A stretch of 64,000 bases of DNA from Actinomycetospora endophytica (GTDB taxonomy: Bacteria; Actinomycetota; Actinomycetes; Mycobacteriales; Pseudonocardiaceae). How positions within the stretch are numbered: the stretch's first letter is position 1; each line of letters starts with the position of its first letter. The position numbers and the translations under genes are program-made. A model generated the notes under the pieces. It saw only the letters and a program-made list of their open reading frames with translations. It made no database searches and was not told where the DNA came from. This document shows positions 1-64,000 of the stretch, in pieces. Location of the stretch: positions 1,674,001-1,738,000 of the forward strand of contig NZ_JAJNDB010000001.1 of assembly GCF_021026375.1 (NCBI RefSeq), written 5' to 3'.

Positions 1-705
1 GAACCCGAGTCGGCCCGGTGCGCCCCACCATCGTCGCCAGGCCAGCACGAGAGTCGCGGCCAGCGCGATCGCGTGCAGGATCAGCAGCGTCAGCTTCAGC
101 CCGCTCGGGACCGACGAGTACCGGTCGTCGGTGTGGATCGTGGCGGACAGGCCGGGGGTGCCGGGCGCGGCGGTATCGAGCTCGGCGACCTGCGGGGCCT
201 GGCCCTGACCGGAGAAGAGGGTCTGGCCGTCGCGGGTCAGCGTCGTCGTCGTGCCGTCGGCCACCAGGCGGTACGTGCACGCTGTGAGCGGCAGCACCTC
301 GTCGACGAGGGTGGCGCCGTCGCTGGTGACCAGGACACGGCCGCCGGAGTTCGTGAACGTCAGCCCGCGCCCGGGCGTGCCGGCCGACTCCGGCTCGGTG
401 CGCAGCGCCACGCCACCGCCGCGGAGGGCCTGGCACGGGACGTCCACGCTGATCGACAGCGGGCGGTACGGAGAGAGCGGGACGGCCGTCGTGGTGGCCG
501 GCTCGCCCGCCTTCGGCCAGCTCACGACGGGGTCGTCGGCGGAGACCGGCGCGAACGGGATCGCGACGCCCAGCAGCACCGTGACCGCCGCGAGAGCGGC
601 GAGGAACCATCCGGACCGGACCCGCCAGCGGGTCGGTCGGCGCGGCTCGTCCGGTTCCGCGGGACCCTCCGCGGCGCGCGCGGGGGTGTCCTCGACGACG
701 GCCAT
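1..705 (-). CDS. emb: Arabinosyltransferase (Emb family), N-terminal fragment
   Basis: The first 235 codons of an Emb-type arabinofuranosyltransferase; the gene runs off the left edge. Family members transfer arabinofuranose from decaprenyl-phospho-arabinose to cell-wall arabinan outside the membrane. The protein opens with a basic cytoplasmic tail, a membrane segment at about residues 32-54, a beta-rich extracytoplasmic stretch matching the Emb N-terminal domain, and a second membrane segment starting near residue 208. ATG at 705 is the only sensible start. It is a different copy from the complete Emb gene at 1601-5029 and lies downstream of it on the same strand, separated by a GtrA-type gene on the other strand. 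The catalytic loop lies outside the window. Confidence 0.85.
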   Translation of the reverse strand, partial: MAVVEDTPARAAEGPAEPDEPRRPTRWRVRSGWFLAALAAVTVLLGVAIPFAPVSADDPVVSWPKAGEPATTTAVPLSPYRPLSISVDVPCQALRGGGVALRTEPESAGTPGRGLTFTNSGGRVLVTSDGATLVDEVLPLTACTYRLVADGTTTTLTRDGQTLFSGQGQAPQVAELDTAAPGTPGLSATIHTDDRYSSVPSGLKLTLLILHAIALAATLVLAWRRWWGAPGRLGF

Positions 706-761
706 GGTCAGGAACGGTAGCGACGCCGAGGTCTCGGTCCGGTGGGGGGCGGCGTGGGCCG

Positions 762-1319
762 GTGAGGACGCCGTACCGGGGGCTCGTACCCTCGGTGAGC
801 GTGAGTGTCGAGGAGAGCACGCCGGAGTCCGGCTCCGACATCGAGACGGCCGACGCGGTCGCCGCGGCGTCGGCGAGCCCGGCCGGGTCTGCGGCCGTCC
901 CCGCGGCGGCGCCCGAGAGGCTCGGGCTCAAGGCGCAGCTGGTGCGGTTCGTCGCCATCGGTGCCGTGGCCGCCTGTGTGGACCTCGGCATCTACCAGTT
1001 GCTGCTCCACCTCGGTGTCTGGGCGCCACTGGCGAAGGGCATCTCGTTCATCCTCGGCACGACGACGGCCTACGTGCTCAACCGCCGCTACACCTTCGCC
1101 GACTCGTCGGGCGGCAGCGGGAAGTTCCTCGGCTTCGTGATCCTCTACGGCTCGACGTTCGCGGCGAACGTCGCCGTCGCCTCGCTGGTGCTCTGGCTGA
1201 TGGACGCGCCGAGCGTCGGCACCCCGCCGATCCCGGGCGTCGTGTCCTGGTTCGTCGCGCAGGCGGTCGCCACGACGATCAACTTCATCGTCATGCGCAC
1301 GGTCATCTTCAAGGACTGA
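762..1319 (+). CDS. GtrA-family membrane protein
   Basis: A 185-residue protein with a GtrA fold: four hydrophobic segments in residues ~60-185 and the family signature 'TTTAYVLNRRYTF' after the second segment. GtrA proteins are thought to help flip or recycle polyprenyl-phosphate sugars; in mycobacteria a GtrA protein sits with the arabinan genes. Here it lies between two emb genes on the opposite strand, which supports a role with decaprenyl-phospho-arabinose (inference). The first ~55 residues are acidic and Ala-rich with no domain; in-frame GTG codons at 795 and 801 are alternative starts that would remove a doubtful N-terminus. None of the three starts has a strong ribosome site. Confidence 0.85.
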   Translation: MRTPYRGLVPSVSVSVEESTPESGSDIETADAVAAASASPAGSAAVPAAAPERLGLKAQLVRFVAIGAVAACVDLGIYQLLLHLGVWAPLAKGISFILGTTTAYVLNRRYTFADSSGGSGKFLGFVILYGSTFAANVAVASLVLWLMDAPSVGTPPIPGVVSWFVAQAVATTINFIVMRTVIFKD

Positions 1320-1345
1320 CGCCCCCCCCGCGGCGTTCTGAGCGA

Positions 1346-1382
1346 GGGCCCCTTCGCCCGGACAGATGGGCGAGGGGCGCCC
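1346..1382. repeat. Imperfect GC-rich hairpin after gtrA-like gene
   Basis: Arms GGGCCCCTTCGCCC and GGGCGAGGGGCGCCC can pair with a one-base bulge, 27 bases after the GtrA stop. The sequence 'GAGCGAGGGCCCCTTCG' resembles the better palindrome at 1525-1577. It may act as a terminator for the GtrA gene or be a decayed copy of the same repeat. The interval 1320-1600 holds only these two hairpins; no gene is seen there. Confidence 0.5.
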
Positions 1383-1524
1383 TTGGCCGGAACGCCGGAG
1401 CCCCGGCGCACGAGGGGCACAGCGCGCACGTTCGGCGGCTCCGCGGCGTGCGCAGTGCGCCCGTGATCATCAGAGCGGAGCAGGCGCGCGAGGCCCCCGC
1501 CGCCGAGCGAGCCCATCCCGCGAA

Positions 1525-1577
1525 CGAGCGAAGGGCCCCTTCAGTCGACTAGATCGACCGAAGGGGCCCCTCGCTCG
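1525..1577. repeat. 24-bp inverted repeat, likely bidirectional terminator
   Basis: Two 24-base arms (1525-1548 and 1554-1577) around a 5-base loop match at 22 of 24 positions, and the two differences are A/G swaps that can still form G-U pairs on one strand. The core reads GAAGGGCCCCTTC on the left and GAAGGGGCCCCTCG on the right. It lies 24 bases past the stop of the minus-strand emb gene and downstream of the GtrA gene, so it can end both transcripts. A related arm recurs inside the cobT region at 52486-52508. Confidence 0.7.
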
Positions 1578-1600
1578 GAAGAACCCGCCGAACGCCGTCG

Positions 1601-4600
1601 TCAGCGCTCCGGCGACGGCACACCGGGCGGCGGATCGCCGATCTCGCCGTCCCCGTGCAGGCCCCACACCGTCTTCTGGCCGTGCGCCACGTCCGGCGCC
1701 ACCGTGTTCGGGGCGTAGGGCTCGAGCCGCTCGATGCGGCCCCAGTCCAGCGTGGGCTCGCCCTGCAGGTACGAGGGCACGTCCTGCTGCTTCTCGAGCA
1801 GCTGGATCCAGCCCATCGGTCCGCCCGCGGACGGCTGCGACCACGTCTCGCCGCCGATCCGGAACTGCGAGGCGTCGGCGATGAGGCGGTAGGTCGGCAC
1901 CTGGGCGATGCCGTCGCGCACGTCGAACGGCTTCAGGCACGGCGACGCGAACTGCACCGGCCACTCCAGGTAGCCCGGCTGCTGCCCGACGGCCTGCGTG
2001 AACGGCACCAGCTTCGGCCCGCGCATCGGCGCGACCGCCATCCAGCCGTCGACACCCAGCGAGCGGTCCTGGGCCACGAGCCGGATCTGGTCGGCCTGCG
2101 CGCCCTTCCCGTTCGCCAGGTTGACCTTGATCTCGCGCCACGGCGGCTCGCCGCCCGCGCCGTCGTCGATCGGGTCCTGGCCGGTGATCTGGATGCGGCC
2201 GTCGGGCAGGTGCTTGGCGTACTGCAGGTAGAGGCTGTTCCCGCCGTTGAGTCGCCCGGCGACGCTGATGACCAGCGGCGTCTGCCCGGTGCGCAGCGAG
2301 TCGTCCACCGACTGCCACCCGGTGCGCAGGACCCCGGTGCCCAGGCCGGCCTTGTCGAACGTGCCGAGGGTCTGGCCCGCGAGGTCGTTGCGCAGCGTGT
2401 ACTCGAACCCGGAGAGCCCGGTGCCACCGCCGACCGGCGGGGTGCCGTCCTGGGCGTGGAAGCCCTCGTTCAGCGGGTTCGGGTCGACGAGCTGGGCGAG
2501 CGGGCTCGACGCCTGCACGGTGTCCGGCGCCAGCGTCGTCGGGACCTGGCCCGGCGCCACCGGGGTCTGCGGCGCGATCGTCGGCAGCACCCCCTTGGCG
2601 GAGGGCGCGACGCCGTTGAACGGCGGCGCGGGCGGCAGGATCCCGGCCGCGGGGCTGCCTTCGACGCGGACCTGGTCGGCCAGTCCGCACGACGTCGAGA
2701 ACGGGTGGCGCAGCACGTCACCGCCGAGCGAGAAGCTGTCCCACTCCTTGTCGATGCCCTTGGCCATCGACGCCATCTCGAAGAGCACGAGCAGTCCGCA
2801 GACCACGGCGATCGGCGCGGAGCCGAGTCGCAGGGCGCGGGCTCGACGCTCGACGGCACTGCCCGAGCGCGAGCCGCGCACCCGCTTGGCCCGCGTCATC
2901 ACGGGCGTGACGATCCGGCCGAGCTTCCCGGACGGGACCCACGCCCCGGACGACGGCGGGCGTTCCTCCGGGATGCCGCGGATGTGCTCGATGGCCGCGA
3001 CGATCAGGCAGACCGCCGCGACGGCGAGCAGCAGCGTCGAGGCCTGGTGGTGGTGGTACGACGGTGACTTGTCGTTCCAGGGCACGCCCCAGTTGTTCGT
3101 GTACCACCAGGTGTTCGGGCCGGTGAACGCCAGCGCGAGGGTGGCGAACACCGCGGCCAGGAACAGGGACCGGTTGCGCCGGGAGCGCAGCACGTCCGAC
3201 GACGTGGCGAGCGCGGTCAGCGCGGCGATGCCGGAGCCGAGCGCGGCGAACGCGCCGAAGTGGTGCGTCCACTTCGTGGGGGTGAGCGCGAGGACGAGGA
3301 AGCCGAGCAGCGTGGTGCCGATCAGCCGCTGTGACGGGCCGAGCGCCGCGCCGCGGATGCGGTCCCGCCGCAGCAGCACGACGAGGCACACCGTCAACCC
3401 GAGCATGATCAGCAGTACCGGGGCCCGGCGTTCGAGCGAGCCGTCCGCGGAGACCGAGAACAGCGACTCGTACCGGACGACCTCCTGGTACCAGGTGTAG
3501 TTCGGCCCGATCAGGAAGCGGACCCGGTTGGCCTCCATGACGGCGGCGAACGTCTGGTCGGCGAAGATCGCGACGAGGACGACCAGCCCGGACGCGAGCA
3601 CCGGGGCGAGGACCGCCAGCCATCCCTGCTGACGGACCCGCTCCTGGACCAGCCGGAAGAGCGGGCGGGCGGCCGCGAGGAACGGCGCGACCGCCATGAG
3701 GCCGGTCGGTGTCGCGGCCAGCGCGAACGCCGCCGCGACGAGACCCAGGGCCACCGGGGCGAGCCGGCGGGTGGCGACCGCCCGTTCGACCGCGCAGAAC
3801 GCGAGCAGCGCCGAGATGACGGCCACCGGTTCGGGGCGCAGCCCGTTGTTGTACGGCAGCCAGAACATCAGGAACACGCCCGCGGCGGCCCAGCCCGCGG
3901 CCTTGGACGCCCGGACCTGCTGGCCCAGGCGGGGCAGCATCTCGCGGGAGATCAGCAGCCAGGACACGATGCCCATGAACACCGAGGGCAGGCGCATCCA
4001 CAGGACGTTGTCGCTGACCTGCACCCAGACCGAGTAGAGCTCGTAGAACCAGCCGAACGGCGCCTCGGGGACGTTGAACCATCGGTAGTAGTTACCGATG
4101 TACCCGGCACTCTCGCGTGCCCGGGCGATCCCGAGGATGTACCCGTCGTCGGAGGTCTGGGAGCCGATCACCGCCCAGACCGCGAGCCCGGCGACGACGA
4201 TGGCGTCGCGCGCGGTCGGCCGCCACCACCGCCTTGGAGCCAGTCTCGGCGCGCGGCGTCCCGCGCGGTTGTCGAGGGCGTGCAACGCCCACACCGCCCC
4301 CAGGAAGCACAGCACGGCGAGCACGCCGGCGGCGGTCTTGAGGATGGTCGCCGTCGTCTGGAACCGGGTGTCCGGGGTGACCGAGACGTTCGTCCCGGCC
4401 GTCGGGTCCTTCGTGTTGTCGAGGTCGGAGTAGATGCCGACCACCTGCGGGCGGAAGTCCCCGCCCAGCACCACGTCGGCGCCCGAGCCGAGGTTGATCG
4501 TCGTCTGCGTGTAGTCGGAGCTGATGGTGACGTTGCAGGCGCCGCCGGGTACCGGTTCCTGAGCGGCCTGCTGGCCGCGGTCGGTCAGCGTGAGCTGGCC

Positions 4601-5029
4601 GTTGTCGACGTAGAGCTGCAGCCCGACCTGGGAGCCGTTCGGGGACAACGGCGGCGTCGTCGACAGCACCGTCGCGCGCTGGGCCGACCGGCCGTCGAGG
4701 CTGCGCACCGCCGCGCACGGGATCGACGCCGACATCGTCTGCGGGCGGAACGCGACCAGCGGGGAGTCGACCGAGCGGGTCCCCGTCGTCGGGCTCGGCC
4801 AGTGGATCGTCGCGGTGTCCTGGACGACCGGCAGGAACGGGAAGACCAGCGCGAGCAGCGTGCCCAGACCGCCGAGCACGATCGCGAGCCAGCGGGTGCG
4901 CCGCAGCGTCCGGTCCTGCGGGGGGCCGGCGTCCGGCCCGTCCGGTCCCGGCGGGCCCTCCACGGGCGGGGCCTCGGTGCCGGGGTCGGCCGTCGCCGTG
5001 TTCGTCGCGGAGCTGCCTGACGTCAGCAC
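1601..5029 (-). CDS. emb: Arabinosyltransferase (Emb family), complete
   Basis: A 1142-residue polytopic arabinofuranosyltransferase, close to the usual 1050-1110 of Emb proteins. Layout: short basic tail, membrane segment near residues 47-67, extracytoplasmic N-terminal domain, about a dozen membrane segments between residues ~230 and ~700, then a large C-terminal carbohydrate-binding domain. The catalytic loop reads 'SDDGYILGIARARE', with the paired aspartates at residues 294-295. The position that is Met306 in M. tuberculosis EmbB is Ile301 here. GTG at 5029 is chosen because the frame extended further upstream would run through glfT1. It follows glfT1 on the same strand after 76 bases, consistent with one arabinogalactan operon running bpa/wzm/wzt/glfT1/emb. 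Confidence 0.95.
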   Translation of the reverse strand: MLTSGSSATNTATADPGTEAPPVEGPPGPDGPDAGPPQDRTLRRTRWLAIVLGGLGTLLALVFPFLPVVQDTATIHWPSPTTGTRSVDSPLVAFRPQTMSASIPCAAVRSLDGRSAQRATVLSTTPPLSPNGSQVGLQLYVDNGQLTLTDRGQQAAQEPVPGGACNVTISSDYTQTTINLGSGADVVLGGDFRPQVVGIYSDLDNTKDPTAGTNVSVTPDTRFQTTATILKTAAGVLAVLCFLGAVWALHALDNRAGRRAPRLAPRRWWRPTARDAIVVAGLAVWAVIGSQTSDDGYILGIARARESAGYIGNYYRWFNVPEAPFGWFYELYSVWVQVSDNVLWMRLPSVFMGIVSWLLISREMLPRLGQQVRASKAAGWAAAGVFLMFWLPYNNGLRPEPVAVISALLAFCAVERAVATRRLAPVALGLVAAAFALAATPTGLMAVAPFLAAARPLFRLVQERVRQQGWLAVLAPVLASGLVVLVAIFADQTFAAVMEANRVRFLIGPNYTWYQEVVRYESLFSVSADGSLERRAPVLLIMLGLTVCLVVLLRRDRIRGAALGPSQRLIGTTLLGFLVLALTPTKWTHHFGAFAALGSGIAALTALATSSDVLRSRRNRSLFLAAVFATLALAFTGPNTWWYTNNWGVPWNDKSPSYHHHQASTLLLAVAAVCLIVAAIEHIRGIPEERPPSSGAWVPSGKLGRIVTPVMTRAKRVRGSRSGSAVERRARALRLGSAPIAVVCGLLVLFEMASMAKGIDKEWDSFSLGGDVLRHPFSTSCGLADQVRVEGSPAAGILPPAPPFNGVAPSAKGVLPTIAPQTPVAPGQVPTTLAPDTVQASSPLAQLVDPNPLNEGFHAQDGTPPVGGGTGLSGFEYTLRNDLAGQTLGTFDKAGLGTGVLRTGWQSVDDSLRTGQTPLVISVAGRLNGGNSLYLQYAKHLPDGRIQITGQDPIDDGAGGEPPWREIKVNLANGKGAQADQIRLVAQDRSLGVDGWMAVAPMRGPKLVPFTQAVGQQPGYLEWPVQFASPCLKPFDVRDGIAQVPTYRLIADASQFRIGGETWSQPSAGGPMGWIQLLEKQQDVPSYLQGEPTLDWGRIERLEPYAPNTVAPDVAHGQKTVWGLHGDGEIGDPPPGVPSPER

Positions 5030-5105
5030 GTGGTGCGTCCTGGCATGTGGTGGTCGACCTCCGAAGTCCTGGCCGGGGAGATCCTGTCGGGGAGCTGCGC
5101 CCGAT

Positions 5106-6023
5106 TCACGGGCGCCGGAACCTCTCGCGCCGGCCCATGCGGACCAGGCGCAGCCACTCGCGCAGCGCCGCGGGGTCGCGGCGCTCGACGAGGAAGTACC
5201 AGCCGAAGCGCAGGTGCTCGATGGCGCCGAGCTTGCGCAACCCGGGCTGGGCGAGCAGGTAGCCCCGGTTGCGGTAGGTGAAGTACCGCTTCGTCGCGTC
5301 GCCGGGGTCCTGGGCGTGCAGGCGGCCGCCGAGCATCGGTTTGAACTCGTCGGAACCGTCGGGGTGGACGTAGGCCGTGGTGAGGCACGTGCCGTAGGGA
5401 AGCCCCGAGCGCATGAGACGCCGGTGCAGTTCCGTCTCGTCACCGCGCACGAAGAGCCGGAGGTCCGGGACCCCGACCACGTCGAGCGTCGAGGCACGGA
5501 ACAGGGCGCCGTTGAACAGGTGCGCGATGCCGGGCATCAGCTCGCCGTCGTCCCCGGCGGAGTAGCCGTCCAGGTCGGCGCGTCGCCGGACCCAGGTCAG
5601 CCCCCGGCGCAGCGGGAACGCGAGCCGCTCCGGGTCGGCCGCGTTGGTGATCACCGGCGAGACCTCGGCGAGGTCGCGGCGCCGTGCCACGTCGAGCAGC
5701 GTGGCGAGCACGTGCTCGTCGGCGGGGCGCCCGTCGTCGTCGGCCATCCAGAGCCAGTCCGCGCCCTGGGCGAGCGCGGTGAGCATGCCGAGGGCGTAGC
5801 CGCCGGCGCCCCCCAGGTTGTGCCGCGACGGCAGGTAGGTCGACGGGAGACCGCACGATTCGACGACCTCCCGGGTCGCCGCGTCCGGCCCGTTGTCGAC
5901 GACGACGAGGTGGTCCGGACGGCGGGTCTGCTTGGCCAGGACGGCGAGCCCGTCGGCGAGCAGGTCGGCGCGGTGGCGGGTGACGACGACCGCCCAGACG
6001 CCCTCGGTGTCGGGGGGCGTCAC
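5106..6023 (-). CDS. glfT1: Galactofuranosyltransferase GlfT1-like
   Basis: A 305-residue family-2 glycosyltransferase matching GlfT1 in length. GlfT1 adds the first galactofuranose residues to the decaprenyl-linked rhamnosyl-GlcNAc primer of arabinogalactan in the cytoplasm. Visible features are the nucleotide-binding start 'WAVVVTRHRADLL', the loop 'NLGGAGGYALGM', the metal-binding 'MADDDG' and a later 'RGDETELHRRL' segment typical of GalF transferases. GTG at 6023 overlaps the wzt stop as GTGA, so it is probably translated by coupling. Position between the exporter and emb matches the mycobacterial galactan locus (recalled synteny). Confidence 0.93.
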   Translation of the reverse strand: MTPPDTEGVWAVVVTRHRADLLADGLAVLAKQTRRPDHLVVVDNGPDAATREVVESCGLPSTYLPSRHNLGGAGGYALGMLTALAQGADWLWMADDDGRPADEHVLATLLDVARRRDLAEVSPVITNAADPERLAFPLRRGLTWVRRRADLDGYSAGDDGELMPGIAHLFNGALFRASTLDVVGVPDLRLFVRGDETELHRRLMRSGLPYGTCLTTAYVHPDGSDEFKPMLGGRLHAQDPGDATKRYFTYRNRGYLLAQPGLRKLGAIEHLRFGWYFLVERRDPAALREWLRLVRMGRRERFRRP

Positions 6024-6910
6024 GGGAGGCCCACGGTCTCGTCCTCGGTCTTCGCGGCGGCATCCGCGTCGGTCGCGGCGGGCGCGGTGGTCGAGCCGTT
6101 CGACGTGACGGGGCTGCTCGCACCCGGATCCAGGTCCAGGCGGCGCATCGTCTCGGGGCTCAGCGAGTCGAACAGGTCCCGGCCCTTGTAGGCGCTCACG
6201 ACCTCCCGGAGCGACCCCTGCTCCTTGATCTCGCCGGTGTCCATCCAGATCGCGGTGTCGCACAGCTCGACGAGGAACTCGTCGGAATGCGACGCGAACA
6301 CGAGCATCCCGGAGCGGCTGACGAGGTCGCGCAGCCGGTCGCGGGCCTTCTCGAGGAAGGCCGCGTCGACCGCGCCGATGCCCTCGTCGAGGATGAGGAT
6401 CTCGGGGTCGATGGAGGTCACGACGCCGAGCGCGAGCCGCACCCGCATACCGGTGGAGTAGGTGCGCAGCGGCATCGTCAGGTAGTCGCCGAGCTCGGTG
6501 AAGTCCGCGATCTCGTCGACGCGGCTCTCCATCTGCTTGCGGGTCATGCCCAGGAAGAGCCCGCGGATGAGGATGTTCTCGAGCCCGGAGATCTCGGGGT
6601 CCATCCCGACGGCGAGGTCGAAGACCGGGGCGACGCGCCCCTCGATCTTCGCGCGGCCCCGCGTCGGCTCGTAGATGCCGGCGAGCAGGCGCAGCAGGGT
6701 CGACTTGCCCGCCCCGTTGTGCCCGACGAGGCCCACCCGGTCGCCCTGGCGCAGCGACAGCGAGACGTCGCGCAGGGCCTCGACCACCGGGACCTTGGCG
6801 TCGGTGATGTGTCCACCGGCGCGGCCGAGGACGGACTTCTTCAGCGACCGGTTCTTCGCATCGAAGATCGGGAAGTCGACGGAGGCGTTCTGGACGTCGA
6901 TCGAGACCAT
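6020..6910 (-). CDS. wzt: Galactan ABC exporter ATPase Wzt
   Basis: A 296-residue ATP-binding subunit of the exporter that moves lipid-linked galactan across the membrane. It has Walker A 'GHNGAGKST' at 63-71, the ABC signature 'YSTGMRVRLA' at 151-160, Walker B 'ILILDEG' at 171-177 and the switch His in 'FASHSDEF'. After the ATPase core only a short disordered tail follows, so there is no glycan-binding C-terminal domain of the kind in some O-antigen Wzt proteins. ATG at 6910 is preferred; a GTG at 6919 overlapping the wzm stop as GTGA is the alternative. It pairs with wzm just upstream and overlaps glfT1 downstream. Confidence 0.93.
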   Translation of the reverse strand: MVSIDVQNASVDFPIFDAKNRSLKKSVLGRAGGHITDAKVPVVEALRDVSLSLRQGDRVGLVGHNGAGKSTLLRLLAGIYEPTRGRAKIEGRVAPVFDLAVGMDPEISGLENILIRGLFLGMTRKQMESRVDEIADFTELGDYLTMPLRTYSTGMRVRLALGVVTSIDPEILILDEGIGAVDAAFLEKARDRLRDLVSRSGMLVFASHSDEFLVELCDTAIWMDTGEIKEQGSLREVVSAYKGRDLFDSLSPETMRRLDLDPGASSPVTSNGSTTAPAATDADAAAKTEDETVGLP

Positions 6911-6915
6911 GGAGC

Positions 6916-7869
6916 TCACACCCAGTAGGCGACGCGGGAGCGGTAATTGCGCAGCGCGATCAGGGCCAGGGCCCAGCCGACCACGGTGATGACGCCGCAG
7001 ACGGCCCAGTGCGTCCAGCTCTGCACCTGGCCCACCAACGGCGCCCGGAAGATCTCGATGAAGTGGTAGAAGGGGTTCAGCTTCGCCACGAAGTCGACGA
7101 TGGACCGCGGGCTGCCGGCACGACCACCTTTCAGCAGGTCCGTCGTCCAGATGATCGGCGTCATCGTGAAGAAGAGCTGCATGAAGCTGGAGACCACGGG
7201 CGGGATGTCCCGGAAGCGGGTCGCGATGATGCCGAACAGCAGCGTCACCCACAGCCCGTTGATCACGATGAGCACGAAGGCCGGGATGGCGAACAGCGCG
7301 CTCCAGCCGAGGCCCGGATGCATGACCCCGTTGTGCACCATCTGGTACGGCCGGGTGAGCTCCGGGAAGAAGATCGCCAGCACGATGACGTAGACGACCA
7401 GGTTATGTGCGAAGAACAGCACCTGCCGCCAGACCGTGCGGAACACGTAGATCATCAGCGGCGCCGGCAGGAAGCGGATGAGACCCTCGTTGGCGATGAA
7501 GGTCTCGGTCCCCTCCAGCACGCAGGCGCTGATGAAGTACCAGATCATGAAGCCGACGGTCACGTACGGCATGAACGTGCCGATCGGCTGATCGAACAGC
7601 TGGGAGTACAGCCCGCCGAGCGCCGCCGCGGTCACCGCCATGCTGATGGTGATCCACAGCGGACCGATCGTGGAGCGCCGGTAGCGCTGCTTGACGTCCT
7701 GCCACCCGAGGTGGCCCCAGAGCTCGCGCTGATCGATCGCGGCCTTGATGTCCCCGAAGGCCCGCCGCCACGAGCGCGGGGAGGGGGCGCGCAGGTCAGC
7801 GGCCGCTGCCGCGTCGTCAGGCCCCGACGGTTCGTCGGCGCCACGTCGCGCGAGTGCTGGGACGGCCAC
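6916..7869 (-). CDS. wzm: Galactan ABC exporter permease Wzm
   Basis: A 317-residue ABC-2 type permease with a ~50-residue cytoplasmic N-terminus, the amphipathic stretch 'WQDVKQRYRRSTIGPLW' that is diagnostic of Wzm/TagG permeases, and six membrane segments ending in a basic tail. It forms the channel half of the lipid-linked galactan exporter with the ATPase encoded immediately downstream. The conserved 'LNPFYHFIEIFRAPL' before the last segment supports the family. GTG at 7869 is the start. It is followed directly by wzt and preceded by bpa on the same strand after 24 bases. Confidence 0.93.
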   Translation of the reverse strand: MAVPALARRGADEPSGPDDAAAAADLRAPSPRSWRRAFGDIKAAIDQRELWGHLGWQDVKQRYRRSTIGPLWITISMAVTAAALGGLYSQLFDQPIGTFMPYVTVGFMIWYFISACVLEGTETFIANEGLIRFLPAPLMIYVFRTVWRQVLFFAHNLVVYVIVLAIFFPELTRPYQMVHNGVMHPGLGWSALFAIPAFVLIVINGLWVTLLFGIIATRFRDIPPVVSSFMQLFFTMTPIIWTTDLLKGGRAGSPRSIVDFVAKLNPFYHFIEIFRAPLVGQVQSWTHWAVCGVITVVGWALALIALRNYRSRVAYWV

Positions 7870-7893
7870 GGCGGGTGAGCGTACTCGGGACGG

Positions 7894-8463
7894 TCAGAGG
7901 TACTGGCCGGTCGTCCCCCCGCCCCCCGACTCGCCACCGGCCTGGGAGGCGGTACTGCCGGAGCCCGCGGGCAGGCCGCGGCGCATCTGTTCCAGCTGCA
8001 TCCGGGCGGCCATCTGCTGAGCCATGAGGGCCGTCTGGATGCCGTGGAAGAGGCCCTCCAACCAGCCCACCAGCTGCGCCTGGGCGATGCGCAGCTCGCC
8101 GTCGGACGGGGTCCGGTCCTCGTCGAAGGGGGCGATGATGCGGGCCAGCTCGTCGCGCAGCTCGGGCGAGAGCGCGGCCTCGAGCTCACGCAGTGACGCC
8201 GCGTGGATCTCCTTGAGACGACGCCGGCTCGCGTCGTCGAGCTCGGTGGCGCGGACCTCCTCCAGGAGCTGCTTGATCATCGTGCCGATCCGCATGACCT
8301 TCGCCGGTTCCTCGACCGCGCCGGAGAGATCCTCCTGGTCGGCGGCCTCGTCCTCGCGCGGGGACGCCTCGCCGGCGGGGACGCGGACGGTGCCGACGGG
8401 GGTGCCGTCCGGTCCGACGATCATGACCTGGTCCCCGGCCGGTGCCTCGGGGTGCTCGCTCAT
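7894..8463 (-). CDS. bpa: Bacterial proteasome activator Bpa (PafE)
   Basis: A 189-residue protein matching actinobacterial Bpa/PafE, an ATP-independent ring that docks on the 20S proteasome and feeds it unfolded proteins. The helical core is strongly conserved ('KVMRIGTMIKQLLEEV', 'AQLVGWLEGLFHGIQTAL', 'AQQMAARMQLEQMR'), and the protein ends in 'GQYL', the HbYX-type tail that inserts into proteasome pockets. ATG at 8463 has a purine-rich AGGATGGGG just upstream; the ATG at 8472 is possible. It stands next to the galactan exporter, as in mycobacteria, although the function is unrelated to cell wall as far as known. An Asp/Glu-rich N-terminal ~45 residues and a Gly/Ser linker before the tail look disordered. 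Confidence 0.95.
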   Translation of the reverse strand: MSEHPEAPAGDQVMIVGPDGTPVGTVRVPAGEASPREDEAADQEDLSGAVEEPAKVMRIGTMIKQLLEEVRATELDDASRRRLKEIHAASLRELEAALSPELRDELARIIAPFDEDRTPSDGELRIAQAQLVGWLEGLFHGIQTALMAQQMAARMQLEQMRRGLPAGSGSTASQAGGESGGGGTTGQYL

Positions 8464-8567
8464 GGGCCCCATCCTGGCCGATGTGGGCCTGCTCCGTCCG
8501 AGTTCACGGGCGGGGACTCGAGGACCGGCCTCGGCTACGGCGTGCAGCCGACGTACCGTACTGGAGC

Positions 8568-9785
8568 ATGACGGTGGACGTCGCTCGGGTCCGGGGCCAG
8601 GTCCCCGCGCTCGGTGATGGCTGGATCCACCTCGACGCGCCGGCCGGGATGCAGGTCCCGGAACAGGTCGCCACCGCGGTGTCCTCCGCGCTCCGCGCCC
8701 CGGTCTCCCCGCCCGGCGGGGTCTTCCCCGCCTCGCAGCGCGGCGGCGCGATCGTCGACGCCGCCCGCCGCGCCGTGGCCGACCTGGTGGGGGCCGAGCC
8801 CAAAGGCGTCGTCCTCGGCGCGTCGGTGCCCTCGCTGCTCGAGCGGCTCGCCGAGGTGCTCTCCGCGGGCTGGGCGCTCGGCGACGAGGTCGTGGTCTCC
8901 CGCCTCGACGACCGCGCCAACGTCGCCCCGTGGACCCGCGCCGCGAGCCGCGCGGGGGGCGCGGTGCGCACCGCCGAGGTCGACGTCGAGACCTGCGAGC
9001 TCCCGAGCTGGCAGTACGACGACCTGCTCGGCCCCCGCACCCGCGTCGTCACCGTGACCGCCGCCTGCGGCCACATCGGGACGCGCACCGAGATCGCGGC
9101 GATCGCCCGCAAGGTCCACGGACTGCCCACGCCCGCGTCGGGCATCGAGCCGCTGATGATCGTCGACGCCACGGCCGCCGCGCCCTATCTCCCGCTGGAC
9201 ATGGACACGATGGGCGCGGACGTCGTCGTGCTCTCGGCCGCGGCGTGGGGCGGCCCGGCGGTCGGGGCCCTGGTGTTCCGCACCCCGGAGCTGCTCGACC
9301 GCCTGCCCGCCGTCTCGTTCGACGCGGCCGCCCGCGGACCGGAGCGGCTCGAGGTCGGCGACGCCCCGTACGCGCTGTACGCCGGCCTCGTCGCCTCGGT
9401 GGACCACCTGGCCGAGCTCGACGACCACGCGTCCGGCTCCCGGCGCGACCGCGTGCTCACCTCGATGTCCTCGCTGCGCAGCCACCACGACGAGCTCACC
9501 GCCTACCTCGTCTCCGAGCTGCGCTTCCTGCCCGGCGTGACGGTGCTGGGCGAACCCGCCCGGCGCATCCCCACGATCGCGTTCCTGGTGGCCGGCCGCA
9601 CCGCCCAGGAGGTGGCCGAGCGGGTCGCCGACCAGGGCGTCTGCGTGCTCATCGACCCCGGCGACCAGGGCGCGCTCGAGGTCATCGGCGGTGCGGAGAT
9701 CGGCGGCGTGGTGAAGGTCGGCCTCGCGCACTACACCTCGCGGGCGGACGTCGACGCGCTGGTGCGTGCGGTGGCGTCCTGCTAG
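8568..9785 (+). CDS. Aminotransferase class V-fold protein lacking the usual PLP lysine
   Basis: A 405-residue protein with the fold of cysteine-desulfurase/EgtE-type enzymes. The N-terminal 'HLDAPAGMQVP' and the cofactor-region 'VDATAAAPYLPLDM' are recognisable. Where the Schiff-base lysine normally follows (as in 'SGHK'), residues 223-227 read S-A-A-A-W, followed by 'GGPAVGALVF'. The related mycobacterial protein next to Bpa, as I recall it, also lacks Lys here, so this seems a family trait rather than decay. Catalysis as a standard PLP enzyme is therefore doubtful. ATG at 8568 follows 'CTGGAGC'; it diverges from bpa. Its TAG stop is the first three bases of the palindromic element at 9783. 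Confidence 0.8.
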   Translation: MTVDVARVRGQVPALGDGWIHLDAPAGMQVPEQVATAVSSALRAPVSPPGGVFPASQRGGAIVDAARRAVADLVGAEPKGVVLGASVPSLLERLAEVLSAGWALGDEVVVSRLDDRANVAPWTRAASRAGGAVRTAEVDVETCELPSWQYDDLLGPRTRVVTVTAACGHIGTRTEIAAIARKVHGLPTPASGIEPLMIVDATAAAPYLPLDMDTMGADVVVLSAAAWGGPAVGALVFRTPELLDRLPAVSFDAAARGPERLEVGDAPYALYAGLVASVDHLAELDDHASGSRRDRVLTSMSSLRSHHDELTAYLVSELRFLPGVTVLGEPARRIPTIAFLVAGRTAQEVAERVADQGVCVLIDPGDQGALEVIGGAEIGGVVKVGLAHYTSRADVDALVRAVASC

Positions 9786-9858
9786 GTGCGCTCCGCGCTC
9801 GTGAGCACTAATTGAGGCTATGGCGTCAATTAGTGCTCACAGGCGCGGAGCGCACCTA
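9783..9858. repeat. Palindromic element, copy 1
   Basis: 76 bases, near-palindromic, between convergent genes. The left end TAG is the stop of the aminotransferase-fold gene, and the right end, read on the other strand, gives the TAG stop of the quinone oxidoreductase gene. The inner stem GTGAGCACTAATTGA pairs with TCAATTAGTGCTCAC. The left arm contains stops in all three forward frames within 31 bases (TAG, then TGA and TAA), and the symmetry repeats this on the other strand. Same family as 29267, 37774, 47089 and 54110. It probably also works as a bidirectional terminator hairpin. Confidence 0.9.
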
Positions 9859-10845
9859 TCCGGAGACACCCAGGACCAGCTTCCCGACGACGCCGCCCTG
9901 GTCCATCAGCTCGTGCGCCCGCGCGGCCTCCTGGACCGGGAGCCGCTCCTGGACGATCGGCCGCACGTGTCCGGCCTCGACCAGCGGCCACAGGTCGTCC
10001 CGCACCGCCGAGACGATCCCGGCCTTGCCGTCGGGTCCCTCGACCGGGCGCGCCCGCAGCGACGTCGCCCCCATCGAGAGCCGCTTCGTCAGCAGCTTCG
10101 CGAGGTTGACCTCGCCCTTCGCGCCGCCCATCAGCCCGATGATCGCCAGCCGCCCGCCGGTGGCGAGTGCGTCGAGGTTGGCCCCGAGGGTCCGGGCGCC
10201 GATGTTGTCGAGGATGAGGTCGACCCCGCGTCCGTCGGTGACCGTCTTCACGCCGTCGACGAGGTCGTCGTGGTAGTCGAGCGCGTGGTCCGCGCCCAGG
10301 TCGCGGCAGATCTGCAGCCGGTCGGCGTGACCCGCCGTCGCCAGCACCGTCGCGCCCAGCGCCTTCCCGACCTGGATGGCGTGCGTCCCGATCCCGCCGC
10401 TGCCGCCGTGCACGAGGAAGGTCTGACCCGCACGCAGGCCGCCGAGCAGGACGACGTTCGACCACACCGTGCAGGCCACCTCGGGCAGCCCGCCGGCGTC
10501 GGTGAGCGACACGCCGTCGGGGACCGGCAGCAGCTGGGCGGCCGGGACCGCCACCTTCTCGGCGTAGCCGCCGCCCGCGAGCAGCGCGCAGGCCGGGTCG
10601 CCGACGGCCCACCCGCTCACCCCGGAGCCCACCGCGCTGACCCGTCCGGAGCACTCCAGCCCGGGCAGCTCCGAGGCGCCGGGAGGCGGTGGGTAGTTGC
10701 CCTGGCGCTGCATGACGTCGGCCCGGTTGATCCCGGCGGCGACGACGTCGAGGACGACCTCGCCGGGGCCGGGTTCCGGGTCGGGCTGCTCGGTCCACTC
10801 GAGGACCTCGGGGCCGCCGAACTCGCGGATGGAGATGCCATACAC
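9856..10845 (-). CDS. NADPH:quinone oxidoreductase (MDR family, zinc-free)
   Basis: A 329-residue medium-chain reductase. The N-terminal GroES-like half has 'PGEVVLDVVAAGINRADVMQRQG' type features but no structural zinc cysteines; the Rossmann half carries 'VHGGSGGIGTHAIQ' and 'YHDDLVDGVKTVT', as in quinone oxidoreductases of the PIG3/QorA type. It likely reduces quinones or enals with NADPH. GTG at 10845 is the start. It is divergent from a MarR regulator with 90 bases between them, so control by that regulator is likely. The stop is supplied by the palindromic element at 9783-9858. Confidence 0.9.
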   Translation of the reverse strand: MYGISIREFGGPEVLEWTEQPDPEPGPGEVVLDVVAAGINRADVMQRQGNYPPPPGASELPGLECSGRVSAVGSGVSGWAVGDPACALLAGGGYAEKVAVPAAQLLPVPDGVSLTDAGGLPEVACTVWSNVVLLGGLRAGQTFLVHGGSGGIGTHAIQVGKALGATVLATAGHADRLQICRDLGADHALDYHDDLVDGVKTVTDGRGVDLILDNIGARTLGANLDALATGGRLAIIGLMGGAKGEVNLAKLLTKRLSMGATSLRARPVEGPDGKAGIVSAVRDDLWPLVEAGHVRPIVQERLPVQEAARAHELMDQGGVVGKLVLGVSG

Positions 10846-10891
10846 GCCGGTGGACGCTATCGGTGTGGCCCCGACGGCGCCGGGTGGCCGG

Positions 10892-10917
10892 ACGAACGGA
10901 CCAACCGGACGGTTCGT
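10892..10917. promoter_or_regulatory. Candidate MarR operator in divergent intergenic region
   Basis: Half-sites ACGAAC (10892-10897) and GTTCGT (10912-10917) form a 26-base dyad centred between the quinone oxidoreductase and marR-type genes. The nested CGGACCAACCGG adds symmetry. The placement suits autoregulation by the MarR protein. This is inferred from symmetry and location only. Confidence 0.4.
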
Positions 10918-10935
10918 TGTGGATACCATGGGGGC

Positions 10936-11403
10936 ATGTCCGGTTCGGAGGAGGAGCCCCGCTGGCTCGACGCCGAGGAGTGGCGGGCCTGGCGGAACTA
11001 CATCGCCGGGCAGGCCCTGCTCCTCGGTCGGCTGGGTCGGGAGCTGCAGGAGAGCCACCAGCTCGCGTTCGCCGACTACGAGATCCTCGTCCGCCTCTCG
11101 GAGAAGACCGACCACCGGCAGCGGATGACCTCGCTGGCCGACGAGGTCGTGGCGTCGAAGTCGCGGCTGTCCCACCAGGTCGCGCGGCTGGAGGCCGAGG
11201 GCCTGGTCCGGCGGGAGGTGTGCGACTCCGACGGCCGCGGCGTGTTCGCCGTCCTCACCGAGGAGGGCTTCTCGCGCCTGCAGGCGGCGGCGCCGGACCA
11301 CCTGCACGGGGTCCGGGAGCACTTCGTCGACCTGCTCGACGACGAGGAGCGGCGCGTCATCGGCGACGTCTTCGAGCGGATCGTCGCCAAGCTCCGCTCC
11401 TGA
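10936..11403 (+). CDS. MarR-family transcriptional regulator
   Basis: A 155-residue winged-helix regulator. The DNA-binding region reads 'QRMTSLADEVVASKSRLSHQVARLEAEGLVRR' in two adjoining parts, followed by the wing 'CDSDGRGVFAVLTEEG', which is typical MarR. Dimerisation helices flank it. ATG at 10936 follows the short leader after 'GGATACCATGGGGGC'. It is divergent from the quinone oxidoreductase, the usual arrangement for a repressor of an oxidative or phenolic-stress enzyme. No sensor Cys is placed where OhrR-type proteins have one, so a ligand-binding rather than peroxide-sensing type is more likely. Confidence 0.9.
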   Translation: MSGSEEEPRWLDAEEWRAWRNYIAGQALLLGRLGRELQESHQLAFADYEILVRLSEKTDHRQRMTSLADEVVASKSRLSHQVARLEAEGLVRREVCDSDGRGVFAVLTEEGFSRLQAAAPDHLHGVREHFVDLLDDEERRVIGDVFERIVAKLRS

Positions 11404-11458
11404 TCATCCCGCCCCCGGGTGGCGACGGCAGGTGCCTCCGTTGCTTACGCTGACCGGC

Positions 11459-11543
11459 GGAAGCGTGGCAGAGCGGCCGATTGCACCCGCCTTGAAAGCG
11501 GACGTACCGCAAGGTACCGGGGGTTCGAATCCCCCCGCTTCCG
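11459..11543 (+). tRNA. tRNA-Ser (anticodon TGA)
   Basis: Acceptor GGAAGCG pairs with CGCTTCC, the anticodon loop is CTTGAAA giving anticodon TGA, there is a long variable arm as expected for serine tRNA, and the T arm is GGGGGTTCGAATCCCCC. CCA is not encoded. Confidence 0.97.
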
Positions 11544-11550
11544 CCGACGC

Positions 11551-11922
11551 TCAGCTCCACGCCGGGAGCTGCTGCAGCGCCCAGGTGTTGCCGTCCGGGT
11601 CCGAGAAGTAGACGAACGAGCCCCAGGGCTGGACGTCGACATCGCTCGCCCCGACCCCGCGCCCGACCAGCTCCTTCCGGGCGGCCTCGGCGTCGGCGAC
11701 GACCATCTGCAGCCCGAGCTGGCTGCCCGGCGGCATCGTCGTGATCCCGACCCCGAGCACGATCGAGCACGCTGATCCGGGCGGGGTGAGCTGGACGAAC
11801 CGCAGGGCATCGTTCACCTGGTGATCGTGATCGGCCACGAATCCGACCTGGTCGACGTAGAAGGCCTTCGCACGATCGACGTCGCTGACGGGCACGGCCA
11901 CGAGCTCGAGCTTCATCTCCAT
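11551..11922 (-). CDS. VOC (glyoxalase/bleomycin-resistance fold) protein
   Basis: A 123-residue single VOC domain with paired beta-alpha-beta-beta-beta modules: 'LELVAVPVSDVDRAKAFYVD' starts the first and 'PWGSFVYFSDPDGNTWALQQL' ends the second. The terminal 'DPDGNTWALQ' is the usual metal-ligand strand of this family. The substrate cannot be told from sequence; members include glyoxalases, dioxygenases and antibiotic-binding proteins. It stands alone, its stop 8 bases from the tRNA-Ser, and is read towards that tRNA. The start ATG is at 11922; an internal ATG at 11916 is possible. Confidence 0.88.
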   Translation of the reverse strand: MEMKLELVAVPVSDVDRAKAFYVDQVGFVADHDHQVNDALRFVQLTPPGSACSIVLGVGITTMPPGSQLGLQMVVADAEAARKELVGRGVGASDVDVQPWGSFVYFSDPDGNTWALQQLPAWS

Positions 11923-11961
11923 GCCCGCGACGCTAGGAAATGAGGCGGTCAGGAACGGTCC

Positions 11962-12192
11962 TCATGAGTCGGAGTCGTCGGAGTCGTCGGGCGGATACGG
12001 GCGGGACCCGCGCTCCCGGTACTCGTCGAGCCGTCCGGTGCCCTCGATCCGGTCGACGCCCATGATCTGCTGGATGAACCGCGCCTTCTGGCGCTTGACC
12101 TCGTCCTCCAGGGCCTCGTCCACGGCGGCGGCGAGGTCGCTCTCCGCCGGTGGGTCCTGGTCGTCGCCGCTGGTGCTCTCGTCGTCGGGCAT
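11962..12192 (-). CDS. Hypothetical acidic protein
   Basis: A 76-residue acidic protein of unknown function. The centre 'AAAVDEALEDEVKRQKARFIQQIMG' region is a predicted amphipathic helix; both ends are Asp/Ser-rich and probably disordered. The ATG at 12192 is preceded by a strong GGGGAGGG ribosome site. No domain recognised. It stands between a VOC gene and a small membrane-protein gene. Confidence 0.65.
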   Translation of the reverse strand: MPDDESTSGDDQDPPAESDLAAAVDEALEDEVKRQKARFIQQIMGVDRIEGTGRLDEYRERGSRPYPPDDSDDSDS

Positions 12193-12334
12193 GGGCCCTC
12201 CCCGGGGTATGGCGCTAGGCCGAGGGTAGGTGTCCGACGCCGGGGCCGAGAAGACGTCGCCAGGACGACGGCGGGGGTGTCACGCTGGATCCGTTCGGGG
12301 AGGAGCAGCCCTTCCCCGCCGGGAATGAGGCACC

Positions 12335-12496
12335 GTGCTCCTTCTGATCATCATCGCCGCCCTGGTCATCTGGCTCCTGCTGGCGGTCCTCGGGTTCGTC
12401 ATCAAGGGCCTGTTCTGGCTCGCGATCATCGGGATCATCCTGTTCCTCGTGACCGCGGCCTTCGGGGCGTCCCGGCGCTCGGCGTCGCGCCGCTGA
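12335..12496 (+). CDS. Small hydrophobic membrane protein
   Basis: A 53-residue protein made almost entirely of two closely spaced hydrophobic segments (about residues 2-22 and 24-43) followed by a short Arg/Ser tail 'SRRSASRR'. GTG at 12335 has GAGG a few bases upstream (GGGAATGAGGCACC). Such mini membrane proteins are common in actinobacteria and have no assigned role. Codon third positions are nearly all G or C, supporting real coding. Confidence is limited by size. Confidence 0.6.
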   Translation: MLLLIIIAALVIWLLLAVLGFVIKGLFWLAIIGIILFLVTAAFGASRRSASRR

Positions 12497-12611
12497 TCGT
12501 CTACAGCCGATTGCACCCGTCGTATGTGGGGTAAAAGGCGTAGTGAATGCGCCCGGACGCGCCAGCGTCCGGCCCTTCACCGATGCCGACACACGACAGC
12601 AGGAGGCTGAG

Positions 12612-12788
12612 ATGGCCGGCAAGTTCGAGGTCTACGAGGACCGGGCCGGGAAGCACCGCTTCCGGCTCAAGGCCGGGAACGGCGAGATCGTCGCGCAGGG
12701 CGAGGCGTACGAGACCAAGTCGGCCGCCCACAAGGGCTGCGAGTCGGTCCAGAAGGCCGCCGCCGACGCGAAGATCGTGGAGGTCTAG
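12612..12788 (+). CDS. YegP-like DUF1508 protein
   Basis: A 58-residue protein matching the DUF1508 (YegP) family: 'KFEVYEDRAGKHRFRLKAGN' followed by 'GEAYETKSAAHKGCESVQK'. These are small beta-alpha domains, usually as one or two repeats; this is a single repeat. Function is unknown. The ATG at 12612 sits 5 bases after AGGAGG, an excellent ribosome site, which rejects the longer upstream frame. A strong hairpin at 12799-12832 ends the transcript. Confidence 0.88.
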   Translation: MAGKFEVYEDRAGKHRFRLKAGNGEIVAQGEAYETKSAAHKGCESVQKAAADAKIVEV

Positions 12789-12798
12789 CCCCTCGGGA

Positions 12799-12832
12799 GC
12801 GCCGGCGGCCGGTCCTGACCGGCCGCCGGCGC
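12799..12832. terminator. Bidirectional hairpin terminator
   Basis: Perfect 16-base arms GCGCCGGCGGCCGGTC and GACCGGCCGCCGGCGC around a two-base centre, lying between the convergent yegP-like and TetR genes. Confidence 0.8.
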
Positions 12833-12837
12833 ACCGA

Positions 12838-13524
12838 TCACGACCGACAGCCGGCCAGGAAGACGTCCACCGCGTGGTCAGCAGCGGCATCGATCTCCGC
12901 CGGAGCGATCGTCCGAGGTCGGAACATCCCCTCGTCGAGGGTCCGGCCGAGCAGCAGGAACGCGAAGTCCGCCGCGGCCCGGTCGGGGTCGGTGACGCGC
13001 AGCAGACCCCTGGTGCCCAGGCCGGCGAAGAGCGCGCCGAGCGCCGCCAGCACCCGCTCGGGCCCCCGCTCGTAGTACGACGCCGCGAGCTCCGGGAACC
13101 GGACCGCCTCGCTGATCACGAGCCGTCGCAGCGCCAGGACCTGCGGGGTCACGACGACCGTCAGGTACCGCCGCGCGAGCGCCCGGAGCGCCGCATCCAG
13201 ATCGGCGCCGGCGGGGACCCCGTCCATGGCGCTCGGTAGATCGGCCGCGAACGCCTCCGCGGTGGCGGTCACCCCGAGGACGATCTCGCGGAACAGGGTC
13301 TCCTTGTCGCCGAACTGGTTGTAGACGGTCTGCTTGGACACCGACGCCGCCGACGCGACCTGCTCGGTGCTCGTCGCCTGGTAGCCCTGACGCAGGAACA
13401 GGTCGGTCGCCGCCCGGGCGATCGCCGCCCGCCGTCCGCTCGTGTCGCGCCGGGCCGGCCCGGCGTCGCGAGCCGGAGGATGCGGGCTGATGCGCAGCAG
13501 CAGCCCGTCGTCGGACTCCGTCAT
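12838..13524 (-). CDS. TetR/AcrR-family regulator
   Basis: A 228-residue repressor. The helix-turn-helix spans about residues 30-75, with 'ATDLFLRQGYQATSTEQVA' and 'ASVSKQTVYNQFGDKETLF', and the C-terminal half resembles the TetR_C ligand domain of efflux regulators ('RRYLTVVVTPQVLALRRLV'). The first ~28 residues are extra and disordered. It diverges from a DUF998 membrane protein; the 40-base palindrome between them (13546-13585) is a convincing operator for both genes. The ATG at 13524 follows 'CGGTGCG'. Confidence 0.92.
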   Translation of the reverse strand: MTESDDGLLLRISPHPPARDAGPARRDTSGRRAAIARAATDLFLRQGYQATSTEQVASAASVSKQTVYNQFGDKETLFREIVLGVTATAEAFAADLPSAMDGVPAGADLDAALRALARRYLTVVVTPQVLALRRLVISEAVRFPELAASYYERGPERVLAALGALFAGLGTRGLLRVTDPDRAAADFAFLLLGRTLDEGMFRPRTIAPAEIDAAADHAVDVFLAGCRS

Positions 13525-13545
13525 CGCACCGTGCCTCCCGAAACA

Positions 13546-13585
13546 ATGGACCGGACAGTACCGGGAGCAGTACTGTCCGGTCCAT
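13546..13585. promoter_or_regulatory. TetR operator, 16-bp inverted repeat
   Basis: Perfect arms ATGGACCGGACAGTAC (13546-13561) and GTACTGTCCGGTCCAT (13570-13585) with an 8-base spacer, midway between the divergent tetR and DUF998 genes. The right arm runs into the ATG of the DUF998 gene, so a bound repressor would also cover its translation start region. A third half-site, GTACCGTCCGGTCCAC at 13615-13630, matches the right arm at 14 of 16 bases inside the coding region. Confidence 0.85.
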
Positions 13586-14354
13586 GAGCGGTACCGATGA
13601 GTCCAGTTCGAGCGGTACCGTCCGGTCCACCGAGAAGGCCACCGGCCCGTCCGGCAGCCCCCTGGTGGGGCGTGGCGACGCGGACCGCACCGCGGCGATC
13701 ACCCGCTCCCTGCTCGGGTACGGCCTGCTCGCCGGACCCGTCTACGTCGTCGTGGGCCTGGTCCAGGGCCTCACCCGCGCTGGCTTCGACCTGAGCCGTC
13801 ACGACCTGAGCCTGCTCGCGAACGGCCCGCTGGGCTGGATCCAGATCGCGAACTTCGTGGTCTCCGGGCTGATGACCGTCGCCGCCGCCGTCGGGATGTC
13901 ACGGGCCCTGCGGGTGCTCGGGGGCGGGCCCGGCTCGGCGTGGGGACCCCGCCTGGTCGGCCTCTACGGGCTCGGCCTGATCGGGGCGGGCGTCTTCGTC
14001 GCCGACCCCATGAACGGCTTCCCGGCCGGGACCCCCGACGGGCCCGCCACCACGGTGACCGTCGGCGGTATCGGCCACCTCGTGGCCGGCGGACTCGGCT
14101 TCCTCGGGCTCATCGCCGGCGCGCTCATCCTTGCCCGCCACTACGCGACCATCGGGCAGACGGGCATGGCCTGGTTCTCCCGGATCACCGGGGTGCTCTT
14201 CCTCGTGGCCTTCGTCGGCGTTGCGAGCGGGTCCGCGAGCCCGGTCGTCGTCCTCGGGTTCTGGGTTGCGGTGATCCTGGCGTGGACATGGCTCGCGGTC
14301 GTCTCGCTCGACCTCTACCGCCGGACCCCGCTGCTCACACCCGCCACCCCATGA
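13584..14354 (+). CDS. DUF998 membrane protein
   Basis: A 256-residue membrane protein with six hydrophobic segments between residues ~45 and ~245 and the DUF998 hallmark 'DLSRHDLSLLANGPLGWIQ' after the first segment. Function is unknown. The first ~38 residues are Ser/Thr-rich and include a stretch encoded by a third copy of the TetR half-site. The gene starts within the operator palindrome and is probably repressed by the divergent TetR protein, which suggests a small-molecule-induced membrane function (inference). Confidence 0.88.
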   Translation: MSGTDESSSSGTVRSTEKATGPSGSPLVGRGDADRTAAITRSLLGYGLLAGPVYVVVGLVQGLTRAGFDLSRHDLSLLANGPLGWIQIANFVVSGLMTVAAAVGMSRALRVLGGGPGSAWGPRLVGLYGLGLIGAGVFVADPMNGFPAGTPDGPATTVTVGGIGHLVAGGLGFLGLIAGALILARHYATIGQTGMAWFSRITGVLFLVAFVGVASGSASPVVVLGFWVAVILAWTWLAVVSLDLYRRTPLLTPATP

Positions 14355-14385
14355 CGCCGGCCCGTCGATCCGCCACGATGACCGG

Positions 14386-14955
14386 GTGACGACGACGGCG
14401 GGCCCGGTGGCCGACCTCGAGCGTGCCCTGCACGCGACGGCGACGATCATCGACGGCGTTCCCGACGACCGGCGCGCCGCGCAGTCGCCGTGCGCGGGCT
14501 GGACCGTGACCGACGTCGTCGAGCACGTGCTCACCGGGAACCTGGTGGTGGCGCGGGCCCTCGGCCCGGATCTCGCGGACGCCCCGGAGGTCGCCGAGTC
14601 GCTGGCCCCGCGGTTCCGCAGCTCGTCCGAGGCCCTCGTCGCCGCCCTCTCGCTCCCGGACGCCCTCTCCGGCACCGTCACGGTGCCGTTCGGGACGGTC
14701 CCCGTCCCGGTCGCCGTCGGACTGCGGACGGTCGAGGCGCTGGTCCACGGGTGGGACGTGGCCGTCGGCTCCGGTCAGGACACGGGGGCGCTGCCCGAGG
14801 ATCTCGCGGTGGCCGGGATCGCGTTCACCGAGTCGATGTTCACGACGACGGACCGGGCCCGGCTGCCCTTCGCTCCCGCCGTTGCCGTCGACCCGGCGGC
14901 CCCGGCGATCGAGCGGCTCGCGGGCCTGCTCGGACGCACCGACCCCCGCGGGTAG
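14386..14955 (+). CDS. TIGR03086-family metal-binding protein
   Basis: A 189-residue protein of the DinB-like / mycothiol-dependent maleylpyruvate isomerase fold. It shows the family core 'PCAGWTVTDVVEHVLTGN' with a metal-ligand His, and later 'VEALVHGWDVA', which carries the second His. These proteins bind a divalent metal, and some act in mycothiol-dependent chemistry in actinobacteria; the reaction is unknown here. GTG at 14386 follows the DUF998 stop by 31 bases on the same strand, so the two may be co-transcribed and co-regulated by the TetR protein. Confidence 0.85.
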   Translation: MTTTAGPVADLERALHATATIIDGVPDDRRAAQSPCAGWTVTDVVEHVLTGNLVVARALGPDLADAPEVAESLAPRFRSSSEALVAALSLPDALSGTVTVPFGTVPVPVAVGLRTVEALVHGWDVAVGSGQDTGALPEDLAVAGIAFTESMFTTTDRARLPFAPAVAVDPAAPAIERLAGLLGRTDPRG

Positions 14956-14959
14956 CCGC

Positions 14960-16174
14960 TCAGGACGCCCGGAGCTCCCGGCCCCGCAGCAGGAGCAGGT
15001 AGCCGATCAGCATCACGGTGCCCACCAGGCCCATGAGCAGCACCGAGAGCCCGATTCCGACGACCCCGGCCAGCGCCGCGCACACCAGCACCCCGACGAC
15101 GCCGAACGCCACCCAGCCCGGCGCGAGCGAGCCCGGTGCCCAGGTGAGCCGCCGCAGGCCGGTGAGCACGAGCAGGACCAGCGCGATCGGGATCGCCACC
15201 GCGAACGCCGCCGTCGTCGTCGAGATGTGGGACGTGTGCTCCTCGGCGTCCACCGCGACCTCGAGGCCCGCCCCGACCGCGGCCACGCCGGCGAACACGA
15301 CGTAGTGGCCGTAACCCCACAGGAACGCCACCCGCTGGGTGGTCAGGCCCTCGTCGTCGCCCGCCAGGAAGTACACCCACCACAGCCCGACGACGACGAG
15401 GAGCCCGCCGATCCCGAGCAGCAACAGGGAGATCGAGAAGCCGCGCTCGGACAGCGCCGGACCGAACGCGCCGGTGATCCCGAGGATCACCTCGCCGAGC
15501 ACGATCAGCGTCAGCAGCCCGTAGCGCTCGGCGATGTGCTCGGCGTGCCAGGTCGTGCCGCCGGTCGCCGACGCCATGGCGTGGGTCTCGCGCGACTCGG
15601 CGAACGGCGGGAGCGACACCTCGCAGATCACCAGCACGACGAAGCCGATGAACGACCACGGCGTGGGGACGAAGACGAGCCCGATCCAGAGCAGCTGGAT
15701 GACGGCGAGCCCGGCGGCGTAGACGCGGGTGACCGGGGCGCGGGCCGGGTCCTCGTGGGCGGCGCGGAGCCACAGCGCGATCATCGCGATCCGCATGATC
15801 GTGTAGCCGAGGACGACGGTGCCGATGTCGAAGTGCTCGAACGCCGCCGGGATGCCCACCGCGAGCACGAGGACGCCGGCCATCTTGAGCACGGTCAGCA
15901 CGCGGTACAGGGCGTCGTCGCAGTCGTACGCCGACGCGAACCAGGTGAAGTTGATCCAGGCCCACCAGATCGCGAAGAACACGACCAGGTAGCCGAGGCC
16001 CCCCGCCAGGATGTGGTCCTCGCTGATGGCGTGATGGAGCTCGGCCGCGGCGCTGGAGATGGCGACGACGAACGTGAGGTCGAACAGGAGCTCCAGCGGC
16101 GACGACGCGCGGTGCTCCTCGTACGGGTTCCGCGCCGTCATCGGGCGGTACCACTCGGTGCGCGGGCTGGTCAC
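14960..16174 (-). CDS. Low-temperature requirement protein A (LtrA) family
   Basis: A 404-residue integral membrane protein with about eleven hydrophobic segments. The N-terminal 'ASSPLELLFDLTFVVAISS' and the central 'HIAERYGLLTLIVLGEVIL' are the hallmarks of the LtrA family. The first member was named from a Listeria mutant failing at low temperature; the biochemical role is unknown. GTG at 16174 is the start. It is convergent with the TIGR03086 gene, only 4 bases apart, with no hairpin in between, and is followed upstream by a DUF1990 gene on the same strand. Confidence 0.9.
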   Translation of the reverse strand: MTSPRTEWYRPMTARNPYEEHRASSPLELLFDLTFVVAISSAAAELHHAISEDHILAGGLGYLVVFFAIWWAWINFTWFASAYDCDDALYRVLTVLKMAGVLVLAVGIPAAFEHFDIGTVVLGYTIMRIAMIALWLRAAHEDPARAPVTRVYAAGLAVIQLLWIGLVFVPTPWSFIGFVVLVICEVSLPPFAESRETHAMASATGGTTWHAEHIAERYGLLTLIVLGEVILGITGAFGPALSERGFSISLLLLGIGGLLVVVGLWWVYFLAGDDEGLTTQRVAFLWGYGHYVVFAGVAAVGAGLEVAVDAEEHTSHISTTTAAFAVAIPIALVLLVLTGLRRLTWAPGSLAPGWVAFGVVGVLVCAALAGVVGIGLSVLLMGLVGTVMLIGYLLLLRGRELRAS

Positions 16175-16221
16175 GTCGTGATCCTCCCGGATCGTCCGGT
16201 GTCAGCGCGACGGCACGGGTC

Positions 16222-16926
16222 TCAGCGCGACGACACGAAGTCCCGGGCCGGGGCGCGGACCACGTCGTCGGGCCCGATCGGGTCGGGCACGGGCCGGTCG
16301 CCGCCCTCGAGCACCGCCCGGACACGATCGGCCAGCTTGTGCGCGACCGTGCGGTAGAAGCGGCGCTGGGTGACCCGCCCGAACACCGTGAACCCGACGG
16401 CGAGCACCGGGTTCCGGATCGTGGCCCGCGAGGAGACCCCGGTGATGACGAACTCGACCCGGCCCGTCGTCGTGTTCTTGACGACCTCGTAGACCAGCCG
16501 GCCGCGCTCGAGGTGGTGCTCGAGCGTCCGGTAGCTCCAGCCCCAGGCCCGCTCGGTCGCCCCGTCGGCGCGCTCACGGGTCTCGTCGATCTCCGCGTCG
16601 ACCCGAACCCCCATGGGCAGGCGCAGGACGAGGAACCGCCCCTCGAGCAGCATGTCCCGCCCGACCAGCGGCGCGCCCGAGTGGAACATCGCGGACATGA
16701 TGTGGCGGTCGGAGAACTCGTAGTCGCGTACCAGCGCGCACGCGATCTCCCAGGGGCCGCCCGGCTCGGGGTCGCCCGGGTCCTCGACGGCGAGGGTGTG
16801 CCGGAGCCGGTCGTGGTGCCAGCCGTGCCCGCCGGCCGCGCCCGGGTCGTAGTTGAGCGCGTAGCCGGCGATCTCGGCGAGTCCGGCCGCGGGGTCGGAG
16901 ACGGGGGAGAACCGCCAGGTCCGCAT
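16222..16926 (-). CDS. DUF1990-family protein
   Basis: A 234-residue protein of the DUF1990 family. Recognisable parts are 'ALNYDPGAAGGHGWHHDR' near residue 25, 'WGWSYRTLEHHLERGRLVYEV' in the middle and 'VTQRRFYRTVAHKLADRV' near the end. The fold resembles SRPBCC-type lipid or ligand pockets, and the role is unknown. ATG at 16926 is preceded by GGAGGGAG, a good ribosome site. It lies upstream of the LtrA gene on the same strand with 47 bases between and may share its transcript. Confidence 0.85.
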   Translation of the reverse strand: MRTWRFSPVSDPAAGLAEIAGYALNYDPGAAGGHGWHHDRLRHTLAVEDPGDPEPGGPWEIACALVRDYEFSDRHIMSAMFHSGAPLVGRDMLLEGRFLVLRLPMGVRVDAEIDETRERADGATERAWGWSYRTLEHHLERGRLVYEVVKNTTTGRVEFVITGVSSRATIRNPVLAVGFTVFGRVTQRRFYRTVAHKLADRVRAVLEGGDRPVPDPIGPDDVVRAPARDFVSSR

Positions 16927-17091
16927 CGCGCTCCCTCCAGCACATCGGTGATCGCCGGGCATCGTCGCAGCCCGGCCGTTCGCCCGCCCGCCGCGCCCCG
17001 CGCCCCGTCGACCGCCGGCCGTTGACTGCTCACCCGGGTCGTACGCAGCTCTCAGCGACCCCTCAGCCGCCCTCCGTAGCGTCCGGCGCCG

Positions 17092-18348
17092 ATGACCATC
17101 GTCGAGGAGCGTCCGCGGCAGACCCCGGCCGCCGCGGCCCCCGCCGCTCCGCCTCTCCCCTCCGCCGCGCCCTCGGGGCGGCTGCTGCAGCCGGCCTCGT
17201 CCGGCGAGCGGCGTCTGAGCTGGGACGTCATCCGGGTCCTCGCGGTGATCAGCGTCGTCGTGCAGCACGCCACGTTCACCGCGCAGGGCGTCATGCCGTG
17301 GCTGGTCTCGCCGCCGTTCACCTGGAGCGTCGAGGCGGGCGCGAACACGCTGATGGTCATCTCGGCGTACTTCGTGTGCGTGACGATCGCGAAGCGCCGG
17401 CCCGGCCGGTGGTGGTGGCAGCGGATCGCCCGGCTGGTGCCCGCCTACCTCGTCGCGGTCGTGGTCACCTACGGCGCCACGCTCCTCGCCGCGGACTACG
17501 GGTACTGGCGCCCGGGCGTGCGGGACCTCGTCGGGAACCTGCTGCTCGTCCAGAGCTTCGACCCGGCCGTGACGTACATGGACCACTCCTACTGGACGCT
17601 GCCGCTGCAGATCGGGGTGTTCTCGCTCGCGGCGCTGGCGGTCGGCCTGCTCGGGCGCGACCTGTGGCGTCACCCGGCGGCGCTCCCCTCGCTCGCGTGG
17701 GCCGGGGTCATCGCTCCGGTGCTGCTCGCGGAGTGCGCCACCGGCTGGCTCGCGACGCTGTCCGACGGCTTCGTGATGTGGCGCTGGCAGCTCTTCGCGA
17801 TCGGGCTCGCGATGTGGCTGGCCAGCACGCGCCGCATCTCGCTGACCCATCTCGCCGCGCTCACGGCGGGAGGAGTACTCGCCGAGGCGATCATCACGCC
17901 CGACGTCGACTCCGCGATCGTGCTCGCGCTGGCCGTCCTGCTGGTCGCCGCGGCGACGCTCGGCCCGGACTGGAACTTCCTGCGGCGGGGTCCGCTGCCG
18001 CGGATCATCGGGTGGCTCGCCGGGATCTCCTACGGCGTCTACCTCATGAACCAGCAGATCGGCTACTTCTTCGCCTGGCTGGCGCAGGACCGGCTGGGGA
18101 TCACCGGCTGGGGTCGGATCGGTGGCGTGCTCCTGCTCGCGGTGCTCCTCGGCTGGCTGCTCACCCGCCTCGTCGAGCGCCCGGCGCACCGGCTGCTGAC
18201 GCGGTGGCCGCGCCGGCGCCCGTCGGGTGCTGCGCCTGCTCAGCCCGGGAACGACGACGCCGCGTCGATCAGCAGGTCGTTCTCGTCCGGCGCCCCCGCC
18301 GAGATCCGCACGCCGTCGGGGGAGAAGCCCCGCACGACCACCTTGTGA
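17092..18348 (+). CDS. Acyltransferase-3 family membrane protein
   Basis: A 418-residue O-acyltransferase of the OafA/acyltransferase-3 type that modifies envelope sugars or lipids. After a Pro/Ala-rich tail, 'SWDVIRVLAVISVVVQHATF' opens the domain with the conserved Arg and His, and around ten membrane segments follow; 'GISYGVYLMNQQIGYFF' near residue 310 is the usual late motif. The last ~36 codons (from 18240) are shared with the 3' end of the convergent pat gene, giving a 109-base antisense overlap with a tail of no membrane character. ATG at 17092 is the start. Confidence 0.88.
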   Translation: MTIVEERPRQTPAAAAPAAPPLPSAAPSGRLLQPASSGERRLSWDVIRVLAVISVVVQHATFTAQGVMPWLVSPPFTWSVEAGANTLMVISAYFVCVTIAKRRPGRWWWQRIARLVPAYLVAVVVTYGATLLAADYGYWRPGVRDLVGNLLLVQSFDPAVTYMDHSYWTLPLQIGVFSLAALAVGLLGRDLWRHPAALPSLAWAGVIAPVLLAECATGWLATLSDGFVMWRWQLFAIGLAMWLASTRRISLTHLAALTAGGVLAEAIITPDVDSAIVLALAVLLVAAATLGPDWNFLRRGPLPRIIGWLAGISYGVYLMNQQIGYFFAWLAQDRLGITGWGRIGGVLLLAVLLGWLLTRLVERPAHRLLTRWPRRRPSGAAPAQPGNDDAASISRSFSSGAPAEIRTPSGEKPRTTTL

Positions 18349-19298
18349 TCGAGCGCGTGGTCGGTGAACGCCTGGGCCCGCTCGCGCAGGGGGAGCCACA
18401 GGAAATTCGCCTGCGAGTCGGGGACCTCGTAGCCCATCCCGCGCAGCGCGGTGGCCATCCGGCCGAGCTCGGCGACCGCGCCGCGGGCGTCGTCGAGCAG
18501 GTCGTCGAGGACGTCGAGCGCGGCGATCGCCGCCGCCTGCGCCGGGGTGGACACCGAGAACGGCACCGACACGCTCTTCAGCGCGGACGCCAGGTCGGTC
18601 GGCCCGATCGCGTAGCCCACCCGCAGGCCGGCGAGACGGTGCGCCTTGGAGAAGGTGCGCAGGACGACGACGTGGGGGTGCGCGTCGAGCAGCGTGAGCC
18701 CGTCGGGGACCTCGGAGTCGGAGACGAACTCGCGGTAGGCCTCGTCGAGCACGACCAGCACGTGGTCCGGGACACGGGTGAGGAACGCCTCCAGCTCCGC
18801 GCGCCGCACCGCCGTCCCGGACGGGTTGTTCGGGTTGCAGACGAACACGATGCGGGTGCGATCGGTGATCGCGTCGGCCATCGCGTCGAGGTCGTGCACG
18901 TGGCCCGGGGTCAGCGGCACCGGCACGGCGGTCGCGTGCCCGATCAGCGTCACGATCGGGTAGGCCTCGAACGACCGCCAGGCGAACACCACCTCGTCGC
19001 CCGGCGAGCACACCGACGACACCAGCTGCTGGCACAGCGCCACCGACCCGCAGCCGACCGCGATCCGCTCCGGGGGGACGTCGTGGTGCTCGGCGAGACG
19101 CCGGGTCAGCGCGCTGACCGAGATGTCCGGGTACCGGTTGCCCGCGGCCACCGCATCGGCCACCGCCGCCTGCACCGACGGGTGCGGGGGGAGCGCGACC
19201 TCGTTGCTCGCCAGCTTGACCGCCCCCGCGACGGTGCGTCCCGCGACGTAGGCGGGCAGCGAGGACAGGTCGGGGCGCAGCGGCGTCGCGTCGGTCAC
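18240..19298 (-). CDS. pat: Aromatic amino acid / histidinol-phosphate aminotransferase
   Basis: A 352-residue fold-type I PLP aminotransferase of the HisC2/Pat group. The PLP lysine lies in 'RTFSKAHRLAGLRVGYAIG', the cofactor Asn in 'FVCNPNNPSGT', and the substrate arginine in the terminal 'GVRISAG'. In mycobacteria the protein in this neighbourhood is annotated as phenylalanine aminotransferase, so transamination of phenylpyruvate or a similar aromatic keto acid is likely. The start is at 19298. It overlaps the convergent acyltransferase gene by 109 bases, and its last residues 'SSFPG' come from the overlap. Confidence 0.9.
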   Translation of the reverse strand: MTDATPLRPDLSSLPAYVAGRTVAGAVKLASNEVALPPHPSVQAAVADAVAAGNRYPDISVSALTRRLAEHHDVPPERIAVGCGSVALCQQLVSSVCSPGDEVVFAWRSFEAYPIVTLIGHATAVPVPLTPGHVHDLDAMADAITDRTRIVFVCNPNNPSGTAVRRAELEAFLTRVPDHVLVVLDEAYREFVSDSEVPDGLTLLDAHPHVVVLRTFSKAHRLAGLRVGYAIGPTDLASALKSVSVPFSVSTPAQAAAIAALDVLDDLLDDARGAVAELGRMATALRGMGYEVPDSQANFLWLPLRERAQAFTDHALDHKVVVRGFSPDGVRISAGAPDENDLLIDAASSFPG

Positions 19299-19386
19299 CC
19301 CTCCACGGTAATCCGCAGGTCACGGTGGCCGTTGTTCATCCGGCCTCTTCCCACCGTCCGGAATACGACGTGGAAGGCTGGTGACC

Positions 19387-20124
19387 ATGACGACCCGCAC
19401 GGAGACGATCCCGCTGGTCGACGACACCGAGCTCGCGGTGACCGTCGGCGAGCCCGAGGCGGCGGTGCGCGGCGGCATCGTCGTCCTGCACTCCGCTCGC
19501 GGGGTCACCGAGCGCACCGAACGGATCGTGGAGGGGCTCGCGGGCGAGGGCTGGCTGGCCGTCGCCCCGCACCTGTTCCACCGCGAGGGAGCCGCCCGGT
19601 TCGACGACGCCGCCTCGGTGTCGGAGGGCGCCTCCCGGGTCTCGGGCGCGTCGGTGCTCGCCGACTCGGACGCCTCCTTCGGGTGGCTGGCCGACAAGGG
19701 GGTGCCCTCGGACCGGATGGGCGTCCTGGGCTTCGACCTGGGTGCCACGGCGGCGCTCGTCGTCGCCTCCCAGCGGGCGCTCGGGGCGGCGGTCACGGTG
19801 GCCGCGGCCGGCGTGCAGGCCCCGCTCGCCGACGGGCTGCCGGCCCTGCTCGACGTCGTGGGGGAGCTCACCTGCCCGTGGCTCGGGCTCTACGGGGAGA
19901 CCGGGGACCCGGTCGACCCCGACGACGTGGACCGGCTCCGCGAGGCCGCGCACACCTCCGGCGCGGTGGTCGACGTGGTGGTCTTCCCGGCGGCCGAGCA
20001 CCGGTTCGACGCCGACGAGGCCGCCCCGGTGCAGCCCGACCCGCTCGAGGAGCAGGACGGCGAGGGGACCCGGTCGGAAGCACGCAACCGCGTGCTGAAC
20101 TGGTTCGACGCGCACTTGCGCTGA
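19387..20124 (+). CDS. Dienelactone hydrolase family protein with Asp nucleophile position
   Basis: A 245-residue alpha/beta-hydrolase of the dienelactone hydrolase family. The nucleophile elbow, normally G-x-C-x-G, reads 'GVLGFDLGA', with Asp117 where Cys is expected. The acid 'GETGDPVDPDDV' and the His in 'AEHRFDAD' are in place. Asp nucleophiles are known in haloalkane and haloacetate dehalogenases of the wider superfamily, so either a changed chemistry or an inactive protein is possible. ATG at 19387 is chosen over GTG at 19381 because GGAAGG lies at the right distance. It precedes the DUF2156 gene on the same strand. Confidence 0.85.
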   Translation: MTTRTETIPLVDDTELAVTVGEPEAAVRGGIVVLHSARGVTERTERIVEGLAGEGWLAVAPHLFHREGAARFDDAASVSEGASRVSGASVLADSDASFGWLADKGVPSDRMGVLGFDLGATAALVVASQRALGAAVTVAAAGVQAPLADGLPALLDVVGELTCPWLGLYGETGDPVDPDDVDRLREAAHTSGAVVDVVVFPAAEHRFDADEAAPVQPDPLEEQDGEGTRSEARNRVLNWFDAHLR

Positions 20125-20161
20125 CACGCCGCGGACGGCGGCGGCAGCGAGGCCAGAGGAC

Positions 20162-21907
20162 GTGGGTGTGACGACGACGCAGGATCGCCCCGACGAGGGG
20201 GAGCTCCGGAAGGAACGGCGCCGGCGCGCACGCATCGCCCGGGTGGTCGTCTGGGCGGCACGCCTGGTCGGCCTGCTGGCGATCATCTCGATCTTCGCCC
20301 CGGCCGCGCGGCGGCGCCTGGAGCCCGCCTCGTGGTTCGGGCTGCCGGTCGAGGCCTCCCTCGTGGGCACGGTCATCCTCGCGACGGCGGGCGTCGGGCT
20401 GATGCTCCTCGCCACCGGCCTGCGCCGACGCAAACGACGGGCATGGCAGCTCGCGGTCCTGATGTGCGTGGTGATCATCGCGTCGCACGCGCTCGGACGT
20501 CACCCGCTCCCGCCGCTCGTGGTGGCCGCCATCCTCCTGATCGGGCTGCTGCTGACCCGTCGGGAGTTCGACGCGGTGCCCGACCCCGTGGGCCGGTTCG
20601 TCGCGCTCCGGCTGGTGGTCCAGCTGCTGGCGGCCGGGCTGGTGATCGTCACCGCGATGCTGGTCCTGGTGCGGCCGACGGTGCTGGTCGGGCACCCGTC
20701 GCTCGGTGAGAAGATCTCGCACGCGGCGCTGTCGCTGATCGGGGTCGAGGGCCCCGTGGAGTTCCAGCTCGTCTGGTACGACGACCTCACCGCCGCCGTC
20801 GGGCTCACCTTCGGGATCGGCGCGCTCGTGCTCGGCGGCTACTTCCTGCTGCGCTCGGCCGAGCCGCGCCCCCAGCTCTCGCCCGACGACGTGGCCGGCA
20901 TCCGCGGGCTGCTCGAGCGCCACGGGTCGGCGGACTCGCTGGGCTACTTCGCGCTGCGCCGCGACAAGTCGGTGGTGTTCTCGTCGTCGGGGAAGGCGGC
21001 GGTGGCCTACCGGGTCGTGACGGGCGTGGCCCTGGCGTCCGGGGACCCGCTCGGCGACGTCGAGGCGTGGCCGGGGGCGATCGAGGAGTTCGTCGCGGTG
21101 TGCCGGCGCTACGGGTGGGTGCCCGCCGTGCTCGGGTGCTCCGAGCAGGGCGCCCGGGTGTGGTCCCGGGAGGCGGGCCTGGACGCGCTCGAGCTCGGCG
21201 ACGAGGCCGTCGTGGACGTGGCCACGTTCTCGCTGCAGGGCCGCGCGATGCGCACCGTGCGGCAGGCCGTCTCACGCATCAAGCGCGCCGGGTACGAGAC
21301 CACGGTCCGGCGGCTGCACGACGTGCCCGCCGCCGAGCTCGCGACGCTGCGGGCGTGCGTGGAGCGCTGGCGCGGCGGCCCCGACGAGCGCGGCTTCTCC
21401 ATGGCGCTCTCCCGCGCGGCCGACGCCGAGGCCGATCCGCAGGCGGTCGTCGTCGTGGCCTCGGAGGGGGGCGCGCCGAAGGGCCTCCTGCAGTTCGTGC
21501 CGTGGGGCGGCGACGGGCTCTCGCTCGACCTCATGATCCGCGATCCGGCGGTCACCGAGAACGGGCTCAACGAGCTCCTGATCACCGACCTGCTCGCGGC
21601 GTGCCGGGGGCTCGACGTCGCGCAGGTGTCGCTGAACTTCGCGGTGTTCCGCTCCGCCCTGGAGCGGGGCGAGCGGATCGGTGCCGGGCCCGTGGCGCGG
21701 CTGTGGGCGCGCGTGCTGCGGATCGCCTCGCGGTGGTGGCAGATCGAGACCCTCTACCGGTTCAACGCCCGGTTCGGGCCGGCGTGGGTGCCGCGCTTCC
21801 TCGCGTTCGACGCGGTGCGCGACCTGCCGCGGATCGCCGTGGCCGCCTTCGAGGCGGAGGGCTACGGCGGCAGGCCGCCCGCGCTGCTGCGGCTGCTTCG
21901 TCGCTGA
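20162..21907 (+). CDS. DUF2156 / MprF-like membrane acyl-transferring protein
   Basis: A 581-residue protein with about six membrane segments in the first ~240 residues and a soluble C-terminal domain like the catalytic part of phosphatidylglycerol lysyltransferases (MprF/LysX N-terminal half). Visible are 'ADSLGYFALRRDKSVVFS', 'GDPLGDVEAWPGAIEEFV' and the late 'ETLYRFNARFGPAWVPRF', all typical of this domain. Members transfer an aminoacyl group to membrane lipid. No lysyl-tRNA synthetase domain follows, unlike mycobacterial LysX. GTG at 20162 (or 20168) is the start. A perfect 19-bp-arm hairpin follows its stop. Confidence 0.88.
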   Translation: MGVTTTQDRPDEGELRKERRRRARIARVVVWAARLVGLLAIISIFAPAARRRLEPASWFGLPVEASLVGTVILATAGVGLMLLATGLRRRKRRAWQLAVLMCVVIIASHALGRHPLPPLVVAAILLIGLLLTRREFDAVPDPVGRFVALRLVVQLLAAGLVIVTAMLVLVRPTVLVGHPSLGEKISHAALSLIGVEGPVEFQLVWYDDLTAAVGLTFGIGALVLGGYFLLRSAEPRPQLSPDDVAGIRGLLERHGSADSLGYFALRRDKSVVFSSSGKAAVAYRVVTGVALASGDPLGDVEAWPGAIEEFVAVCRRYGWVPAVLGCSEQGARVWSREAGLDALELGDEAVVDVATFSLQGRAMRTVRQAVSRIKRAGYETTVRRLHDVPAAELATLRACVERWRGGPDERGFSMALSRAADAEADPQAVVVVASEGGAPKGLLQFVPWGGDGLSLDLMIRDPAVTENGLNELLITDLLAACRGLDVAQVSLNFAVFRSALERGERIGAGPVARLWARVLRIASRWWQIETLYRFNARFGPAWVPRFLAFDAVRDLPRIAVAAFEAEGYGGRPPALLRLLRR

Positions 21908-21915
21908 CGCGACCC

Positions 21916-21955
21916 GTGCGTGCGTTTCCGTGTCCTGACACGGAAACGCACGCAC
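21916..21955. terminator. Bidirectional terminator, perfect 19-bp arms
   Basis: GTGCGTGCGTTTCCGTGTC (21916-21934) and its exact complement (21937-21955) with a 2-base centre, flanked by CCC and GGG. It lies between the convergent DUF2156 and alcohol dehydrogenase genes. Some intergenic palindromes of actinobacteria look like this; a terminator role is the simplest reading. Confidence 0.8.
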
Positions 21956-21960
21956 AGGGC

Positions 21961-22992
21961 CTACGGCCGGACGAGCACCTTCAGGGCCTCGCGGTCGTTC
22001 ATCGCGCGGTAGCCCTCGGGGACCTCGTCGAGCCCGATGGTCCGATTGAAGACCTTGCCGGGCTGGACCTTGCCGGAGAGCACGTCCGGGAGCAGGTCGG
22101 CGATGTTCGCCTGGGTCGGCGCGATGCCGCCGGTGATCGTGACGTTCTTGAAGAACTTCATGCCGGCGTTCGGGATGTTGCCGCTCTGCGGCACTCCGAC
22201 GATGCCGACCGAACCGCCGGGCTTCGTCACGTTGATCGCGGAGGTCACGGACTGGTCGAGCCCGACCGCCTCGATCGTGCAGTGCGCGCCGTCGGTGCCG
22301 AGGATGTCGCGCACCTTCTGCTCGCCCTCCTCGCCGCGCTCGGGCACCACGTCGGTGGCGCCGAACTCGCGGCCGAGGTCGGTGCGGTCCTTGTGGTGGC
22401 CCATGAGCACGATCCGCTCGGCGCCGAGCCGCCAGCTCGCCAGCACACCGAGCAGGCCGACCGCGCCGTCGCCCACGACGACGACGTCCTTGCCCGGCCC
22501 GACGCCCGACGTCACCGCGGCGTGGTGCCCGGTGCCGAACACGTCGGACAGGGTGAGCAGGCTGGGCATGAGGTCGGAGTCGACCGGCGCGTCCAGCGTC
22601 GTCAGGACGTGGTCCGCGTACGGGACGCGGGCCGCCTCGCCCTGGCCGCCGTCGGTCTCGGCTCCCCAGGCGTTGCCGTTCGGGCAGGCGCTGGTCAGGC
22701 CGGCGCGGCAGTACTCGCAGGTGCCGTCCGCGTAGAAGAACGGCGCGACCACGACGTCACCCTGCTTGACCCGGCTCACGTCGGACCCGGTCTCCTCGAC
22801 CACCCCGATGAACTCGTGGCCGATGCGGTCGCCCTGCGCGGTGGCCTCGCGGTTCTTGTACGGCCAGAGGTCGCTCCCGCAGATGCAGGAGTGCGTGATC
22901 CGGACGACGGCGTCGGTCGGGTTCTCGAGCTTCGGGTCGGAGACGTCCTCGACGCGGACATCGCCCGCCCCGTAGATCAGCGTCGCCTTCAC
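21961..22992 (-). CDS. Zinc-dependent alcohol dehydrogenase (MDR family)
   Basis: A 343-residue NAD(P)-dependent dehydrogenase. Catalytic zinc ligands are in 'CICGSDLWPY' and 'RIGHEFIGVVEETG'; of the four structural-zinc cysteines usual in this family, 'CEYCRAGLTSACPNG' shows three clearly. The Rossmann region has 'VVVVGDGAVGLLGVL'. Substrate class (alcohol, formaldehyde or sorbitol) cannot be settled. GTG at 22992 is preceded by AGAGGACA. It is monocistronic, with a hairpin beyond its stop. Confidence 0.9.
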   Translation of the reverse strand: MKATLIYGAGDVRVEDVSDPKLENPTDAVVRITHSCICGSDLWPYKNREATAQGDRIGHEFIGVVEETGSDVSRVKQGDVVVAPFFYADGTCEYCRAGLTSACPNGNAWGAETDGGQGEAARVPYADHVLTTLDAPVDSDLMPSLLTLSDVFGTGHHAAVTSGVGPGKDVVVVGDGAVGLLGVLASWRLGAERIVLMGHHKDRTDLGREFGATDVVPERGEEGEQKVRDILGTDGAHCTIEAVGLDQSVTSAINVTKPGGSVGIVGVPQSGNIPNAGMKFFKNVTITGGIAPTQANIADLLPDVLSGKVQPGKVFNRTIGLDEVPEGYRAMNDREALKVLVRP

Positions 22993-23200
22993 GGCAGATG
23001 TCCTCTCGATCTGGATGGTTCAAGACCGGGCTACCCGGGACCTCCGCCGATGCATGCGCGAACGTGTACCTGTTCACATTGCGCACAACCGGAATACGGC
23101 CCGCGGCGAGGTCATCGGGCCGGGGCCGGGCTCGGGGGTGCCCGCCAAGTGGCTCGCGGGGGACGTGTAATGTCTCCGACCGGTGGGCCCCAGGGCCTCG

Positions 23201-23290
23201 GGAGGCTTCGCCTAGTCTGGTCTATGGCGCCGCACTGCTAATGCGGTTTGGGGTAACCCCCCATCCCGGGTTCAAATCCCGGAGCCTCCG
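23201..23290 (+). tRNA. tRNA-Ser (anticodon GCT)
   Basis: Acceptor GGAGGCT pairs with AGCCTCC; the anticodon loop CTGCTAA gives anticodon GCT, reading AGC and AGU. A long variable arm (serine type) precedes the T arm TCCCGGGTTCAAATCCCGG. CCA is not encoded. It lies 52 bases before a tRNA-Arg. Confidence 0.97.
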
Positions 23291-23341
23291 CAGCGGCGGA
23301 CCTCCGCCGTGACAACTGAACGCTGTGTCATCGAAGTACAT

Positions 23342-23414
23342 GCGCCCGTAGCTCAACGGATAGAGCATCTGACTACGGATCAGAAGGTTAGGGGTTCGAA
23401 TCCCTTCGGGCGCG
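23342..23414 (+). tRNA. tRNA-Arg (anticodon ACG)
   Basis: Acceptor GCGCCCG pairs with CGGGCGC; anticodon loop CTACGGA gives ACG (A34 is converted to inosine in such tRNAs, reading CGN codons). T arm AGGGGTTCGAATCCCTT. It follows tRNA-Ser and ends at the hairpin at 23436-23460. CCA is not encoded. Confidence 0.97.
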
Positions 23415-23435
23415 CACACGAACACGCAGGTCAGA

Positions 23436-23460
23436 GGGGTCGTCGCATCGCGGCGGCCCC
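23436..23460 (+). terminator. Terminator after tRNA-Arg
   Basis: GGGGTCGTCGC and GCGGCGGCCCC form an 11-bp stem with two G-U pairs and a 3-base loop (ATC), followed by TTC, 21 bases after the tRNA. Confidence 0.65.
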
Positions 23461-23518
23461 TTCGCTGTGTCCGGGTGCAGCATCCCGTGGAGCAGCGTCC
23501 CTCGTCAGCGGCCTCCCG

Positions 23519-24187
23519 TCACTCCGGCGGAGCGGTCGCTGGTGAGGGACCGAGCACGGCGACCGTGACCTCGGGGAGGCTGAGCACTCGGCGCGTGCGG
23601 GCCACGCCGGAGGTCAACGCCTCGCACATCAGCCAGTCGCGGTACTCGGGCGGCACACCGCCGAGTGCCCGGCAGACCTCCGCGAAGGTGAAGTTCCGGT
23701 CGAACGTGGCCAACGGCTGCCACCGCCGTCGGCCCCCGGGCGCCGCCGGGCAGCCCTCGGTCGGTGGCGCGGGAGGCCGGACCCGGCGGGCCAGGTATGC
23801 GGTGGCGAGCTCGTCGAGCTCGCGGAACCAGGGATCGTGCGGGGCGCCGGCCAGGCCCATCGTGGCCAGTTCGCCGAAGACCACCGCCCGGACCACCCCT
23901 CGGGCCCCCGACCGATGCACGCGGGTGCCGATCAAGCCGGGGGCCAGTCCCGCCAGCGACGCCCGTGCGCGGTCGCCGACCCGGTCGTTCACCCCCCGCG
24001 CCAGCCAGCTCAGCAGCGGATCGGTGCAGTCGGGGTGGTCGCTGAAGCGGCGCCCGGCCAGGACGGACACGTACTCCATCACGCAGCTGCCCTCGGTGAG
24101 GTCGCGGTGCCGCCCGCGGGTCAGCACCGGGACACCGAGCGGCGGGGTGTCGCGTCGAGCCGTCGTCGGGGCGCCCATGATGTTCAT
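23519..24187 (-). CDS. Hypothetical protein, last ORF of a coupled three-ORF set
   Basis: A 222-residue protein I do not recognise. It carries 'DLTEGSCVMEYVSVLAGRRF' followed by 'SDHPDCTDPLLSWLARGVND', which looks like a conserved core, a middle stretch 'WFRELDELATAYLARRV', and 'EYRDWLMCEALTSGVARTRR' near the end. It is not membrane-bound and has no known catalytic motif; Cys and acidic residues in the core could bind metal. Its ATG at 24187 overlaps the stop of the ORF at 24184-24318 as ATGA, so translation is probably coupled. It is the only one of the three with convincing protein character. Confidence 0.7.
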   Translation of the reverse strand: MNIMGAPTTARRDTPPLGVPVLTRGRHRDLTEGSCVMEYVSVLAGRRFSDHPDCTDPLLSWLARGVNDRVGDRARASLAGLAPGLIGTRVHRSGARGVVRAVVFGELATMGLAGAPHDPWFRELDELATAYLARRVRPPAPPTEGCPAAPGGRRRWQPLATFDRNFTFAEVCRALGGVPPEYRDWLMCEALTSGVARTRRVLSLPEVTVAVLGPSPATAPPE

Positions 24188-24318
24188 CGCCGACCACCCG
24201 TTCGACAGGTCGACAGCGGACCGCCCGGCCCCCGCCGGCAGGCGACGCCCTCCGCGGCGCCGTGGACCTCGGGACGGAGCCGGCTCGAGCCGGTGTGGTC
24301 GGAGTTCGTACTGGTCAT
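24184..24318 (-). CDS. Small ORF coupled to both neighbours
   Basis: A 44-residue frame whose ATG (24318) overlaps the stop of the ORF at 24315-24563 as ATGA, and whose own stop overlaps the start of the 222-residue ORF as ATGA. Composition is Arg/Gly/Ser-rich with no domain. Support rests on the double overlap alone, so it may be a translational relay rather than a functional peptide. Confidence 0.4.
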   Translation of the reverse strand: MTSTNSDHTGSSRLRPEVHGAAEGVACRRGPGGPLSTCRTGGRR

Positions 24319-24563
24319 CGCTGATGCCTTTCTCGTGACGACGTCCGCGGGTGCTCGGACCCGGCGGTGGATGGCGGGTCAGGGCAGGTCGGGTCGCGGA
24401 GGACGCAGGAGTCGGCGGCGTCCCTGGGGTGCGCCGTGGTCGACCTCGACGGGCGCACGAACGCGGGGCGCGCTCCCGGGGATCGGTGAGGGCTCGCCGG
24501 CATCACGCGCGCGCGGAGGGCAGCGGGAACGTCGATGACCCGGGGGGAAGGACCAATGTCCAT
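24315..24563 (-). CDS. Small ORF, first of the coupled set
   Basis: An 82-residue frame, Pro/Arg/Ser-rich and without a recognisable fold. It has a good ribosome site (TTCAGGAGACCGC before ATG at 24563), and this site lies inside the leader hairpin at 24566-24613. Codon third positions are mostly G or C but the protein looks disordered. It could be a leader peptide controlling the downstream gene. Confidence 0.45.
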   Translation of the reverse strand: MDIGPSPRVIDVPAALRARVMPASPHRSPGARPAFVRPSRSTTAHPRDAADSCVLRDPTCPDPPSTAGSEHPRTSSRERHQR

Positions 24564-24565
24564 GC

Positions 24566-24642
24566 GGTCTCCTGAACGGTCGGAACCGAACAGGGACCGT
24601 CAGCAGGAAGACCTGCGGTTGAAGGTGAGCCCCATCACCTTC
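24566..24642 (-). promoter_or_regulatory. Structured 5' leader that can hide the ribosome site
   Basis: Read on the minus strand, a first hairpin has arms GAAGGTGA and TCACCTTC (24621-24642). A second, longer hairpin (24566-24613) pairs GGTCTTC with GAGACC and CTGACGGTC with GACCGTTCAG, each with a one-base bulge, burying the AGGAG of the ATG at 24563. This is what a translational switch or attenuator would look like, but no known RNA family is recognised. Confidence 0.45.
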
Positions 24643-24968
24643 CGCGGACGATAGCCCCGTGCTCGACGACGCGGTAGTCCCGATTCCCCGATGAGCGTCG
24701 ACCCGTGGACCGCAGGACATACCCGACGCACCCGGACGACCCACCGGCCGTGGACGGTCGCCGAAGCAGAGGGCCCTCCCGTGAACCGTGAGATGTGGGC
24801 GGGGCCGGGATATCGTCCGTGGGCGTACCGGGGCCGACCGCGCTCGGCAACCGGCCGGTTCGTGTCGAGGCGTCGTCGGACTCGTGCTCCAGCGGGCCCT
24901 CGACGCGGCGGGCACGTGCAGCCGGACCGAGGGCGACGTGGGCCGCTCCCCGCAGCTTGGTGGAGATC
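24643..24968. other. Region without a recognised gene
   Basis: About 325 bases between the leader of the minus-strand cryptic operon and the broken gene at 24969. Open frames exist on both strands but none has codon use, a ribosome site or protein character that I would trust. It probably holds promoters for the two divergent units. Confidence 0.5.
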
Positions 24969-25380
24969 ATGAGCGGGCGCCCCGAGGACCGGACGGTCGA
25001 CGGCGAGCCCGTCCTCGGGTCGGTCACGACGGGGCGCGCCGGGCCGGACGGGGATTCGGCGGCCCGGCAGGTGGGCGGACGCGCGAGGAGCGGGCCGACG
25101 CGCGCGAGGCGTCCCTGGACGAACTGGCGCGGGTCAGCGGCCACGCGACCACCGACCGGTTCAGCCGGTCGGACGCGGCGTCGAGCCGCGCCGCCGAGAC
25201 GGTGGCGCGGGCGGAGGAGCACCTCGATCGCTCGCGCGAGGCGCTGCAGCGCGCCCGCCGGCGGCCGAGCGCCAACAGTCGGAGATCGAGCGCGAGACCA
25301 GGGCGACCGCTGCTCGTCGTCGGGAGCTGCGGGACGAGGGCAACGACCGGAGTCGGGCGATCGCCGACGACGACCGCTGA
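24969..25380 (+). pseudogene. Frame-broken gene for a charged helical protein
   Basis: ATG at 24969 after GGTGGAGATC starts a frame reading 'MSGRPEDRTVDGEPVLGSV'. Coding character then continues in the next frame ('EERADAREASLDELARV', 'ETVARAEEHLDRSREALQRA') and finishes in the third ('AERQQSEIERETRATAARR', then 'SRAIADDDR' and TGA at 25378). The joins lie near 25065-25075 and 25258-25270, and each needs one missing base. Together they would give a ~137-residue charged, probably coiled-coil protein. Either two single-base deletions have inactivated the gene, or the assembly has two errors in GC-rich runs. Confidence 0.45.
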
Positions 25381-25395
25381 CGCCGGCCCGATGCC

Positions 25396-25764
25396 TCAGG
25401 CGGTGATCGCGATCGCCTGCTCGACCTCGTCGTGGTGGTACTCGCGGGGCGAGACCACCGCCCCGGTGCGGACGTCGCGGTGGGCGATGCGGGCGCCGCA
25501 CCAGCCGCAACCGCCCGCGACGTCGACCACGGCGCGGGACGCGACCTCGGAGCGCCGCAGCGCCGTCGCGGCCGCGGCCCGCCGGGCCTCGCGCTCCGGT
25601 CCGGTGCGCTTCGAGTAGTCGAGGATCCACCAGAGCCCGAACGGCACGGCGAGGATCGCCGCGGTGATCAGCGCCCACTTGATGATCAGGATCGCCAGGC
25701 CGACGAGCAGCACGACACCGATCAGGGTGCCGCAGCCGCCGGCGGGAGCGGAGCGTCGCGCCAT
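25396..25764 (-). CDS. Small membrane protein with C-x-x-C-type pair
   Basis: A 122-residue protein with two membrane segments at about residues 13-30 and 31-48, a basic stretch 'SKRTGPEREARRAAAATAL', then a soluble end carrying 'GGCGWCGARIAHRDVRTG' with two Cys that could bind metal or form a disulfide, and 'SPREYHHDEVEQAIA' after it. Function unknown. ATG at 25764 lies 2 bases after the stop of the upstream gene on the same strand, so the two form an operon. Confidence 0.7.
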   Translation of the reverse strand: MARRSAPAGGCGTLIGVVLLVGLAILIIKWALITAAILAVPFGLWWILDYSKRTGPEREARRAAAATALRRSEVASRAVVDVAGGCGWCGARIAHRDVRTGAVVSPREYHHDEVEQAIAITA

Positions 25765-25766
25765 CG

Positions 25767-26417
25767 TCAGCACCACCACTTGCGCGCGCAGTAGCCGCCG
25801 GTCAGGGCACCGTCGCGGTGGTTGTGGTGATCGACGTCGACATCGACGTCGGGACTGCTGCTCGACGACGACGACGGCGCCGTCGTCGGGGTCTCCGGGT
25901 AGCACTGGTCCACGACCTGGGTCGTCGTCTCCGAGGACAGCGCGCTGGTGTAGTCGGTCTCGGTGACGGAGGACCGGTAGCCCCGCAGCCGGACCCAGTC
26001 CCGGCGATCGCCGGTGCGCGACGGGTCGTGGCCCATGGTCACCGTCCTGCCGTCCAGCAGCTGGTGCGCGGCGGCCGTCAGCAGCCTTTCCTGGCACCCC
26101 GCCCAGGACTCGGTCGTCAGGTCGTCGGCGTCGACGTGCGCGACGGTGCCGTCGGTGAACTCGACGTCCCGGTAGCTGTCCAGCCGGCTGACGGTCTTCG
26201 TCACTCCGGCCGAGGTGTCGTACACCGACCCCTCGGCGGGGTCGCGGGCCGGCACCGGGGCCGCGCTGACCGCGGGCACGGCGACCGGGGCGGCCGCGCT
26301 CGAGACGACCGGCGCGCTCGGCGCCGGCGTCGCGTGGTTGCTCGACAGGTCGACGACCGCGACCAGGCAGAAGACCACTGCCGCGATGCCCGACCAGACC
26401 TTGTACGCGGTGCGCAC
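25767..26417 (-). CDS. Membrane-anchored hypothetical protein with Asp/His tail
   Basis: A 216-residue protein with an N-terminal membrane anchor or signal (residues ~6-24), a low-complexity Ala/Pro/Val linker, a middle domain ('TVSRLDSYRDVEFTDGTVAH' to 'WVRLRGYRSSVTE') and a Ser run followed by 'DVDVDVDHHNHRDGA' and a terminal 'YCARKWWC'. The Asp/His stretch and paired Cys/Trp end suggest metal binding outside the cell, but no family is recognised. GTG at 26417 is the start. It is followed directly by the 122-residue membrane protein. Confidence 0.7.
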   Translation of the reverse strand: MRTAYKVWSGIAAVVFCLVAVVDLSSNHATPAPSAPVVSSAAAPVAVPAVSAAPVPARDPAEGSVYDTSAGVTKTVSRLDSYRDVEFTDGTVAHVDADDLTTESWAGCQERLLTAAAHQLLDGRTVTMGHDPSRTGDRRDWVRLRGYRSSVTETDYTSALSSETTTQVVDQCYPETPTTAPSSSSSSSPDVDVDVDHHNHRDGALTGGYCARKWWC

Positions 26418-26541
26418 CGGGTGTCATTCCTCCCGACGACGACGGATGTGTCGCCGGGTTGTCGCCGCAACCGGATCTCTCGTTACCCGCCCATGACCCC
26501 GCTGCCCGTCCGGGTGACGACGGGGTGGTCACTCACGACGA

Positions 26542-26569
26542 AGGGCCCGCCACCGCGGTGGCGGGCCCT
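26542..26569. terminator. 28-bp perfect palindrome after cspA
   Basis: AGGGCCCGCCACC and its complement meet around GC, a full 28-base palindrome 64 bases after the cspA stop and upstream of the 25767-26417 gene. It is likely the terminator of the cold-shock transcript. Confidence 0.75.
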
Positions 26570-26632
26570 CCGGTCGTGCGATGCGCGGGCGCGGCGCCGT
26601 CCCGGCGGCGCCCGGCGTGGAGTGCGGGTGTC

Positions 26633-26836
26633 TCAGAGAGCCTGGACGGAGTCGGCCTGCGGCCCCTTCGAGCCCTGGCTGGACTCGAACGCCACGCGCT
26701 GGTTCTCCTCGAGGGACCGGAATCCGGTGCCCTGGATGGCGGAGTAGTGGACGAACACGTCCTTGCCGCCGTCATCGGGGGCGATGAAGCCGAAGCCCTT
26801 CTCGGCGTTGAACCACTTGACGGTGCCTTCAGTCAT
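26633..26836 (-). CDS. cspA: Cold-shock protein
   Basis: A 67-residue single cold-shock domain that binds single-stranded RNA and DNA and melts mRNA structure. It starts '[20 protein letters not shown]', with RNP1 'KGFGFI' and RNP2 'VFVHY' in place, and ends 'QADSVQAL'. Length and sequence are typical of actinobacterial CspA. ATG at 26836 is preceded by AAAGAGG. About 200 bases upstream to mtnA hold no gene and are long enough for the usual cold-shock leader RNA. The 28-base palindrome at 26542 ends the transcript. Confidence 0.97.
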
Positions 26837-27033
26837 GCATCCTCTTTCAGGATCAGGCCGGGCGGGTGCGTACCCGCCCGCGAGCGTTGCCCGACTCCGA
26901 GATCAGCGGAGGGTGGTCCTGCGCAACGAGCCCGGGCGGTGTCACATCATCCACGGAGCTCGAACGACACAGCGAGGAAAACGAGACTGCAACGGCGGGG
27001 ACCGTAGCACTCCGACCATCACAGACCCCGCGG

Positions 27034-28086
27034 TCACCGGCTCACGTGGCGCCGGACGGCGTCGTGACGGGTTTCCCGGACGGCCGACGGGGCGTTCGGC
27101 TCCCGCCGCGGGGACCACGCCCGGTCCTCGGTGACGACGGCGGTCACCAGCTCGAACGGCGTCACGTCGAACGCCGGGTTGAAGACCGGCGTGCCCGGCG
27201 ACGTCGTCGGGACCCCGCCGACCTCGAGGACCTCCTCGGGGCCGCGTTCCTCCACGACGACGTCGTCACCGGTCGCGGTGTGCGCGTCGATCGTCTCCTC
27301 GGGGGCGACGACGAGGAACGGCACGCCGGAGCGGGCCGCGGCGCAGGCCAGCATGTAGGTGCCGATCTTGTTCGCGACGTCCCCGTTCGCGGCGATCCGG
27401 TCGGCACCGACGACGACGGCGTCCACCCGCCCGGTGGCGATCGCGGCGGGCCCCGCGGAGTCGACGCACAGCCGGTGCGGGGCGCCGGCGCGGGCCAGTT
27501 CCCACACGGTGAGCCGGGCGCCCTGCAGCAGCGGTCGGGTCTCGCAGGCGAGCACCTCGCTCAGCATCCCGCGCTCGTGCAGCCGCAGCGCCGCACCGAG
27601 CGCGGTGCCGCCCACCCCGCAGGCGAGCTCGCCGGTGTTGCAGACCGTCAGCACGCGCAGCGGGCCGTCCGGGTGCAGCGCGGAGAGCAGGTCGGCGGCG
27701 CGGGTCGTCGCGGCGGCGTTGACCCGGGCGGCGTCGGCGGCGACCGCGCGGGCCTCGGCGAGGACGGCGGCCGGGCCGTCGTCGAGCCGCGCGAGCGCCC
27801 GGCGCGCCCCGAGGGCGAGCGGGACGGCGGTCGGCCGGGCCCGCGCGATCCGCTCGGCCTCGGCGGGCACCGCCGCCGGGTCGTCGGGGTGGCGGTGTGC
27901 GGCCAGCGCGACCCCGAACGCCCCGGCGATCCCGAGGTTCGGCGCCCCGCGGACGGCGAGGGCGCGGATCGCGTCGACGAGGGCGTCGACCGTGGTGAGG
28001 CGGAGGTGCTCGGTCCGGTGCGGCAGGGCGCGCTGGTCCAGCAGCACCACCGCCGGGTCCTCGTCCGAGAAGTCCACGATCCGCAC
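27034..28086 (-). CDS. mtnA: S-methyl-5-thioribose-1-phosphate isomerase
   Basis: A 350-residue enzyme that converts methylthioribose-1-phosphate to methylthioribulose-1-phosphate in methionine salvage. The catalytic Cys lies in 'VLTVCNTGELACGVGG' and the catalytic Asp in 'VVVGADRIAANGDVANKIGT', both intact. GTG at 28086 is the start, giving the standard family length. A C-terminal Arg-rich extension ('RREPNAPSAVRETRHD') is a little longer than usual. No other methionine-salvage gene is nearby; the next gene upstream on the same strand is a serine hydrolase convergent in function but 36 bases away. Confidence 0.95.
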   Translation of the reverse strand: MRIVDFSDEDPAVVLLDQRALPHRTEHLRLTTVDALVDAIRALAVRGAPNLGIAGAFGVALAAHRHPDDPAAVPAEAERIARARPTAVPLALGARRALARLDDGPAAVLAEARAVAADAARVNAAATTRAADLLSALHPDGPLRVLTVCNTGELACGVGGTALGAALRLHERGMLSEVLACETRPLLQGARLTVWELARAGAPHRLCVDSAGPAAIATGRVDAVVVGADRIAANGDVANKIGTYMLACAAARSGVPFLVVAPEETIDAHTATGDDVVVEERGPEEVLEVGGVPTTSPGTPVFNPAFDVTPFELVTAVVTEDRAWSPRREPNAPSAVRETRHDAVRRHVSR

Positions 28087-28121
28087 GGGGCCGATCCTGC
28101 CCCGGATTCGTGGCCGGTGGG

Positions 28122-29255
28122 TCAGCTCAGCAAGGCGTAGGCGGCGTCGCAGACCGCGGTGTGCAGGCCGATGTCCTCGGGCGAGGCGAACGCGCGCTGG
28201 GTCAGGATCACGACGACGAGGTCGCGGACCGGGTCGACGTGCCAGCTGCTCCCCAGACCGCCGGCCCAGCCGAACGATCCGGCGCGGGCGCCCCGCGTCG
28301 TCACCGACACCCCGAAGCCCCAGCTCAGGTCGTCGTCGAGGAACCCGCCCGCCGCCGACGCCTGCTGCTCCGCGGTGAGCTGGTCGGAGGTCATCGCGGT
28401 GACGAAGCCCTGCTCCAGGACGTCGCCGCCACCGCGGAGCAGCATCCGGGCGAACGCGAGGAGGTCGTCGACGGTCGAGACGAGCCCGGCGGCACCGTCG
28501 GGGAAGCGGGGCGGGGTACTCCAGCGTCCGTCGGGTGCGTCCCACGCCTCGTCGCCCTGGTAGGCGGTGGCGAGTCGCGCCGGGTCGCCGGTGAAGGCGG
28601 TGTCGCGCATGCCGAGCGGGGCGAGGATCCGCGTGCGGAGGAGGTCGGGGAGCGGTTCCCGCGCGGCGCGCGCGGCGAGGACGCCGAGCACCTGGCCGCT
28701 GGTGTTGTAGAGCCAGCGCCGGCCGGGCTGGGCGAGCAGCGGCAGCTCCGCGAGCTCGGCGAGCCAGGCGTCGGGGTCCGGCGTCACGTCCGGTTCCGGC
28801 GGCCCCATCGTGTTCAGTCGGCCCGACGCCAGCGCCGTCGCGATCGGCCAGGGCGGGTCGGCCGTGAACAGCTCCATCGCCTGGCCGTACCCGCAGGTGT
28901 AGGTCAGCAGGTCACGCACCAGGATCGGCCGGGCCGCGGGGACGGTGTCGTCGAGGGCCGCGTCGGGCGAGCGCAGCACCCGTCGCCCGGCGAGCTCGGG
29001 CAGCAGCCGGTCGACGGGCTCGTCGAGCGCGAGCGTCCCGTCGGCGAGCAGGGTCCCGACGGCGGCCGCGACGACCGGCTTGGTGATCGACGCGATCCGG
29101 AACTGCGAGTCCCGTCGGACGGGGGCGCCGCCGAGGGTCAGGACGCCCTGGGTCGCGACGTGCACCTCCCCGCCGTGCGCGAGCAGCGCGACCACGCCCG
29201 GGACGGCGGCCGCGGCGACGACGTCGTCGAACGGACCGGTCGCGATCGTCGTCAT
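28122..29255 (-). CDS. Serine hydrolase, beta-lactamase class C / EstB-like
   Basis: A 377-residue serine hydrolase of the beta-lactamase/transpeptidase-like family. The nucleophile motif S-x-x-K is in 'FRIASITKPVVAAAVG', the Y-x-N type motif in 'WLYNTSGQVLGVLAAR', and the C-terminal 'SFGWAGGLGSSWHVDP' matches the third motif region. No signal peptide is visible, so it is likely a cytoplasmic esterase or peptidase rather than an exported lactamase. ATG at 29255 is the start. The palindromic element at 29267 separates it from purU upstream on the same strand. Confidence 0.9.
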   Translation of the reverse strand: MTTIATGPFDDVVAAAAVPGVVALLAHGGEVHVATQGVLTLGGAPVRRDSQFRIASITKPVVAAAVGTLLADGTLALDEPVDRLLPELAGRRVLRSPDAALDDTVPAARPILVRDLLTYTCGYGQAMELFTADPPWPIATALASGRLNTMGPPEPDVTPDPDAWLAELAELPLLAQPGRRWLYNTSGQVLGVLAARAAREPLPDLLRTRILAPLGMRDTAFTGDPARLATAYQGDEAWDAPDGRWSTPPRFPDGAAGLVSTVDDLLAFARMLLRGGGDVLEQGFVTAMTSDQLTAEQQASAAGGFLDDDLSWGFGVSVTTRGARAGSFGWAGGLGSSWHVDPVRDLVVVILTQRAFASPEDIGLHTAVCDAAYALLS

Positions 29256-29266
29256 GGGGGCGAGAC

Positions 29267-29341
29267 TAGGTGCGCTGCGCGCTCGTGAGCACAAATTGAT
29301 GTCCTGGCGTCAATTACTGCTCACAAGCGCGCAGCGCACCT
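29267..29341. repeat. Palindromic element, copy 2
   Basis: 75 bases between purU (stop at its right end) and the start of the serine hydrolase, both on the minus strand. The left arm is TAGGTGCGCTGCGCGCTC, and the inner stem around GTGAGCACAAATTGA has two mismatched pairs. Compared with copy 1, the eleventh base is G (C in copy 1) and its partner in the right arm is C (G in copy 1), a compensatory change. Only copy of the five that stands between two genes of the same strand without overlapping the downstream start. Confidence 0.9.
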
Positions 29342-30204
29342 CAGAAGACGATCGTCGTGTCCCCGTCGCGCACCACGCGGTCCTCGCAGTGCCACCGCAC
29401 CGCCCGGGAGAGCACGGAGCGCTCGACGTCGGCGCCGAGCCGGGTGAGGTCGGCCGTCGTGTGGCGGTGGTTCACCCGCACCACGTCCTGCTCGATGATC
29501 GGCCCGTCGTCGAGGACCTCGGTGACGTAGTGCGCGGTGGCACCGACGACCTTCACCCCGCGCTCCTTGGCCTGCCGGTAGGGCGAGGCGCCCACGAACG
29601 CCGGCAGGAACGAGTGATGGATGTTGATCATCGGGGCCCCGACGGCCTCGATCATCGAGCCCGACACGATCTGCATGTAGCGCGCGAGCACCACCAGGTC
29701 GACGCCCTGCAGCAGCTCGGCCTGGCGCGTCTCCGCCTCGGCCCTCGTCTCCGGCGTCACCGGGACGTGGACGAACGGCACCCCGAAGGGTTCGACGGCG
29801 CCGGCCAGGTCGGCGTGGTTGGAGACGACGACCTCGATCGAGACGTCGAGCTCGCCGCGCTGCGTCCGCCACAGCAGGTCGAGCAGACAGTGGTCGATCC
29901 GCGAGACGAGGATGCCCAGCCGCTTCGGGACCCCGGAGTCGGTCAGCGTGAAGTCCATGCCGAACCCCCGGGCGACGTCCGAGGCGAACGCGGCGCGCAG
30001 CCCCTGGAGGTTCCCGGAGGGCAGGGCGAACTCGGTCCGCTGGAAGTAGGTGCCGCCGGTGTGGGCCGTGGCGTGCTGGTCCAGCGACAGGATGTTCGCC
30101 CCGGAGGCCGAGAGGAACGACGCGACGGCCGCGACGATGCCCTGGCGGTCGGCGCAGCGGATGAGCAGCCGGCCGACGGTGTCGGCGGACGGAGACCCGG
30201 TCAC
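29341..30204 (-). CDS. purU: Formyltetrahydrofolate deformylase
   Basis: A 287-residue enzyme that hydrolyses 10-formyl-tetrahydrofolate to formate and tetrahydrofolate, balancing one-carbon pools. An ACT domain fills the first ~85 residues ('[19 protein letters not shown]'), followed by a formyltransferase-type domain with the catalytic Asn-His in '[16 protein letters not shown]' and the Asp in '[10 protein letters not shown]'. GTG at 30204 is the start. The formate-THF ligase making the same product in reverse is 15 kb away at 45394. Its TGA stop begins at the right edge of the palindromic element. Confidence 0.95.
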
Positions 30205-30257
30205 GGGCCGCAGGGTACTGACGCCGCCCGGCGGCGCGCCGCAGGAACTCCGGCGCG

Positions 30258-30563
30258 TCAGGAGCGGCAGGCCAGCTCGCCCGCGGGGACGCGGAGCGGG
30301 GTCAGGGCGTCGTTGCGGCGGCGCACGATGGCGGTGGAGAGCTCCCGCGCGCGCGCGGCGACCTCGTCCTGCTCGGAGCCGCCCGCGACCGCCGACGCGG
30401 CCTCGCCGACCTCGAGGGCGACGCGCGCGAGCTCGTCGAGCAGGTCCGCCGACCAGTCGAAGCGGTCGGTGCCCGCCGGGCACGCGTGGCGCGCCCGACC
30501 GAGCTCGGCGAGCGCCTCGTGCGCGCTGCGCACGAGATCCCGCAGCGTCGAAGGATCGTCCAC
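30258..30563 (-). CDS. Hypothetical helical protein
   Basis: A 101-residue protein, predicted mostly alpha-helical ('[18 protein letters not shown]', '[20 protein letters not shown]') with two Cys and a final 'GELACRS'. No family recognised. GTG at 30563 is the start. It lies upstream of purU on the same strand with a 53-base gap. Confidence 0.6.
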
Positions 30564-30985
30564 GTCCCCCGCCCCTCGTTCGACAGCCGGTTCCGAGTTC
30601 GACGGCCGGTCCCGATCGGGGGAGGAGTGCCCGCCTCCGACGCGCCTACACGTTTTCCGGCATCGCGCGGCCGACGGATCGGTGAACGGAGGGTGTCGCT
30701 GGACCGCTCGGCGGCGCGGAGGCGGTACGCGGACCGCTCGTCGCGCGATCGTGCCGCCCGGTCGCGACGTCGGCCACGGAAAGAGTTGAGGCCCGGCCGG
30801 CGGGGGGACACCGACCGGGCTGTCGTCGATCACGGGGGGCATGATCGACGACACGGATGGTTCCGTTCCGTGGCATCTGACGTCAAGGAAAACTCCGACG
30901 TCGGACGCTGTGCGGCTCGTCTCCCCGGCCCCGGGCAACGTGCGACCATGACGGCGCGGAACGGACCCCGGGAGGGGGAGGGACG
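30564..30985. other. Intergenic region, no gene supported
   Basis: About 420 bases between two divergent hypothetical genes. Short frames are present on both strands but none is convincing. GC drops locally around 30650-30665 and 30850-30905 ('CACGTTTTCC', 'GGAAAACTCC'), so promoters for the divergent genes probably lie here. Confidence 0.5.
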
Positions 30986-31231
30986 ATGTTGATCCGGCTG
31001 CAGGACGGCCCCTGCCGTGGCGAGCGCGACGTCCAGATCGGCGAGGCCGCCACACCGCCCGAGGAGTACCTGGTGCTCGTCGAGTCCGGCCCCCGGACGC
31101 CCACGGACGGTTTCAACGGGGGATCGATCCCCGGCATCAACGTCTTCGCGGTGCACCGGCTCGACCGGCGCGACCCGGACGGCACACCGGTCTACGGCTT
31201 CGCGGGCGAGCGTCACCAGCGGGGGTACTAG
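30986..31231 (+). CDS. Small hypothetical protein
   Basis: An 81-residue protein with predicted beta strands ('LIRLQDGPCRGERDVQIG', 'EEYLVLVESGP') and a Tyr/Arg end 'GERHQRGY'. No family recognised. The start ATG at 30986 follows a very strong purine run GGAGGGGGAGGGACG. It is the first of several small genes between 30.9 and 31.8 kb. Confidence 0.65.
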   Translation: MLIRLQDGPCRGERDVQIGEAATPPEEYLVLVESGPRTPTDGFNGGSIPGINVFAVHRLDRRDPDGTPVYGFAGERHQRGY

Positions 31232-31363
31232 GCCGCCCGTCGGGCGTACGCAGTACTCCGTCCGCCGAGCGTCGCCGGGTGTTCACCGGGGTGGGTCGGG
31301 TCGATCGCGGCGTGCGGGGTACTCGGCCTCGCGCAATCGCATCCGACCCTACGGAGGGGCGAC

Positions 31364-31570
31364 ATGGGACAGATCGACGCCAAGCTGGTCAAGCAGTACG
31401 AGGAGACCCCGCTGGCGGAGCTGGCCGACGCGCCGGTGTCCGCGCTGCAGGGCGTCAGCGACGGCGACGCGCAGCACCTGAAGGACGCGTTCAACATCAA
31501 GACCGTGCGTGACCTCGGGACGAACAAGTACTTCCTCTGGGCCCAGGCGATCACCAAGCTCGCCGAGTAG
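31364..31570 (+). CDS. Small helix-hairpin-helix-like protein
   Basis: A 68-residue protein whose centre 'PVSALQGVSDGDAQHLKDAF' followed by 'NIKTVRDLGTNKYFLWA' resembles one helix-hairpin-helix unit, as in DUF4332-type proteins. HhH units usually contact DNA or protein. ATG at 31364 after ACGGAGGGGCGAC has a good ribosome site. It is followed by a terminator hairpin, and convergent with the CsbD gene. Confidence 0.75.
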   Translation: MGQIDAKLVKQYEETPLAELADAPVSALQGVSDGDAQHLKDAFNIKTVRDLGTNKYFLWAQAITKLAE

Positions 31571-31593
31571 TCAACGGCCCCGCGACACATACG

Positions 31594-31626
31594 ACGGGCC
31601 CCGGCCGGGAATCGGCCGGGGCCCGT
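31594..31626. terminator. Bidirectional terminator
   Basis: ACGGGCCCCGGCCG (31594-31607) and its exact complement (31613-31626) around the loop GGAAT, between the convergent HhH-like and CsbD genes. Confidence 0.85.
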
Positions 31627-31642
31627 CCTCGTCGTGCGGGGG

Positions 31643-31816
31643 TCAGGACTTGAACGCGTCCTTGACCTTCTCGCCGGCCTGCTTGACGTTGCCCTTGACC
31701 TGGTCGCCCTTGCCCTCGGCCTCGAGCTCCTCGTCGTCCTGGAGCTTGCCGACGGTCTCCTTGGCCTTGCCCTTGAGCTCGTCGGTCTTGTTGTCGATCT
31801 TGTCTCCGGTGCCCAT
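31643..31816 (-). CDS. CsbD-family stress protein
   Basis: A 57-residue CsbD-like protein: 'DKIDNKTDELKGKAKETVGK' followed by 'EAEGKGDQVKGNVKQAGEKV'. The family is induced in general stress responses in many bacteria, with unknown molecular function; it is highly charged and helical. ATG at 31816 is chosen over an upstream start in the same frame because the CsbD motif begins directly after it. DUF3048 gene lies upstream on the same strand. Confidence 0.93.
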   Translation of the reverse strand: MGTGDKIDNKTDELKGKAKETVGKLQDDEELEAEGKGDQVKGNVKQAGEKVKDAFKS

Positions 31817-31851
31817 GCGGGCGGCTACCCGATCCCGCCCGCGATCAGGCG

Positions 31852-32841
31852 TCAACCTCGCGCGAGCAGCACCCAGACCGGGCCGGTGGCGAACGTCAGA
31901 GGTTTTCCGTCCGCCCCCGTGTACGAGGTCGGCGAGTTCGGATCGGGCCGCGACCAGGTCCCCGTCCAGCGCTTCCCGTCGCGCAGCACGTCGACGGCGC
32001 CCCGCCCGACGGTGACCGCGGTCGGCGACGGCGCCCCCACGACGTCGTGCACGGCGGAGTTCCTGATCGGTACCCGCTGGACGACGACGGTGGCGGGTCC
32101 CCCGGCGGTGACGGCGGGCTGCCCGTCGAACGCGACGGTGTAGCGGCCGTCCGCGGCGTGCAGGTCGACCGGGGTCGAGCCGATCGTCTCCTTGACGTCC
32201 GTCGCGGGCTGCCCGCCCGCGGGTGCGGCCCCGAAGCGGAACCCGATGTCGCGGGGGCCCGCCACCCCCGGGGCGGCCTTCACCAGCGCGGCCGGGTCGG
32301 CGTAGAGGTTGTGCGGGGCCTCGCCGCGCCCGCGGTGGTAGGCCCCGGCCACCTTCTCGGCCGACACCGGGAGCACCGGGCTCGACGCCACCAGCTGGTT
32401 CAGCTCCGGGGCGTTGCCGGAGAACCCCAGCGCGGGCCGGCCGTAGGCGGCGAGGACGTCGATGTCGGACTCCCGGAAGCTGCGCACCGGGCCGACCGAG
32501 GGCGGCAGGTGCGAGGCGAACACCGCCAGCAGCCGCGTCACCCCGCCCTCGACCGGCTCCACGTAGACCACGTCCGCGGCGTCCACCCCGGTCCAGGGCC
32601 TGCCCTGCGGGGAGTTGTCGACCTTGACGGCGAGGACGGCCTTCCCGGGGTCGGGCCCGCCGGTCAGCGGGGAGAGGTTCGCGGCGGGCTTCGCGGCCAC
32701 CGGCGACGGTGCGGGCGGCAGCGGCGCCGGCGAGTCACCGCTGGAGCTCCAGACCACCACCCCGAGGATCACCACGATCACGACCGCGATGACCACGGCG
32801 ATCGCCGTCCGCGCCTCGGTACCTCCCCGTTCCCCGGCCAT
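31852..32841 (-). CDS. DUF3048 (YerB-like) anchored protein
   Basis: A 329-residue protein with an N-terminal membrane segment (residues ~12-32), a Pro/Ala linker and a DUF3048 domain starting near 'LSPLTGGPDP', with the conserved 'AVKVDNSPQGRPWTGVDAAD' and 'VGPVRSFRESDIDVLAAYG'. YerB-type proteins are envelope proteins of unknown role. There is no lipobox Cys, so it is a membrane-anchored rather than a lipid-anchored protein. It diverges from the DUF1707 gene at 32898 with 56 bases between. Confidence 0.9.
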   Translation of the reverse strand: MAGERGGTEARTAIAVVIAVVIVVILGVVVWSSSGDSPAPLPPAPSPVAAKPAANLSPLTGGPDPGKAVLAVKVDNSPQGRPWTGVDAADVVYVEPVEGGVTRLLAVFASHLPPSVGPVRSFRESDIDVLAAYGRPALGFSGNAPELNQLVASSPVLPVSAEKVAGAYHRGRGEAPHNLYADPAALVKAAPGVAGPRDIGFRFGAAPAGGQPATDVKETIGSTPVDLHAADGRYTVAFDGQPAVTAGGPATVVVQRVPIRNSAVHDVVGAPSPTAVTVGRGAVDVLRDGKRWTGTWSRPDPNSPTSYTGADGKPLTFATGPVWVLLARG

Positions 32842-32897
32842 GCGAGGACCAACGCGGGAGCCGACCTCCCGGTTCGCCCGCCCCTATCATCGGAGAC

Positions 32898-33611
32898 ATG
32901 GCCCGCAGGCCCGCGCAGGATGGCCGCCCCCGGGAGTCCGAGCCCGAGGACGCGCGGGAGCGCGCCTCGGACGGCGAGCGCGAGGACGTCGCCGCGATGC
33001 TGGCGCGGGCGATGGTGGCGGGGCGGCTGACCCCCGTGGAGTACAGCGACCGCGCGGCGATCGCCCAGGCCGCCCGCTACCGCGACCAGCTCGACGGGCT
33101 GCTCTCCGATCTGCCCGGCGCCGCGCTGCACTCGTCGCACCGCAGCGACGTCCTCGAGCTCCAGGCGGGGCTCGGGGGCTCCATCAGCCGCCGCGGGTAC
33201 TGGAAGGTGCCCCCGACGGTGCGGGTGCACAGCTGGGTGGGCGGGGTGCTGCTCGACCTGTCCGAGGCGGAGTGCGCCACCGCGGTGCTGGCGCTGGACC
33301 TGGCGACCGGGATGTGCTCGCCGACGGTCGTGCTGCCGGAGGGCGCCACGGCCGACGTCGACGACCTGCGCATCTCCGCGGGCTCGGTGCGCGACGAGAC
33401 CGTGCACCGCCGGGAGCGCGGCGCCCTGCACGTCTCGGTGCGCGGGCGGCACTCGTTCGGCGACGTGATCCTGCGCCATCCGGTGCGGGGTCGCTGGGAG
33501 CGGATCCGTGCGCTGCCGCACGACGCACCCCGCTCCCTGGCCCGCCGGGTGGGCCGTCGCGACCGACCCGCCCGGACCGAGGGCGCCCGGGCCGACCGGC
33601 CGGAGCGGTAA
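32898..33611 (+). CDS. DUF1707 domain protein
   Basis: A 237-residue cytoplasmic protein. DUF1707 (a SHOCT-like short domain) appears in residues ~28-70 as 'EDVAAMLARAMVAGRLTPVE' followed by 'YSDRAAIAQAARYRDQLDGL', and a beta-rich region with 'ISRRGYWKVPPTVRVHSWVG' and 'GDVILRHPVRGRW' follows, similar to the LiaF-like end found in many DUF1707 proteins. A basic C-terminal tail may contact nucleic acid or membrane. Function unknown. It precedes the membrane kinase on the same strand after 57 bases, and the partnership deserves checking. Confidence 0.85.
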   Translation: MARRPAQDGRPRESEPEDARERASDGEREDVAAMLARAMVAGRLTPVEYSDRAAIAQAARYRDQLDGLLSDLPGAALHSSHRSDVLELQAGLGGSISRRGYWKVPPTVRVHSWVGGVLLDLSEAECATAVLALDLATGMCSPTVVLPEGATADVDDLRISAGSVRDETVHRRERGALHVSVRGRHSFGDVILRHPVRGRWERIRALPHDAPRSLARRVGRRDRPARTEGARADRPER

Positions 33612-33668
33612 CGTCGAACGGTGCACCGCCCGCCGGGGTGGGTCATCGTCACGGGTGGGGAGGACGTC

Positions 33669-35498
33669 GTGAGCTTCGATCCCACGCTCGGCGTGCGATT
33701 CCTGATCCCGCTCGCCGTAGGCGTGGTCGTCGCGCTGCTCATGTCGCCGCTGTACGCGGCGCTGGCCCGCCGCCGCCGTCAGGCGCTGCTGGTGGACCGG
33801 GTGGTCACCGGACGTGTCGCCCGTCTCACCGGCCCCGAGCGCCGTCGCGCGGTCCGTCACCTGCACCGGGAGGCCGGCCACCCGCTGAGCGTGGTCGCCG
33901 GGCTCGCCGGGGCCGCGGGCGTGGTCACGCTGCTCGCCGCGGTGTTCACCGCCCGCGCCTCGCTCGGCGCCGCCGACCGGCGTGCCGTCCTGGCCCGACT
34001 CTTCGACGAGCTCGACAGCGCCGGGCTCCCCACCCCTTCCACCTCGGTCGGCCTCGTCGTGGTGGCGGTCGCCCTGGCCGTCGTTCTCGCGCTGGCGGTC
34101 GGGACCCTGCACGTCGCGACGCTCGACCTCGAGCGGCGCCGCGCGATGCCGGTCACCCGCCCGTGGCCGCTCTCGAAGCGCCGCGTCACCTGGCTCGCGG
34201 CCGTGGCGGCGTTCCTGGTGCTGCTCGCCGTCGGCGTCGAGAACGGCGGGCTCGCCGCGGGGCTGTTCCTGCTCGGCCATCAGCTCACCGTCCGTGCGAT
34301 GCGCCCACGGGCCTGCACGGTCGCGCCGGTGCTGCCCGAGGCGCTGCGCGCGGCGCGCCTGCCCGGGCCGAAGGAACGCCGCCTCATCCGCTCCCGCCGC
34401 GGGCCCGCGCCCGGCCTGCCCGGCGCCGCCGCGCCGCCCAACGGTGCCCGCCCGGCGCCGTCGGGTCCGGCCCGCGACGCGGCGTCGGCTCCGCCCGCCC
34501 GTCCGGCGACCCCGCGCCCGGCCACGCCCCGCCCGGCCGCGGCCGGGGTGCCGCCGCGGCCCACCGCCACCCCGCACCCGCCGACGGCGGCCACGCGGCT
34601 GGTGGACATGGCGCCGCCGGAGCAGCCGCTCACCCCGCACGACCCGCGGACGGTCGGGGAGTACCAGCTCACCGGGCGCCTGGGCTCCGGCGGGATGGGC
34701 ACCGTCTACCTCGGGCACCGCGCGGGCGTGAACGGCTCGGTCGCGATCAAGGTCCTCGCGCCGCACCTGCTCGACGACGTCGACGCCCGCACCCGGTTCC
34801 TGCGCGAGGGGCAGACCCTGCAGAAGGTCACCGGCGACTACACGGCGCGGGTGCACGGCGTCGGGTTCGACGGGTCGATGCCCTACATCGTCATGGAGCG
34901 CCTCGACGGCCCGTCGTTGCACGCGCTGATCGCCGAGAACGGCGCGGTGCGCGACGCCGAGACGCTGACCCGGATCGCGATCGCGCTCGCCCGCGCGCTC
35001 GCCGCCCTGCACAACGACGGCATCACCCACCGCGACCTCAAGCCCGGCAACATCCTGCTGACCTCCGCCGGGCCGAAGGTGGTCGACTTCGGCATCGCCC
35101 GGGTCGTCGGGCAGACCCACCACACCCCGGCCGGGAACATGGTCGGCACGCCCGGCTACATGGCCCCCGAGCAGGTCACCGGCAACGGCGCGGGCCCCGC
35201 CACCGACATCTGGGCGTGGGCCTGCTGCGTGGTCTTCGCCGCCCGCGGGGACCACCTCTTCGACGGCGAGAACGTCGTGGACATCGCCCGGCGCATCCTC
35301 GACGGGCCCCCGTCGGACGCGTTCGCCGGTGTCGGGCGGCTGTCCCCGCGCCTCGTGCCGGTGCTGCGCCGGGCCACCGCGCAGAACGCCGCCGACCGGC
35401 CCCGCGACGGCGCCGCGCTGCTGCGCCTGCTCGACCGCAGCGGCGCCACGTCCACGGTCGGCGCCTTCGCCTGGGACAAGCTGGTCGGCTCCCGCTGA
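33669..35498 (+). CDS. Membrane Ser/Thr protein kinase with inverted layout
   Basis: A 609-residue protein: four or five membrane segments in residues ~10-220, a Pro/Ala-rich linker of about 100 residues, then a Hanks-type kinase domain from residue ~331 to ~590. The Gly loop is 'GRLGSGGMGTVYLG', catalytic Lys361 in 'VAIKVL', 'HRDLKPGN' near 454, DFG Asp473 and 'GTPGYMAPEQ' in the activation segment, so it should be active. PknB-type kinases have the reverse order (kinase first, one membrane helix, PASTA outside). GTG at 33669 is chosen for its GGGGAGGA; a start at 33621 is less well placed. No extracellular PASTA domain exists. Confidence 0.9.
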   Translation: MSFDPTLGVRFLIPLAVGVVVALLMSPLYAALARRRRQALLVDRVVTGRVARLTGPERRRAVRHLHREAGHPLSVVAGLAGAAGVVTLLAAVFTARASLGAADRRAVLARLFDELDSAGLPTPSTSVGLVVVAVALAVVLALAVGTLHVATLDLERRRAMPVTRPWPLSKRRVTWLAAVAAFLVLLAVGVENGGLAAGLFLLGHQLTVRAMRPRACTVAPVLPEALRAARLPGPKERRLIRSRRGPAPGLPGAAAPPNGARPAPSGPARDAASAPPARPATPRPATPRPAAAGVPPRPTATPHPPTAATRLVDMAPPEQPLTPHDPRTVGEYQLTGRLGSGGMGTVYLGHRAGVNGSVAIKVLAPHLLDDVDARTRFLREGQTLQKVTGDYTARVHGVGFDGSMPYIVMERLDGPSLHALIAENGAVRDAETLTRIAIALARALAALHNDGITHRDLKPGNILLTSAGPKVVDFGIARVVGQTHHTPAGNMVGTPGYMAPEQVTGNGAGPATDIWAWACCVVFAARGDHLFDGENVVDIARRILDGPPSDAFAGVGRLSPRLVPVLRRATAQNAADRPRDGAALLRLLDRSGATSTVGAFAWDKLVGSR

Positions 35499-35573
35499 GG
35501 ACGCCTCCCGCGGGCCTCCTCCGCTGCTACGGTTTCCGCTCGCCGGAGGAGCCCGATTTCTTCAGGAGTGTGC

Positions 35574-35963
35574 GTGGCCAGCTGGGACGACCTCGTGCTG
35601 TGGGTGCGGGTCCGCTACGAGGTGATGGCGCAGGACGCGGACGGCCTCACCTTCCGGCTGCCGACGACGGAGGGCCGCGACCAGCTGGTCTACGTCCGGC
35701 ACCGGCGCGAGATCGACGGGCAGGACTGGATGCAGATCGAGTCACCCATCGCCCGGCTCGACGACATCGACGCGCGGCAGCTGCTCGAGCTCGCCGAGTC
35801 GACGGTCGTCGGGGGCGCGGCCGCCGTCGACGGCACCGCCGTCTTCCGGCACGCCGCCCCGCTCTCGGATCTGACGTTCGCGGAGTTCGAGGCGCCCTTC
35901 CGCCTCGTCACGAAGACCGCGGACGATCTCGAGCGGCGCCTGACGGGGGCCGACCGCTACTAG
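35574..35963 (+). CDS. Hypothetical protein
   Basis: A 129-residue protein rich in beta strands ('ADGLTFRLPTTEGRDQLVYV') with the end 'FEAPFRLVTKTADDLERRL'. The layout recalls YbjN/secretion-chaperone-like folds, but I do not recognise the family. GTG at 35574 is chosen because AGGAG lies 5 bases upstream; GTG at 35568 is the other option. It is upstream of an amidase gene by 23 bases and may share an operon with it and with the SDR. Confidence 0.65.
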   Translation: MASWDDLVLWVRVRYEVMAQDADGLTFRLPTTEGRDQLVYVRHRREIDGQDWMQIESPIARLDDIDARQLLELAESTVVGGAAAVDGTAVFRHAAPLSDLTFAEFEAPFRLVTKTADDLERRLTGADRY

Positions 35964-35986
35964 CACCACGACCCGGAGGTCGCGTC

Positions 35987-37003
35987 ATGGCCGAGCCAGC
36001 CGTCGTCGAGTTCTCGCCGACGCCGGACCAGTACGCGTGGACCTTCGGCGGGGCCGCCCCGGTCCTCGAGGTCGAGCCGGGCAGCGTCATGCGGCTCTGG
36101 TGCGACGACGCCTTCGGCGGCCGGATCCGCGCGGTCACCGACCTCGCGAGCGCGAGCCTCGATCCGCGGTTCCTCAACCCGCAGACCGGCCCGTTCTCGG
36201 TGCGCGGTGCCGAGCCCGGCGACACGCTGGTGCTCCACCTCGTCGACCTCACCCCGGCCCGCGACTGGGGCGCCTCGACGCTCGTGCCGTTCTTCGGCGG
36301 GCTCACCGGCACCGACCGGACGGCCCTGCTCGACGAGGCCCTGCCCGAGACCACCTGGATCTACGAGCTGGACCGGGCGCGCGGCACCGTGGCCTTCGTC
36401 GCGCAGCGCAGCTCGTTCTCGGTCGACCTGCCGATCGCGCCGATGCTGGGCACCGTCGGCGTCGCCCCGGCCAACCGTGAGGTCCGCTCGTCGCTCACCC
36501 CGGACGCGTTCGGCGGCAACATGGACACCCCGGAGATGCGGGCGGGTGTCACCTGCTACCTGCCGGTGAACGAGCCGGGCGCGATCTTCTCGGTGGGCGA
36601 CGGGCACTACCGCCAGGGCGAGGGCGAGTCCTGCGGCACGGCCGTCGAGGGCGCCATGGACGTCACGCTGATCGTGGAGCTGGTCAAGGCCGGGGCCGCG
36701 CCCGCCCCGCGGTGGCCGCGCCTGGAGAACGACGCCGAGCTCATCACCGTCGGGTCGTCCCGGCCGCTCGAGGACGCCTGGCGGATCGGGCAGAAGGAGA
36801 TGATCTCCTGGCTGGGCGAGCTGCACGGGCTCGACCGCCTGGACGCCTACCAGCTGCTCACCCAGCTCTCGCTGGCGCCGCTGGCCAACGTCGTCGACAC
36901 CAACTACAGCGCCGTGACGAAGCTGTCCAAGGCCTACCTGCCGCGCACCGACCCGTACGGAGGCCTGCACGGCGACCTCCGCGCGCGGGCGGCGCGCCTC
37001 TGA
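35987..37003 (+). CDS. Acetamidase/formamidase family protein
   Basis: A 338-residue amidase-fold protein. Family features include 'VMRLWCDDAFGGRIR', 'GDTLVLHLVDLTPA' and 'FSVGDGHYRQGEGESCGTAVE', which contains the metal-site region. Enzymes of this group hydrolyse formamide or short-chain amides to ammonium plus acid. ATG at 35987 after CGGAGGTCGCGTC is the start. It is followed by an SDR with a 14-base gap on the same strand, so the pair is probably transcribed together. Confidence 0.9.
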   Translation: MAEPAVVEFSPTPDQYAWTFGGAAPVLEVEPGSVMRLWCDDAFGGRIRAVTDLASASLDPRFLNPQTGPFSVRGAEPGDTLVLHLVDLTPARDWGASTLVPFFGGLTGTDRTALLDEALPETTWIYELDRARGTVAFVAQRSSFSVDLPIAPMLGTVGVAPANREVRSSLTPDAFGGNMDTPEMRAGVTCYLPVNEPGAIFSVGDGHYRQGEGESCGTAVEGAMDVTLIVELVKAGAAPAPRWPRLENDAELITVGSSRPLEDAWRIGQKEMISWLGELHGLDRLDAYQLLTQLSLAPLANVVDTNYSAVTKLSKAYLPRTDPYGGLHGDLRARAARL

Positions 37004-37017
37004 CTCCGGAGGAACCC

Positions 37018-37776
37018 ATGGATCTCGGTCTGGCCGGGCGGCGAGCCCTCGTCACCGGCGGCAGTCGGGGCATCGGACGGGCGATCGTCGAGGCCCTCGC
37101 CGACGAGGGCGCGACCGTCGCCTTCTGCGCCCGGTCCGCGGACGGCGTCGAGAAGGCGGTCGCCGAGCTGTCGGCGTCCGGGCGCGCGGTGCGCGGCGCG
37201 GCGGTCGACGTCGCCGACGGGGACGCGCTGCGGTCGTGGGTGACCTCGGCCGGCGAGGAGCTCGGCGGGATCGACGTCGTCGTCGCGAACGTGTCCGCGC
37301 TGGCGATCCCGTCCTCCGAGGAGAACTGGGAGGCGTCCTTCCGCACCGACGTGCTCGGCACGGTCCGGCTCGTCGAGGCGGCGATGCCCGCGCTGGAGGC
37401 CTCGGACGCGGCCGCGATCGTCACCATCTCGAGCGTCTCCGGCCGGGAGATCGACTTCGCGGCGGGGCCGTACGGCACGGTCAAGGGCGCGATCGTGCAC
37501 TACACCCAGGGGCTGGCCCATCAGCTCGCCGGCCGGGTGCGGGCCAACACCGTCTCGCCCGGCAACGTGTACTTCCCGGGCGGCGTCTGGGAGTCGATCG
37601 AGGCGAACAACCCGGACCTGTACGCCCACGCGCTCGGGCTCAACCCGACGGGGCGGATGGCCCGGCCCGACGAGATCGCCCGGGCGGTCGCGTTCCTCGC
37701 CAGCCCGGCGGCGTCCTTCGTCAGCGGCACGAACCTCGTCGTCGACGGGGCGCTGACGCGAGGGGTGCAGTTGTAG
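37018..37776 (+). CDS. Short-chain dehydrogenase/reductase
   Basis: A 252-residue SDR. The cofactor motif is 'GGSRGIGRAI' at residues ~14-23, the catalytic Ser is in 'IVTISSVSGREIDF', and the Y-x-x-x-K pair in 'GPYGTVKGAIVH'. The Arg in 'ADGVEK' region after strand 2 ('FCARSADG') suggests NADPH preference. Substrate unknown. ATG at 37018 follows GGAGGA closely. The stop TAG is the first three bases of palindromic element copy 3. Confidence 0.92.
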   Translation: MDLGLAGRRALVTGGSRGIGRAIVEALADEGATVAFCARSADGVEKAVAELSASGRAVRGAAVDVADGDALRSWVTSAGEELGGIDVVVANVSALAIPSSEENWEASFRTDVLGTVRLVEAAMPALEASDAAAIVTISSVSGREIDFAAGPYGTVKGAIVHYTQGLAHQLAGRVRANTVSPGNVYFPGGVWESIEANNPDLYAHALGLNPTGRMARPDEIARAVAFLASPAASFVSGTNLVVDGALTRGVQL

Positions 37777-37849
37777 GTGCGCTTCGCGCTCGTGAGCAGT
37801 AATTGACGCTATGACGTCAATTACTGCTCACAGGCGCGCAACGCACCTA
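37774..37849. repeat. Palindromic element, copy 3
   Basis: 76 bases between convergent genes; TAG stops of both genes are its two ends, as in copy 1. Inner stem GTGAGCAGTAATTGACG pairs with CGTCAATTACTGCTCAC. Compared with copy 1 the pair at the CAC/CAG position is swapped (C-G to G-C), a compensatory change. Outer arms are less well matched than in copies 1 and 2. Confidence 0.9.
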
Positions 37850-38326
37850 TCGGCGGGCGCCGGCCCGTTCCGGCCCGAAGACGAGGGTGACGACGGCCTG
37901 GGCGGCGGTCCCGACCGCGTCGACGGCGGCGACGACACCCCGCGCGGTCCAGTCGACGACGACCTCGACGCCTCGGCGGGCGGCCGATCCCGCGCGCGCC
38001 CACGTGGAGAGGACGGTGTCGACGCGGCGGGCGGGCAGGTCGCGGCGTGCCCGGACCAGCTCGGTGGAGGGTGCGGCGCTCATGGCCGGGAACGCCTCGG
38101 TGGGCCAGGTGGCGATCCGGCGGTGCGGCAGCAGCGGCCCGACGTGCGGGTGGCGCGGCGCCGGGACGTCGGCGGAGAACAGGGCCGGGCCCTCGCCGAA
38201 CCGCGCGATCGCCGCCGCCTCGCCCGCCACCAGACCGGACCGGTCCCGGGAGGCGTCGGGCCCCTCGGCCCCGCGCGCCCCCGGCCTGTCGGCGTCCCCG
38301 GACGCCTCGTCCGGCTCGTCGGTCAT
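37847..38326 (-). CDS. Hypothetical protein
   Basis: A 159-residue protein with a charged, Asp/Gly/Ala-rich first ~40 residues, then 'VGPLLPHRRIATWPTEAF' and a predicted long helix 'STWARAGSAARRGVEVVVD' to 'VAAVDAVGTAAQAVVTLVFG'. The end resembles a weak membrane or amphipathic helix. No family recognised. ATG at 38326 is the start. The stop is formed by the palindromic element. Confidence 0.6.
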   Translation of the reverse strand: MTDEPDEASGDADRPGARGAEGPDASRDRSGLVAGEAAAIARFGEGPALFSADVPAPRHPHVGPLLPHRRIATWPTEAFPAMSAAPSTELVRARRDLPARRVDTVLSTWARAGSAARRGVEVVVDWTARGVVAAVDAVGTAAQAVVTLVFGPERAGARR

Positions 38327-38720
38327 GACCCACCTCTCGGCGTCTGGCGTGATGACACGGTGTGCTCGCGGTGTGGGGCCGGTTCAGGTCCGTCGCCGAC
38401 CGGCAGGATCCCGTCGAGCGGGGACAGTGTCACCCACGAGCAGGAGTCGGTCACGCCGCTCGCCGCATGTTTCCATCCGGTCACGGAGCATGCCGCATCA
38501 CCCCTGTAGCCGAGTCCTGTCTCGGCCGTTGCTCACTCACGGGGTCGCATGACCGACGGCTGGTCGTGCGAGCCCTACCGGACACCGGATCGAGTCACCG
38601 TTCGTCGCCAATTGATTGCGCGTGGCGACGGAGGTGACGGACTGGTGCGAGGTGGTGACCAGATCGTGATGCAATCGGGTCGGTTCAGAACGATCAGATG
38701 CGGATGCGGGAGGTGGAGCG
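38327..38720. other. Upstream region of the PBP gene, no gene supported
   Basis: About 390 bases between divergent genes. Third-position composition of the short frames here is not coding-like, and GC is visibly lower than around it (for example 'CGCCAATTGATTGCG' near 38610). It probably holds promoter elements for the penicillin-binding protein; a clear -10/-35 pair could not be fixed by eye. Confidence 0.5.
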
Positions 38721-41700
38721 GTGGCGGGTGCGCATTCCCGGTCGTCGCGCCATGAACGCACCTCCGATCCGGACCAGGGGCCCGGGCCGGAGCCGCGCGA
38801 CCCGGACGTGGGCTCCGACCAGGACCGCGACTACGGCGAGATCTTCCGGACGCGGCCGCCCTACGACCCGGCGCCCCCCTCGCCGCCCGTGGGTCTCCCC
38901 TCGGCCTTCAACTCCTCCTCGTTCCGTGCTCCCGGTGGCGGGCGTCACGCCGAGCCGGAGCCCGCCGGCGTCGGCGCGGGCTCGAGCTCGTCCGGGCAGG
39001 AGAACAGCCCGTGGTCGGCGACACCGGCCGCCCCGAGCTCGACGTCGACCCGGTCGAGCTACACCGGCTCGACGTCCGGGGCCTCGTCCTTCGGCGGTGG
39101 CGGCACCCGCTCCACCGCGCTGGCGCCGCCCGCCGCGGTGCCCCCGCCGCCGCCGCGTACCGGCTCGGGGCCCGGGTCCGGCTCCGGCTCGGGTGGCAAC
39201 GGTTCTCCGCGCACCGGGTCCGGTCGCCCCGATGACGCTCCCGTGGCGCCCCGCGCCCCGCACTCGCTCTCCGGACCCCAGGCGCTCGCCGTGCCGCCGG
39301 GACGCCCGGGTGGTCCGGCTCCGGCCGACCCCGCCTCGCGTCCCGGTGCCCCCGCGTCGCGCCCTGGCGCTCCCGGCTCTGCGCCGGCCTCGGTCCCGCC
39401 CCCCGCGCCGCCCGGCCCGCGCCGCCCCGCGGGTCCGGTGCCGCCGGCGGGTCCGGCCGCTCGCCCCGGGAGCCAGCCCGCGCCGGGCCGCCCCGCCCCG
39501 AACGGCCCGACGCCCAACGGTCCTGCTCCGAGCGGTCCGACGCCGAGCGGCCCCGTTCCGCAGGGCCCGACCACCGGCGGTCCCGGTCCGAAGGGTCCCG
39601 CGACGACCGGTGCACCGGCGACCGGCGGCGCGAACGCCCGCGCCGCGGCTCCCGCCCGGCCCGCCGGTGCTCCGCCCGCCGGCCCGGGCACCGGCTCCGG
39701 CCCTCGCCCGCCCGCCGCTCCGGGGACCGGATCGGGTCCGCGCCCGCCGGCCGGGCCCCCGACCAACGCCGGCCCGACCAACGGCGCTCCGGCGAAGCCG
39801 GCGACCGCGTTGAACGGTGCCCCGGCGAAGCCCGCGGGCACGCCGAACGGTGCTCCGGCGAAGCCCGGTAGCGGCCCGAACGGCGCACCGGTGAACGGCG
39901 CGCCGGTCAAGCCCACGGGTGCCCCGAACGGCGCTCCCGCGAAGCCCGGCAGCGCCCCGAACGGCGCTCCCGTCAACGGCGCGCCCGCGAAGCCCACGAA
40001 CGGCACCACCGCCAACGGCACCACCGCCAACGGCACCACGGCGGCCAACGGGACCGCGGCCAACGGGACCGCGGCCAAGCCCGGGACCAAGCCCGCGGCC
40101 GGGCCGACGCCGACCGTCCCCCCGGCGCGCACCCCCGACGGCACCGCCATCGGACCCGCCGTCGACCCCCTCGGGTCGCCGGACGACGAGGACGAGAAGG
40201 ACGCCGGCGGGCGGGACGCGACGACCACCGCGCGCCCGACGTCGACCACCCGCACCTCGACGAACCGCACCTCGACCACCCGCACCGCCGCCGTCCCGCA
40301 GTCCGCGCAGACCCGCGCCGAGCGCCGCGCCGCCGGGCGCGACGGACTCAGCCGCGCCGCCGGACGCGGGCGTGCCGGCAGCCGCCCGACCCCGTCCGCC
40401 ACCCGCCGCGGCGCGGACCGCGAGGCCGACGAGCGCCCGGCCCCGCCGCGCGGCCGGATCGCCACCGCCATCGCGGCCCTCGTCGTCGCCGTGGCCGCGA
40501 AGGTCCGCCACTGGCCCGGCGGCGAGCGTCTCGTGGGCGCGGGGCACTGGGTCGACGGCCGCGTGCAGGCCTACCTCGACGGCAAGGACCCGGCCGCGCT
40601 GACGACCCATGCGTGGCTGTGGCGTCGCCGCCGCCGCGCGAGCTACGCGCTGCTGGCGGCCTTCATCGGCGTCCCGATCCTCACCTTCGCGCTCGGGTGG
40701 TTGTTCATCCCGGTGCCGAACGCGGACTCCGCGGTCGAGAGCCAGCTCAACACGGTCTCGTTCTCCGACGGCAGCGTGATCGCCCGCGTCGCCCCCGGTG
40801 AGCAGGGCAACCGGCAGAAGGTCACGATCAACCAGATCCCGCCCGCGGTGCAGCACGCCGTGCTCTCGGCGGAGGACCGCACCTTCTACACGAACTCCGG
40901 GTTCGACATCGGCGGCATCCTGCACGCGGCGTTCAAGCAGATCACCGGCGGCGCCGGCGGCGGGTCGACCATCACGCAGCAGTACGTCAAGAACGCCATG
41001 GTCGGCGACGAGCACTCGTACTTCCGCAAGTTCCGTGAGCTGATCATCTCGGCGAAGATCACGCAGGAGTACTCGAAGGACCAGGTGCTCGAGGACTACC
41101 TCAACAGCATCTACCTCGGCCGCGGCGCGTACGGCATCCAGGCGGCCTCGCAGGCGTACTTCAACAAGCCGGTCCAGCAGCTCACGCCGGCCGAGGGCGC
41201 CGTGATCGCGGGCCTCATCCAGGCGCCGTCGCAGTGGGACCCGGCGGTCAACCTCGAGGGCTCCCAGCGGCGCTGGAACTACGTCATGGACGGCATGGTC
41301 TCGTCGGGGTGGCTGTCCCAGGCCCAGCGCTCGGCCGCGACGTTCCCGGCGACCGCGCCCCCGCGCAAGACCATCAACGGCGTTCCGGACGACGACCGCG
41401 GCCACATCTACGCGGCGGTCAAGGACGAGCTGCGCACGCTCGGCATCGACGAGGACGCGCTCGTCACCGAGGGCCTCCAGATCCAGACGACGATCGACCC
41501 GAAGGCCCAGCAGGAGGCGACCGACTCCGTCCAGAAGGAGATGAAGGGCAAGCCGGGGAACCTGCGCTCGGCCGCGGTGTCGGTCGACCCGCGCACCGGC
41601 GACGTGCTCTCGTACTACGGCGGCGACAACGGGTCGGGCCTGGACTACGCCCAGGTGCAGAAGCAGGCCGGGTCCACGTTCAAGCCGTTCGTCATGCTCG

Positions 41701-42704
41701 CCGCGCTGGAGCGCAACCCCCCGATCGGGATCAGCACCCAGTTCGACGGCCAGCAGATCCCGGGCAAGACGGTCCGCAACGTCGAGGGGGCGGACTGCAG
41801 CAGCTGTTCGCTCAAGCGCGCCATGACGCTCTCGAACAATGTCGTCTTCACCGCGCTCGGCAACGAGGTGGGTCCGAAGGCCGTGGCCGACGCCGCCCAC
41901 CAGGCGGGGATCTCGGCGAAGCTGGACAACCCGAACAGCGGCATCGCGCTCGGCAACGTCGAGGTCACCCCGCTGGAGATGGCCGGGGCCTACGCGACGT
42001 TCGCGAACGACGGCGTCTACCACAAGCCGCACCTGGTCCAGAAGGTCACGACGTCGAGCGGCGAGGTCCTCTACGACCACGCGGCCGACCAGGGCGAGCC
42101 GCGGATCGACCCGAAGGTCGCGCGCAACGTCACCGAGGCGATGCGCGACGTGCCGACCTACGACGGCGCGCAGCTCTCCGGTGGACGGCAGGCGGCGGGC
42201 AAGACCGGCACCGTCCAGTCGCACATCGACAACCAGAACAACGACGCCTGGATGGTCGGCTACACGCCCTCGGTGGTCGCCTCCGTGTGGGTCGGGACCG
42301 ACGACAACACGCCGATCCAGTACGGCGACGGCAAGCCGATCTACGGGCACGGCATCCCGAGCGACATCTGGCAGTCGTTCATGAACGGCGCCACGCAGGG
42401 CACGCCCAAGCAGTCGTTCGGGGACTTCGTGCCGGTCGCCGGCACCGACCCGGGTGAGACGGCGAGCGGCGAGGGCCAGCAGGCCGGGACCTCCTCGGCG
42501 AGCCCGACCACGACGTCGAAGCCGTCGACCCGGGCGAGCGCCCCGACGCAGCCCTCGGCGAGTGCCGCGCCCACCGCGGCCCCGACGCAGCAGCCGCCGG
42601 CCCCGCAGGCGGAGGAACCGGCGGCGCCGCAGCAGCAACAGCAGCAGCCGGCCGAGCAGCAGCAGGCGCCCGCGCAGGACCCGACGGAGCCCGGGACCCC
42701 CTGA
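38721..42704 (+). CDS. Class A penicillin-binding protein with very long N-terminal region
   Basis: A 1327-residue bifunctional peptidoglycan synthase. The first ~640 residues are cytoplasmic, Pro/Ala/Gly/Asn-rich and disordered, with tandem NGAPAKP-type units. A membrane segment follows near 640-665, then glycosyltransferase 51 (catalytic Glu718 in 'SAEDRTFYTNSGFD', 'GGSTITQQYVKN'), then the transpeptidase with nucleophile Ser985 in 'GSTFKPF', SNN at 1038 and 'GKTGT' at 1161. A ~90-residue Pro/Gln/Ala tail ends the protein. All catalytic motifs are intact. GTG at 38721 follows GGGAGGTGGAG. Typical actinobacterial PBPs have a much shorter head, so the extension is notable and could recruit cell-division or wall partners. 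Confidence 0.93.
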   Translation: MAGAHSRSSRHERTSDPDQGPGPEPRDPDVGSDQDRDYGEIFRTRPPYDPAPPSPPVGLPSAFNSSSFRAPGGGRHAEPEPAGVGAGSSSSGQENSPWSATPAAPSSTSTRSSYTGSTSGASSFGGGGTRSTALAPPAAVPPPPPRTGSGPGSGSGSGGNGSPRTGSGRPDDAPVAPRAPHSLSGPQALAVPPGRPGGPAPADPASRPGAPASRPGAPGSAPASVPPPAPPGPRRPAGPVPPAGPAARPGSQPAPGRPAPNGPTPNGPAPSGPTPSGPVPQGPTTGGPGPKGPATTGAPATGGANARAAAPARPAGAPPAGPGTGSGPRPPAAPGTGSGPRPPAGPPTNAGPTNGAPAKPATALNGAPAKPAGTPNGAPAKPGSGPNGAPVNGAPVKPTGAPNGAPAKPGSAPNGAPVNGAPAKPTNGTTANGTTANGTTAANGTAANGTAAKPGTKPAAGPTPTVPPARTPDGTAIGPAVDPLGSPDDEDEKDAGGRDATTTARPTSTTRTSTNRTSTTRTAAVPQSAQTRAERRAAGRDGLSRAAGRGRAGSRPTPSATRRGADREADERPAPPRGRIATAIAALVVAVAAKVRHWPGGERLVGAGHWVDGRVQAYLDGKDPAALTTHAWLWRRRRRASYALLAAFIGVPILTFALGWLFIPVPNADSAVESQLNTVSFSDGSVIARVAPGEQGNRQKVTINQIPPAVQHAVLSAEDRTFYTNSGFDIGGILHAAFKQITGGAGGGSTITQQYVKNAMVGDEHSYFRKFRELIISAKITQEYSKDQVLEDYLNSIYLGRGAYGIQAASQAYFNKPVQQLTPAEGAVIAGLIQAPSQWDPAVNLEGSQRRWNYVMDGMVSSGWLSQAQRSAATFPATAPPRKTINGVPDDDRGHIYAAVKDELRTLGIDEDALVTEGLQIQTTIDPKAQQEATDSVQKEMKGKPGNLRSAAVSVDPRTGDVLSYYGGDNGSGLDYAQVQKQAGSTFKPFVMLAALERNPPIGISTQFDGQQIPGKTVRNVEGADCSSCSLKRAMTLSNNVVFTALGNEVGPKAVADAAHQAGISAKLDNPNSGIALGNVEVTPLEMAGAYATFANDGVYHKPHLVQKVTTSSGEVLYDHAADQGEPRIDPKVARNVTEAMRDVPTYDGAQLSGGRQAAGKTGTVQSHIDNQNNDAWMVGYTPSVVASVWVGTDDNTPIQYGDGKPIYGHGIPSDIWQSFMNGATQGTPKQSFGDFVPVAGTDPGETASGEGQQAGTSSASPTTTSKPSTRASAPTQPSASAAPTAAPTQQPPAPQAEEPAAPQQQQQQPAEQQQAPAQDPTEPGTP
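39781..40095 (+). repeat. In-frame tandem repeats NGAPAKP / NGTTA within the PBP gene
   Basis: About seven imperfect NGAPAKP or NGAPVNGAP units, then five NGTTA/NGTAA units, encoded by a repeating AACGGYGCYCCSGCGAAGCC pattern. An upstream stretch near 39500-39600 has NGP/SGP-type repeats. Tandem coding repeats like this can gain or lose units by slippage. Confidence 0.85.
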
Positions 42705-42713
42705 GCCGGGCGG

Positions 42714-43163
42714 TCAGCCCGCCGTCGTGAAGTCGGCGAAGTCGAAGCCCGGTGAGACGACGCAGCTGACCAGCACCGCGCCGTCGTCGGGACCTCCCGG
42801 GCCCGGGGCGGCTCGCTGCCAGTGCCCGCCCGGGACGAGCAGGGCCGGCCGCTCACCCGGGGCGGAGCCCGGCCCCAGGCGCAGCGCCGAGTCCGGTTCG
42901 ACCGGCGCGTCGCCGTCGCCGCCGAGCCAGAGCGCGAGCGGGGCGCCGCGGTGCCAGAACCAGAGCTCGTCGGAGCGCACCCGGTGCCACATCGACTCCT
43001 CGCCCGGACCGAGGACGTAGTGGATGGCGGTCGCGGTGGGCCGGGTGGCGCCGTAGCCCGGCGGCTCGACGGTCACCGCCGACTCCCACACCCGCCGGTA
43101 CCACCCGCCCTCCGGGTGGGCCTCGAGGTCGAGCTCGGCGGCGAGGGCGGGCCGCCCGCTCAC
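42714..43163 (-). CDS. Cupin DUF985-family protein
   Basis: A 149-residue cupin of the DUF985 family: 'LEAHPEGGWYRRVWES', 'ATAIHYVLGPGEESMWHRV' with the metal-ligand His, and 'DELWFWHRGAPLALWL'. The likely role is as a small sugar or nucleotide-binding enzyme, but the reaction is unknown. GTG at 43163 overlaps the stop of the PPOX gene as GTGA, so it is translated by coupling. It is convergent with the PBP gene, 9 bases apart, without a hairpin. Confidence 0.9.
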   Translation of the reverse strand: MSGRPALAAELDLEAHPEGGWYRRVWESAVTVEPPGYGATRPTATAIHYVLGPGEESMWHRVRSDELWFWHRGAPLALWLGGDGDAPVEPDSALRLGPGSAPGERPALLVPGGHWQRAAPGPGGPDDGAVLVSCVVSPGFDFADFTTAG

Positions 43164-43597
43164 GCCGTCATGTCCAGCGACGCGAGGACCTTCGTCGGGG
43201 CGAGGCGCACGACCAGCTCGCCGGGCACGGCGTTGCGCCGCCCGAACTCCGTCGCCTTCTCGGCGCCCATGTAGCGGCCGCCGATCTCGGTGGCGGTGCG
43301 CAGCAGCTCGTCGGGGTCCTCGGACAGCGTCACCGAGCCCTGGACCTGCACGAACGCGAACGGCGGCTCCTCGAGGTCGACGGCCAGCGACACCCGGGGG
43401 TCGCGGGCCAGCGCCCGACCCTTCGCGGTGTCGGCGCCCGTGTTGAACACCAGCGTGCTGTCCGCCCCGGACCCCTCGAGCTGGAACCAGATCGGGGCGA
43501 CGAGGGGCCGGCCGTCCTTCGCCGTCCAGGCGAGCTTGCCGGTGCGGGTGCCGTGGGTGAGGAAGGCGCGGATGTCGGGATCGGAGAGGCTCGCCAT
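43160..43597 (-). CDS. PPOX-fold (pyridoxamine oxidase-like, probably F420-dependent) protein
   Basis: A 145-residue split-barrel protein. Hallmarks are 'KLAWTAKDGRPLVAPIWFQL' near the start, 'STLVFNTGADTAKGRALARD' and 'RVSLAVDLEEPPFAFVQVQG'. In actinobacteria these small proteins usually use F420 or flavin to reduce unsaturated substrates; no catalytic residue settles which. ATG at 43597 is the start. It overlaps the cupin gene downstream (GTGA). Confidence 0.88.
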   Translation of the reverse strand: MASLSDPDIRAFLTHGTRTGKLAWTAKDGRPLVAPIWFQLEGSGADSTLVFNTGADTAKGRALARDPRVSLAVDLEEPPFAFVQVQGSVTLSEDPDELLRTATEIGGRYMGAEKATEFGRRNAVPGELVVRLAPTKVLASLDMTA

Positions 43598-43623
43598 GAT
43601 CCCCAGGGTAGGGGCGTCCGGCG

Positions 43624-44109
43624 TCAGGACGCCTGGCCGAGCGCCGCGGAGAGCCGCCCGACCGCGGTGCGCACCGAGGTGAGCGCACCGACGCACGCGT
43701 TCGCGTCGAGCGGGACGGCGGGGCCGGTGGACGGGCAGCCCCGGCCGACGAAGTCGTCGTGGGCGGCGGCGACGGCGGGTACGGCGCCGGTCACGGCCGC
43801 GTCGTTCGGCAGGGCGCTCGCCGCGGTGCGGGCGATCCCGGCCGCCTCCTCCACCCATCGCCCGCAGCGCGGCCACACGGCGCGGGCGTCCGGGGAGGCG
43901 TAGCAGGGGTCGGCGAGCGCCAGCCGCAGCTTGGAGCGGGCGGCGTCCGGCGAGCGCGCCTCCACGACCGGACCCTGGGTGGCGGCCCCGTCCGAGGACT
44001 GGCCCGAGGGGATGTCCGCGGGGCTCCCGCCCGAACACCCCGCGAGCAGGGTGAGCAGGACGACGACGAGGCCGATCACCACCCGGGGCGCACCGTCGCT
44101 GGTCCTCAC
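43624..44109 (-). CDS. Secreted lipoprotein, unknown function
   Basis: A 161-residue protein with a signal peptide ending in the lipobox 'LLAGC' (Cys at residue ~25), so it is lipid-anchored on the outer face. The mature part has four more Cys ('DPCYASP', 'WPRCGRW', 'GRGCPST', 'NACVGAL') that could form two disulfides and otherwise helical Ala-rich sequence. No family recognised. GTG at 44109 is the start. Confidence 0.8.
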   Translation of the reverse strand: MRTSDGAPRVVIGLVVVLLTLLAGCSGGSPADIPSGQSSDGAATQGPVVEARSPDAARSKLRLALADPCYASPDARAVWPRCGRWVEEAAGIARTAASALPNDAAVTGAVPAVAAAHDDFVGRGCPSTGPAVPLDANACVGALTSVRTAVGRLSAALGQAS

Positions 44110-44235
44110 CCGGGCACGGTGTCACGGCGCGCCGCCGAGCGCCCTCCGCGGGTCGGGTTCGCCGGGTTCGTGCGGGGTCGGGTCGCCGAGTGGGCGCTCA
44201 CGGGTGCCGGGAGGCGGCGCGGGCTGTGCGGCCGC

Positions 44236-44304
44236 CCATGATCGCCAGGATGACGAGGATCTGGACGCCAGGGCCTCAAGAGCTCGTCATCCCGGTGATC
44301 ATGG
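44236..44304. repeat. Long inverted repeat between mobA and the lipoprotein gene
   Basis: Arms CCATGATCGCCAGGATGACG... (44236-44257) and the complementary stretch at 44283-44304 match at 20 of 22 bases, and the 25-base middle contains further partial symmetry (GACGCC...GGCCTC). It is a different family from the 9783-type elements. Lies in a 226-base gap that holds no gene. Confidence 0.75.
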
Positions 44305-44335
44305 AGCGCGGGCCGTGCCGATCGACCGCCGCCGG

Positions 44336-44980
44336 TCAGGACTCCGGGCGACCGCGGACGAGGGCCGCGTACTCCTCGGGGGTGTCCACGTCCCGGACGG
44401 CGTCCAGGGCGGGGTCGACGGCGCGCAGGGCCGGGTCGGCGAGGAGGTCCACGGCGGACAGCTCGCGGACCGTGCTCGCGGCGAACAGGTCCCCGGGGCG
44501 GCGGGCGCCCGCGTCGAGCAGCGCCGTGGCGCGCTCGCCCAGCGCGGTGCGGTAGGCGGCCGCGAGGGGCTGGCGGTGGCCGTGGAGCACCGGCAGCGCC
44601 ACCTCGGCGTCGCCGAGCGCGGCGAGTACCGCGCCGACGTAGGCGGGGTGCAGCAGCGGCAGGTCCACCGAGCACACGAACGCGACGGCGCTGTCCTGCG
44701 CGGCCGCTGCCCGGAGCCCGGTGGCGATCCCCTGCAGCGGCCCGAGCCCGGGGGCGTCGTCGGTGACGGGGATCACGCGCGGGTGATCGACCGCCCGGGG
44801 GGATCCGGCGGCGCCGACGACGACGAGCGGTCCGCACACCGCCGTGCCCAGCACCCCCAGGACGTGCTCGAGCAACGAGCCGTCGCCCCAGCGCAGGAGC
44901 GCCTTGTCGGTGCCCATGCGCCGCGACCGGCCGCCGGCCAGGACCACCGCGGCCGCGGCGGGGAGCGTCGTCTGGGACAC
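44336..44980 (-). CDS. mobA: Molybdenum cofactor guanylyltransferase
   Basis: A 214-residue enzyme of the MobA family that attaches GMP to molybdopterin. The N-terminal 'VVLAGGRSRRMGTDKALL' is the diagnostic nucleotide-binding motif, with 'FVCSVDLPLLHPAYV' (the D-x-P loop) after it. Length is normal. GTG at 44980 is the start. No other molybdopterin gene is nearby. The upstream region starts the gene cluster at 45067 on the other strand. Confidence 0.92.
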   Translation of the reverse strand: MSQTTLPAAAAVVLAGGRSRRMGTDKALLRWGDGSLLEHVLGVLGTAVCGPLVVVGAAGSPRAVDHPRVIPVTDDAPGLGPLQGIATGLRAAAAQDSAVAFVCSVDLPLLHPAYVGAVLAALGDAEVALPVLHGHRQPLAAAYRTALGERATALLDAGARRPGDLFAASTVRELSAVDLLADPALRAVDPALDAVRDVDTPEEYAALVRGRPES

Positions 44981-45066
44981 AGGCCGATTGTGGCGCGCCC
45001 CTGACGTCTATCCCGACGGGGACGGACTCCCGGCCGGGAGTCCGGCGTACATCCGGAGGAGGAACC

Positions 45067-45312
45067 GTGAGCAGCACGCCGAGCGGCGCCCCCGAGGCGC
45101 CGGGGCGCGCGGCGGAGCCCGAGGACGCCCGCCGCGGATACATCGCGCCGATGCCGACCGACGCCGACGAGGCCCGCGCCGACCGCGAGATGGCCGCCGC
45201 GGAGCGGGCGGTGGCGCAGGGTGGCGCCGGCGCGGAGCAGACCCGCCGGATCGGCCGGATCGCCCAGGCGCGTACCCACGAGGAACGACGCCGGCTCTGG
45301 CTCGAGGGCTGA
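45067..45312 (+). CDS. Small hypothetical helical protein
   Basis: An 81-residue protein rich in Ala, Arg and Glu, with a predicted helix 'DEARADREMAAAERAVAQG' and 'RTHEERRRLWLEG' at the end. No family recognised. GTG at 45067 follows GGAGGAGGAACC, an excellent ribosome site. A 22-base palindrome (CGGACTCCCGG and complement, 45023-45044) lies in its leader. Fhs follows after 81 bases. Confidence 0.65.
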   Translation: MSSTPSGAPEAPGRAAEPEDARRGYIAPMPTDADEARADREMAAAERAVAQGGAGAEQTRRIGRIAQARTHEERRRLWLEG

Positions 45313-45393
45313 ATCCTTACGGGGGCCCGCCGCGTGTGAGTGGCTACCCCTTCGCGTCGACGGGAGCCGTGGCGTCTGCTTGTGTGACTCGCC

Positions 45394-47091
45394 ATGAGCA
45401 TCCCGTCGGACCTCGAGATCGCCCAGAAAGCGACGCTGAAGCCGCTGGACGACGTCGCCGCGGCCATGGACCTGCCTCCCCACCTGTTGGAGATGCACGG
45501 CCGCGACGTCGCCAAGATCGAGCTCGACGCCATCGACGCCATGGCCGATCGCCCGCGAGCCAAGTACGTCGTCGTGACCGCGATCACACCGACGCCGCTC
45601 GGCGAGGGCAAGACGACGACGACCGTCGGGCTCGGGCAGGCGTTCTCGCACATCGGCAAGCGCGGGGTCGTCGCGATCCGGCAGCCGTCGATGGGGCCGA
45701 CGTTCGGGATCAAGGGCGGGGCCGCGGGTGGCGGCTACTCGCAGGTCGTCCCGATGGAGAAGTTCAACCTCCATCTCACCGGTGACTTCCACGCCGTGAC
45801 GAGCGCCCACAACATGCTCTCGGCGGTGCTGGACAACCACCTCTACCAGGGCAACGCGTCGGGCCTCGATCCCTATCGCGTGACCTGGCGGCGGGTGCTC
45901 GACGTCAACGACCGCGCGCTGCGCAACGTCGTCACCGGGCTCGGCGGCCGGATGGACGGGGTCCCCCGCGAGTCCGGCTTCGACATCACCTCGGCGTCCG
46001 AGGTGATGGCGATCCTCGCCCTGTCGAACTCGCTCGAGGAGATGCGCGCGCGGCTCGGTCGCATCGTCGTCGGGTACACCCGCGACGGCGACGCGGTGAC
46101 CGCCGAGGACATCCACGGCTCGGGCGCGATGGCGGCGCTCATGCGCGACGCGCTGAAGCCGAACCTCATGCAGACGCTGGAGAACACGCCGGTCCTGGTG
46201 CACGCCGGGCCGTTCGGCAACATCGCGCACGGCAACTCCTCGATCGTCGCCGACCGCATCGGCATCCACGGCGGGGACTACCTCGTCACCGAGGCCGGGT
46301 TCGGCGCCGACATGGGCGCGGAGCGGTTCTTCAACATCAAGTGCCGGGCGTCCGGGATGACGCCCGACGCGGCCGTCGTCGTCGCGACCGTGCGGGCGCT
46401 CAAGGCCCACTCCGGCAACCACAAGATCGTCGCGGGGAAGGACCTGCCCGAGGCGCTGCTCGCGGAGAACCCCGACGAGGTGCGCCAGGGCGGGGCGAAC
46501 CTGCGCAAGCAGATCGAGAACATGCGCATCCACGGCGTCTCGCCGGTGGTCTGCATCAACGCGTTCCCGACCGACCATCCCTCCGAGCACCAGGCGATCC
46601 GCGAGATCGCCGAGGAGATGGGCGCGCGGGTCGCCGTGTCGACGCACTTCTCCGACGGCGGGCGCGGCGGCGCCGAGCTCGCGGAGGCGGTGGCCGAGGC
46701 GGCGAACGAGCCGTCGAACTTCCAGCTGCTCTACTCCGACGACACCCCGCTGCGCGAGAAGATCGAGGCCGTCGCGACGAAGGTCTACGGGGCGGACGGC
46801 GTCGACTACGCGCCCGCGGCGAACTCCTCGATCGACCTCTACGAGCGCAACGGCTTCTCGAACCTGCCGGTGTGCATCGCGAAGACCCACCTGTCGATCT
46901 CGTCCGACCCGAAGCTGCTCGGCGCGCCGACCGGCTGGCGGATGCCGGTGCGGGAGGTGCGCGCGTCGGTCGGGGCCGGGTTCGTCTACCCGATCTGCGG
47001 CGACATGCGGACGATGCCGGGCCTGGGCAAGAACCCGGCCGCGCACCAGATCGACGTGAAGCCCGACGGGACCATCGTGGGGCTGTTCTAG
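45394..47091 (+). CDS. fhs: Formate-tetrahydrofolate ligase
   Basis: A 565-residue enzyme that makes 10-formyl-tetrahydrofolate from formate, THF and ATP. The P-loop is 'TPTPLGEGKTTTTVGLGQA', and the family signature 'QPSMGPTFGIKGGAAGGGYS' and 'VATVRALKAHSGNHKI' are in place. Full length. ATG at 45394 is the start. Together with fchA downstream it links formate to the methenyl/methylene-THF pool. Its TAG stop is the first three bases of palindromic element copy 4. Confidence 0.97.
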   Translation: MSIPSDLEIAQKATLKPLDDVAAAMDLPPHLLEMHGRDVAKIELDAIDAMADRPRAKYVVVTAITPTPLGEGKTTTTVGLGQAFSHIGKRGVVAIRQPSMGPTFGIKGGAAGGGYSQVVPMEKFNLHLTGDFHAVTSAHNMLSAVLDNHLYQGNASGLDPYRVTWRRVLDVNDRALRNVVTGLGGRMDGVPRESGFDITSASEVMAILALSNSLEEMRARLGRIVVGYTRDGDAVTAEDIHGSGAMAALMRDALKPNLMQTLENTPVLVHAGPFGNIAHGNSSIVADRIGIHGGDYLVTEAGFGADMGAERFFNIKCRASGMTPDAAVVVATVRALKAHSGNHKIVAGKDLPEALLAENPDEVRQGGANLRKQIENMRIHGVSPVVCINAFPTDHPSEHQAIREIAEEMGARVAVSTHFSDGGRGGAELAEAVAEAANEPSNFQLLYSDDTPLREKIEAVATKVYGADGVDYAPAANSSIDLYERNGFSNLPVCIAKTHLSISSDPKLLGAPTGWRMPVREVRASVGAGFVYPICGDMRTMPGLGKNPAAHQIDVKPDGTIVGLF

Positions 47092-47161
47092 GTGCGCTGC
47101 GCGCTCGTGAGCACAAATGGTCGCTATAGCGACCATTTGTGCTCACATGCCGGAGGCACCT
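47089..47161. repeat. Palindromic element, copy 4
   Basis: 73 bases between fhs and fchA. Core 47107-47146 is a perfect 40-base palindrome (GTGAGCACAAATGGTCGCTA and its complement), with the ATTGA core of the other copies replaced by a different, still fully paired sequence. The right outer arm has shrunk to CCGGAGGCACCT, and its GGAGG now lies 6 bases before the fchA GTG, so the element also supplies that ribosome site. Confidence 0.9.
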
Positions 47162-47162
47162 C

Positions 47163-47738
47163 GTGAAGGCGCTCGGCGACGTGCCGCTGGGCACGTTCGC
47201 CGAGGCCCTGGCGGCCCGCGGTCCCGGGCCGGCGGCGGGGTCGACGGCGGCCGCCACGACGGCGCTCGCCGCGGGGCTGGCCGGGAAGGTCGCGCGGGGT
47301 GCCGCGCGCACCGACCCGGCGGCGCTCGACCTCGCCCACGAGCTCGACGGCCTCCGCGCGCAGGCCTTGACCCTCGCCGACGACGACGTGGCCGCCTTCT
47401 CCGGCTTCCTCGCCGCCCGGAACTCCCCGGGCGGCGCGGCCGGGGCCACCGAGGCGATCGTGCAGGTGCCGATGGACGTGCTCGGCGCCGCGTGCCGGGT
47501 CACCGAGATCGCCGCGGCGCTCGCCGAGCACGGTCCGGACGCCCTCACCGGCGACGCCGTCACCGCCGCCCTGCTCGCCGCGGCGGCGGCGGAGTCGGCG
47601 TCCGCGCTGGTGGGGGCCAACATCGCGGACACCGGCGAGGTCGCGGGCGGTCTCGACGGCTGGGGCGACCCCCGGGTCGAGGCGGCCGAGGAGCGCGCGG
47701 GGGAGGCCCGGCGGCTGGCCGAGCGGGCGGCGTTCTGA
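47163..47738 (+). CDS. fchA: Formimidoyl-THF cyclodeaminase / methenyl-THF cyclohydrolase family
   Basis: A 191-residue FTCD_C-type protein, all-helical: 'GTFAEALAARGPGPAAGSTAAA' type start with the folate-binding Gly-rich loop, and 'ALTLADDDVAAFSGFLAARN' in the middle. It converts methenyl- or formimino-THF in the one-carbon pathway next to fhs. GTG at 47163 is chosen because GGAGG in the palindromic element lies correctly before it. It ends one base before the asparaginase start. Confidence 0.92.
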   Translation: MKALGDVPLGTFAEALAARGPGPAAGSTAAATTALAAGLAGKVARGAARTDPAALDLAHELDGLRAQALTLADDDVAAFSGFLAARNSPGGAAGATEAIVQVPMDVLGAACRVTEIAAALAEHGPDALTGDAVTAALLAAAAAESASALVGANIADTGEVAGGLDGWGDPRVEAAEERAGEARRLAERAAF

Positions 47739-47739
47739 C

Positions 47740-48690
47740 GTGGAGCCCGTCCGCGTCGAGATGACCCGCGGCGACGTCGTCGAGTCCGTGCACGCGGTGT
47801 CGCTGGTGGTCCTCGATCCCGACGGGACGCCGGTCACGACGGCGGGCGAGGTCGACCGGCCGGTCTACGGCCGCTCTTCGCTCAAGCCGGCCCAGGCCGT
47901 GGCCGTGCTCGAGACCGCGGGCGCCGACCTGACCGACGCCGAGACCGCCCTCGCCGCGGGATCGCACTCGGGCGAGCGCCGCCACCTCGAGGCGGTCACG
48001 GCGCTGCTGGCCCGCCACGACCTCACCCCCGACGCGCTGCGCTGCGTCCCCGATCTCCCGCTCGGCGCCGACGCGGCCCGGGCCTGGCTCGCCACCGGGC
48101 ACGGCCCCGAGCCGCTGGCCATGAACTGCTCGGGCAAGCACGCCGCCATGCTCGTGGCGACCGGCGGCGACCCGGGATACCTCGACCCCGGCCATCCGCT
48201 GCAGCAGCGCTGCCGCGCCGCGGTCACCGCCCTCGCCGGCCCGGTCCTCACCGCGAGCACCGACGGCTGCGGGGCGCCGGCCTTCGCCACCACGCTCACC
48301 GACCTCGCCCGGCTCCCGTGGCGCCTCGCCCGGGCCGGGGAGGGGACGACGGCGGGTCGGGTCGCGGCCGCGATGCGGGCCCATCCGTGGCTGGTGGCGG
48401 GCACCGGGCGCCTGGACACGGTGCTGATGACGGAGGTCCCGGGCGTCCTGGCCAAGAGCGGGGCCGAGGGTGTGCTCGTGGTGGCGCTGCCCGACGGCAG
48501 GGCCCTCGCGGCGAAGGTCGACGACGGCCAGGCCCGCGCGCTCGGCCCGGTCCTGGCAGATCTCCTCGGCCCCGCGGGGGCACCCGCGCTCACCGCGGTG
48601 ACCACGCCCGCCGTCGTCGGGGGTGGGCGTCCGGTCGGGGGATGGCGGACCCGGTGGCCGGGGGGTTCACCCGCCGACTCGGCCGAGTGA
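47740..48690 (+). CDS. Asparaginase II-family protein
   Basis: A 316-residue member of the asparaginase-II family (not the classic EcA type). Key segments 'YGRSSLKPAQAVAVLETAG', 'AMNCSGKHAAMLVATGG' and 'TASTDGCGAPAFATTLTDLA' include the conserved Thr/Ser/Lys pocket. These hydrolyse asparagine to aspartate. GTG at 47740 is 1 base past the fchA stop, so the two are in one operon. Length is normal with a slightly extended, low-complexity end. Confidence 0.9.
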   Translation: MEPVRVEMTRGDVVESVHAVSLVVLDPDGTPVTTAGEVDRPVYGRSSLKPAQAVAVLETAGADLTDAETALAAGSHSGERRHLEAVTALLARHDLTPDALRCVPDLPLGADAARAWLATGHGPEPLAMNCSGKHAAMLVATGGDPGYLDPGHPLQQRCRAAVTALAGPVLTASTDGCGAPAFATTLTDLARLPWRLARAGEGTTAGRVAAAMRAHPWLVAGTGRLDTVLMTEVPGVLAKSGAEGVLVVALPDGRALAAKVDDGQARALGPVLADLLGPAGAPALTAVTTPAVVGGGRPVGGWRTRWPGGSPADSAE

Positions 48691-48806
48691 TGTCACGAAA
48701 CGTGTCGGAGGGGTGACGTCGGATGGGCGATCACGGTGTGGGAGTCTGACGCTCCTGCGCCATCCCCGGGTCGAGTTCCGGCTCCCCCGTTCCGTGAGGA
48801 GTCCGC

Positions 48807-49382
48807 ATGCCCCTCTGTGTGGTTGCGGCCGCCGACCCCGACGTCCGTGAGCGGGTGGCGCGCACGATCGACGCCGGCTTCGACCGGATCACGGGCGTCG
48901 ATCTCGGCGACCTGCTCGTGACCGTCGCCCGCGAGCAGCCCGACCTGGTCGTCGTGGCCGCGGACGTCTCGACCGGGGGCCCCGGCTCGTCCTGGAGCGT
49001 GGCGGTGACGGCGATCCGCGCGGCGGTGCCGGATCTCGCCGTCCTCGTGGCCGGTCCGCCCGACGCCGGGCGCGACGCCGAGCACCGGCTGGCCGCCACC
49101 GCCCTCGACCTCGGCGCGCGGGGATTCCTGCGCTCGGGCGAGGAGATCGGCCCCCGGCCGTTCGCCGCCGGACGGCGCCCCTCCTCGGCGGAGCTCTCCC
49201 GGCGCGAGCTCGACGTCCTGCTGGGCATGACCGAGGGCCTGTCCAACTCCGAGATCGCCGCGGCGCTGGAGCTGGCCGAGGACACCGTCAAGACCCACGC
49301 CCGCCGGCTGTTCCGCAAGCTCGGGGCAGGGGATCGGGCCGACGCCGTCGCGCGCGGATTCCGGCAGGGCATCCTGCGCTGA
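48807..49382 (+). CDS. LuxR-family regulator with degenerate receiver-like domain
   Basis: A 191-residue protein. Residues ~1-115 form a receiver-like alpha/beta domain with no obvious acidic pocket beyond 'VVVAADVST', so phosphorylation is uncertain. The LuxR-type helix-turn-helix lies at ~130-190: 'SRRELDVLLGMTEGLSNSEI' followed by 'AAALELAEDTVKTHARRLFR'. It resembles atypical orphan response regulators of actinobacteria. ATG at 48807 after GTGAGGAGTCCGC is the start. It precedes the cobalamin riboswitch by 75 bases on the same strand but is not covered by it. Confidence 0.88.
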   Translation: MPLCVVAAADPDVRERVARTIDAGFDRITGVDLGDLLVTVAREQPDLVVVAADVSTGGPGSSWSVAVTAIRAAVPDLAVLVAGPPDAGRDAEHRLAATALDLGARGFLRSGEEIGPRPFAAGRRPSSAELSRRELDVLLGMTEGLSNSEIAAALELAEDTVKTHARRLFRKLGAGDRADAVARGFRQGILR

Positions 49383-49457
49383 CGACCGGGGGCCGGTCGT
49401 CCGACGTCGCACGACCGCGCCGTCGTCGTGGCCTGCGCGACGTTGACCCGGACACGC

Positions 49458-49632
49458 GCCGTGTGGTGACCTCTTCCGTTGACGGACGGGAGGAAGCCGG
49501 TGCGAATCCGGCGCGGTCCCGCCACTGTCACCGGGGAGCGGACCCCACGCATGGCCACGGCCGGGAGACCGGCGGGAAGGCCGGGGCGAGCAGCGATCCG
49601 GGAGCCAGGAGACTCCTGCCGTCGCGACGTGC
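49458..49632 (+). promoter_or_regulatory. Cobalamin (B12) riboswitch
   Basis: The leader carries the class hallmarks in order: GAGGAAGCCGGTGCGAATCC (49490 onward), the conserved CCGCCACTGT around 49519-49528 and the B12 box-like GAGCCAGGAGACTCCTGCC (49602-49620). It lies ahead of the operon beginning at 49697, whose products work in cobalamin and tetrapyrrole synthesis. Binding of adenosylcobalamin would block translation start, as in other actinobacterial cases. Boundaries are approximate. Confidence 0.93.
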
Positions 49633-49696
49633 CACCTGCCGCCGTCCCGTCGAGGGGCTGCGGCCGATCGGGCGAGGAACCCGAGGAAGGCCTGCG

Positions 49697-50080
49697 ATGA
49701 CGCACGTTCCTGAATTCGGCCGGACCCCGGCCTCCGCCGGCCCGCGCGCGCTGCGGCGCCGCACCGGCTGCCCCCGCCCGGACGTCCGCGACCGTCTGAT
49801 CGGCGAGCTCCGCAGCGCGCTCGCCGCGGCCTGGATCGCCGAGGACCCGTTGCCGCTGGAGCACCTGGGAGCGGGTCCGGTCCGGTCACGGGCCGAGGTC
49901 CTCGCCCGGGTCGACTCGCTGGCCCACGAGCTGTGCGAGCGCATGGACGCCGAGGGCTGGGACCCCGGAGCCGCGCCGCTCGCCGTGACCTCCGTCCTCG
50001 CCGCGTCGGTGCCGGCCGCGGAGGCGCTGCTGCTGCGCGCCGCCGCCCGCCCCGACGGCCGGGCGCGGGAGGTGCGGTGA
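49697..50080 (+). CDS. Hypothetical protein, first gene under the B12 riboswitch
   Basis: A 127-residue, mostly helical protein ('RDRLIGELRSALAAAWIAED', 'EVLARVDSLAHELCERMDAE', 'APLAVTSVLAASVPAAEALL'). No family recognised. ATG at 49697 has GAGGAAGG at the right distance, just downstream of the riboswitch, so it is the first protein to be controlled. It overlaps the next gene as GTGA, so the two are translationally coupled. Its place suggests a role with cobalamin or its precursors. Confidence 0.7.
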   Translation: MTHVPEFGRTPASAGPRALRRRTGCPRPDVRDRLIGELRSALAAAWIAEDPLPLEHLGAGPVRSRAEVLARVDSLAHELCERMDAEGWDPGAAPLAVTSVLAASVPAAEALLLRAAARPDGRAREVR

Positions 50081-51123
50081 CGTCGGTCCCGGTGACCGGC
50101 CCGCTCGCCGACGTCGACCTGGCCCACCACGGCGACGCCGAGGTCGGTCCGGGTCTGGTCGACCTCGCCGTCAACGTCCGGGCCGGGACCCCGCCCGCCT
50201 GGCTCGCCGCGCGTCTCGCCGACGCGCTGACCGGGCTCGCCGCCTACCCGGACGCCACCGCCGCCCGGGCCGCCGCGGCGCGCGCCCACGGCCGCAGCCC
50301 TGACCAGGTGTGGCCGGTCGCCGGGGTCGCGGAGGCGTTCGTGCTGCTCGCGCGGGCCCTGCGGCCCCGGCGCGCGGTCGTCGTGCACCCGCAGTTCACC
50401 GAGCCCGAGGCGGCCCTGCGCGCCGCGGGCCACGACGTCGAGCGGGTCCTGCTCGACGGCGCGCTGCGCCTCGACCCGGCGCTCGTGCCCGACGACGCCG
50501 ACCTCGTCGTCGTCGGGAACCCCACCAACCCGACCTCGGTGCTGCACCCGGCCGAGGTCGTCGCGGCGCTCGCCCGGCCGGGGCGGGTGCTCGTCGTCGA
50601 CGAGGCGTTCGCGGACACCGTGCCCGGCGAGTCCGAGTCGCTGGCCGCGCGCACCGACCTGCCCGGGCTCGTCGTGCTGCGCAGCCTGACCAAGACCTGG
50701 GGCCTCGCGGGCCTGCGCGTGGGCTACGTCCTCGCCCCGCCTGAGCTCGTCGACCGGCTCGCCGCCGCGGCGCCGCCGTGGTCGGTGTCCACGCCCGCGC
50801 TGGTCGCGATTGAGGCGTGCACGACGGCGGCGGCGCGGGCCGAGGCGGACTCCGCGGCCCGGGATCTCGCCGCGGACCGCGCGCACCTGATCGCCGCGCT
50901 CGCGGCAGTGCCCGGGGTCGAGGTCCGCGGCGACCCGGCCGCGAGCTTCCTGCTGCTGCGGACCCCGGGGCGGACGGACGTCCGGGCGGCGCTGCGGGAC
51001 CGGGGCTGGGCGGTGCGCCGCGGGGACACCTTCCCGGGTCTGGGCGGTGAGCACGTTCGCGTCGCCGTCCGGGACCGGACGATCAGTGACGCATTCGTCG
51101 CGGCGCTGGCAGGTGTGCTGTGA
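50077..51123 (+). CDS. cobC: Threonine-phosphate decarboxylase / aminotransferase-like (CobC/CobD)
   Basis: A 348-residue PLP enzyme of the aminotransferase class I/II fold in the CobC group, which makes aminopropanol phosphate for the cobalamin nucleotide loop. PLP Lys is in 'RSLTKTWGLAGLRVGYVL', Asn in 'VVVGNPTNPTSVL' and Asp in 'VLVVDEAFADTV'. The N-terminal 'HHGDAEVGPGLVDLAVNVRA' is typical of CobC rather than HisC. GTG at 50077 overlaps the upstream stop as GTGA, and its own end overlaps bluB-cobT as GTGA. Confidence 0.88.
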   Translation: MTSVPVTGPLADVDLAHHGDAEVGPGLVDLAVNVRAGTPPAWLAARLADALTGLAAYPDATAARAAAARAHGRSPDQVWPVAGVAEAFVLLARALRPRRAVVVHPQFTEPEAALRAAGHDVERVLLDGALRLDPALVPDDADLVVVGNPTNPTSVLHPAEVVAALARPGRVLVVDEAFADTVPGESESLAARTDLPGLVVLRSLTKTWGLAGLRVGYVLAPPELVDRLAAAAPPWSVSTPALVAIEACTTAAARAEADSAARDLAADRAHLIAALAAVPGVEVRGDPAASFLLLRTPGRTDVRAALRDRGWAVRRGDTFPGLGGEHVRVAVRDRTISDAFVAALAGVL

Positions 51124-52895
51124 GCGCGCTGGAGGCGGGCGACGCGGCGGCGCTGCACCGCGTGCTCGCGGCCCGCCGCGACGTGCGGACCGGGTTCACC
51201 ACCGACCCCGTCGACGACGACGTGCTGCGCCGGGTGCTCGCCGCCGCGCACACCGCCCCGAGCGTCGGGTTCTCGCAGCCGTGGGACTTCCTGGTGCTGC
51301 GCGACGACGACCTGCGCGCCGAGCTGGCGTCGTTGGCCGCCGACCAGCGCGCGACGTTCGCGGCCTCGCTGCCCGCGGCCCGGGCGCGCGCGTTCGCCGG
51401 GCTCAAGGTGGAGGCCATCCGGGAGGCGCCGCTCGGCGTCGTCGTGACCTGTGACCCGACGCGCGGCGGCCGGCACGTGCTCGGCCGGCAGACGCAGCCG
51501 CGGATGGCGGCGCACTCGGTCGCCGGGGCGGTGCAGAACCTGTGGCTGGCCGCGCGGGCCGAGGGCCTCGGCGTCGGCTGGGTGAGCTTCTTCCGCGAGC
51601 GGGAGCTGGCCGCGCTGCTCGGCGAGCGGGTCGGGCTGCCGCAGCACCTCGAGATCGTCGCGTACCTCTGCCTCGGGCACGTGTCGGAGTTCGCCGGCGC
51701 CCCCGAGCTCGAATCCGCCGGCTGGGCCCGGCGCCGACCACTGGAGTGGGCCGTGCACACCGACACCTGGGGCAACCACGGCGGCGGCGACGCCCTCGAC
51801 GGCGCCATCGAGGCCTGCGCGTCGATCGACGTCACGGAGGGCGAGGCCGCAGCGCGCGAACGGCTCACCCGCATGACCGTGCCGCCCGGGGCGCTGGGGC
51901 AGATGGCCGAGGTCGGGGTAAGGCTGTCCGGGCTCGCCGGCGACTGCCCGCCGCCGATCCCCGAGCCCGCCGTCGTCGCGGTGTTCGCCGGCGACCACGG
52001 GGTGCACGCCCGCGGGGTGACGCCGTGGCCGCAGGAGGTGACCCACCAGATGGTCGCCAACTTCCTCGCCGGCGGCGCCGCGGTGAACGCCTTCGCGAAC
52101 CAGGTGGGCGCCGAGGTCGTCGTCGTGGACGTCGGCGTGGCGGCGGAGCTGGACGAGGCGCCGGGGCTGCTGCCGCGCAAGGTCCGGCGCGGGACGGCGG
52201 ACATGACGGCGGGTCCGGCGATGTCGCGCGAGGAGGCGCGGGCGGCGCTGGTCGCCGGGGTGGAGGTGGCCCGCGACCTCGTGGCGGCGGGCAACCGGCT
52301 GCTCGTCACCGGCGACATGGGGATCGCGAACACGACGGCGTCGGCGGCGCTCGTGGCGGCGTTCACCGGGGAGTCGCCGGAGGTGGTCACCGGGCGCGGG
52401 ACCGGGGTGCACGACGCGATGCTCGCCCACAAGACGGCGGTGGTCCGCGAGGCGCTCGAGCTGCACGGCCTGCTCGCCCCCGATTCGAGCGAAGGTGCCC
52501 TTCGGTCGGAACGGCCGGCCGAGGCCGACCCGCTCGGAGCGCTCGCCGCCGTCGGCGGGCTGGAGATCGCGGGCATCGCGGGCCTGCTGCTGGGCGGGGC
52601 CGCGCTGCGCACACCCGTCGTCGTCGACGGCGTGGTCGCGGGCGCGGCGGCCCTCGTCGCGGCCGCGCTGGCCCCGACTGCGTCACACGGCTGGCTCGGG
52701 GGGCACCGTTCGGTCGAGCCTGCCCATACCCTGTCGCTGACCCATCTGGGGTTGGAGCCGTTGCTCGACCTCGGACTGCGGGTCGGCGAAGGGACCGGAG
52801 CCCTCCTGGCGGCTCCGTTGGTCGCCGCCGCGGCACGGGCGCTCGCCGAGGTCGCGACCTTCGACGCGGCCGGGGTCGCGAGCAAGGACGCCTGA
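51120..52895 (+). CDS. bluB-cobT: BluB-CobT fusion (dimethylbenzimidazole synthase plus phosphoribosyltransferase)
   Basis: A 591-residue two-domain protein. Residues ~1-215 are BluB, the FMN-cannibalising nitroreductase-fold enzyme making 5,6-dimethylbenzimidazole ('ARRDVRTGFTTDPVDDDVL', 'HTAPSVGFSQPWDFLVL'). Residues ~240-591 are CobT, which joins this base to ribose phosphate from nicotinate mononucleotide; the catalytic Glu is in 'GLRVGEGTGALLAA'. The fusion channels the base directly. Near residue 460 the CobT part has an insertion 'APDSSEGALRSERPAEA' encoded by a repeat arm (52486-52508). GTG at 51120 overlaps the preceding stop as GTGA. Confidence 0.92.
   Translation: MSALEAGDAAALHRVLAARRDVRTGFTTDPVDDDVLRRVLAAAHTAPSVGFSQPWDFLVLRDDDLRAELASLAADQRATFAASLPAARARAFAGLKVEAIREAPLGVVVTCDPTRGGRHVLGRQTQPRMAAHSVAGAVQNLWLAARAEGLGVGWVSFFRERELAALLGERVGLPQHLEIVAYLCLGHVSEFAGAPELESAGWARRRPLEWAVHTDTWGNHGGGDALDGAIEACASIDVTEGEAAARERLTRMTVPPGALGQMAEVGVRLSGLAGDCPPPIPEPAVVAVFAGDHGVHARGVTPWPQEVTHQMVANFLAGGAAVNAFANQVGAEVVVVDVGVAAELDEAPGLLPRKVRRGTADMTAGPAMSREEARAALVAGVEVARDLVAAGNRLLVTGDMGIANTTASAALVAAFTGESPEVVTGRGTGVHDAMLAHKTAVVREALELHGLLAPDSSEGALRSERPAEADPLGALAAVGGLEIAGIAGLLLGGAALRTPVVVDGVVAGAAALVAAALAPTASHGWLGGHRSVEPAHTLSLTHLGLEPLLDLGLRVGEGTGALLAAPLVAAAARALAEVATFDAAGVASKDA
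52486..52508 (+). repeat. Repeat arm embedded in the cobT coding region
   Basis: CGAGCGAAGGTGCCCTTCGG and the following TCG match the left arm of the intergenic palindrome at 1525 at 20 of 23 bases, and it too is nearly self-complementary at GAAGGTGCCCTTC. It encodes 'SSEGALRS' in the loop before the conserved 'DPLGALAAVGGLEIAG'. Confidence 0.65.
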
Positions 52896-52917
52896 GGACC
52901 GGAGGATCGGACCCATC

Positions 52918-54132
52918 GTGAGCACGGCGAGCACGCTCTACCCCGTCGGTCTCGACCTGACCGGCCGCCGCGTCGTCGTCGCCGGCGGCGGGTCGGTGGC
53001 CCAGCGCCGCGTGGCCGGCCTGCTGGAGGTCGGCGCCAGCGTCGTCGTCGTCAGCCCCGCCGTCACCACCGCGCTCGAGGCGCTCGCCGACTCCCGCGAG
53101 ATCATCTGGGAGGCCCGCGAGTACGCCGCGGGCGACCTCGACGACGCCTGGTACTGCGTGGCGGCCACCGACTCGGCCGAGGTCAACGCCGAGATCGCCG
53201 CGGCCGCCGAGGCGCGCCGGGTCTTCTGCGTGCGCGCCGACGCCGCCGACGACGGCACCGCGGTCACCCCCGCCGTCGGGCGGTACGACGACGTCACGGT
53301 GGCGGTCCTCGGCGGCGGCGACCCGCGCCGCGCGAGCGGCGTGCGCGACGGCGTCGTCGAGGCCCTGCGCAGCGGCACCCTCGCCGACCGCCGCCACCGC
53401 GCGGTGAACCCCGGCGTGACCCTCGTCGGCGGAGGGCCGGGCGACCCGGGGCTGATCACGGTGAAGGGCAGGCAGGCGCTCGCGCAGGCCGACGTCGTCG
53501 TCACCGACCGGCTCGCCCCGCAGCCGCTGCTCGACGAACTGCCGCCCGACGTCACCGTCATCGACGCCTCGAAGCTGCCCCGCGGCCGGTACATGAGTCA
53601 GGACACGATCAACGCCGTGCTGGTCGACGAGGCCAAGGCCGGCAACCGCGTGGTGCGGCTCAAGGGCGGCGACCCGTTCGTGTTCGGCCGCGGCTACGAG
53701 GAGATCCAGGCGTGCGCGGCCGCCGGGATCACGGTGGACGTCATCCCGGGGGTGACCAGCGCGATCTCCGTCCCCGCGCTCGCCGGCGTGCCGGTGACCC
53801 ACCGTGGGGTGACCCACGAGTTCGTCGTCGTCTCGGGCCACCTGCCGCCCGGGCACGCGGAGTCGCTCGTCGACTGGGATGCGCTCGGCCGGCTGACCGG
53901 CACGATCGTACTGCTCATGGCGGTGGAGAACATCGGGCTGATCACCGAGGCGCTCGTCGCGGGTGGCCGGGACCCGGAGACGCCCGCCGTCGCGGTCCAG
54001 GAGGGCGGGCTGCCGGGGGAGACGACGGCCCGCGCGACGCTGGCCAAGCTGCCCGGGGCGATCGCCGCGGCGGGGATCCGCCCGCCCGCGGTCGTCGTGA
54101 TCGGCGCCGTAGGTGCGCTGGCGCGCGTGTGA
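52918..54132 (+). CDS. cysG: Precorrin-2 dehydrogenase / uroporphyrinogen-III methyltransferase fusion
   Basis: A 404-residue bifunctional enzyme. Residues ~1-160 are a Rossmann precorrin-2 dehydrogenase ('VVVAGGGSVAQRRVAGLLE'), and ~163-404 a SUMT methylase ('GPGDPGLITVKGRQAL', 'RYMSQDTIN', 'LKGGDPFVFGRG', 'VIPGVTSAISVP'). Together they turn uroporphyrinogen III into sirohydrochlorin or precorrin-2 for siroheme and B12. GTG at 52918 is the start, 22 bases past bluB-cobT. The final codons 'GALARV' and the TGA stop are supplied by palindromic element copy 5. Confidence 0.95.
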   Translation: MSTASTLYPVGLDLTGRRVVVAGGGSVAQRRVAGLLEVGASVVVVSPAVTTALEALADSREIIWEAREYAAGDLDDAWYCVAATDSAEVNAEIAAAAEARRVFCVRADAADDGTAVTPAVGRYDDVTVAVLGGGDPRRASGVRDGVVEALRSGTLADRRHRAVNPGVTLVGGGPGDPGLITVKGRQALAQADVVVTDRLAPQPLLDELPPDVTVIDASKLPRGRYMSQDTINAVLVDEAKAGNRVVRLKGGDPFVFGRGYEEIQACAAAGITVDVIPGVTSAISVPALAGVPVTHRGVTHEFVVVSGHLPPGHAESLVDWDALGRLTGTIVLLMAVENIGLITEALVAGGRDPETPAVAVQEGGLPGETTARATLAKLPGAIAAAGIRPPAVVVIGAVGALARV

Positions 54133-54185
54133 GCAGAAATTGATGCTCCGGCATCAATTAGTGCTCACGAGCGCGGAGCGCACCT
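54110..54185. repeat. Palindromic element, copy 5
   Basis: 76 bases between the convergent cysG and DUF1707 genes. Unlike copies 1 and 3, both genes read into the element: cysG ends at TGA (54130) after 'GALARV', and the minus-strand DUF1707 gene ends at TAA (54158) after 'GALRAREH', so it encodes the last residues of both proteins. The inner stem around AAATTGATGC and GCATCAATTA carries two mismatches. Confidence 0.9.
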
Positions 54186-54802
54186 TCCGTCGCGGTGAGC
54201 ACCTGGATGCTGCCGAACGCCCCGCGCCCGGACACCTGGACCTCCGGCGCCCCCGGCGGCCCGGGCGCACAGGCGGTGTCGCAGTTCGTGCTGCCGAAGA
54301 TCGTCGTGCCGGTCGTGGTGACGTGGGTGCCGTCGGGGACCACGACCTTCGTCGACCCGAACAGCACGCCCACCTGCACCGTCGACTCCCCGGGCGCGAC
54401 CTGCACGGTGCGGCTGCCGAACACCGCCGCGCCCTGGTCGGCGGAGACGACGCCGGGCGCCACGATCGCCACGACGGCGACCACGACGAGGCCGAGGAGT
54501 CCGCGCCTGCCCCGGTGCCGTCCGTGGTGCTCGGGTTCCGGCGGGCGCGCGTCGTCGTGCCAGGCCGGCTCGGTGGCCGTCGTCGGCCGCTCGTCGGGGG
54601 CGGGCTGCGGCACGGGAGCCGGCAGATCCGCGATCAGCGGGTCCAGCTCGCTGCGGAACCTCGCCGCGTAGGCCGCCTTCGCGCGCTCGTCGTACTCGAC
54701 GAGGGTCAGCATCCCGTCGTCGTGGGCGGCCCGGAGCCGGTCGTCGATCTCGCGCCGTTCCCGGTCGCCGATCCGCAGTTCCCCGTCCCCCACGTGACCC
54801 AT
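54158..54802 (-). CDS. DUF1707 domain membrane protein
   Basis: A 214-residue protein. The DUF1707 domain covers residues ~8-55 ('LRIGDRERREIDDRLRAAHD', 'LVEYDERAKAAYAARFRSEL'), followed by a Pro-rich linker, a basic patch, one membrane segment near 103-120 ('LLGLVVVAVVAIVAPGVV') and a beta-rich outer domain with 'TTIFGSTNCDTACAPGP' like LiaF-type repeats. Function unknown; members often sit near kinases or chaperones. It lies downstream of the Hsp70-like gene by 39 bases on the same strand. Its last residues come from the palindromic element. Confidence 0.85.
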   Translation of the reverse strand: MGHVGDGELRIGDRERREIDDRLRAAHDDGMLTLVEYDERAKAAYAARFRSELDPLIADLPAPVPQPAPDERPTTATEPAWHDDARPPEPEHHGRHRGRRGLLGLVVVAVVAIVAPGVVSADQGAAVFGSRTVQVAPGESTVQVGVLFGSTKVVVPDGTHVTTTGTTIFGSTNCDTACAPGPPGAPEVQVSGRGAFGSIQVLTATEGALRAREH

Positions 54803-54841
54803 CCTGGCCCGCGGACGCGGCGGTGGCGAGGGAGTCGGCCG

Positions 54842-56014
54842 TCAGCCCCCGAGACCGGCCCGGCCCGCTGCCCACGCGGCCGCGCCGCAGACCTGGCCGT
54901 TGGGGGCCGTCGCGCCCGGGTCGTCCGCGCCGGCGAGCGCGCAGCCGGTCCGGGCGGCCAGCCAGTCGCGGATGCCCGGCAGGGCCGCGACGCCCCCGCG
55001 CACCAGCAGCGGCGGCCGGCCGGCGTCCGCGTCGTCGAGCAGCCCGACGACGGCCGCGCCCACCTGCTCCAGTGCCGGGGCGAACATCGGGCCCAGGTCG
55101 GCGTGGGTGAGCCGGACGACGCCCGGCGCCGGGTGCTCGGGCGCCAGGACCGGCACGTCGACGTCGACGGACCCCTCGGTGCCCAGCCGGGTCTTCGCGT
55201 CGTGCACGCCGCGGCGCAGCCAGAACCACGCGCGGTGGGCCTCGACGTCGCTGGAGAACCGGATCCGCTCGGCCAGCGCGGCGGGGGCGCGGTCGAGGAC
55301 CAGCTGGGTGAGGGCGTCGTCGAGGGACTCGGCGCCGACGTCGACGGTCCGCGCGGGGACCCCGGCGCGCAGCGTCGCCGTGGTGGTGGCGGGGTCGGGT
55401 GCCTCGCGGTCGACGAGCGCGACCTCCGTGCCGCCCCCACCCAGATCGGCGACGACGACGGGGCCGGAGCCGCCGAGCCGGATCGCGGCGGCCTCGGGCG
55501 CGGCGAGCAGGGCGAGCTCGACGTCGCCGCCGTCCGCGATCGCGCCGAGCGCCGAACGACCGGCCACGAGCAGCGCCGCGGGGCCGGTGTCGGGATCGGT
55601 CCACGACGCCGGGTGGAGCAGGGTCAGGACGGCCGGTGGGGTGCCGCGGCGGCCCGCCTCGGCCTGCAGGACGCGGGCGACGAGCGCGGTCGCGACGTTC
55701 ACCGCCGTCGTCGGGCGGGGCCAGGTCGCGAGCAGCGGGTCGTCGGGGCCGCCGGTGGCCGCGGCGAGGTAGGAGCGGCCGCGCAGCACGGCGGCCTGCG
55801 GGTCGGCGTGCGCGGCGTCGAGGGCCGGGCGGCCGGCGAGGACGGTGCCATCGGTGCGGGAGAGCACCACCGAGGGCACCGTGGCGTCACCGTCGACCCG
55901 GACCGCGGCGACCCGGGTCCAACCGTCGGCGGGGTCGACGTCGGCTGTGGCTCCCGTCGTCGTCGAGGTGCCGTGGTCCACCGCCAGCACCCAGCGCGGG
56001 TCTCCCATGCGCAC
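54842..56014 (-). CDS. Hsp70-like actin-fold ATPase without substrate domain
   Basis: A 390-residue protein with an Hsp70-type nucleotide-binding domain: phosphate-1 'VLAVDHGTSTTTGAT', phosphate-2 'VVVADLGGGGTEVALVD' and adenosine-region 'LLVRGGVAALPGIRDWLAA'. The C-terminal substrate-binding domain and lid of DnaK are absent, so it is a nucleotide-sensing actin-like ATPase rather than a chaperone in the usual sense. Start ATG at 56008 or GTG at 56014. It is followed by the DUF1707 gene, a repeated actinobacterial pattern worth checking. Confidence 0.88.
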   Translation of the reverse strand: MRMGDPRWVLAVDHGTSTTTGATADVDPADGWTRVAAVRVDGDATVPSVVLSRTDGTVLAGRPALDAAHADPQAAVLRGRSYLAAATGGPDDPLLATWPRPTTAVNVATALVARVLQAEAGRRGTPPAVLTLLHPASWTDPDTGPAALLVAGRSALGAIADGGDVELALLAAPEAAAIRLGGSGPVVVADLGGGGTEVALVDREAPDPATTTATLRAGVPARTVDVGAESLDDALTQLVLDRAPAALAERIRFSSDVEAHRAWFWLRRGVHDAKTRLGTEGSVDVDVPVLAPEHPAPGVVRLTHADLGPMFAPALEQVGAAVVGLLDDADAGRPPLLVRGGVAALPGIRDWLAARTGCALAGADDPGATAPNGQVCGAAAWAAGRAGLGG

Positions 56015-56058
56015 ACCCTAAGGGCGCCCGTCACGGCGTGATCTCGCCCGTCCCGTGC

Positions 56059-57273
56059 TCAGGCGGGGCGCAGCCGCACCGGCAGTCCGGCGAGGGCGTG
56101 GATCAGCACGCTGTGCCGGTAGACGACCTCGTCGAGGCCCACCGCGGGCTCGAGGTCCGGGTACTGGTCGAGCAGCGTCTCGAGCGCGACCTCGCCCTCG
56201 AGCCGGGCCAGCGAGGCGCCCAGGCAGAAGTGGATGCCGTGGCCGAAGGCGAGGTGCCCGGAGAGGTCGCGGTCGGCGTCGTGCAGCTCCGGGGCGTCGA
56301 AGCGGGCCGGGTCGCGGTTGGCGGCGGCGAGCGAGAGCGTCACGGTCGCGCCCGCGGGGATCGTCACCCCGCCGAGCTCGACGTCGACGGCGGCGAAGCG
56401 GGCCGGGGCGTTCGACACCGGGGAGCCCCACCGCAGGAACTCCTCGACCAGCGGCGCGAGCGGCTCGCCCGCGGCGCGGGTCGCGACCACCCGGGCGCGC
56501 AGATCGGGGTCGCGCAGCAGCGCGAACACGCTGTTGGTGACCAGGTTCGCAGTCGTCTCGTGGCCGGCGATGAGCAGGATCATGCCCATCGCGACGATCT
56601 CGGTGTCGGACAGGCGGTCGCCGTCCTCGGAGGCGACGACGAGCCCGGAGAGCAGCGCGTCGTCGGGCTCGGCGCGCTTGGCCTCGACGAGCTCGGCGAG
56701 GTAGGCGGCGAGACTGGCCGACGCCTGCTCCTTGGCCGCCTGGGGCGAGGAGTCGATCATGGTGTTCGACCAGGTCGCGAAGGCCTCGCGGTCCACCGGC
56801 GGGACGCCCAGCAGCTCGCAGATCACCGCCATCGGCAGCGGGACGGCGTAGGTGGCCACGAGGTCGACCGGCTGGTCCGGCGGGAGTGCGTCGAGCAGCG
56901 AGGAGGCGATCTGCTCGATGCGCGGCCGCATCGCCGCCACCCGCCGCACGGTGAACGCCTGGACGACGAGCTTGCGCAGCCGGGTGTGCACCGGCGGGTC
57001 GTTGAGCAGCAGCATGTGCCCGGACGGACCCGGGATCAGCGGCTCGGCGGGGCGCTCGGCTTCGGGCAGCAGCGCCCGGGGGTCCTTGGCGAGGCGGGGG
57101 TCGGTGAACGCGGCGCGCACGTCGGCGTAGCGCGTGACCAGCCACGTCGACCCGCCGTCGGGCAGGTCGACCTCGCGCACCGGGGCGATCTCGCGCAGCC
57201 GCGACAGCGTGGCGTACGGGTCGACCCAGTAGTCGTCGGTGAAGACGGGGCCGGTGGCGAGGTCGGCGGTCAT
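56059..57273 (-). CDS. Cytochrome P450
   Basis: A 404-residue soluble bacterial P450. The oxygen-binding helix is 'LLIAGHETTANLVTNSVFAL', the ExxR is in 'LVEEFLRWGSPV', and the heme-ligand Cys350 is in 'LAFGHGIHFCLGASLARLE'. Members oxidise small molecules, often in catabolism or secondary metabolism. ATG at 57273 is the start. It follows a BVMO and SDR on the same strand beyond a 68-base palindrome, so it may be separately transcribed. Confidence 0.93.
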   Translation of the reverse strand: MTADLATGPVFTDDYWVDPYATLSRLREIAPVREVDLPDGGSTWLVTRYADVRAAFTDPRLAKDPRALLPEAERPAEPLIPGPSGHMLLLNDPPVHTRLRKLVVQAFTVRRVAAMRPRIEQIASSLLDALPPDQPVDLVATYAVPLPMAVICELLGVPPVDREAFATWSNTMIDSSPQAAKEQASASLAAYLAELVEAKRAEPDDALLSGLVVASEDGDRLSDTEIVAMGMILLIAGHETTANLVTNSVFALLRDPDLRARVVATRAAGEPLAPLVEEFLRWGSPVSNAPARFAAVDVELGGVTIPAGATVTLSLAAANRDPARFDAPELHDADRDLSGHLAFGHGIHFCLGASLARLEGEVALETLLDQYPDLEPAVGLDEVVYRHSVLIHALAGLPVRLRPA

Positions 57274-57345
57274 GACGGCGAGTGTGGCACCGCGGCCGTC
57301 GGGTCCGGGTGATTTCGGTGAGGGTTCGCTCAATGAAGCTCGCCG

Positions 57346-57413
57346 CCGGACCGGAACGAACGGCACGTTCGTCACCTTCGTAGGTGACGAAAGTGCCGTT
57401 CGTTCCGGTCGGG
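57346..57413. repeat. Long inverted repeat upstream of P450
   Basis: 32-base arms (57346-57377 and 57382-57413) match at 30 of 32 bases around the loop TCGT. The core carries GAACGAACGGCAC and TTCGTCACCT. It may be a terminator for the BVMO-SDR unit or a mobile palindrome. Confidence 0.8.
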
Positions 57414-57452
57414 AGGGGGTGAGTCGGGAGGGAGTGAGCCGGACGCCCGGGC

Positions 57453-58337
57453 TCAGGCCTTCGGCTCGCCCATCCCGGCCGAGTTCGCGCCGAACGAGCG
57501 GCCGGTCTTGCGGAACTGCTCCTCGAGCTGCGGCACCATCTTCTTCGCCTGCGCGAGGATCGGCAGGTCGCCCAGCCACGAGAAGGTGATCGGGCGCAGC
57601 GCGGCCACGACGCCCACCGACTTCGGGACGAACACCCGCCGCTTGCGCTTGGCGATGCCCTCGAGGAACCCGGTCGCGCACTCCTCGACCGAGCTCAGCG
57701 CCCCGAGCGGCCCGGGGAGCTTCTTGAGAGTGTCCTCGAAGGTCGGGGAGTCGGCCTTCACGTCGCGCACCAGGTCGGTGTCGATCCAGCCCATGTGCGC
57801 GGTCCCGACGCCGACGCCCCGGTAGGCGAGCTCGAAGCGCAGCGCGTTGCCGTAGTTCTCCACACCGGCCTTCGCCCCGCAGTACGCGGCCATCCCGGGC
57901 AGCGCGGTGAAGGCGGCCAGGGAGGAGACGAGCAGGTAGTAGCCGCGGCGCTTGGAGACCTCGGCGACGGTGGCCGACACCGTCCGGGACACCCCGATGA
58001 GGTTGACCTCCATGACGCGCGCGACGACGTCGGCCGGGCTCTCGGCGACGGTGCCCTGGTTGGCGATGCCGGCGTTCGCGATGACGACGTCGATCCCGCC
58101 GAGCTCGGCGACGGTGTGCTTGACGGCGGCGTCGAGCGAGGCCTGGTCGGTGACGTCGCAGGTCGCCCAGGTGTGTTGCGGCCCCAGTTCCCCGGCGATC
58201 CGCTCCAGCCGCGCCGGCTCGAGGCCGAGCAGGGCGACGCGCGCACCCTTCGCCGCGGCCTGGCGGGCGGTCTCCTCGCCGATGCCCCGGGCGGCGCCGG
58301 TGATGAGGACGACCTTGCCGGTGATGTCGTAGGTCAT
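57453..58337 (-). CDS. Short-chain dehydrogenase/reductase
   Basis: A 294-residue SDR with 'TGAARGIGEETAR' at the cofactor site, catalytic Ser in 'YYLLVSSLAAFTALPG', and Y-x-x-x-K in 'MAAYCGAKAGVENYG'. The C-terminal extension of ~50 basic residues ('ITFSWLGDLPILAQAKK') is longer than a minimal SDR. ATG at 58337 overlaps the BVMO stop as ATGA, so it is coupled to it and probably acts on the same pathway. Confidence 0.9.
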   Translation of the reverse strand: MTYDITGKVVLITGAARGIGEETARQAAAKGARVALLGLEPARLERIAGELGPQHTWATCDVTDQASLDAAVKHTVAELGGIDVVIANAGIANQGTVAESPADVVARVMEVNLIGVSRTVSATVAEVSKRRGYYLLVSSLAAFTALPGMAAYCGAKAGVENYGNALRFELAYRGVGVGTAHMGWIDTDLVRDVKADSPTFEDTLKKLPGPLGALSSVEECATGFLEGIAKRKRRVFVPKSVGVVAALRPITFSWLGDLPILAQAKKMVPQLEEQFRKTGRSFGANSAGMGEPKA

Positions 58338-59857
58338 GACTGCTCCAGGGCTCGTGCGGGGGACAGGACGTACTCGTCGGTCTTCATGTGCTTGAGGCGG
58401 CGGTGGAACGGCATCGTGAACGTGGGCCAGAGGGCCGAGTTGTGCCCCTGGCCGTCGAGGTACCAGCTCGAGCACCCGCCGTCGACCCACACCGTGCCCT
58501 CGGTCAGGCGCTGCATCTCGGCGACGAACCGGTCCTGCACGTCCTGGCGGGGCTCGACGGCGCCGACGGTGGACGTCCGCAGGCGGCGGAGCACGTCCAT
58601 GACGAGGTTGATCTGTGACTCGATCATGAACACGACGGAGTTGTGGCCGAGCCCGGTGTTCGGGCCGAGCAGCGTGAACAGGTTCGGGAAGCCGGCGATC
58701 ATCGTGCCGTTGTGGGCGAACATGGTGTCGCCCCAGTGCTCGGCGAGGGAGCGCCCGTCGCGTCCGATCACCCGGTGGCTGATCGGCAGGTCGCTGATCG
58801 CGAAGCCGGTGCCCGCGATGATCGTGTCGACCTCGTGCTCGGTGCCGTCCGCCGTGACGACGGCGTGCGGGCGGACCTCGGTGATCTTCTCGGTCACCAC
58901 GTCGACGTTCGGACGGTCCAGCGCCGGGAGATAGGTGTTCGACAGCAGGATGCGCTTGCAGCCCATCGCGTAGTCCGGCGTGATCTTCTCGCGCAGCGCC
59001 GGGTCGGTGACCTGGGTGCGCATGTGCTTCTCCGCGAGCCCGGCGGCCTTCGCCATCCGCTTCGGATCCTTGAACCCGAACACGAACGTCTCGCGGCCCC
59101 AGTAGATGGCCTCGCGGACCAGCCGCTGCAGCGCGGGGAAGCGCCGGAAGGCCCACTTCTCGATCCCGGTGATCGCGCGGTCGCGGCGCGGCATGATCCA
59201 CGGGGGCGTGCGCTGGAAGACGCTCAGGTGCCCGACGACGGGGGCGATCTCCGGCACGAACTGGATCGCCGAGGCGCCGGTGCCGATCACCGCGACGCGG
59301 CGGCCCCGCAGGTCGAGGTCGTGGCGCCAGGTGGCCGAGTGGAAGACCTCGCCCTCGAACGACCCGAGGCCCGGCACGTCCGGGAACGACGGGTCGGACA
59401 GGGCGCCGGAGCCGAGCACGACGGCGTCGGCGGTCCAGGTGCCCTGCGTGGTCGTCACGGTCCAGCGCTGGTCGTCGTCGGACCAGCGGGCCTCGAGCAC
59501 CTCGTGGCCGGTGCGGGTGAACTCCCCGATGCCGTACTCGCGGCTGACCCGCTGCAAGTAAGCGTGGATCTCCGGCTGCGCCGAGAACGACCGGCTCCAG
59601 TCCGGGTTCGGCGCGAAGGAGAACGAGTACAGGTGGCTCGGCACGTCACAGGCGCAGCCCGGGTAGGAGTTGTCCCGCCAGGTGCCACCCACGTCGGAGT
59701 GCCGCTCGAACACCAGGAAGTCCTCGACGCCGGCCTGACGCAGGCGGATCGCGGTGCCGAGGCCCGAGAAGCCGTTGCCGACGACGGCGACGGACAGGTG
59801 CGGGATGTGCCCGTCGCCATGGGCGCCAGGGGCGGGGCGTGCGGTCTCCGTGGACAT
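58334..59857 (-). CDS. Baeyer-Villiger-type flavin monooxygenase
   Basis: A 507-residue flavoprotein monooxygenase. The FAD site is 'VVGNGFSGLGTAIRL', the BVMO fingerprint F-x-G-x-x-x-H-x-x-x-W appears as 'FEGEVFHSATWRHD', and the NADPH site 'VAVIGTGASAIQFVPE' follows. BVMOs insert oxygen next to ketones to make esters or lactones. ATG at 59857 is chosen over 59875 for GGGAGGGA. It is divergent from a TetR regulator with two operator palindromes between them. Confidence 0.93.
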   Translation of the reverse strand: MSTETARPAPGAHGDGHIPHLSVAVVGNGFSGLGTAIRLRQAGVEDFLVFERHSDVGGTWRDNSYPGCACDVPSHLYSFSFAPNPDWSRSFSAQPEIHAYLQRVSREYGIGEFTRTGHEVLEARWSDDDQRWTVTTTQGTWTADAVVLGSGALSDPSFPDVPGLGSFEGEVFHSATWRHDLDLRGRRVAVIGTGASAIQFVPEIAPVVGHLSVFQRTPPWIMPRRDRAITGIEKWAFRRFPALQRLVREAIYWGRETFVFGFKDPKRMAKAAGLAEKHMRTQVTDPALREKITPDYAMGCKRILLSNTYLPALDRPNVDVVTEKITEVRPHAVVTADGTEHEVDTIIAGTGFAISDLPISHRVIGRDGRSLAEHWGDTMFAHNGTMIAGFPNLFTLLGPNTGLGHNSVVFMIESQINLVMDVLRRLRTSTVGAVEPRQDVQDRFVAEMQRLTEGTVWVDGGCSSWYLDGQGHNSALWPTFTMPFHRRLKHMKTDEYVLSPARALEQS

Positions 59858-59878
59858 GCTCAGGGTCCCTCCCATGTT

Positions 59879-59928
59879 GGTACGACTACGTACCGACTGC
59901 CGGAGAGAATGGTACGAGGTGGTACCAT
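59879..59928. promoter_or_regulatory. Two TetR operator sites between bvmo and tetR
   Basis: Site 1 (59879-59894) is GGTACG-4 bases-CGTACC; site 2 (59909-59928) is ATGGTAC-6 bases-GTACCAT. Both share GGTAC half-sites, one near each divergent gene, and together they cover the promoter region. Binding by the TetR protein at 59935 is inferred from position. Confidence 0.7.
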
Positions 59929-59934
59929 AAGCCA

Positions 59935-60630
59935 GTGACTGTGAGCGCTGACACGACGGCCGGGGACGAACCCCCGGCCGTGGCGGCGATCCGGACGGGG
60001 TCGGCGTCCTCGATGCCCGCCGCGGACCACCGCGACCGGCTCGTCGTCGCGATGGCCGAGCTCCTGGCCGAACAGGGCTACGCGAGCGTGACCGTCACCG
60101 ACGTCGTCGCCCGCGCGCGGGTCTCGAAGCGGACCTTCTACCAGCACTTCACCGACCGGGAGGAGTGCCTGCTCGCGACGTACCGCGTGGTCGCCGAGGG
60201 CCCGCTGCACATGATCGCGCAGGCGGCCGAGTCGGCGGCCGGGAGCGGGCTGTCGCTGCGCGAGGAGATCGCGAGCGTGACCGGCGCGTATCTGGCCGCG
60301 ATGGCCGAACATCCCCTGCTCACGCGGGCCATGCTCACCGAGCCGGGCTCCACGGGACCGGCGGGCCGGAGCGCCCGCCGCGAGGTGATGCGCCGCTTCG
60401 CCGACCAGCTGGTCGCCCTCGCCGCGGGGGTGGGCTCCCGCTCGGGCGGCCGACCGCTGCCCCCGGCGCTCGCCCAGGCCCTCGTCGGCGGGATCAACGA
60501 GCTGGTGCTGGCCGCGGTGGAGTCCGCGGACCGGGAGGGGGTCGCGCCCGCCGACATCGCCGCGGAGATCCTCGCGCTGCGGGACACGGTGACCGATCTC
60601 GCCGTCGCGGTGCTCGCCCGGCGCGACTGA
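59935..60630 (+). CDS. TetR-family regulator of the BVMO operon
   Basis: A 231-residue repressor with HTH 'MAELLAEQGYASVTVTDVVA' and 'RARVSKRTFYQHFTDREECL' in residues ~38-85 and a helical ligand domain behind. It likely represses the bvmo-sdr genes and itself, released by their substrate. GTG at 59935 (or 59941) is the start; the first ~35 residues are disordered. An LCP gene follows. Confidence 0.9.
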   Translation: MTVSADTTAGDEPPAVAAIRTGSASSMPAADHRDRLVVAMAELLAEQGYASVTVTDVVARARVSKRTFYQHFTDREECLLATYRVVAEGPLHMIAQAAESAAGSGLSLREEIASVTGAYLAAMAEHPLLTRAMLTEPGSTGPAGRSARREVMRRFADQLVALAAGVGSRSGGRPLPPALAQALVGGINELVLAAVESADREGVAPADIAAEILALRDTVTDLAVAVLARRD

Positions 60631-60781
60631 GCGGCTGCCCCGGCGGGGGCCGGTCGAAACCCGTCGGGGGACGTTATGGTCGGCCCGAACGCGGCGTCCG
60701 GCCCTCGTGGCTCGAGCCCGAGCTACTCCGGCGTCCCCCTCGCAGTCCGGCGGGGGAAGCCGAGCAGCGAGGAGTCCTCCC

Positions 60782-62194
60782 ATGCCCCGATCCCACGGAC
60801 CCCCCGGCCCGCCCCCGCCGCAGGGCCGTCCCGCCGCCCCGCCGGCCCCGGCAGGCCCGCCACGGCCCGCCGGACCGCCCCCGGCCGGTCCGCCGCCCGG
60901 TGCCGCTCGCCCCGCACCGCCGCCCGTGGGCCCGCCGCCCGCCGCCGCGCCGCCCGCCGGCCCGCCCCCGGGCGCCGGGCCGCCCCCGGCCGCAGGACCG
61001 CCGCCGGTGGCACCGGCGCCGACCGCGGCGCCGCCCCGGCCCACTGCCGCGCCGCCCCGGCCCACCGAGGCCCCGCCCCGGCCGGTGGCGGCACCGCCCG
61101 AGCCGCGCTCCGGCGGTCCGGGCACGCGCGTCGGTCCGCCCCCGGGCCTGGCCGAGCCGCCCCCGCCGTCGTCACCCCCGCAACCGCCGCAGCCCCCGCA
61201 ACCGCCGCGGTCCCCGAAGAGCCCGAAGGGACCGAAGAACCCGAAGGGACGCGCCCGCTGGGGCCGGCGCCTCGCGGCCGTCGTCGGGGTGCTGCTCCTG
61301 CTGGGCGTCGGATTCGGGATCTACCTGGACACCCAGATGACCCGGACCCAGGCGCTGTCGTCGTACGGCGGCCGGCCGGCCGGCGGATCGGGCACCAACT
61401 GGCTGCTGGTCGGCTCGGACAGCCGTGCCGGGCTCTCGAGCAACCAGGAACAGCAGCTCTCCACCGGCGCGGCCGACGGCAGCCGCACCGACACGATGAT
61501 GCTCGTGCACGTCGCCCCGTTCGGCGGGCAGACCTCGATCATCAGCCTCCCGCGCGACTCGCTCGTGAACGTCGACGGCAACAAGGCCCGCCTGAACTCC
61601 GCCTACTCCGCGGGCGGCCCGCAGCTGCTGACCCGCACCGTCGAACAGTCCAGCGGGCTCCACATCGACCACTACGCCGAGATCGGGTTCGAGGGCTTCG
61701 CGTCCATGGTCGACGCGGTCGGCGGGGTGAACATGTGCCTCGACCAGCCGCTCGACGACCCGAAGGCGGGCATCAACCTGCAGACCGGGTGCCAGGACCT
61801 CGACGGGACGAAGGCCCTCGGGTACGTCCGCTCCCGCGCCTTCCCCGACGCCGACCTGCAGCGGGTGCAGAACCAGCGCAAGTTCCTCTCCGCGCTGATG
61901 GCGAAGGCGACGAGCCCGCTGACCCTGGCCAACCCGTTCGCGACCGTGCCGTTCGCGAACGCCTCCGTCGGCACCCTGACCGTCGACGGCTCCGACCACG
62001 TCTGGAACCTCGCGAGCCTCGGCTGGGCGATGCACTCGGTCGGGTCCGGCGGGGTCACGACGACGGTGCCGGTGTCGCCGTCGTCGTCGGTGTCCGGTGC
62101 GGTGGACTGGGACAAGCGCGACGCCCCGCGGCTCTGGAACGCCCTGCGCTCCGGCGACGACATCCCGCCGGACCTGGTGACCTCGGGGAAGTGA
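60782..62194 (+). CDS. LytR-CpsA-Psr (LCP) family ligase
   Basis: A 470-residue LCP protein, the group that attaches arabinogalactan or other glycans to peptidoglycan outside the membrane. A ~155-residue Pro/Ala/Gly-rich cytoplasmic head precedes one membrane segment near 160-182, then the LCP domain: 'GSRTDTMMLVHV', 'IISLPRDSLVNVDG', 'YVRSRAFPDADLQRVQNQRK' with the pyrophosphate-binding Arg/Asp. ATG at 60782 follows GAGGAGTCCTCCC. The gene lies at the other end of the window from the arabinogalactan genes it likely serves. Confidence 0.9.
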   Translation: MPRSHGPPGPPPPQGRPAAPPAPAGPPRPAGPPPAGPPPGAARPAPPPVGPPPAAAPPAGPPPGAGPPPAAGPPPVAPAPTAAPPRPTAAPPRPTEAPPRPVAAPPEPRSGGPGTRVGPPPGLAEPPPPSSPPQPPQPPQPPRSPKSPKGPKNPKGRARWGRRLAAVVGVLLLLGVGFGIYLDTQMTRTQALSSYGGRPAGGSGTNWLLVGSDSRAGLSSNQEQQLSTGAADGSRTDTMMLVHVAPFGGQTSIISLPRDSLVNVDGNKARLNSAYSAGGPQLLTRTVEQSSGLHIDHYAEIGFEGFASMVDAVGGVNMCLDQPLDDPKAGINLQTGCQDLDGTKALGYVRSRAFPDADLQRVQNQRKFLSALMAKATSPLTLANPFATVPFANASVGTLTVDGSDHVWNLASLGWAMHSVGSGGVTTTVPVSPSSSVSGAVDWDKRDAPRLWNALRSGDDIPPDLVTSGK

Positions 62195-62196
62195 GG

Positions 62197-62307
62197 TCAG
62201 CGGTCCCGGGAGAACAGGATCGCCAGCGCGGTGCAGCCCACCACGATGAGCACGATCGGCAGGACGGCGATGATCGAGTCCGCGTCGACCGCTGCGAGCA
62301 GCTGCAC
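62197..62307 (-). CDS. Small single-membrane-segment protein
   Basis: A 36-residue frame, mostly one hydrophobic helix ('IIAVLPIVLIVVGCTALAIL') with a basic end 'FSRDR'. GTG at 62307 has AAGGAGGGGATC at the right distance. It lies 14 bases after the DMT stop on the same strand and ends 2 bases from the LCP stop. Plausible small subunit or orphan membrane peptide; support is limited by size. Confidence 0.5.
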   Translation of the reverse strand: MQLLAAVDADSIIAVLPIVLIVVGCTALAILFSRDR

Positions 62308-62321
62308 GGCGATCCCCTCCT

Positions 62322-63209
62322 TCAGCCCCACGCGAGGGCCGGCGTGCCCTCGCGGTCGTCGCGCAGGACCGCGGCCGAGTGCCGGGTGATGACGACCGTG
62401 CCGGCGACGACGACCGCGGCGGCGAGGATCTCGCCGGCGATGTCCAGGGGCGAGGTCGCGACGTGCTCGCCGAGCACGAGCACCCCGAGCAGCACCGCGA
62501 CCGCGGGGTCGGTGGTGCCGATGACGGCGTTGACCGGGGCGTTGAGGCGCCCGAGGTGCAGGGCGCGCTGGGAGAGCGCCCAGCCGCACACCGCGCTCAC
62601 GGCCGCTCCCGCCGCGTACCAGGTGGTCAGGGCCGCGATCAGGCTCGGCTCGCGGAGCGCGGAGGAGAAGAGCGTCGCGGTCAGCCCGTAGAAGCCCCCG
62701 GTGGCGAGGGCGAGCAGCGCGGCGCGGACCGGCTCGCCCCAGCCCATCCCGCGCAGGCCCAGCAGGCCGAGCCCGCCGGCGGCGACGGCCACGGCGAACA
62801 GCGGCGCGAACGCGGGCTCGGGCGGGACGGCGGGGGCCTGCGGTCGCGCGATCGCCAGGAAGGTCGCGAGGCCCAGCACGCACGCGCCGGAGGCCACGAG
62901 CAGGCGGCGGTCGAGCCGGCGCCGGGCGAACCGCGCCGAGGCGATCGTCCCGAACACCAGGCCGGTCACCAGCACCGGCTGCACGAGGGCCACGGGGCCG
63001 ATGTGGAGCGCGAAGGCGTACGAGCACCACGCGATGCCGATGACCGCCTGTCCGGTCCACCAGCGCCGGCGGCGCAGCACCCGGACGAGGAGGTCGCGGG
63101 TCGAGTCCGGCTCGTCGATCTCCTGGCCGGCCCGCTGCTGGAGCACGGTGCCGGTGGCGATCCCGCAGGCCCCGAACAGCGCCGCGATCAGCGCGATCGC
63201 GGGGCTCAC
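62322..63209 (-). CDS. DMT-superfamily (EamA/NIPA-like) transporter
   Basis: A 295-residue membrane protein with nine or ten hydrophobic segments and two related halves. The N-terminal 'LIAALFGACGIATGTVLQQR' resembles NIPA/EamA-type transporters, and 'LNAPVNAVIGTTDPAVAVLL' is in the second half. Substrate unknown. GTG at 63209 overlaps the stop of the glycosyltransferase as GTGA, tying the two together; a short membrane ORF follows. Confidence 0.88.
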   Translation of the reverse strand: MSPAIALIAALFGACGIATGTVLQQRAGQEIDEPDSTRDLLVRVLRRRRWWTGQAVIGIAWCSYAFALHIGPVALVQPVLVTGLVFGTIASARFARRRLDRRLLVASGACVLGLATFLAIARPQAPAVPPEPAFAPLFAVAVAAGGLGLLGLRGMGWGEPVRAALLALATGGFYGLTATLFSSALREPSLIAALTTWYAAGAAVSAVCGWALSQRALHLGRLNAPVNAVIGTTDPAVAVLLGVLVLGEHVATSPLDIAGEILAAAVVVAGTVVITRHSAAVLRDDREGTPALAWG

Positions 63210-64000
63210 CGGGCACTCCCGACGAGGCGCGGCGGGATCTCGTCGTCCCCGTCGCGGCTCGGCTCGGCGGGCTCGGGCTCCGCGACCGGGGCGGGCAGTC
63301 CCAGGACCGCGGCGAGGTCGACGTCCGCGTGGCCGTCGGACCAGCGGGCGGCGCGGGCGTGGGCGGCGGCCAGCGCGGCGGGGTCGGCGATCCAGGTGCG
63401 CAGCAGCCGGGTGAGGGCGCCCGGGCGCCGGCAGGTCCGGGCCAGGCCCGCCGCGGTCAGCAGGCGGGCGGAGTCGCGGCCGTGCCCCGGCAGCGGCTGG
63501 TAGATCACGAGCGTCCGGCCGCAGGCGAGCGCCTCCTGCGCGGTCGCCCCGCCGGAGTTGTTCACCACGACGTCGGCGGCGGCGAGCAGGGTCGGGACGT
63601 CGTCCACCCAGTCGGGTACCCGCAGACGCTCGCCGCCGACCTTCTCGCGCAGCGCGCGCAGCCGCGTCCGGGCCCGCTCGTCGCGGCCGCAGATCGCCAC
63701 CACGTGGGCGCGCGGGTGCGCGGCGAGCGCGGCGCGCACCGCGCCCGCCACCCCGCCCAGGCCCAGCGAGCCCGCCGTCACGACGACCACCAGGGCATCG
63801 TCGGGCAGTCCGAGCTCCGCCCGGGCCGCGCGGGACTCGTCGTCGTCGACCGGCCGGAACGGGGCACCGACCAGCGGCGAGCGCACCGTGACCCCGGCCC
63901 CGGGGTCCATCGCCCGGGTGGGCTCGCGGGCGAGGTCGTCGAGCACGAGGTACTCGTCTACGCCGGGGTAGGTCCAGTAGGCGTGAGGGGCGAAGTCGCA
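63206..64000 (-). CDS. Glycosyltransferase (GT28-like), C-terminal part
   Basis: 265 codons visible; the N-terminus lies beyond the window. The C-terminal half shows 'VVVVVTAGSLGLGGVAGAV' and the nucleotide-sugar loop 'VVNNSGGATAQEALACGRTL' followed by 'QPLPGHGRDSARLLTAAG', as in MurG/UGT-type glycosyltransferases. It probably makes a glycolipid or wall sugar conjugate moved by or coupled to the DMT protein. The stop overlaps the DMT start as GTGA. Confidence 0.85.
   Translation of the reverse strand, partial: CDFAPHAYWTYPGVDEYLVLDDLAREPTRAMDPGAGVTVRSPLVGAPFRPVDDDESRAARAELGLPDDALVVVVTAGSLGLGGVAGAVRAALAAHPRAHVVAICGRDERARTRLRALREKVGGERLRVPDWVDDVPTLLAAADVVVNNSGGATAQEALACGRTLVIYQPLPGHGRDSARLLTAAGLARTCRRPGALTRLLRTWIADPAALAAAHARAARWSDGHADVDLAAVLGLPAPVAEPEPAEPSRDGDDEIPPRLVGSAR

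Follow-up and report, generated by a model that had tools for sequence, protein, structure and literature searches.

The window, a 64-kb stretch of an Actinomycetospora genome, carries five copies of a palindromic element that is probably a REPIN-like miniature repeat, copied within lineages without a detected RAYT and established at gene ends; its mobilizer, its movement and any effect on RNA are putative. With up to 183 such copies in one genome, a range of 2 to 183 among congeners and no RAYT found, the question of how repeats of this kind spread becomes directly testable. The repeats also rewrite the 3′ ends of genes, stop codons included.

Five copies in the window

The first-pass annotation of the window described a palindromic family of five copies, and all five palindromes are present where it placed them. 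A covariance model built without the window copies (37 rows, 10 of them other copies from the window's own genome, G000) scores each of the five at 75 to 92 bits on both strands, the best score elsewhere in the window being 18.5 bits. Within the window, GTGAGCASWAAT without mismatch is confined to these copies. The features are listed below, with no strand assigned to the elements or their hairpins; A1 is the alignment described in the section on anatomy.

9783–9858: copy 1, full element, between convergent genes
Stop at 9783–9785, plus strand: class-V aminotransferase gene, left flank of copy 1
Stop at 9856–9858, minus strand: zinc dehydrogenase gene, right flank of copy 1
9788–9798: copy 1, left local hairpin GCGC-TCC-GCGC (A1 columns 6–16; covariation)
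9801–9840: copy 1, central 40-nt hairpin GTGAGCA...TGCTCAC (A1 columns 19–58)
9843–9853: copy 1, right local hairpin GCGC-GGA-GCGC, GNA loop (A1 columns 61–71)
29267–29342: copy 2, flanked by two minus-strand genes; the gene at 29341–30204 has its TGA at the right tip
37774–37849: copy 3, between convergent genes 37018–37776 (plus) and 37847–38326 (minus), each stopping on a tip TAG
47089–47162: copy 4, between an FTHFS gene (stop TAG 47089–47091) and an FTCD_C-like gene (called start 47163)
54110–54186: copy 5, between convergent genes that both enter the element, with a TGA ending at 54132 and a minus-strand TAA starting at 54158

As the annotation had it, the left-end TAG is the stop codon of the plus-strand gene in three copies (stops ending at 9785, 37776 and 47091), and at copies 1 and 3 both convergent genes draw their TAG from the two ends of the element. 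The gene ends facing copies 2 and 5 stop on TGA or TAA, not on a tip TAG. The wholesale replacement of the core in copy 4, also noticed then, is borne out.

An Rfam scan gave no gathering-level match at the elements. When run permissively around copy 1, it returned three matches to microRNA-precursor models, the best with an E value of 6.6e-6 and 39.9 bits against a gathering score of 268, which we set aside and read as the response of such models to any long hairpin. Elsewhere in the window, a cobalamin riboswitch (49460–49630, plus strand) and a fluoride riboswitch (24584–24648, minus strand) score above their Rfam gathering thresholds.

Family size and the copies examined

The window's own genome comprises 6.98 Mb in 17 contigs. 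Orthologs of one window protein in eight Actinomycetospora genomes, 63 to 93% identical, put the organism within or beside that genus of the Pseudonocardiaceae, with three weak matches elsewhere. An exact search for GTGAGCA-N24-28-TGCTCAC finds 183 copies in it, compared to none when the pattern is read backwards, and a stricter core finds 112. The copies are thus many genome-wide, as the first-pass reading of the element presupposed. For closer analysis we used 60 six-kilobase stretches around listed copies, the window and three 3-kb loci, together 57 segments and 420 kb. A relaxed core has 80 matches in this sample, and the core is 40 nt long in 78 of them, the search having allowed 32 to 48 nt. 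Removal of one match that did not look like a member of the family left 79 copies, out of at least 183 in the genome; a few are degenerate, that at C14:179926 being the worst. The sample omits 4 of the 67 listed places outside the window and is biased toward copies resembling copy 1 and toward the first contigs. Gene calls come from a purpose-written codon-usage script rather than a published gene finder.

Anatomy and covariation

The element consists of a small hairpin with a TNC loop, a central hairpin of 40 nt (GTGAGCA...TGCTCAC) and a mirror-image hairpin with a GNA loop, bounded by tips reading TAG...CTA and spanning mostly 76 bp. Among the 42 equal-length copies within the 79, the column pairs that covary most strongly are 7-15, 63-69 and 8-14, which belong to the two small local hairpins; pairs of the central stem rank lower and are interspersed with linked columns. 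We then scored both possible folds on A1, an alignment of 37 sequences from five species, in which the rows from relatives were chosen for arms of the 4-3-4 form (36 of 65 relative copies passed and 27 were used, other arm lengths being omitted). The three-hairpin, or clover, model is paired in 94.5% of 1,073 cells and contains 118 double-change cells, compared to 31.9 in shuffles. The local hairpins are paired in 98.0% (left) and 98.6% (right) of cells and the central helix in 94.0%. A single long stem is paired in 87.8% of 1,258 cells and fails at the arm columns, with columns 7-70 broken in 15 of 37 sequences and 11-66 in 23 of 37. The long stem was therefore rejected as the conserved fold on covariation, although minimum-energy folding, as DNA and as RNA, prefers one long hairpin in all three copies folded, two of which have unlike arms.

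These results refine what the first-pass annotation had said of paired changes. Its suspicion of covariation was justified, the signal being strong, and compensatory change in a palindromic family stands; the notion of one conserved stem does not, since the arms are separate small hairpins. Its change from CAC/GTG to CAG/CTG falls on a true central pair, 26-51, with 5 double changes and 8 broken pairs among 37 sequences. Its paired change at the eleventh base pair was not confirmed, as column 11 is the loop of the left local hairpin and 11/66 is unpaired in 23 of 37. The two arms vary independently of each other.

Among the 274 arms in the examined DNA that close a 4-bp hairpin (non-closing arms being uncounted), loops of three bases read TNC or GNA in 230 of 236 and loops of four bases read TNNC or GNNA in 35 of 38. 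Only 3 of those 35 fit the GNRA rule for RNA, and GNA and GNNA loops are named in PMC4686876 for extraordinarily stable DNA mini-hairpins. The element could fold on one strand either as a long hairpin or as a three-leaf clover.

Docking on gene ends and stop codons

All 79 examined copies lie between called genes, and most overlap a gene end. Placement unrelated to gene ends, one of the outcomes that the first-pass annotation had named as fatal to its claim, is not what we find, gene-end placement being strict in this sample. The neighboring genes are convergent at 50 copies, tandem at 27 and divergent at 2, compared to 11, 43 and 11 among the 65 neighbor pairs of the window, a marked convergent excess (50/79 versus 11/65; Fisher p = 1.5e-8). 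The copies are faced by 127 gene 3′ ends, of which 91 have their stop at the tip (13 to 18 nt from the core in the 79 copies), 32 inside the element and 4 before it. The family does supply gene ends and stop codons, as first proposed, at 123 of 127 facing ends, and 100 of these 123 are in phase with the tip. Tips that bear TA and face a 3′ end provide the TAG stop in use in 89 of 99 cases. Overall, TAG is the stop codon at 93 of 127 element-facing ends versus 47 of the 274 other genes called in the examined DNA, by which measure the repeats account in part for stop-codon usage and C-termini in these genomes. In integrons, cassette stops overlap attC sites.

Docking extends to congeners. Twenty copies in G017 were examined, with the tip taken as 10 to 24 nt from the core and a 21st copy, called inside a gene, omitted; 30 of their 31 facing ends have a stop at the tip or within the element, and TGA is the stop codon at 22 of the 31. 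The share of ends that use a tip TAG is 24 of 38 in G010, 9 of 26 in G003, 1 of 7 in G015 and 8 of 31 in G017, and a tip TAG is commonest in G000 and G010. Docking is thus general in the samples and the tip TAG a lineage feature.

Strict placement of this kind raises the possibility that the host selects the element as a bidirectional gene-end module, its hairpin ending or protecting the transcripts of convergent genes and the family being kept up and homogenized because gene ends need one, with mobility incidental. The convergent excess and the docking on stop codons both favor this alternative, which we hold to be the most credible of three rivals but still a tentative one. From position, a transcription-terminator role is plausible. 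However, taken as signals for transcription, the stop signals of the first-pass annotation gain no support from the sequence. An intrinsic terminator has a G+C-rich stem followed by a T-run, and no T-run follows the element in the 79 copies, the mean being 1.66 T in 8 nt with the tip T included (maximum 4), compared to 1.05 at random. No terminator-like site was called at copies 2 to 4, the copies scanned, and in tandem contexts G-T mismatches show no excess over A-C mismatches (10 versus 13, in few cells) that would indicate a transcribed-strand bias.

Turnover within the genus

Among 18 genus genomes, some of them incomplete, copy number is lowest in G012, at 2 (with 1 match to the backwards control), and highest in G000, at 183, and the inner stem is typical of the species: TTGACG.. 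in G000, GTGTCG.. in G010, GTGGGG.. in G003 and part of G015, and TTCGGAGTGC.. in G017. This range of copy number and the species-typical inner stems indicate that the family amplifies or homogenizes within lineages, and 2 to 183 copies among congeners are hard to reconcile with a required part of the gene end.

Comparison of orthologous sites gives a mixed picture. Five of 17 relatives have a member of the family at the copy-1 site, one of these being cut by a contig end and another interrupted. In the 12 element-free relatives, ungapped extension places the aminotransferase stop at the same codon in all 12, as TGA in 7 and TAG in 5. The interrupted copy, in G003 (L133, about 2584 to 2640), has its center broken by unrelated DNA, with no right half within the examined flank; this may be an insertion sequence with the palindrome as its target. 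Copy 4 has a counterpart at the same place in L115, of the same core type and differing by paired changes, a compensated change in place that fits upkeep by the host. Among the other loci for that site, L121 shows another core, L120 retains a remnant of the left arm, and L116 to L119 and L122 have nothing. In L120, the left arm alone is fused at GTGAGC to the start of the next gene, which looks like a deletion between the direct GTGAGC repeats found in L121 (near position 9930 in both loci).

Of nine G000 sites compared, the family is present in G010 at 4 of 7 recovered and in G014 at 3 of 6. The closest pair compared, G017 and G002, are 96.5% identical in one stretch, and the family is common to both at 7 of 9 recovered sites; at another the copy has decayed, and at the last, L232, the central palindromes are different and the right arm is nearly identical; three further sites were not recovered with both flanks. 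The family occupies 1 of 4 recovered sites in G008, with another palindrome at 2 and none at 1. Where filled and unfilled sites are compared, the stop of the left gene is kept and the stretch between the stops, some 20 nt at C9:537008 and some 50 nt in G004 versus G008, differs. This looks like replacement of the inter-stop stretch, though at divergences of 5 to 15% later loss may be responsible. No compared site matched a clean insertion with an intact empty counterpart.

Other palindromes or repeats at several orthologous gene ends again lend weight to selection for a gene-end structure. In the orthologous convergent-gene spacers L127 to L143 and L196 to L220, several other dispersed-looking palindromic repeats occur in other species, for example GGAGCGAGGGTCACCCTCGCTGCGT..., GAGTGGACCGTGAGGGCTGCC... 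and a type CTTCCTGGCGTC...GACGCCAGGA.

Paired changes could also arise by repair of imperfect palindromes, and a second alternative is that mutation accounts for the paired changes and the species-typical cores, template switching correcting imperfect palindromes and recombination between copies homogenizing them, with the structure itself unselected. The L232 pair, with its different central palindromes and nearly identical right arm, and the apparent deletion in L120 are consistent with such processes. Correction alone, however, leaves unexplained why the inner stem changes but the TNC/GNA loops, the length of the core and GTGAGCA persist, and we think this origin unlikely.

Known repeat systems and the search for a mobilizer

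On the current view, REPINs rely on a Y1 transposase encoded by a single-copy gene. The first-pass annotation saw no REP-associated transposase in the window, and that absence extends to G000 and its 17 congeners: the RAYT-type Y1 transposase model PF01797 has no match in any of the 18 genus genomes, the control giving matches in 5 of 14. The enzyme that spreads REPINs is thus missing or too divergent for that model; possibly a RAYT has diverged beyond PF01797, or the mobilizer has since been lost. In about 1.37 Mb of examined DNA (overlaps counted), no arms were seen to bracket a transposase. Three of the 274 arms lack a partner (one at a contig end, one in the interrupted G003 copy and one in an unrelated-looking match), and for these three the flanking letters were inspected.

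REPINs are described by Bertels and Rainey 2011 (PMC3116915) as doublets of REPs around a spacer whose length and pairing are conserved and which shows compensatory changes. Two folds have been proposed for them, a long hairpin and a clover, the latter being the form likely read by RAYT. The present element likewise has two inverted, self-palindromic units around a pairing spacer of conserved length, compensatory changes, the same two candidate folds and many dispersed, mainly extragenic copies. It is unlike REPINs in that a RAYT in the genome with REPs beside it was not detected in its 18 genus genomes, that the family is actinobacterial, that its arms are 11- to 12-nt hairpins with GNA/GNNA loops and that its copies are docked on stop codons.

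The provision of TAG stops by REP termini is already known. In Di Nocera et al. 2013 (PMC3733652), GTAG REPs lie downstream of genes, between convergent or unidirectional ORFs, with termini that often give a TAG stop, a likeness in both location and stop supply; the text of that paper contains no word beginning Actinobacter. GTAG REPs as described there are 20 to 40 bp long with an unpaired GTAG at one end, unlike the present element, which is mostly 76 bp and has TAG at both ends, within the outer stem and with complementary tips. A G precedes the left TA in 33 of 64 cases, and the inserts are 63 to 75 nt plus two tip bases per side. As its anatomy matches that of REPINs, and TAG-supplying REP termini are already in print, we consider the element REPIN-like by design and not a proven member.

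In the REPIN-like reading that we prefer, the unit would be a central hairpin of fixed length flanked by two short inverted hairpins, its REP-like arms. A putative process acting on single-stranded DNA, present or past, would copy it lineage by lineage, reading the GNA/GNNA-loop arms together with the GTGAGCA stem. Copies landing at gene 3′ ends would persist because the tip and the interior offer stop codons, and the structure may separate or protect the 3′ ends of genes that are mostly convergent. Against this reading stand the lack of a PF01797 match, the energetic preference for the long hairpin even with unlike arms, the sharing of 7 of 9 recovered sites by the two closest genomes and the failure to catch a clean insertion.

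The remaining alternative involves a transposase of another type. RUP and Correia elements are MITEs of the IS630 type, small, palindromic and TA-targeting, with TA at their ends. If the present unit were GGTG...CACC and the flanking TA a target duplication of an IS630/Tc1-mariner MITE, the in-frame TAG would follow from a genome of 74% G+C in which coding TA falls mostly in phase 0, in Tyr or stop codons. Of the 79 copies, 41 have TA at each end and a further 34 at one, 2,264 of 2,452 coding TA dinucleotides fall in phase 0, and the used TAG at tips facing 3′ ends is as this scheme would have it. We nevertheless judge it improbable, as the IS630 domain DDE_3 (PF13358) has no match in G000 and occurs in 5 of 18 genus genomes, the tips in G017 are often not TA, TGA is used by 7 of 12 element-free relatives at the copy-1 site, and the compared sites (about 5 to 20% divergent) have lost the native inter-stop stretch and demonstrate no simple TA duplication.

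A wider family in Pseudonocardiaceae

The covariance model of the element has matches in 21 of 150 sampled Pseudonocardiaceae genomes, in 9 of 46 genera, under strict filters with 32 candidates scored per genome; matches near 1e-4 to 1e-5 may be due to chance. Among the papers listed for palindromes, stop codons, REPs and MITEs with Actinomycetospora, Pseudonocardiaceae or Actinobacteria, mostly outside subscription journals, none describes the family, as judged by titles and the beginnings of abstracts.

A sister core, GTGAGTG-N24-28-CACTCAC, has 139 copies in G053, 117 in G060, 97 in G070 and 16 in G000, and at least one in 34 of 100 relatives, some single copies perhaps being chance (six genomes have one match to the backwards control). 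In 400 kb of G053, with genes called by the codon usage of G000, 5 of 10 sister-core copies lie between convergent genes, compared to 68 of 347 background pairs, and at 12 of 14 facing 3′ ends the stop lies no more than about 20 nt from the core. By eye, none of the 10 has GNA arms, and the arms are thus not universal. It is tempting, if speculative, to propose a set of structure-defined mobile repeats across the Pseudonocardiaceae, with GTGAG-YR cores of about 40 nt and with or without GNA-hairpin arms, that would spread free of RAYT, home to gene ends by replacing the inter-stop stretch with their own stops and swap the central hairpin independently of the arms.

In G000 itself, the 16 places of the GTGAGTG...CACTCAC palindrome occur alongside the GTGAGCA family, with inner stems that are often GGATTTGGTCG-type. 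In a sister genus, locus L276 of G021 has a GTGAGTG core with TNC/GNA arms at 1501–1576, between two minus-strand genes.
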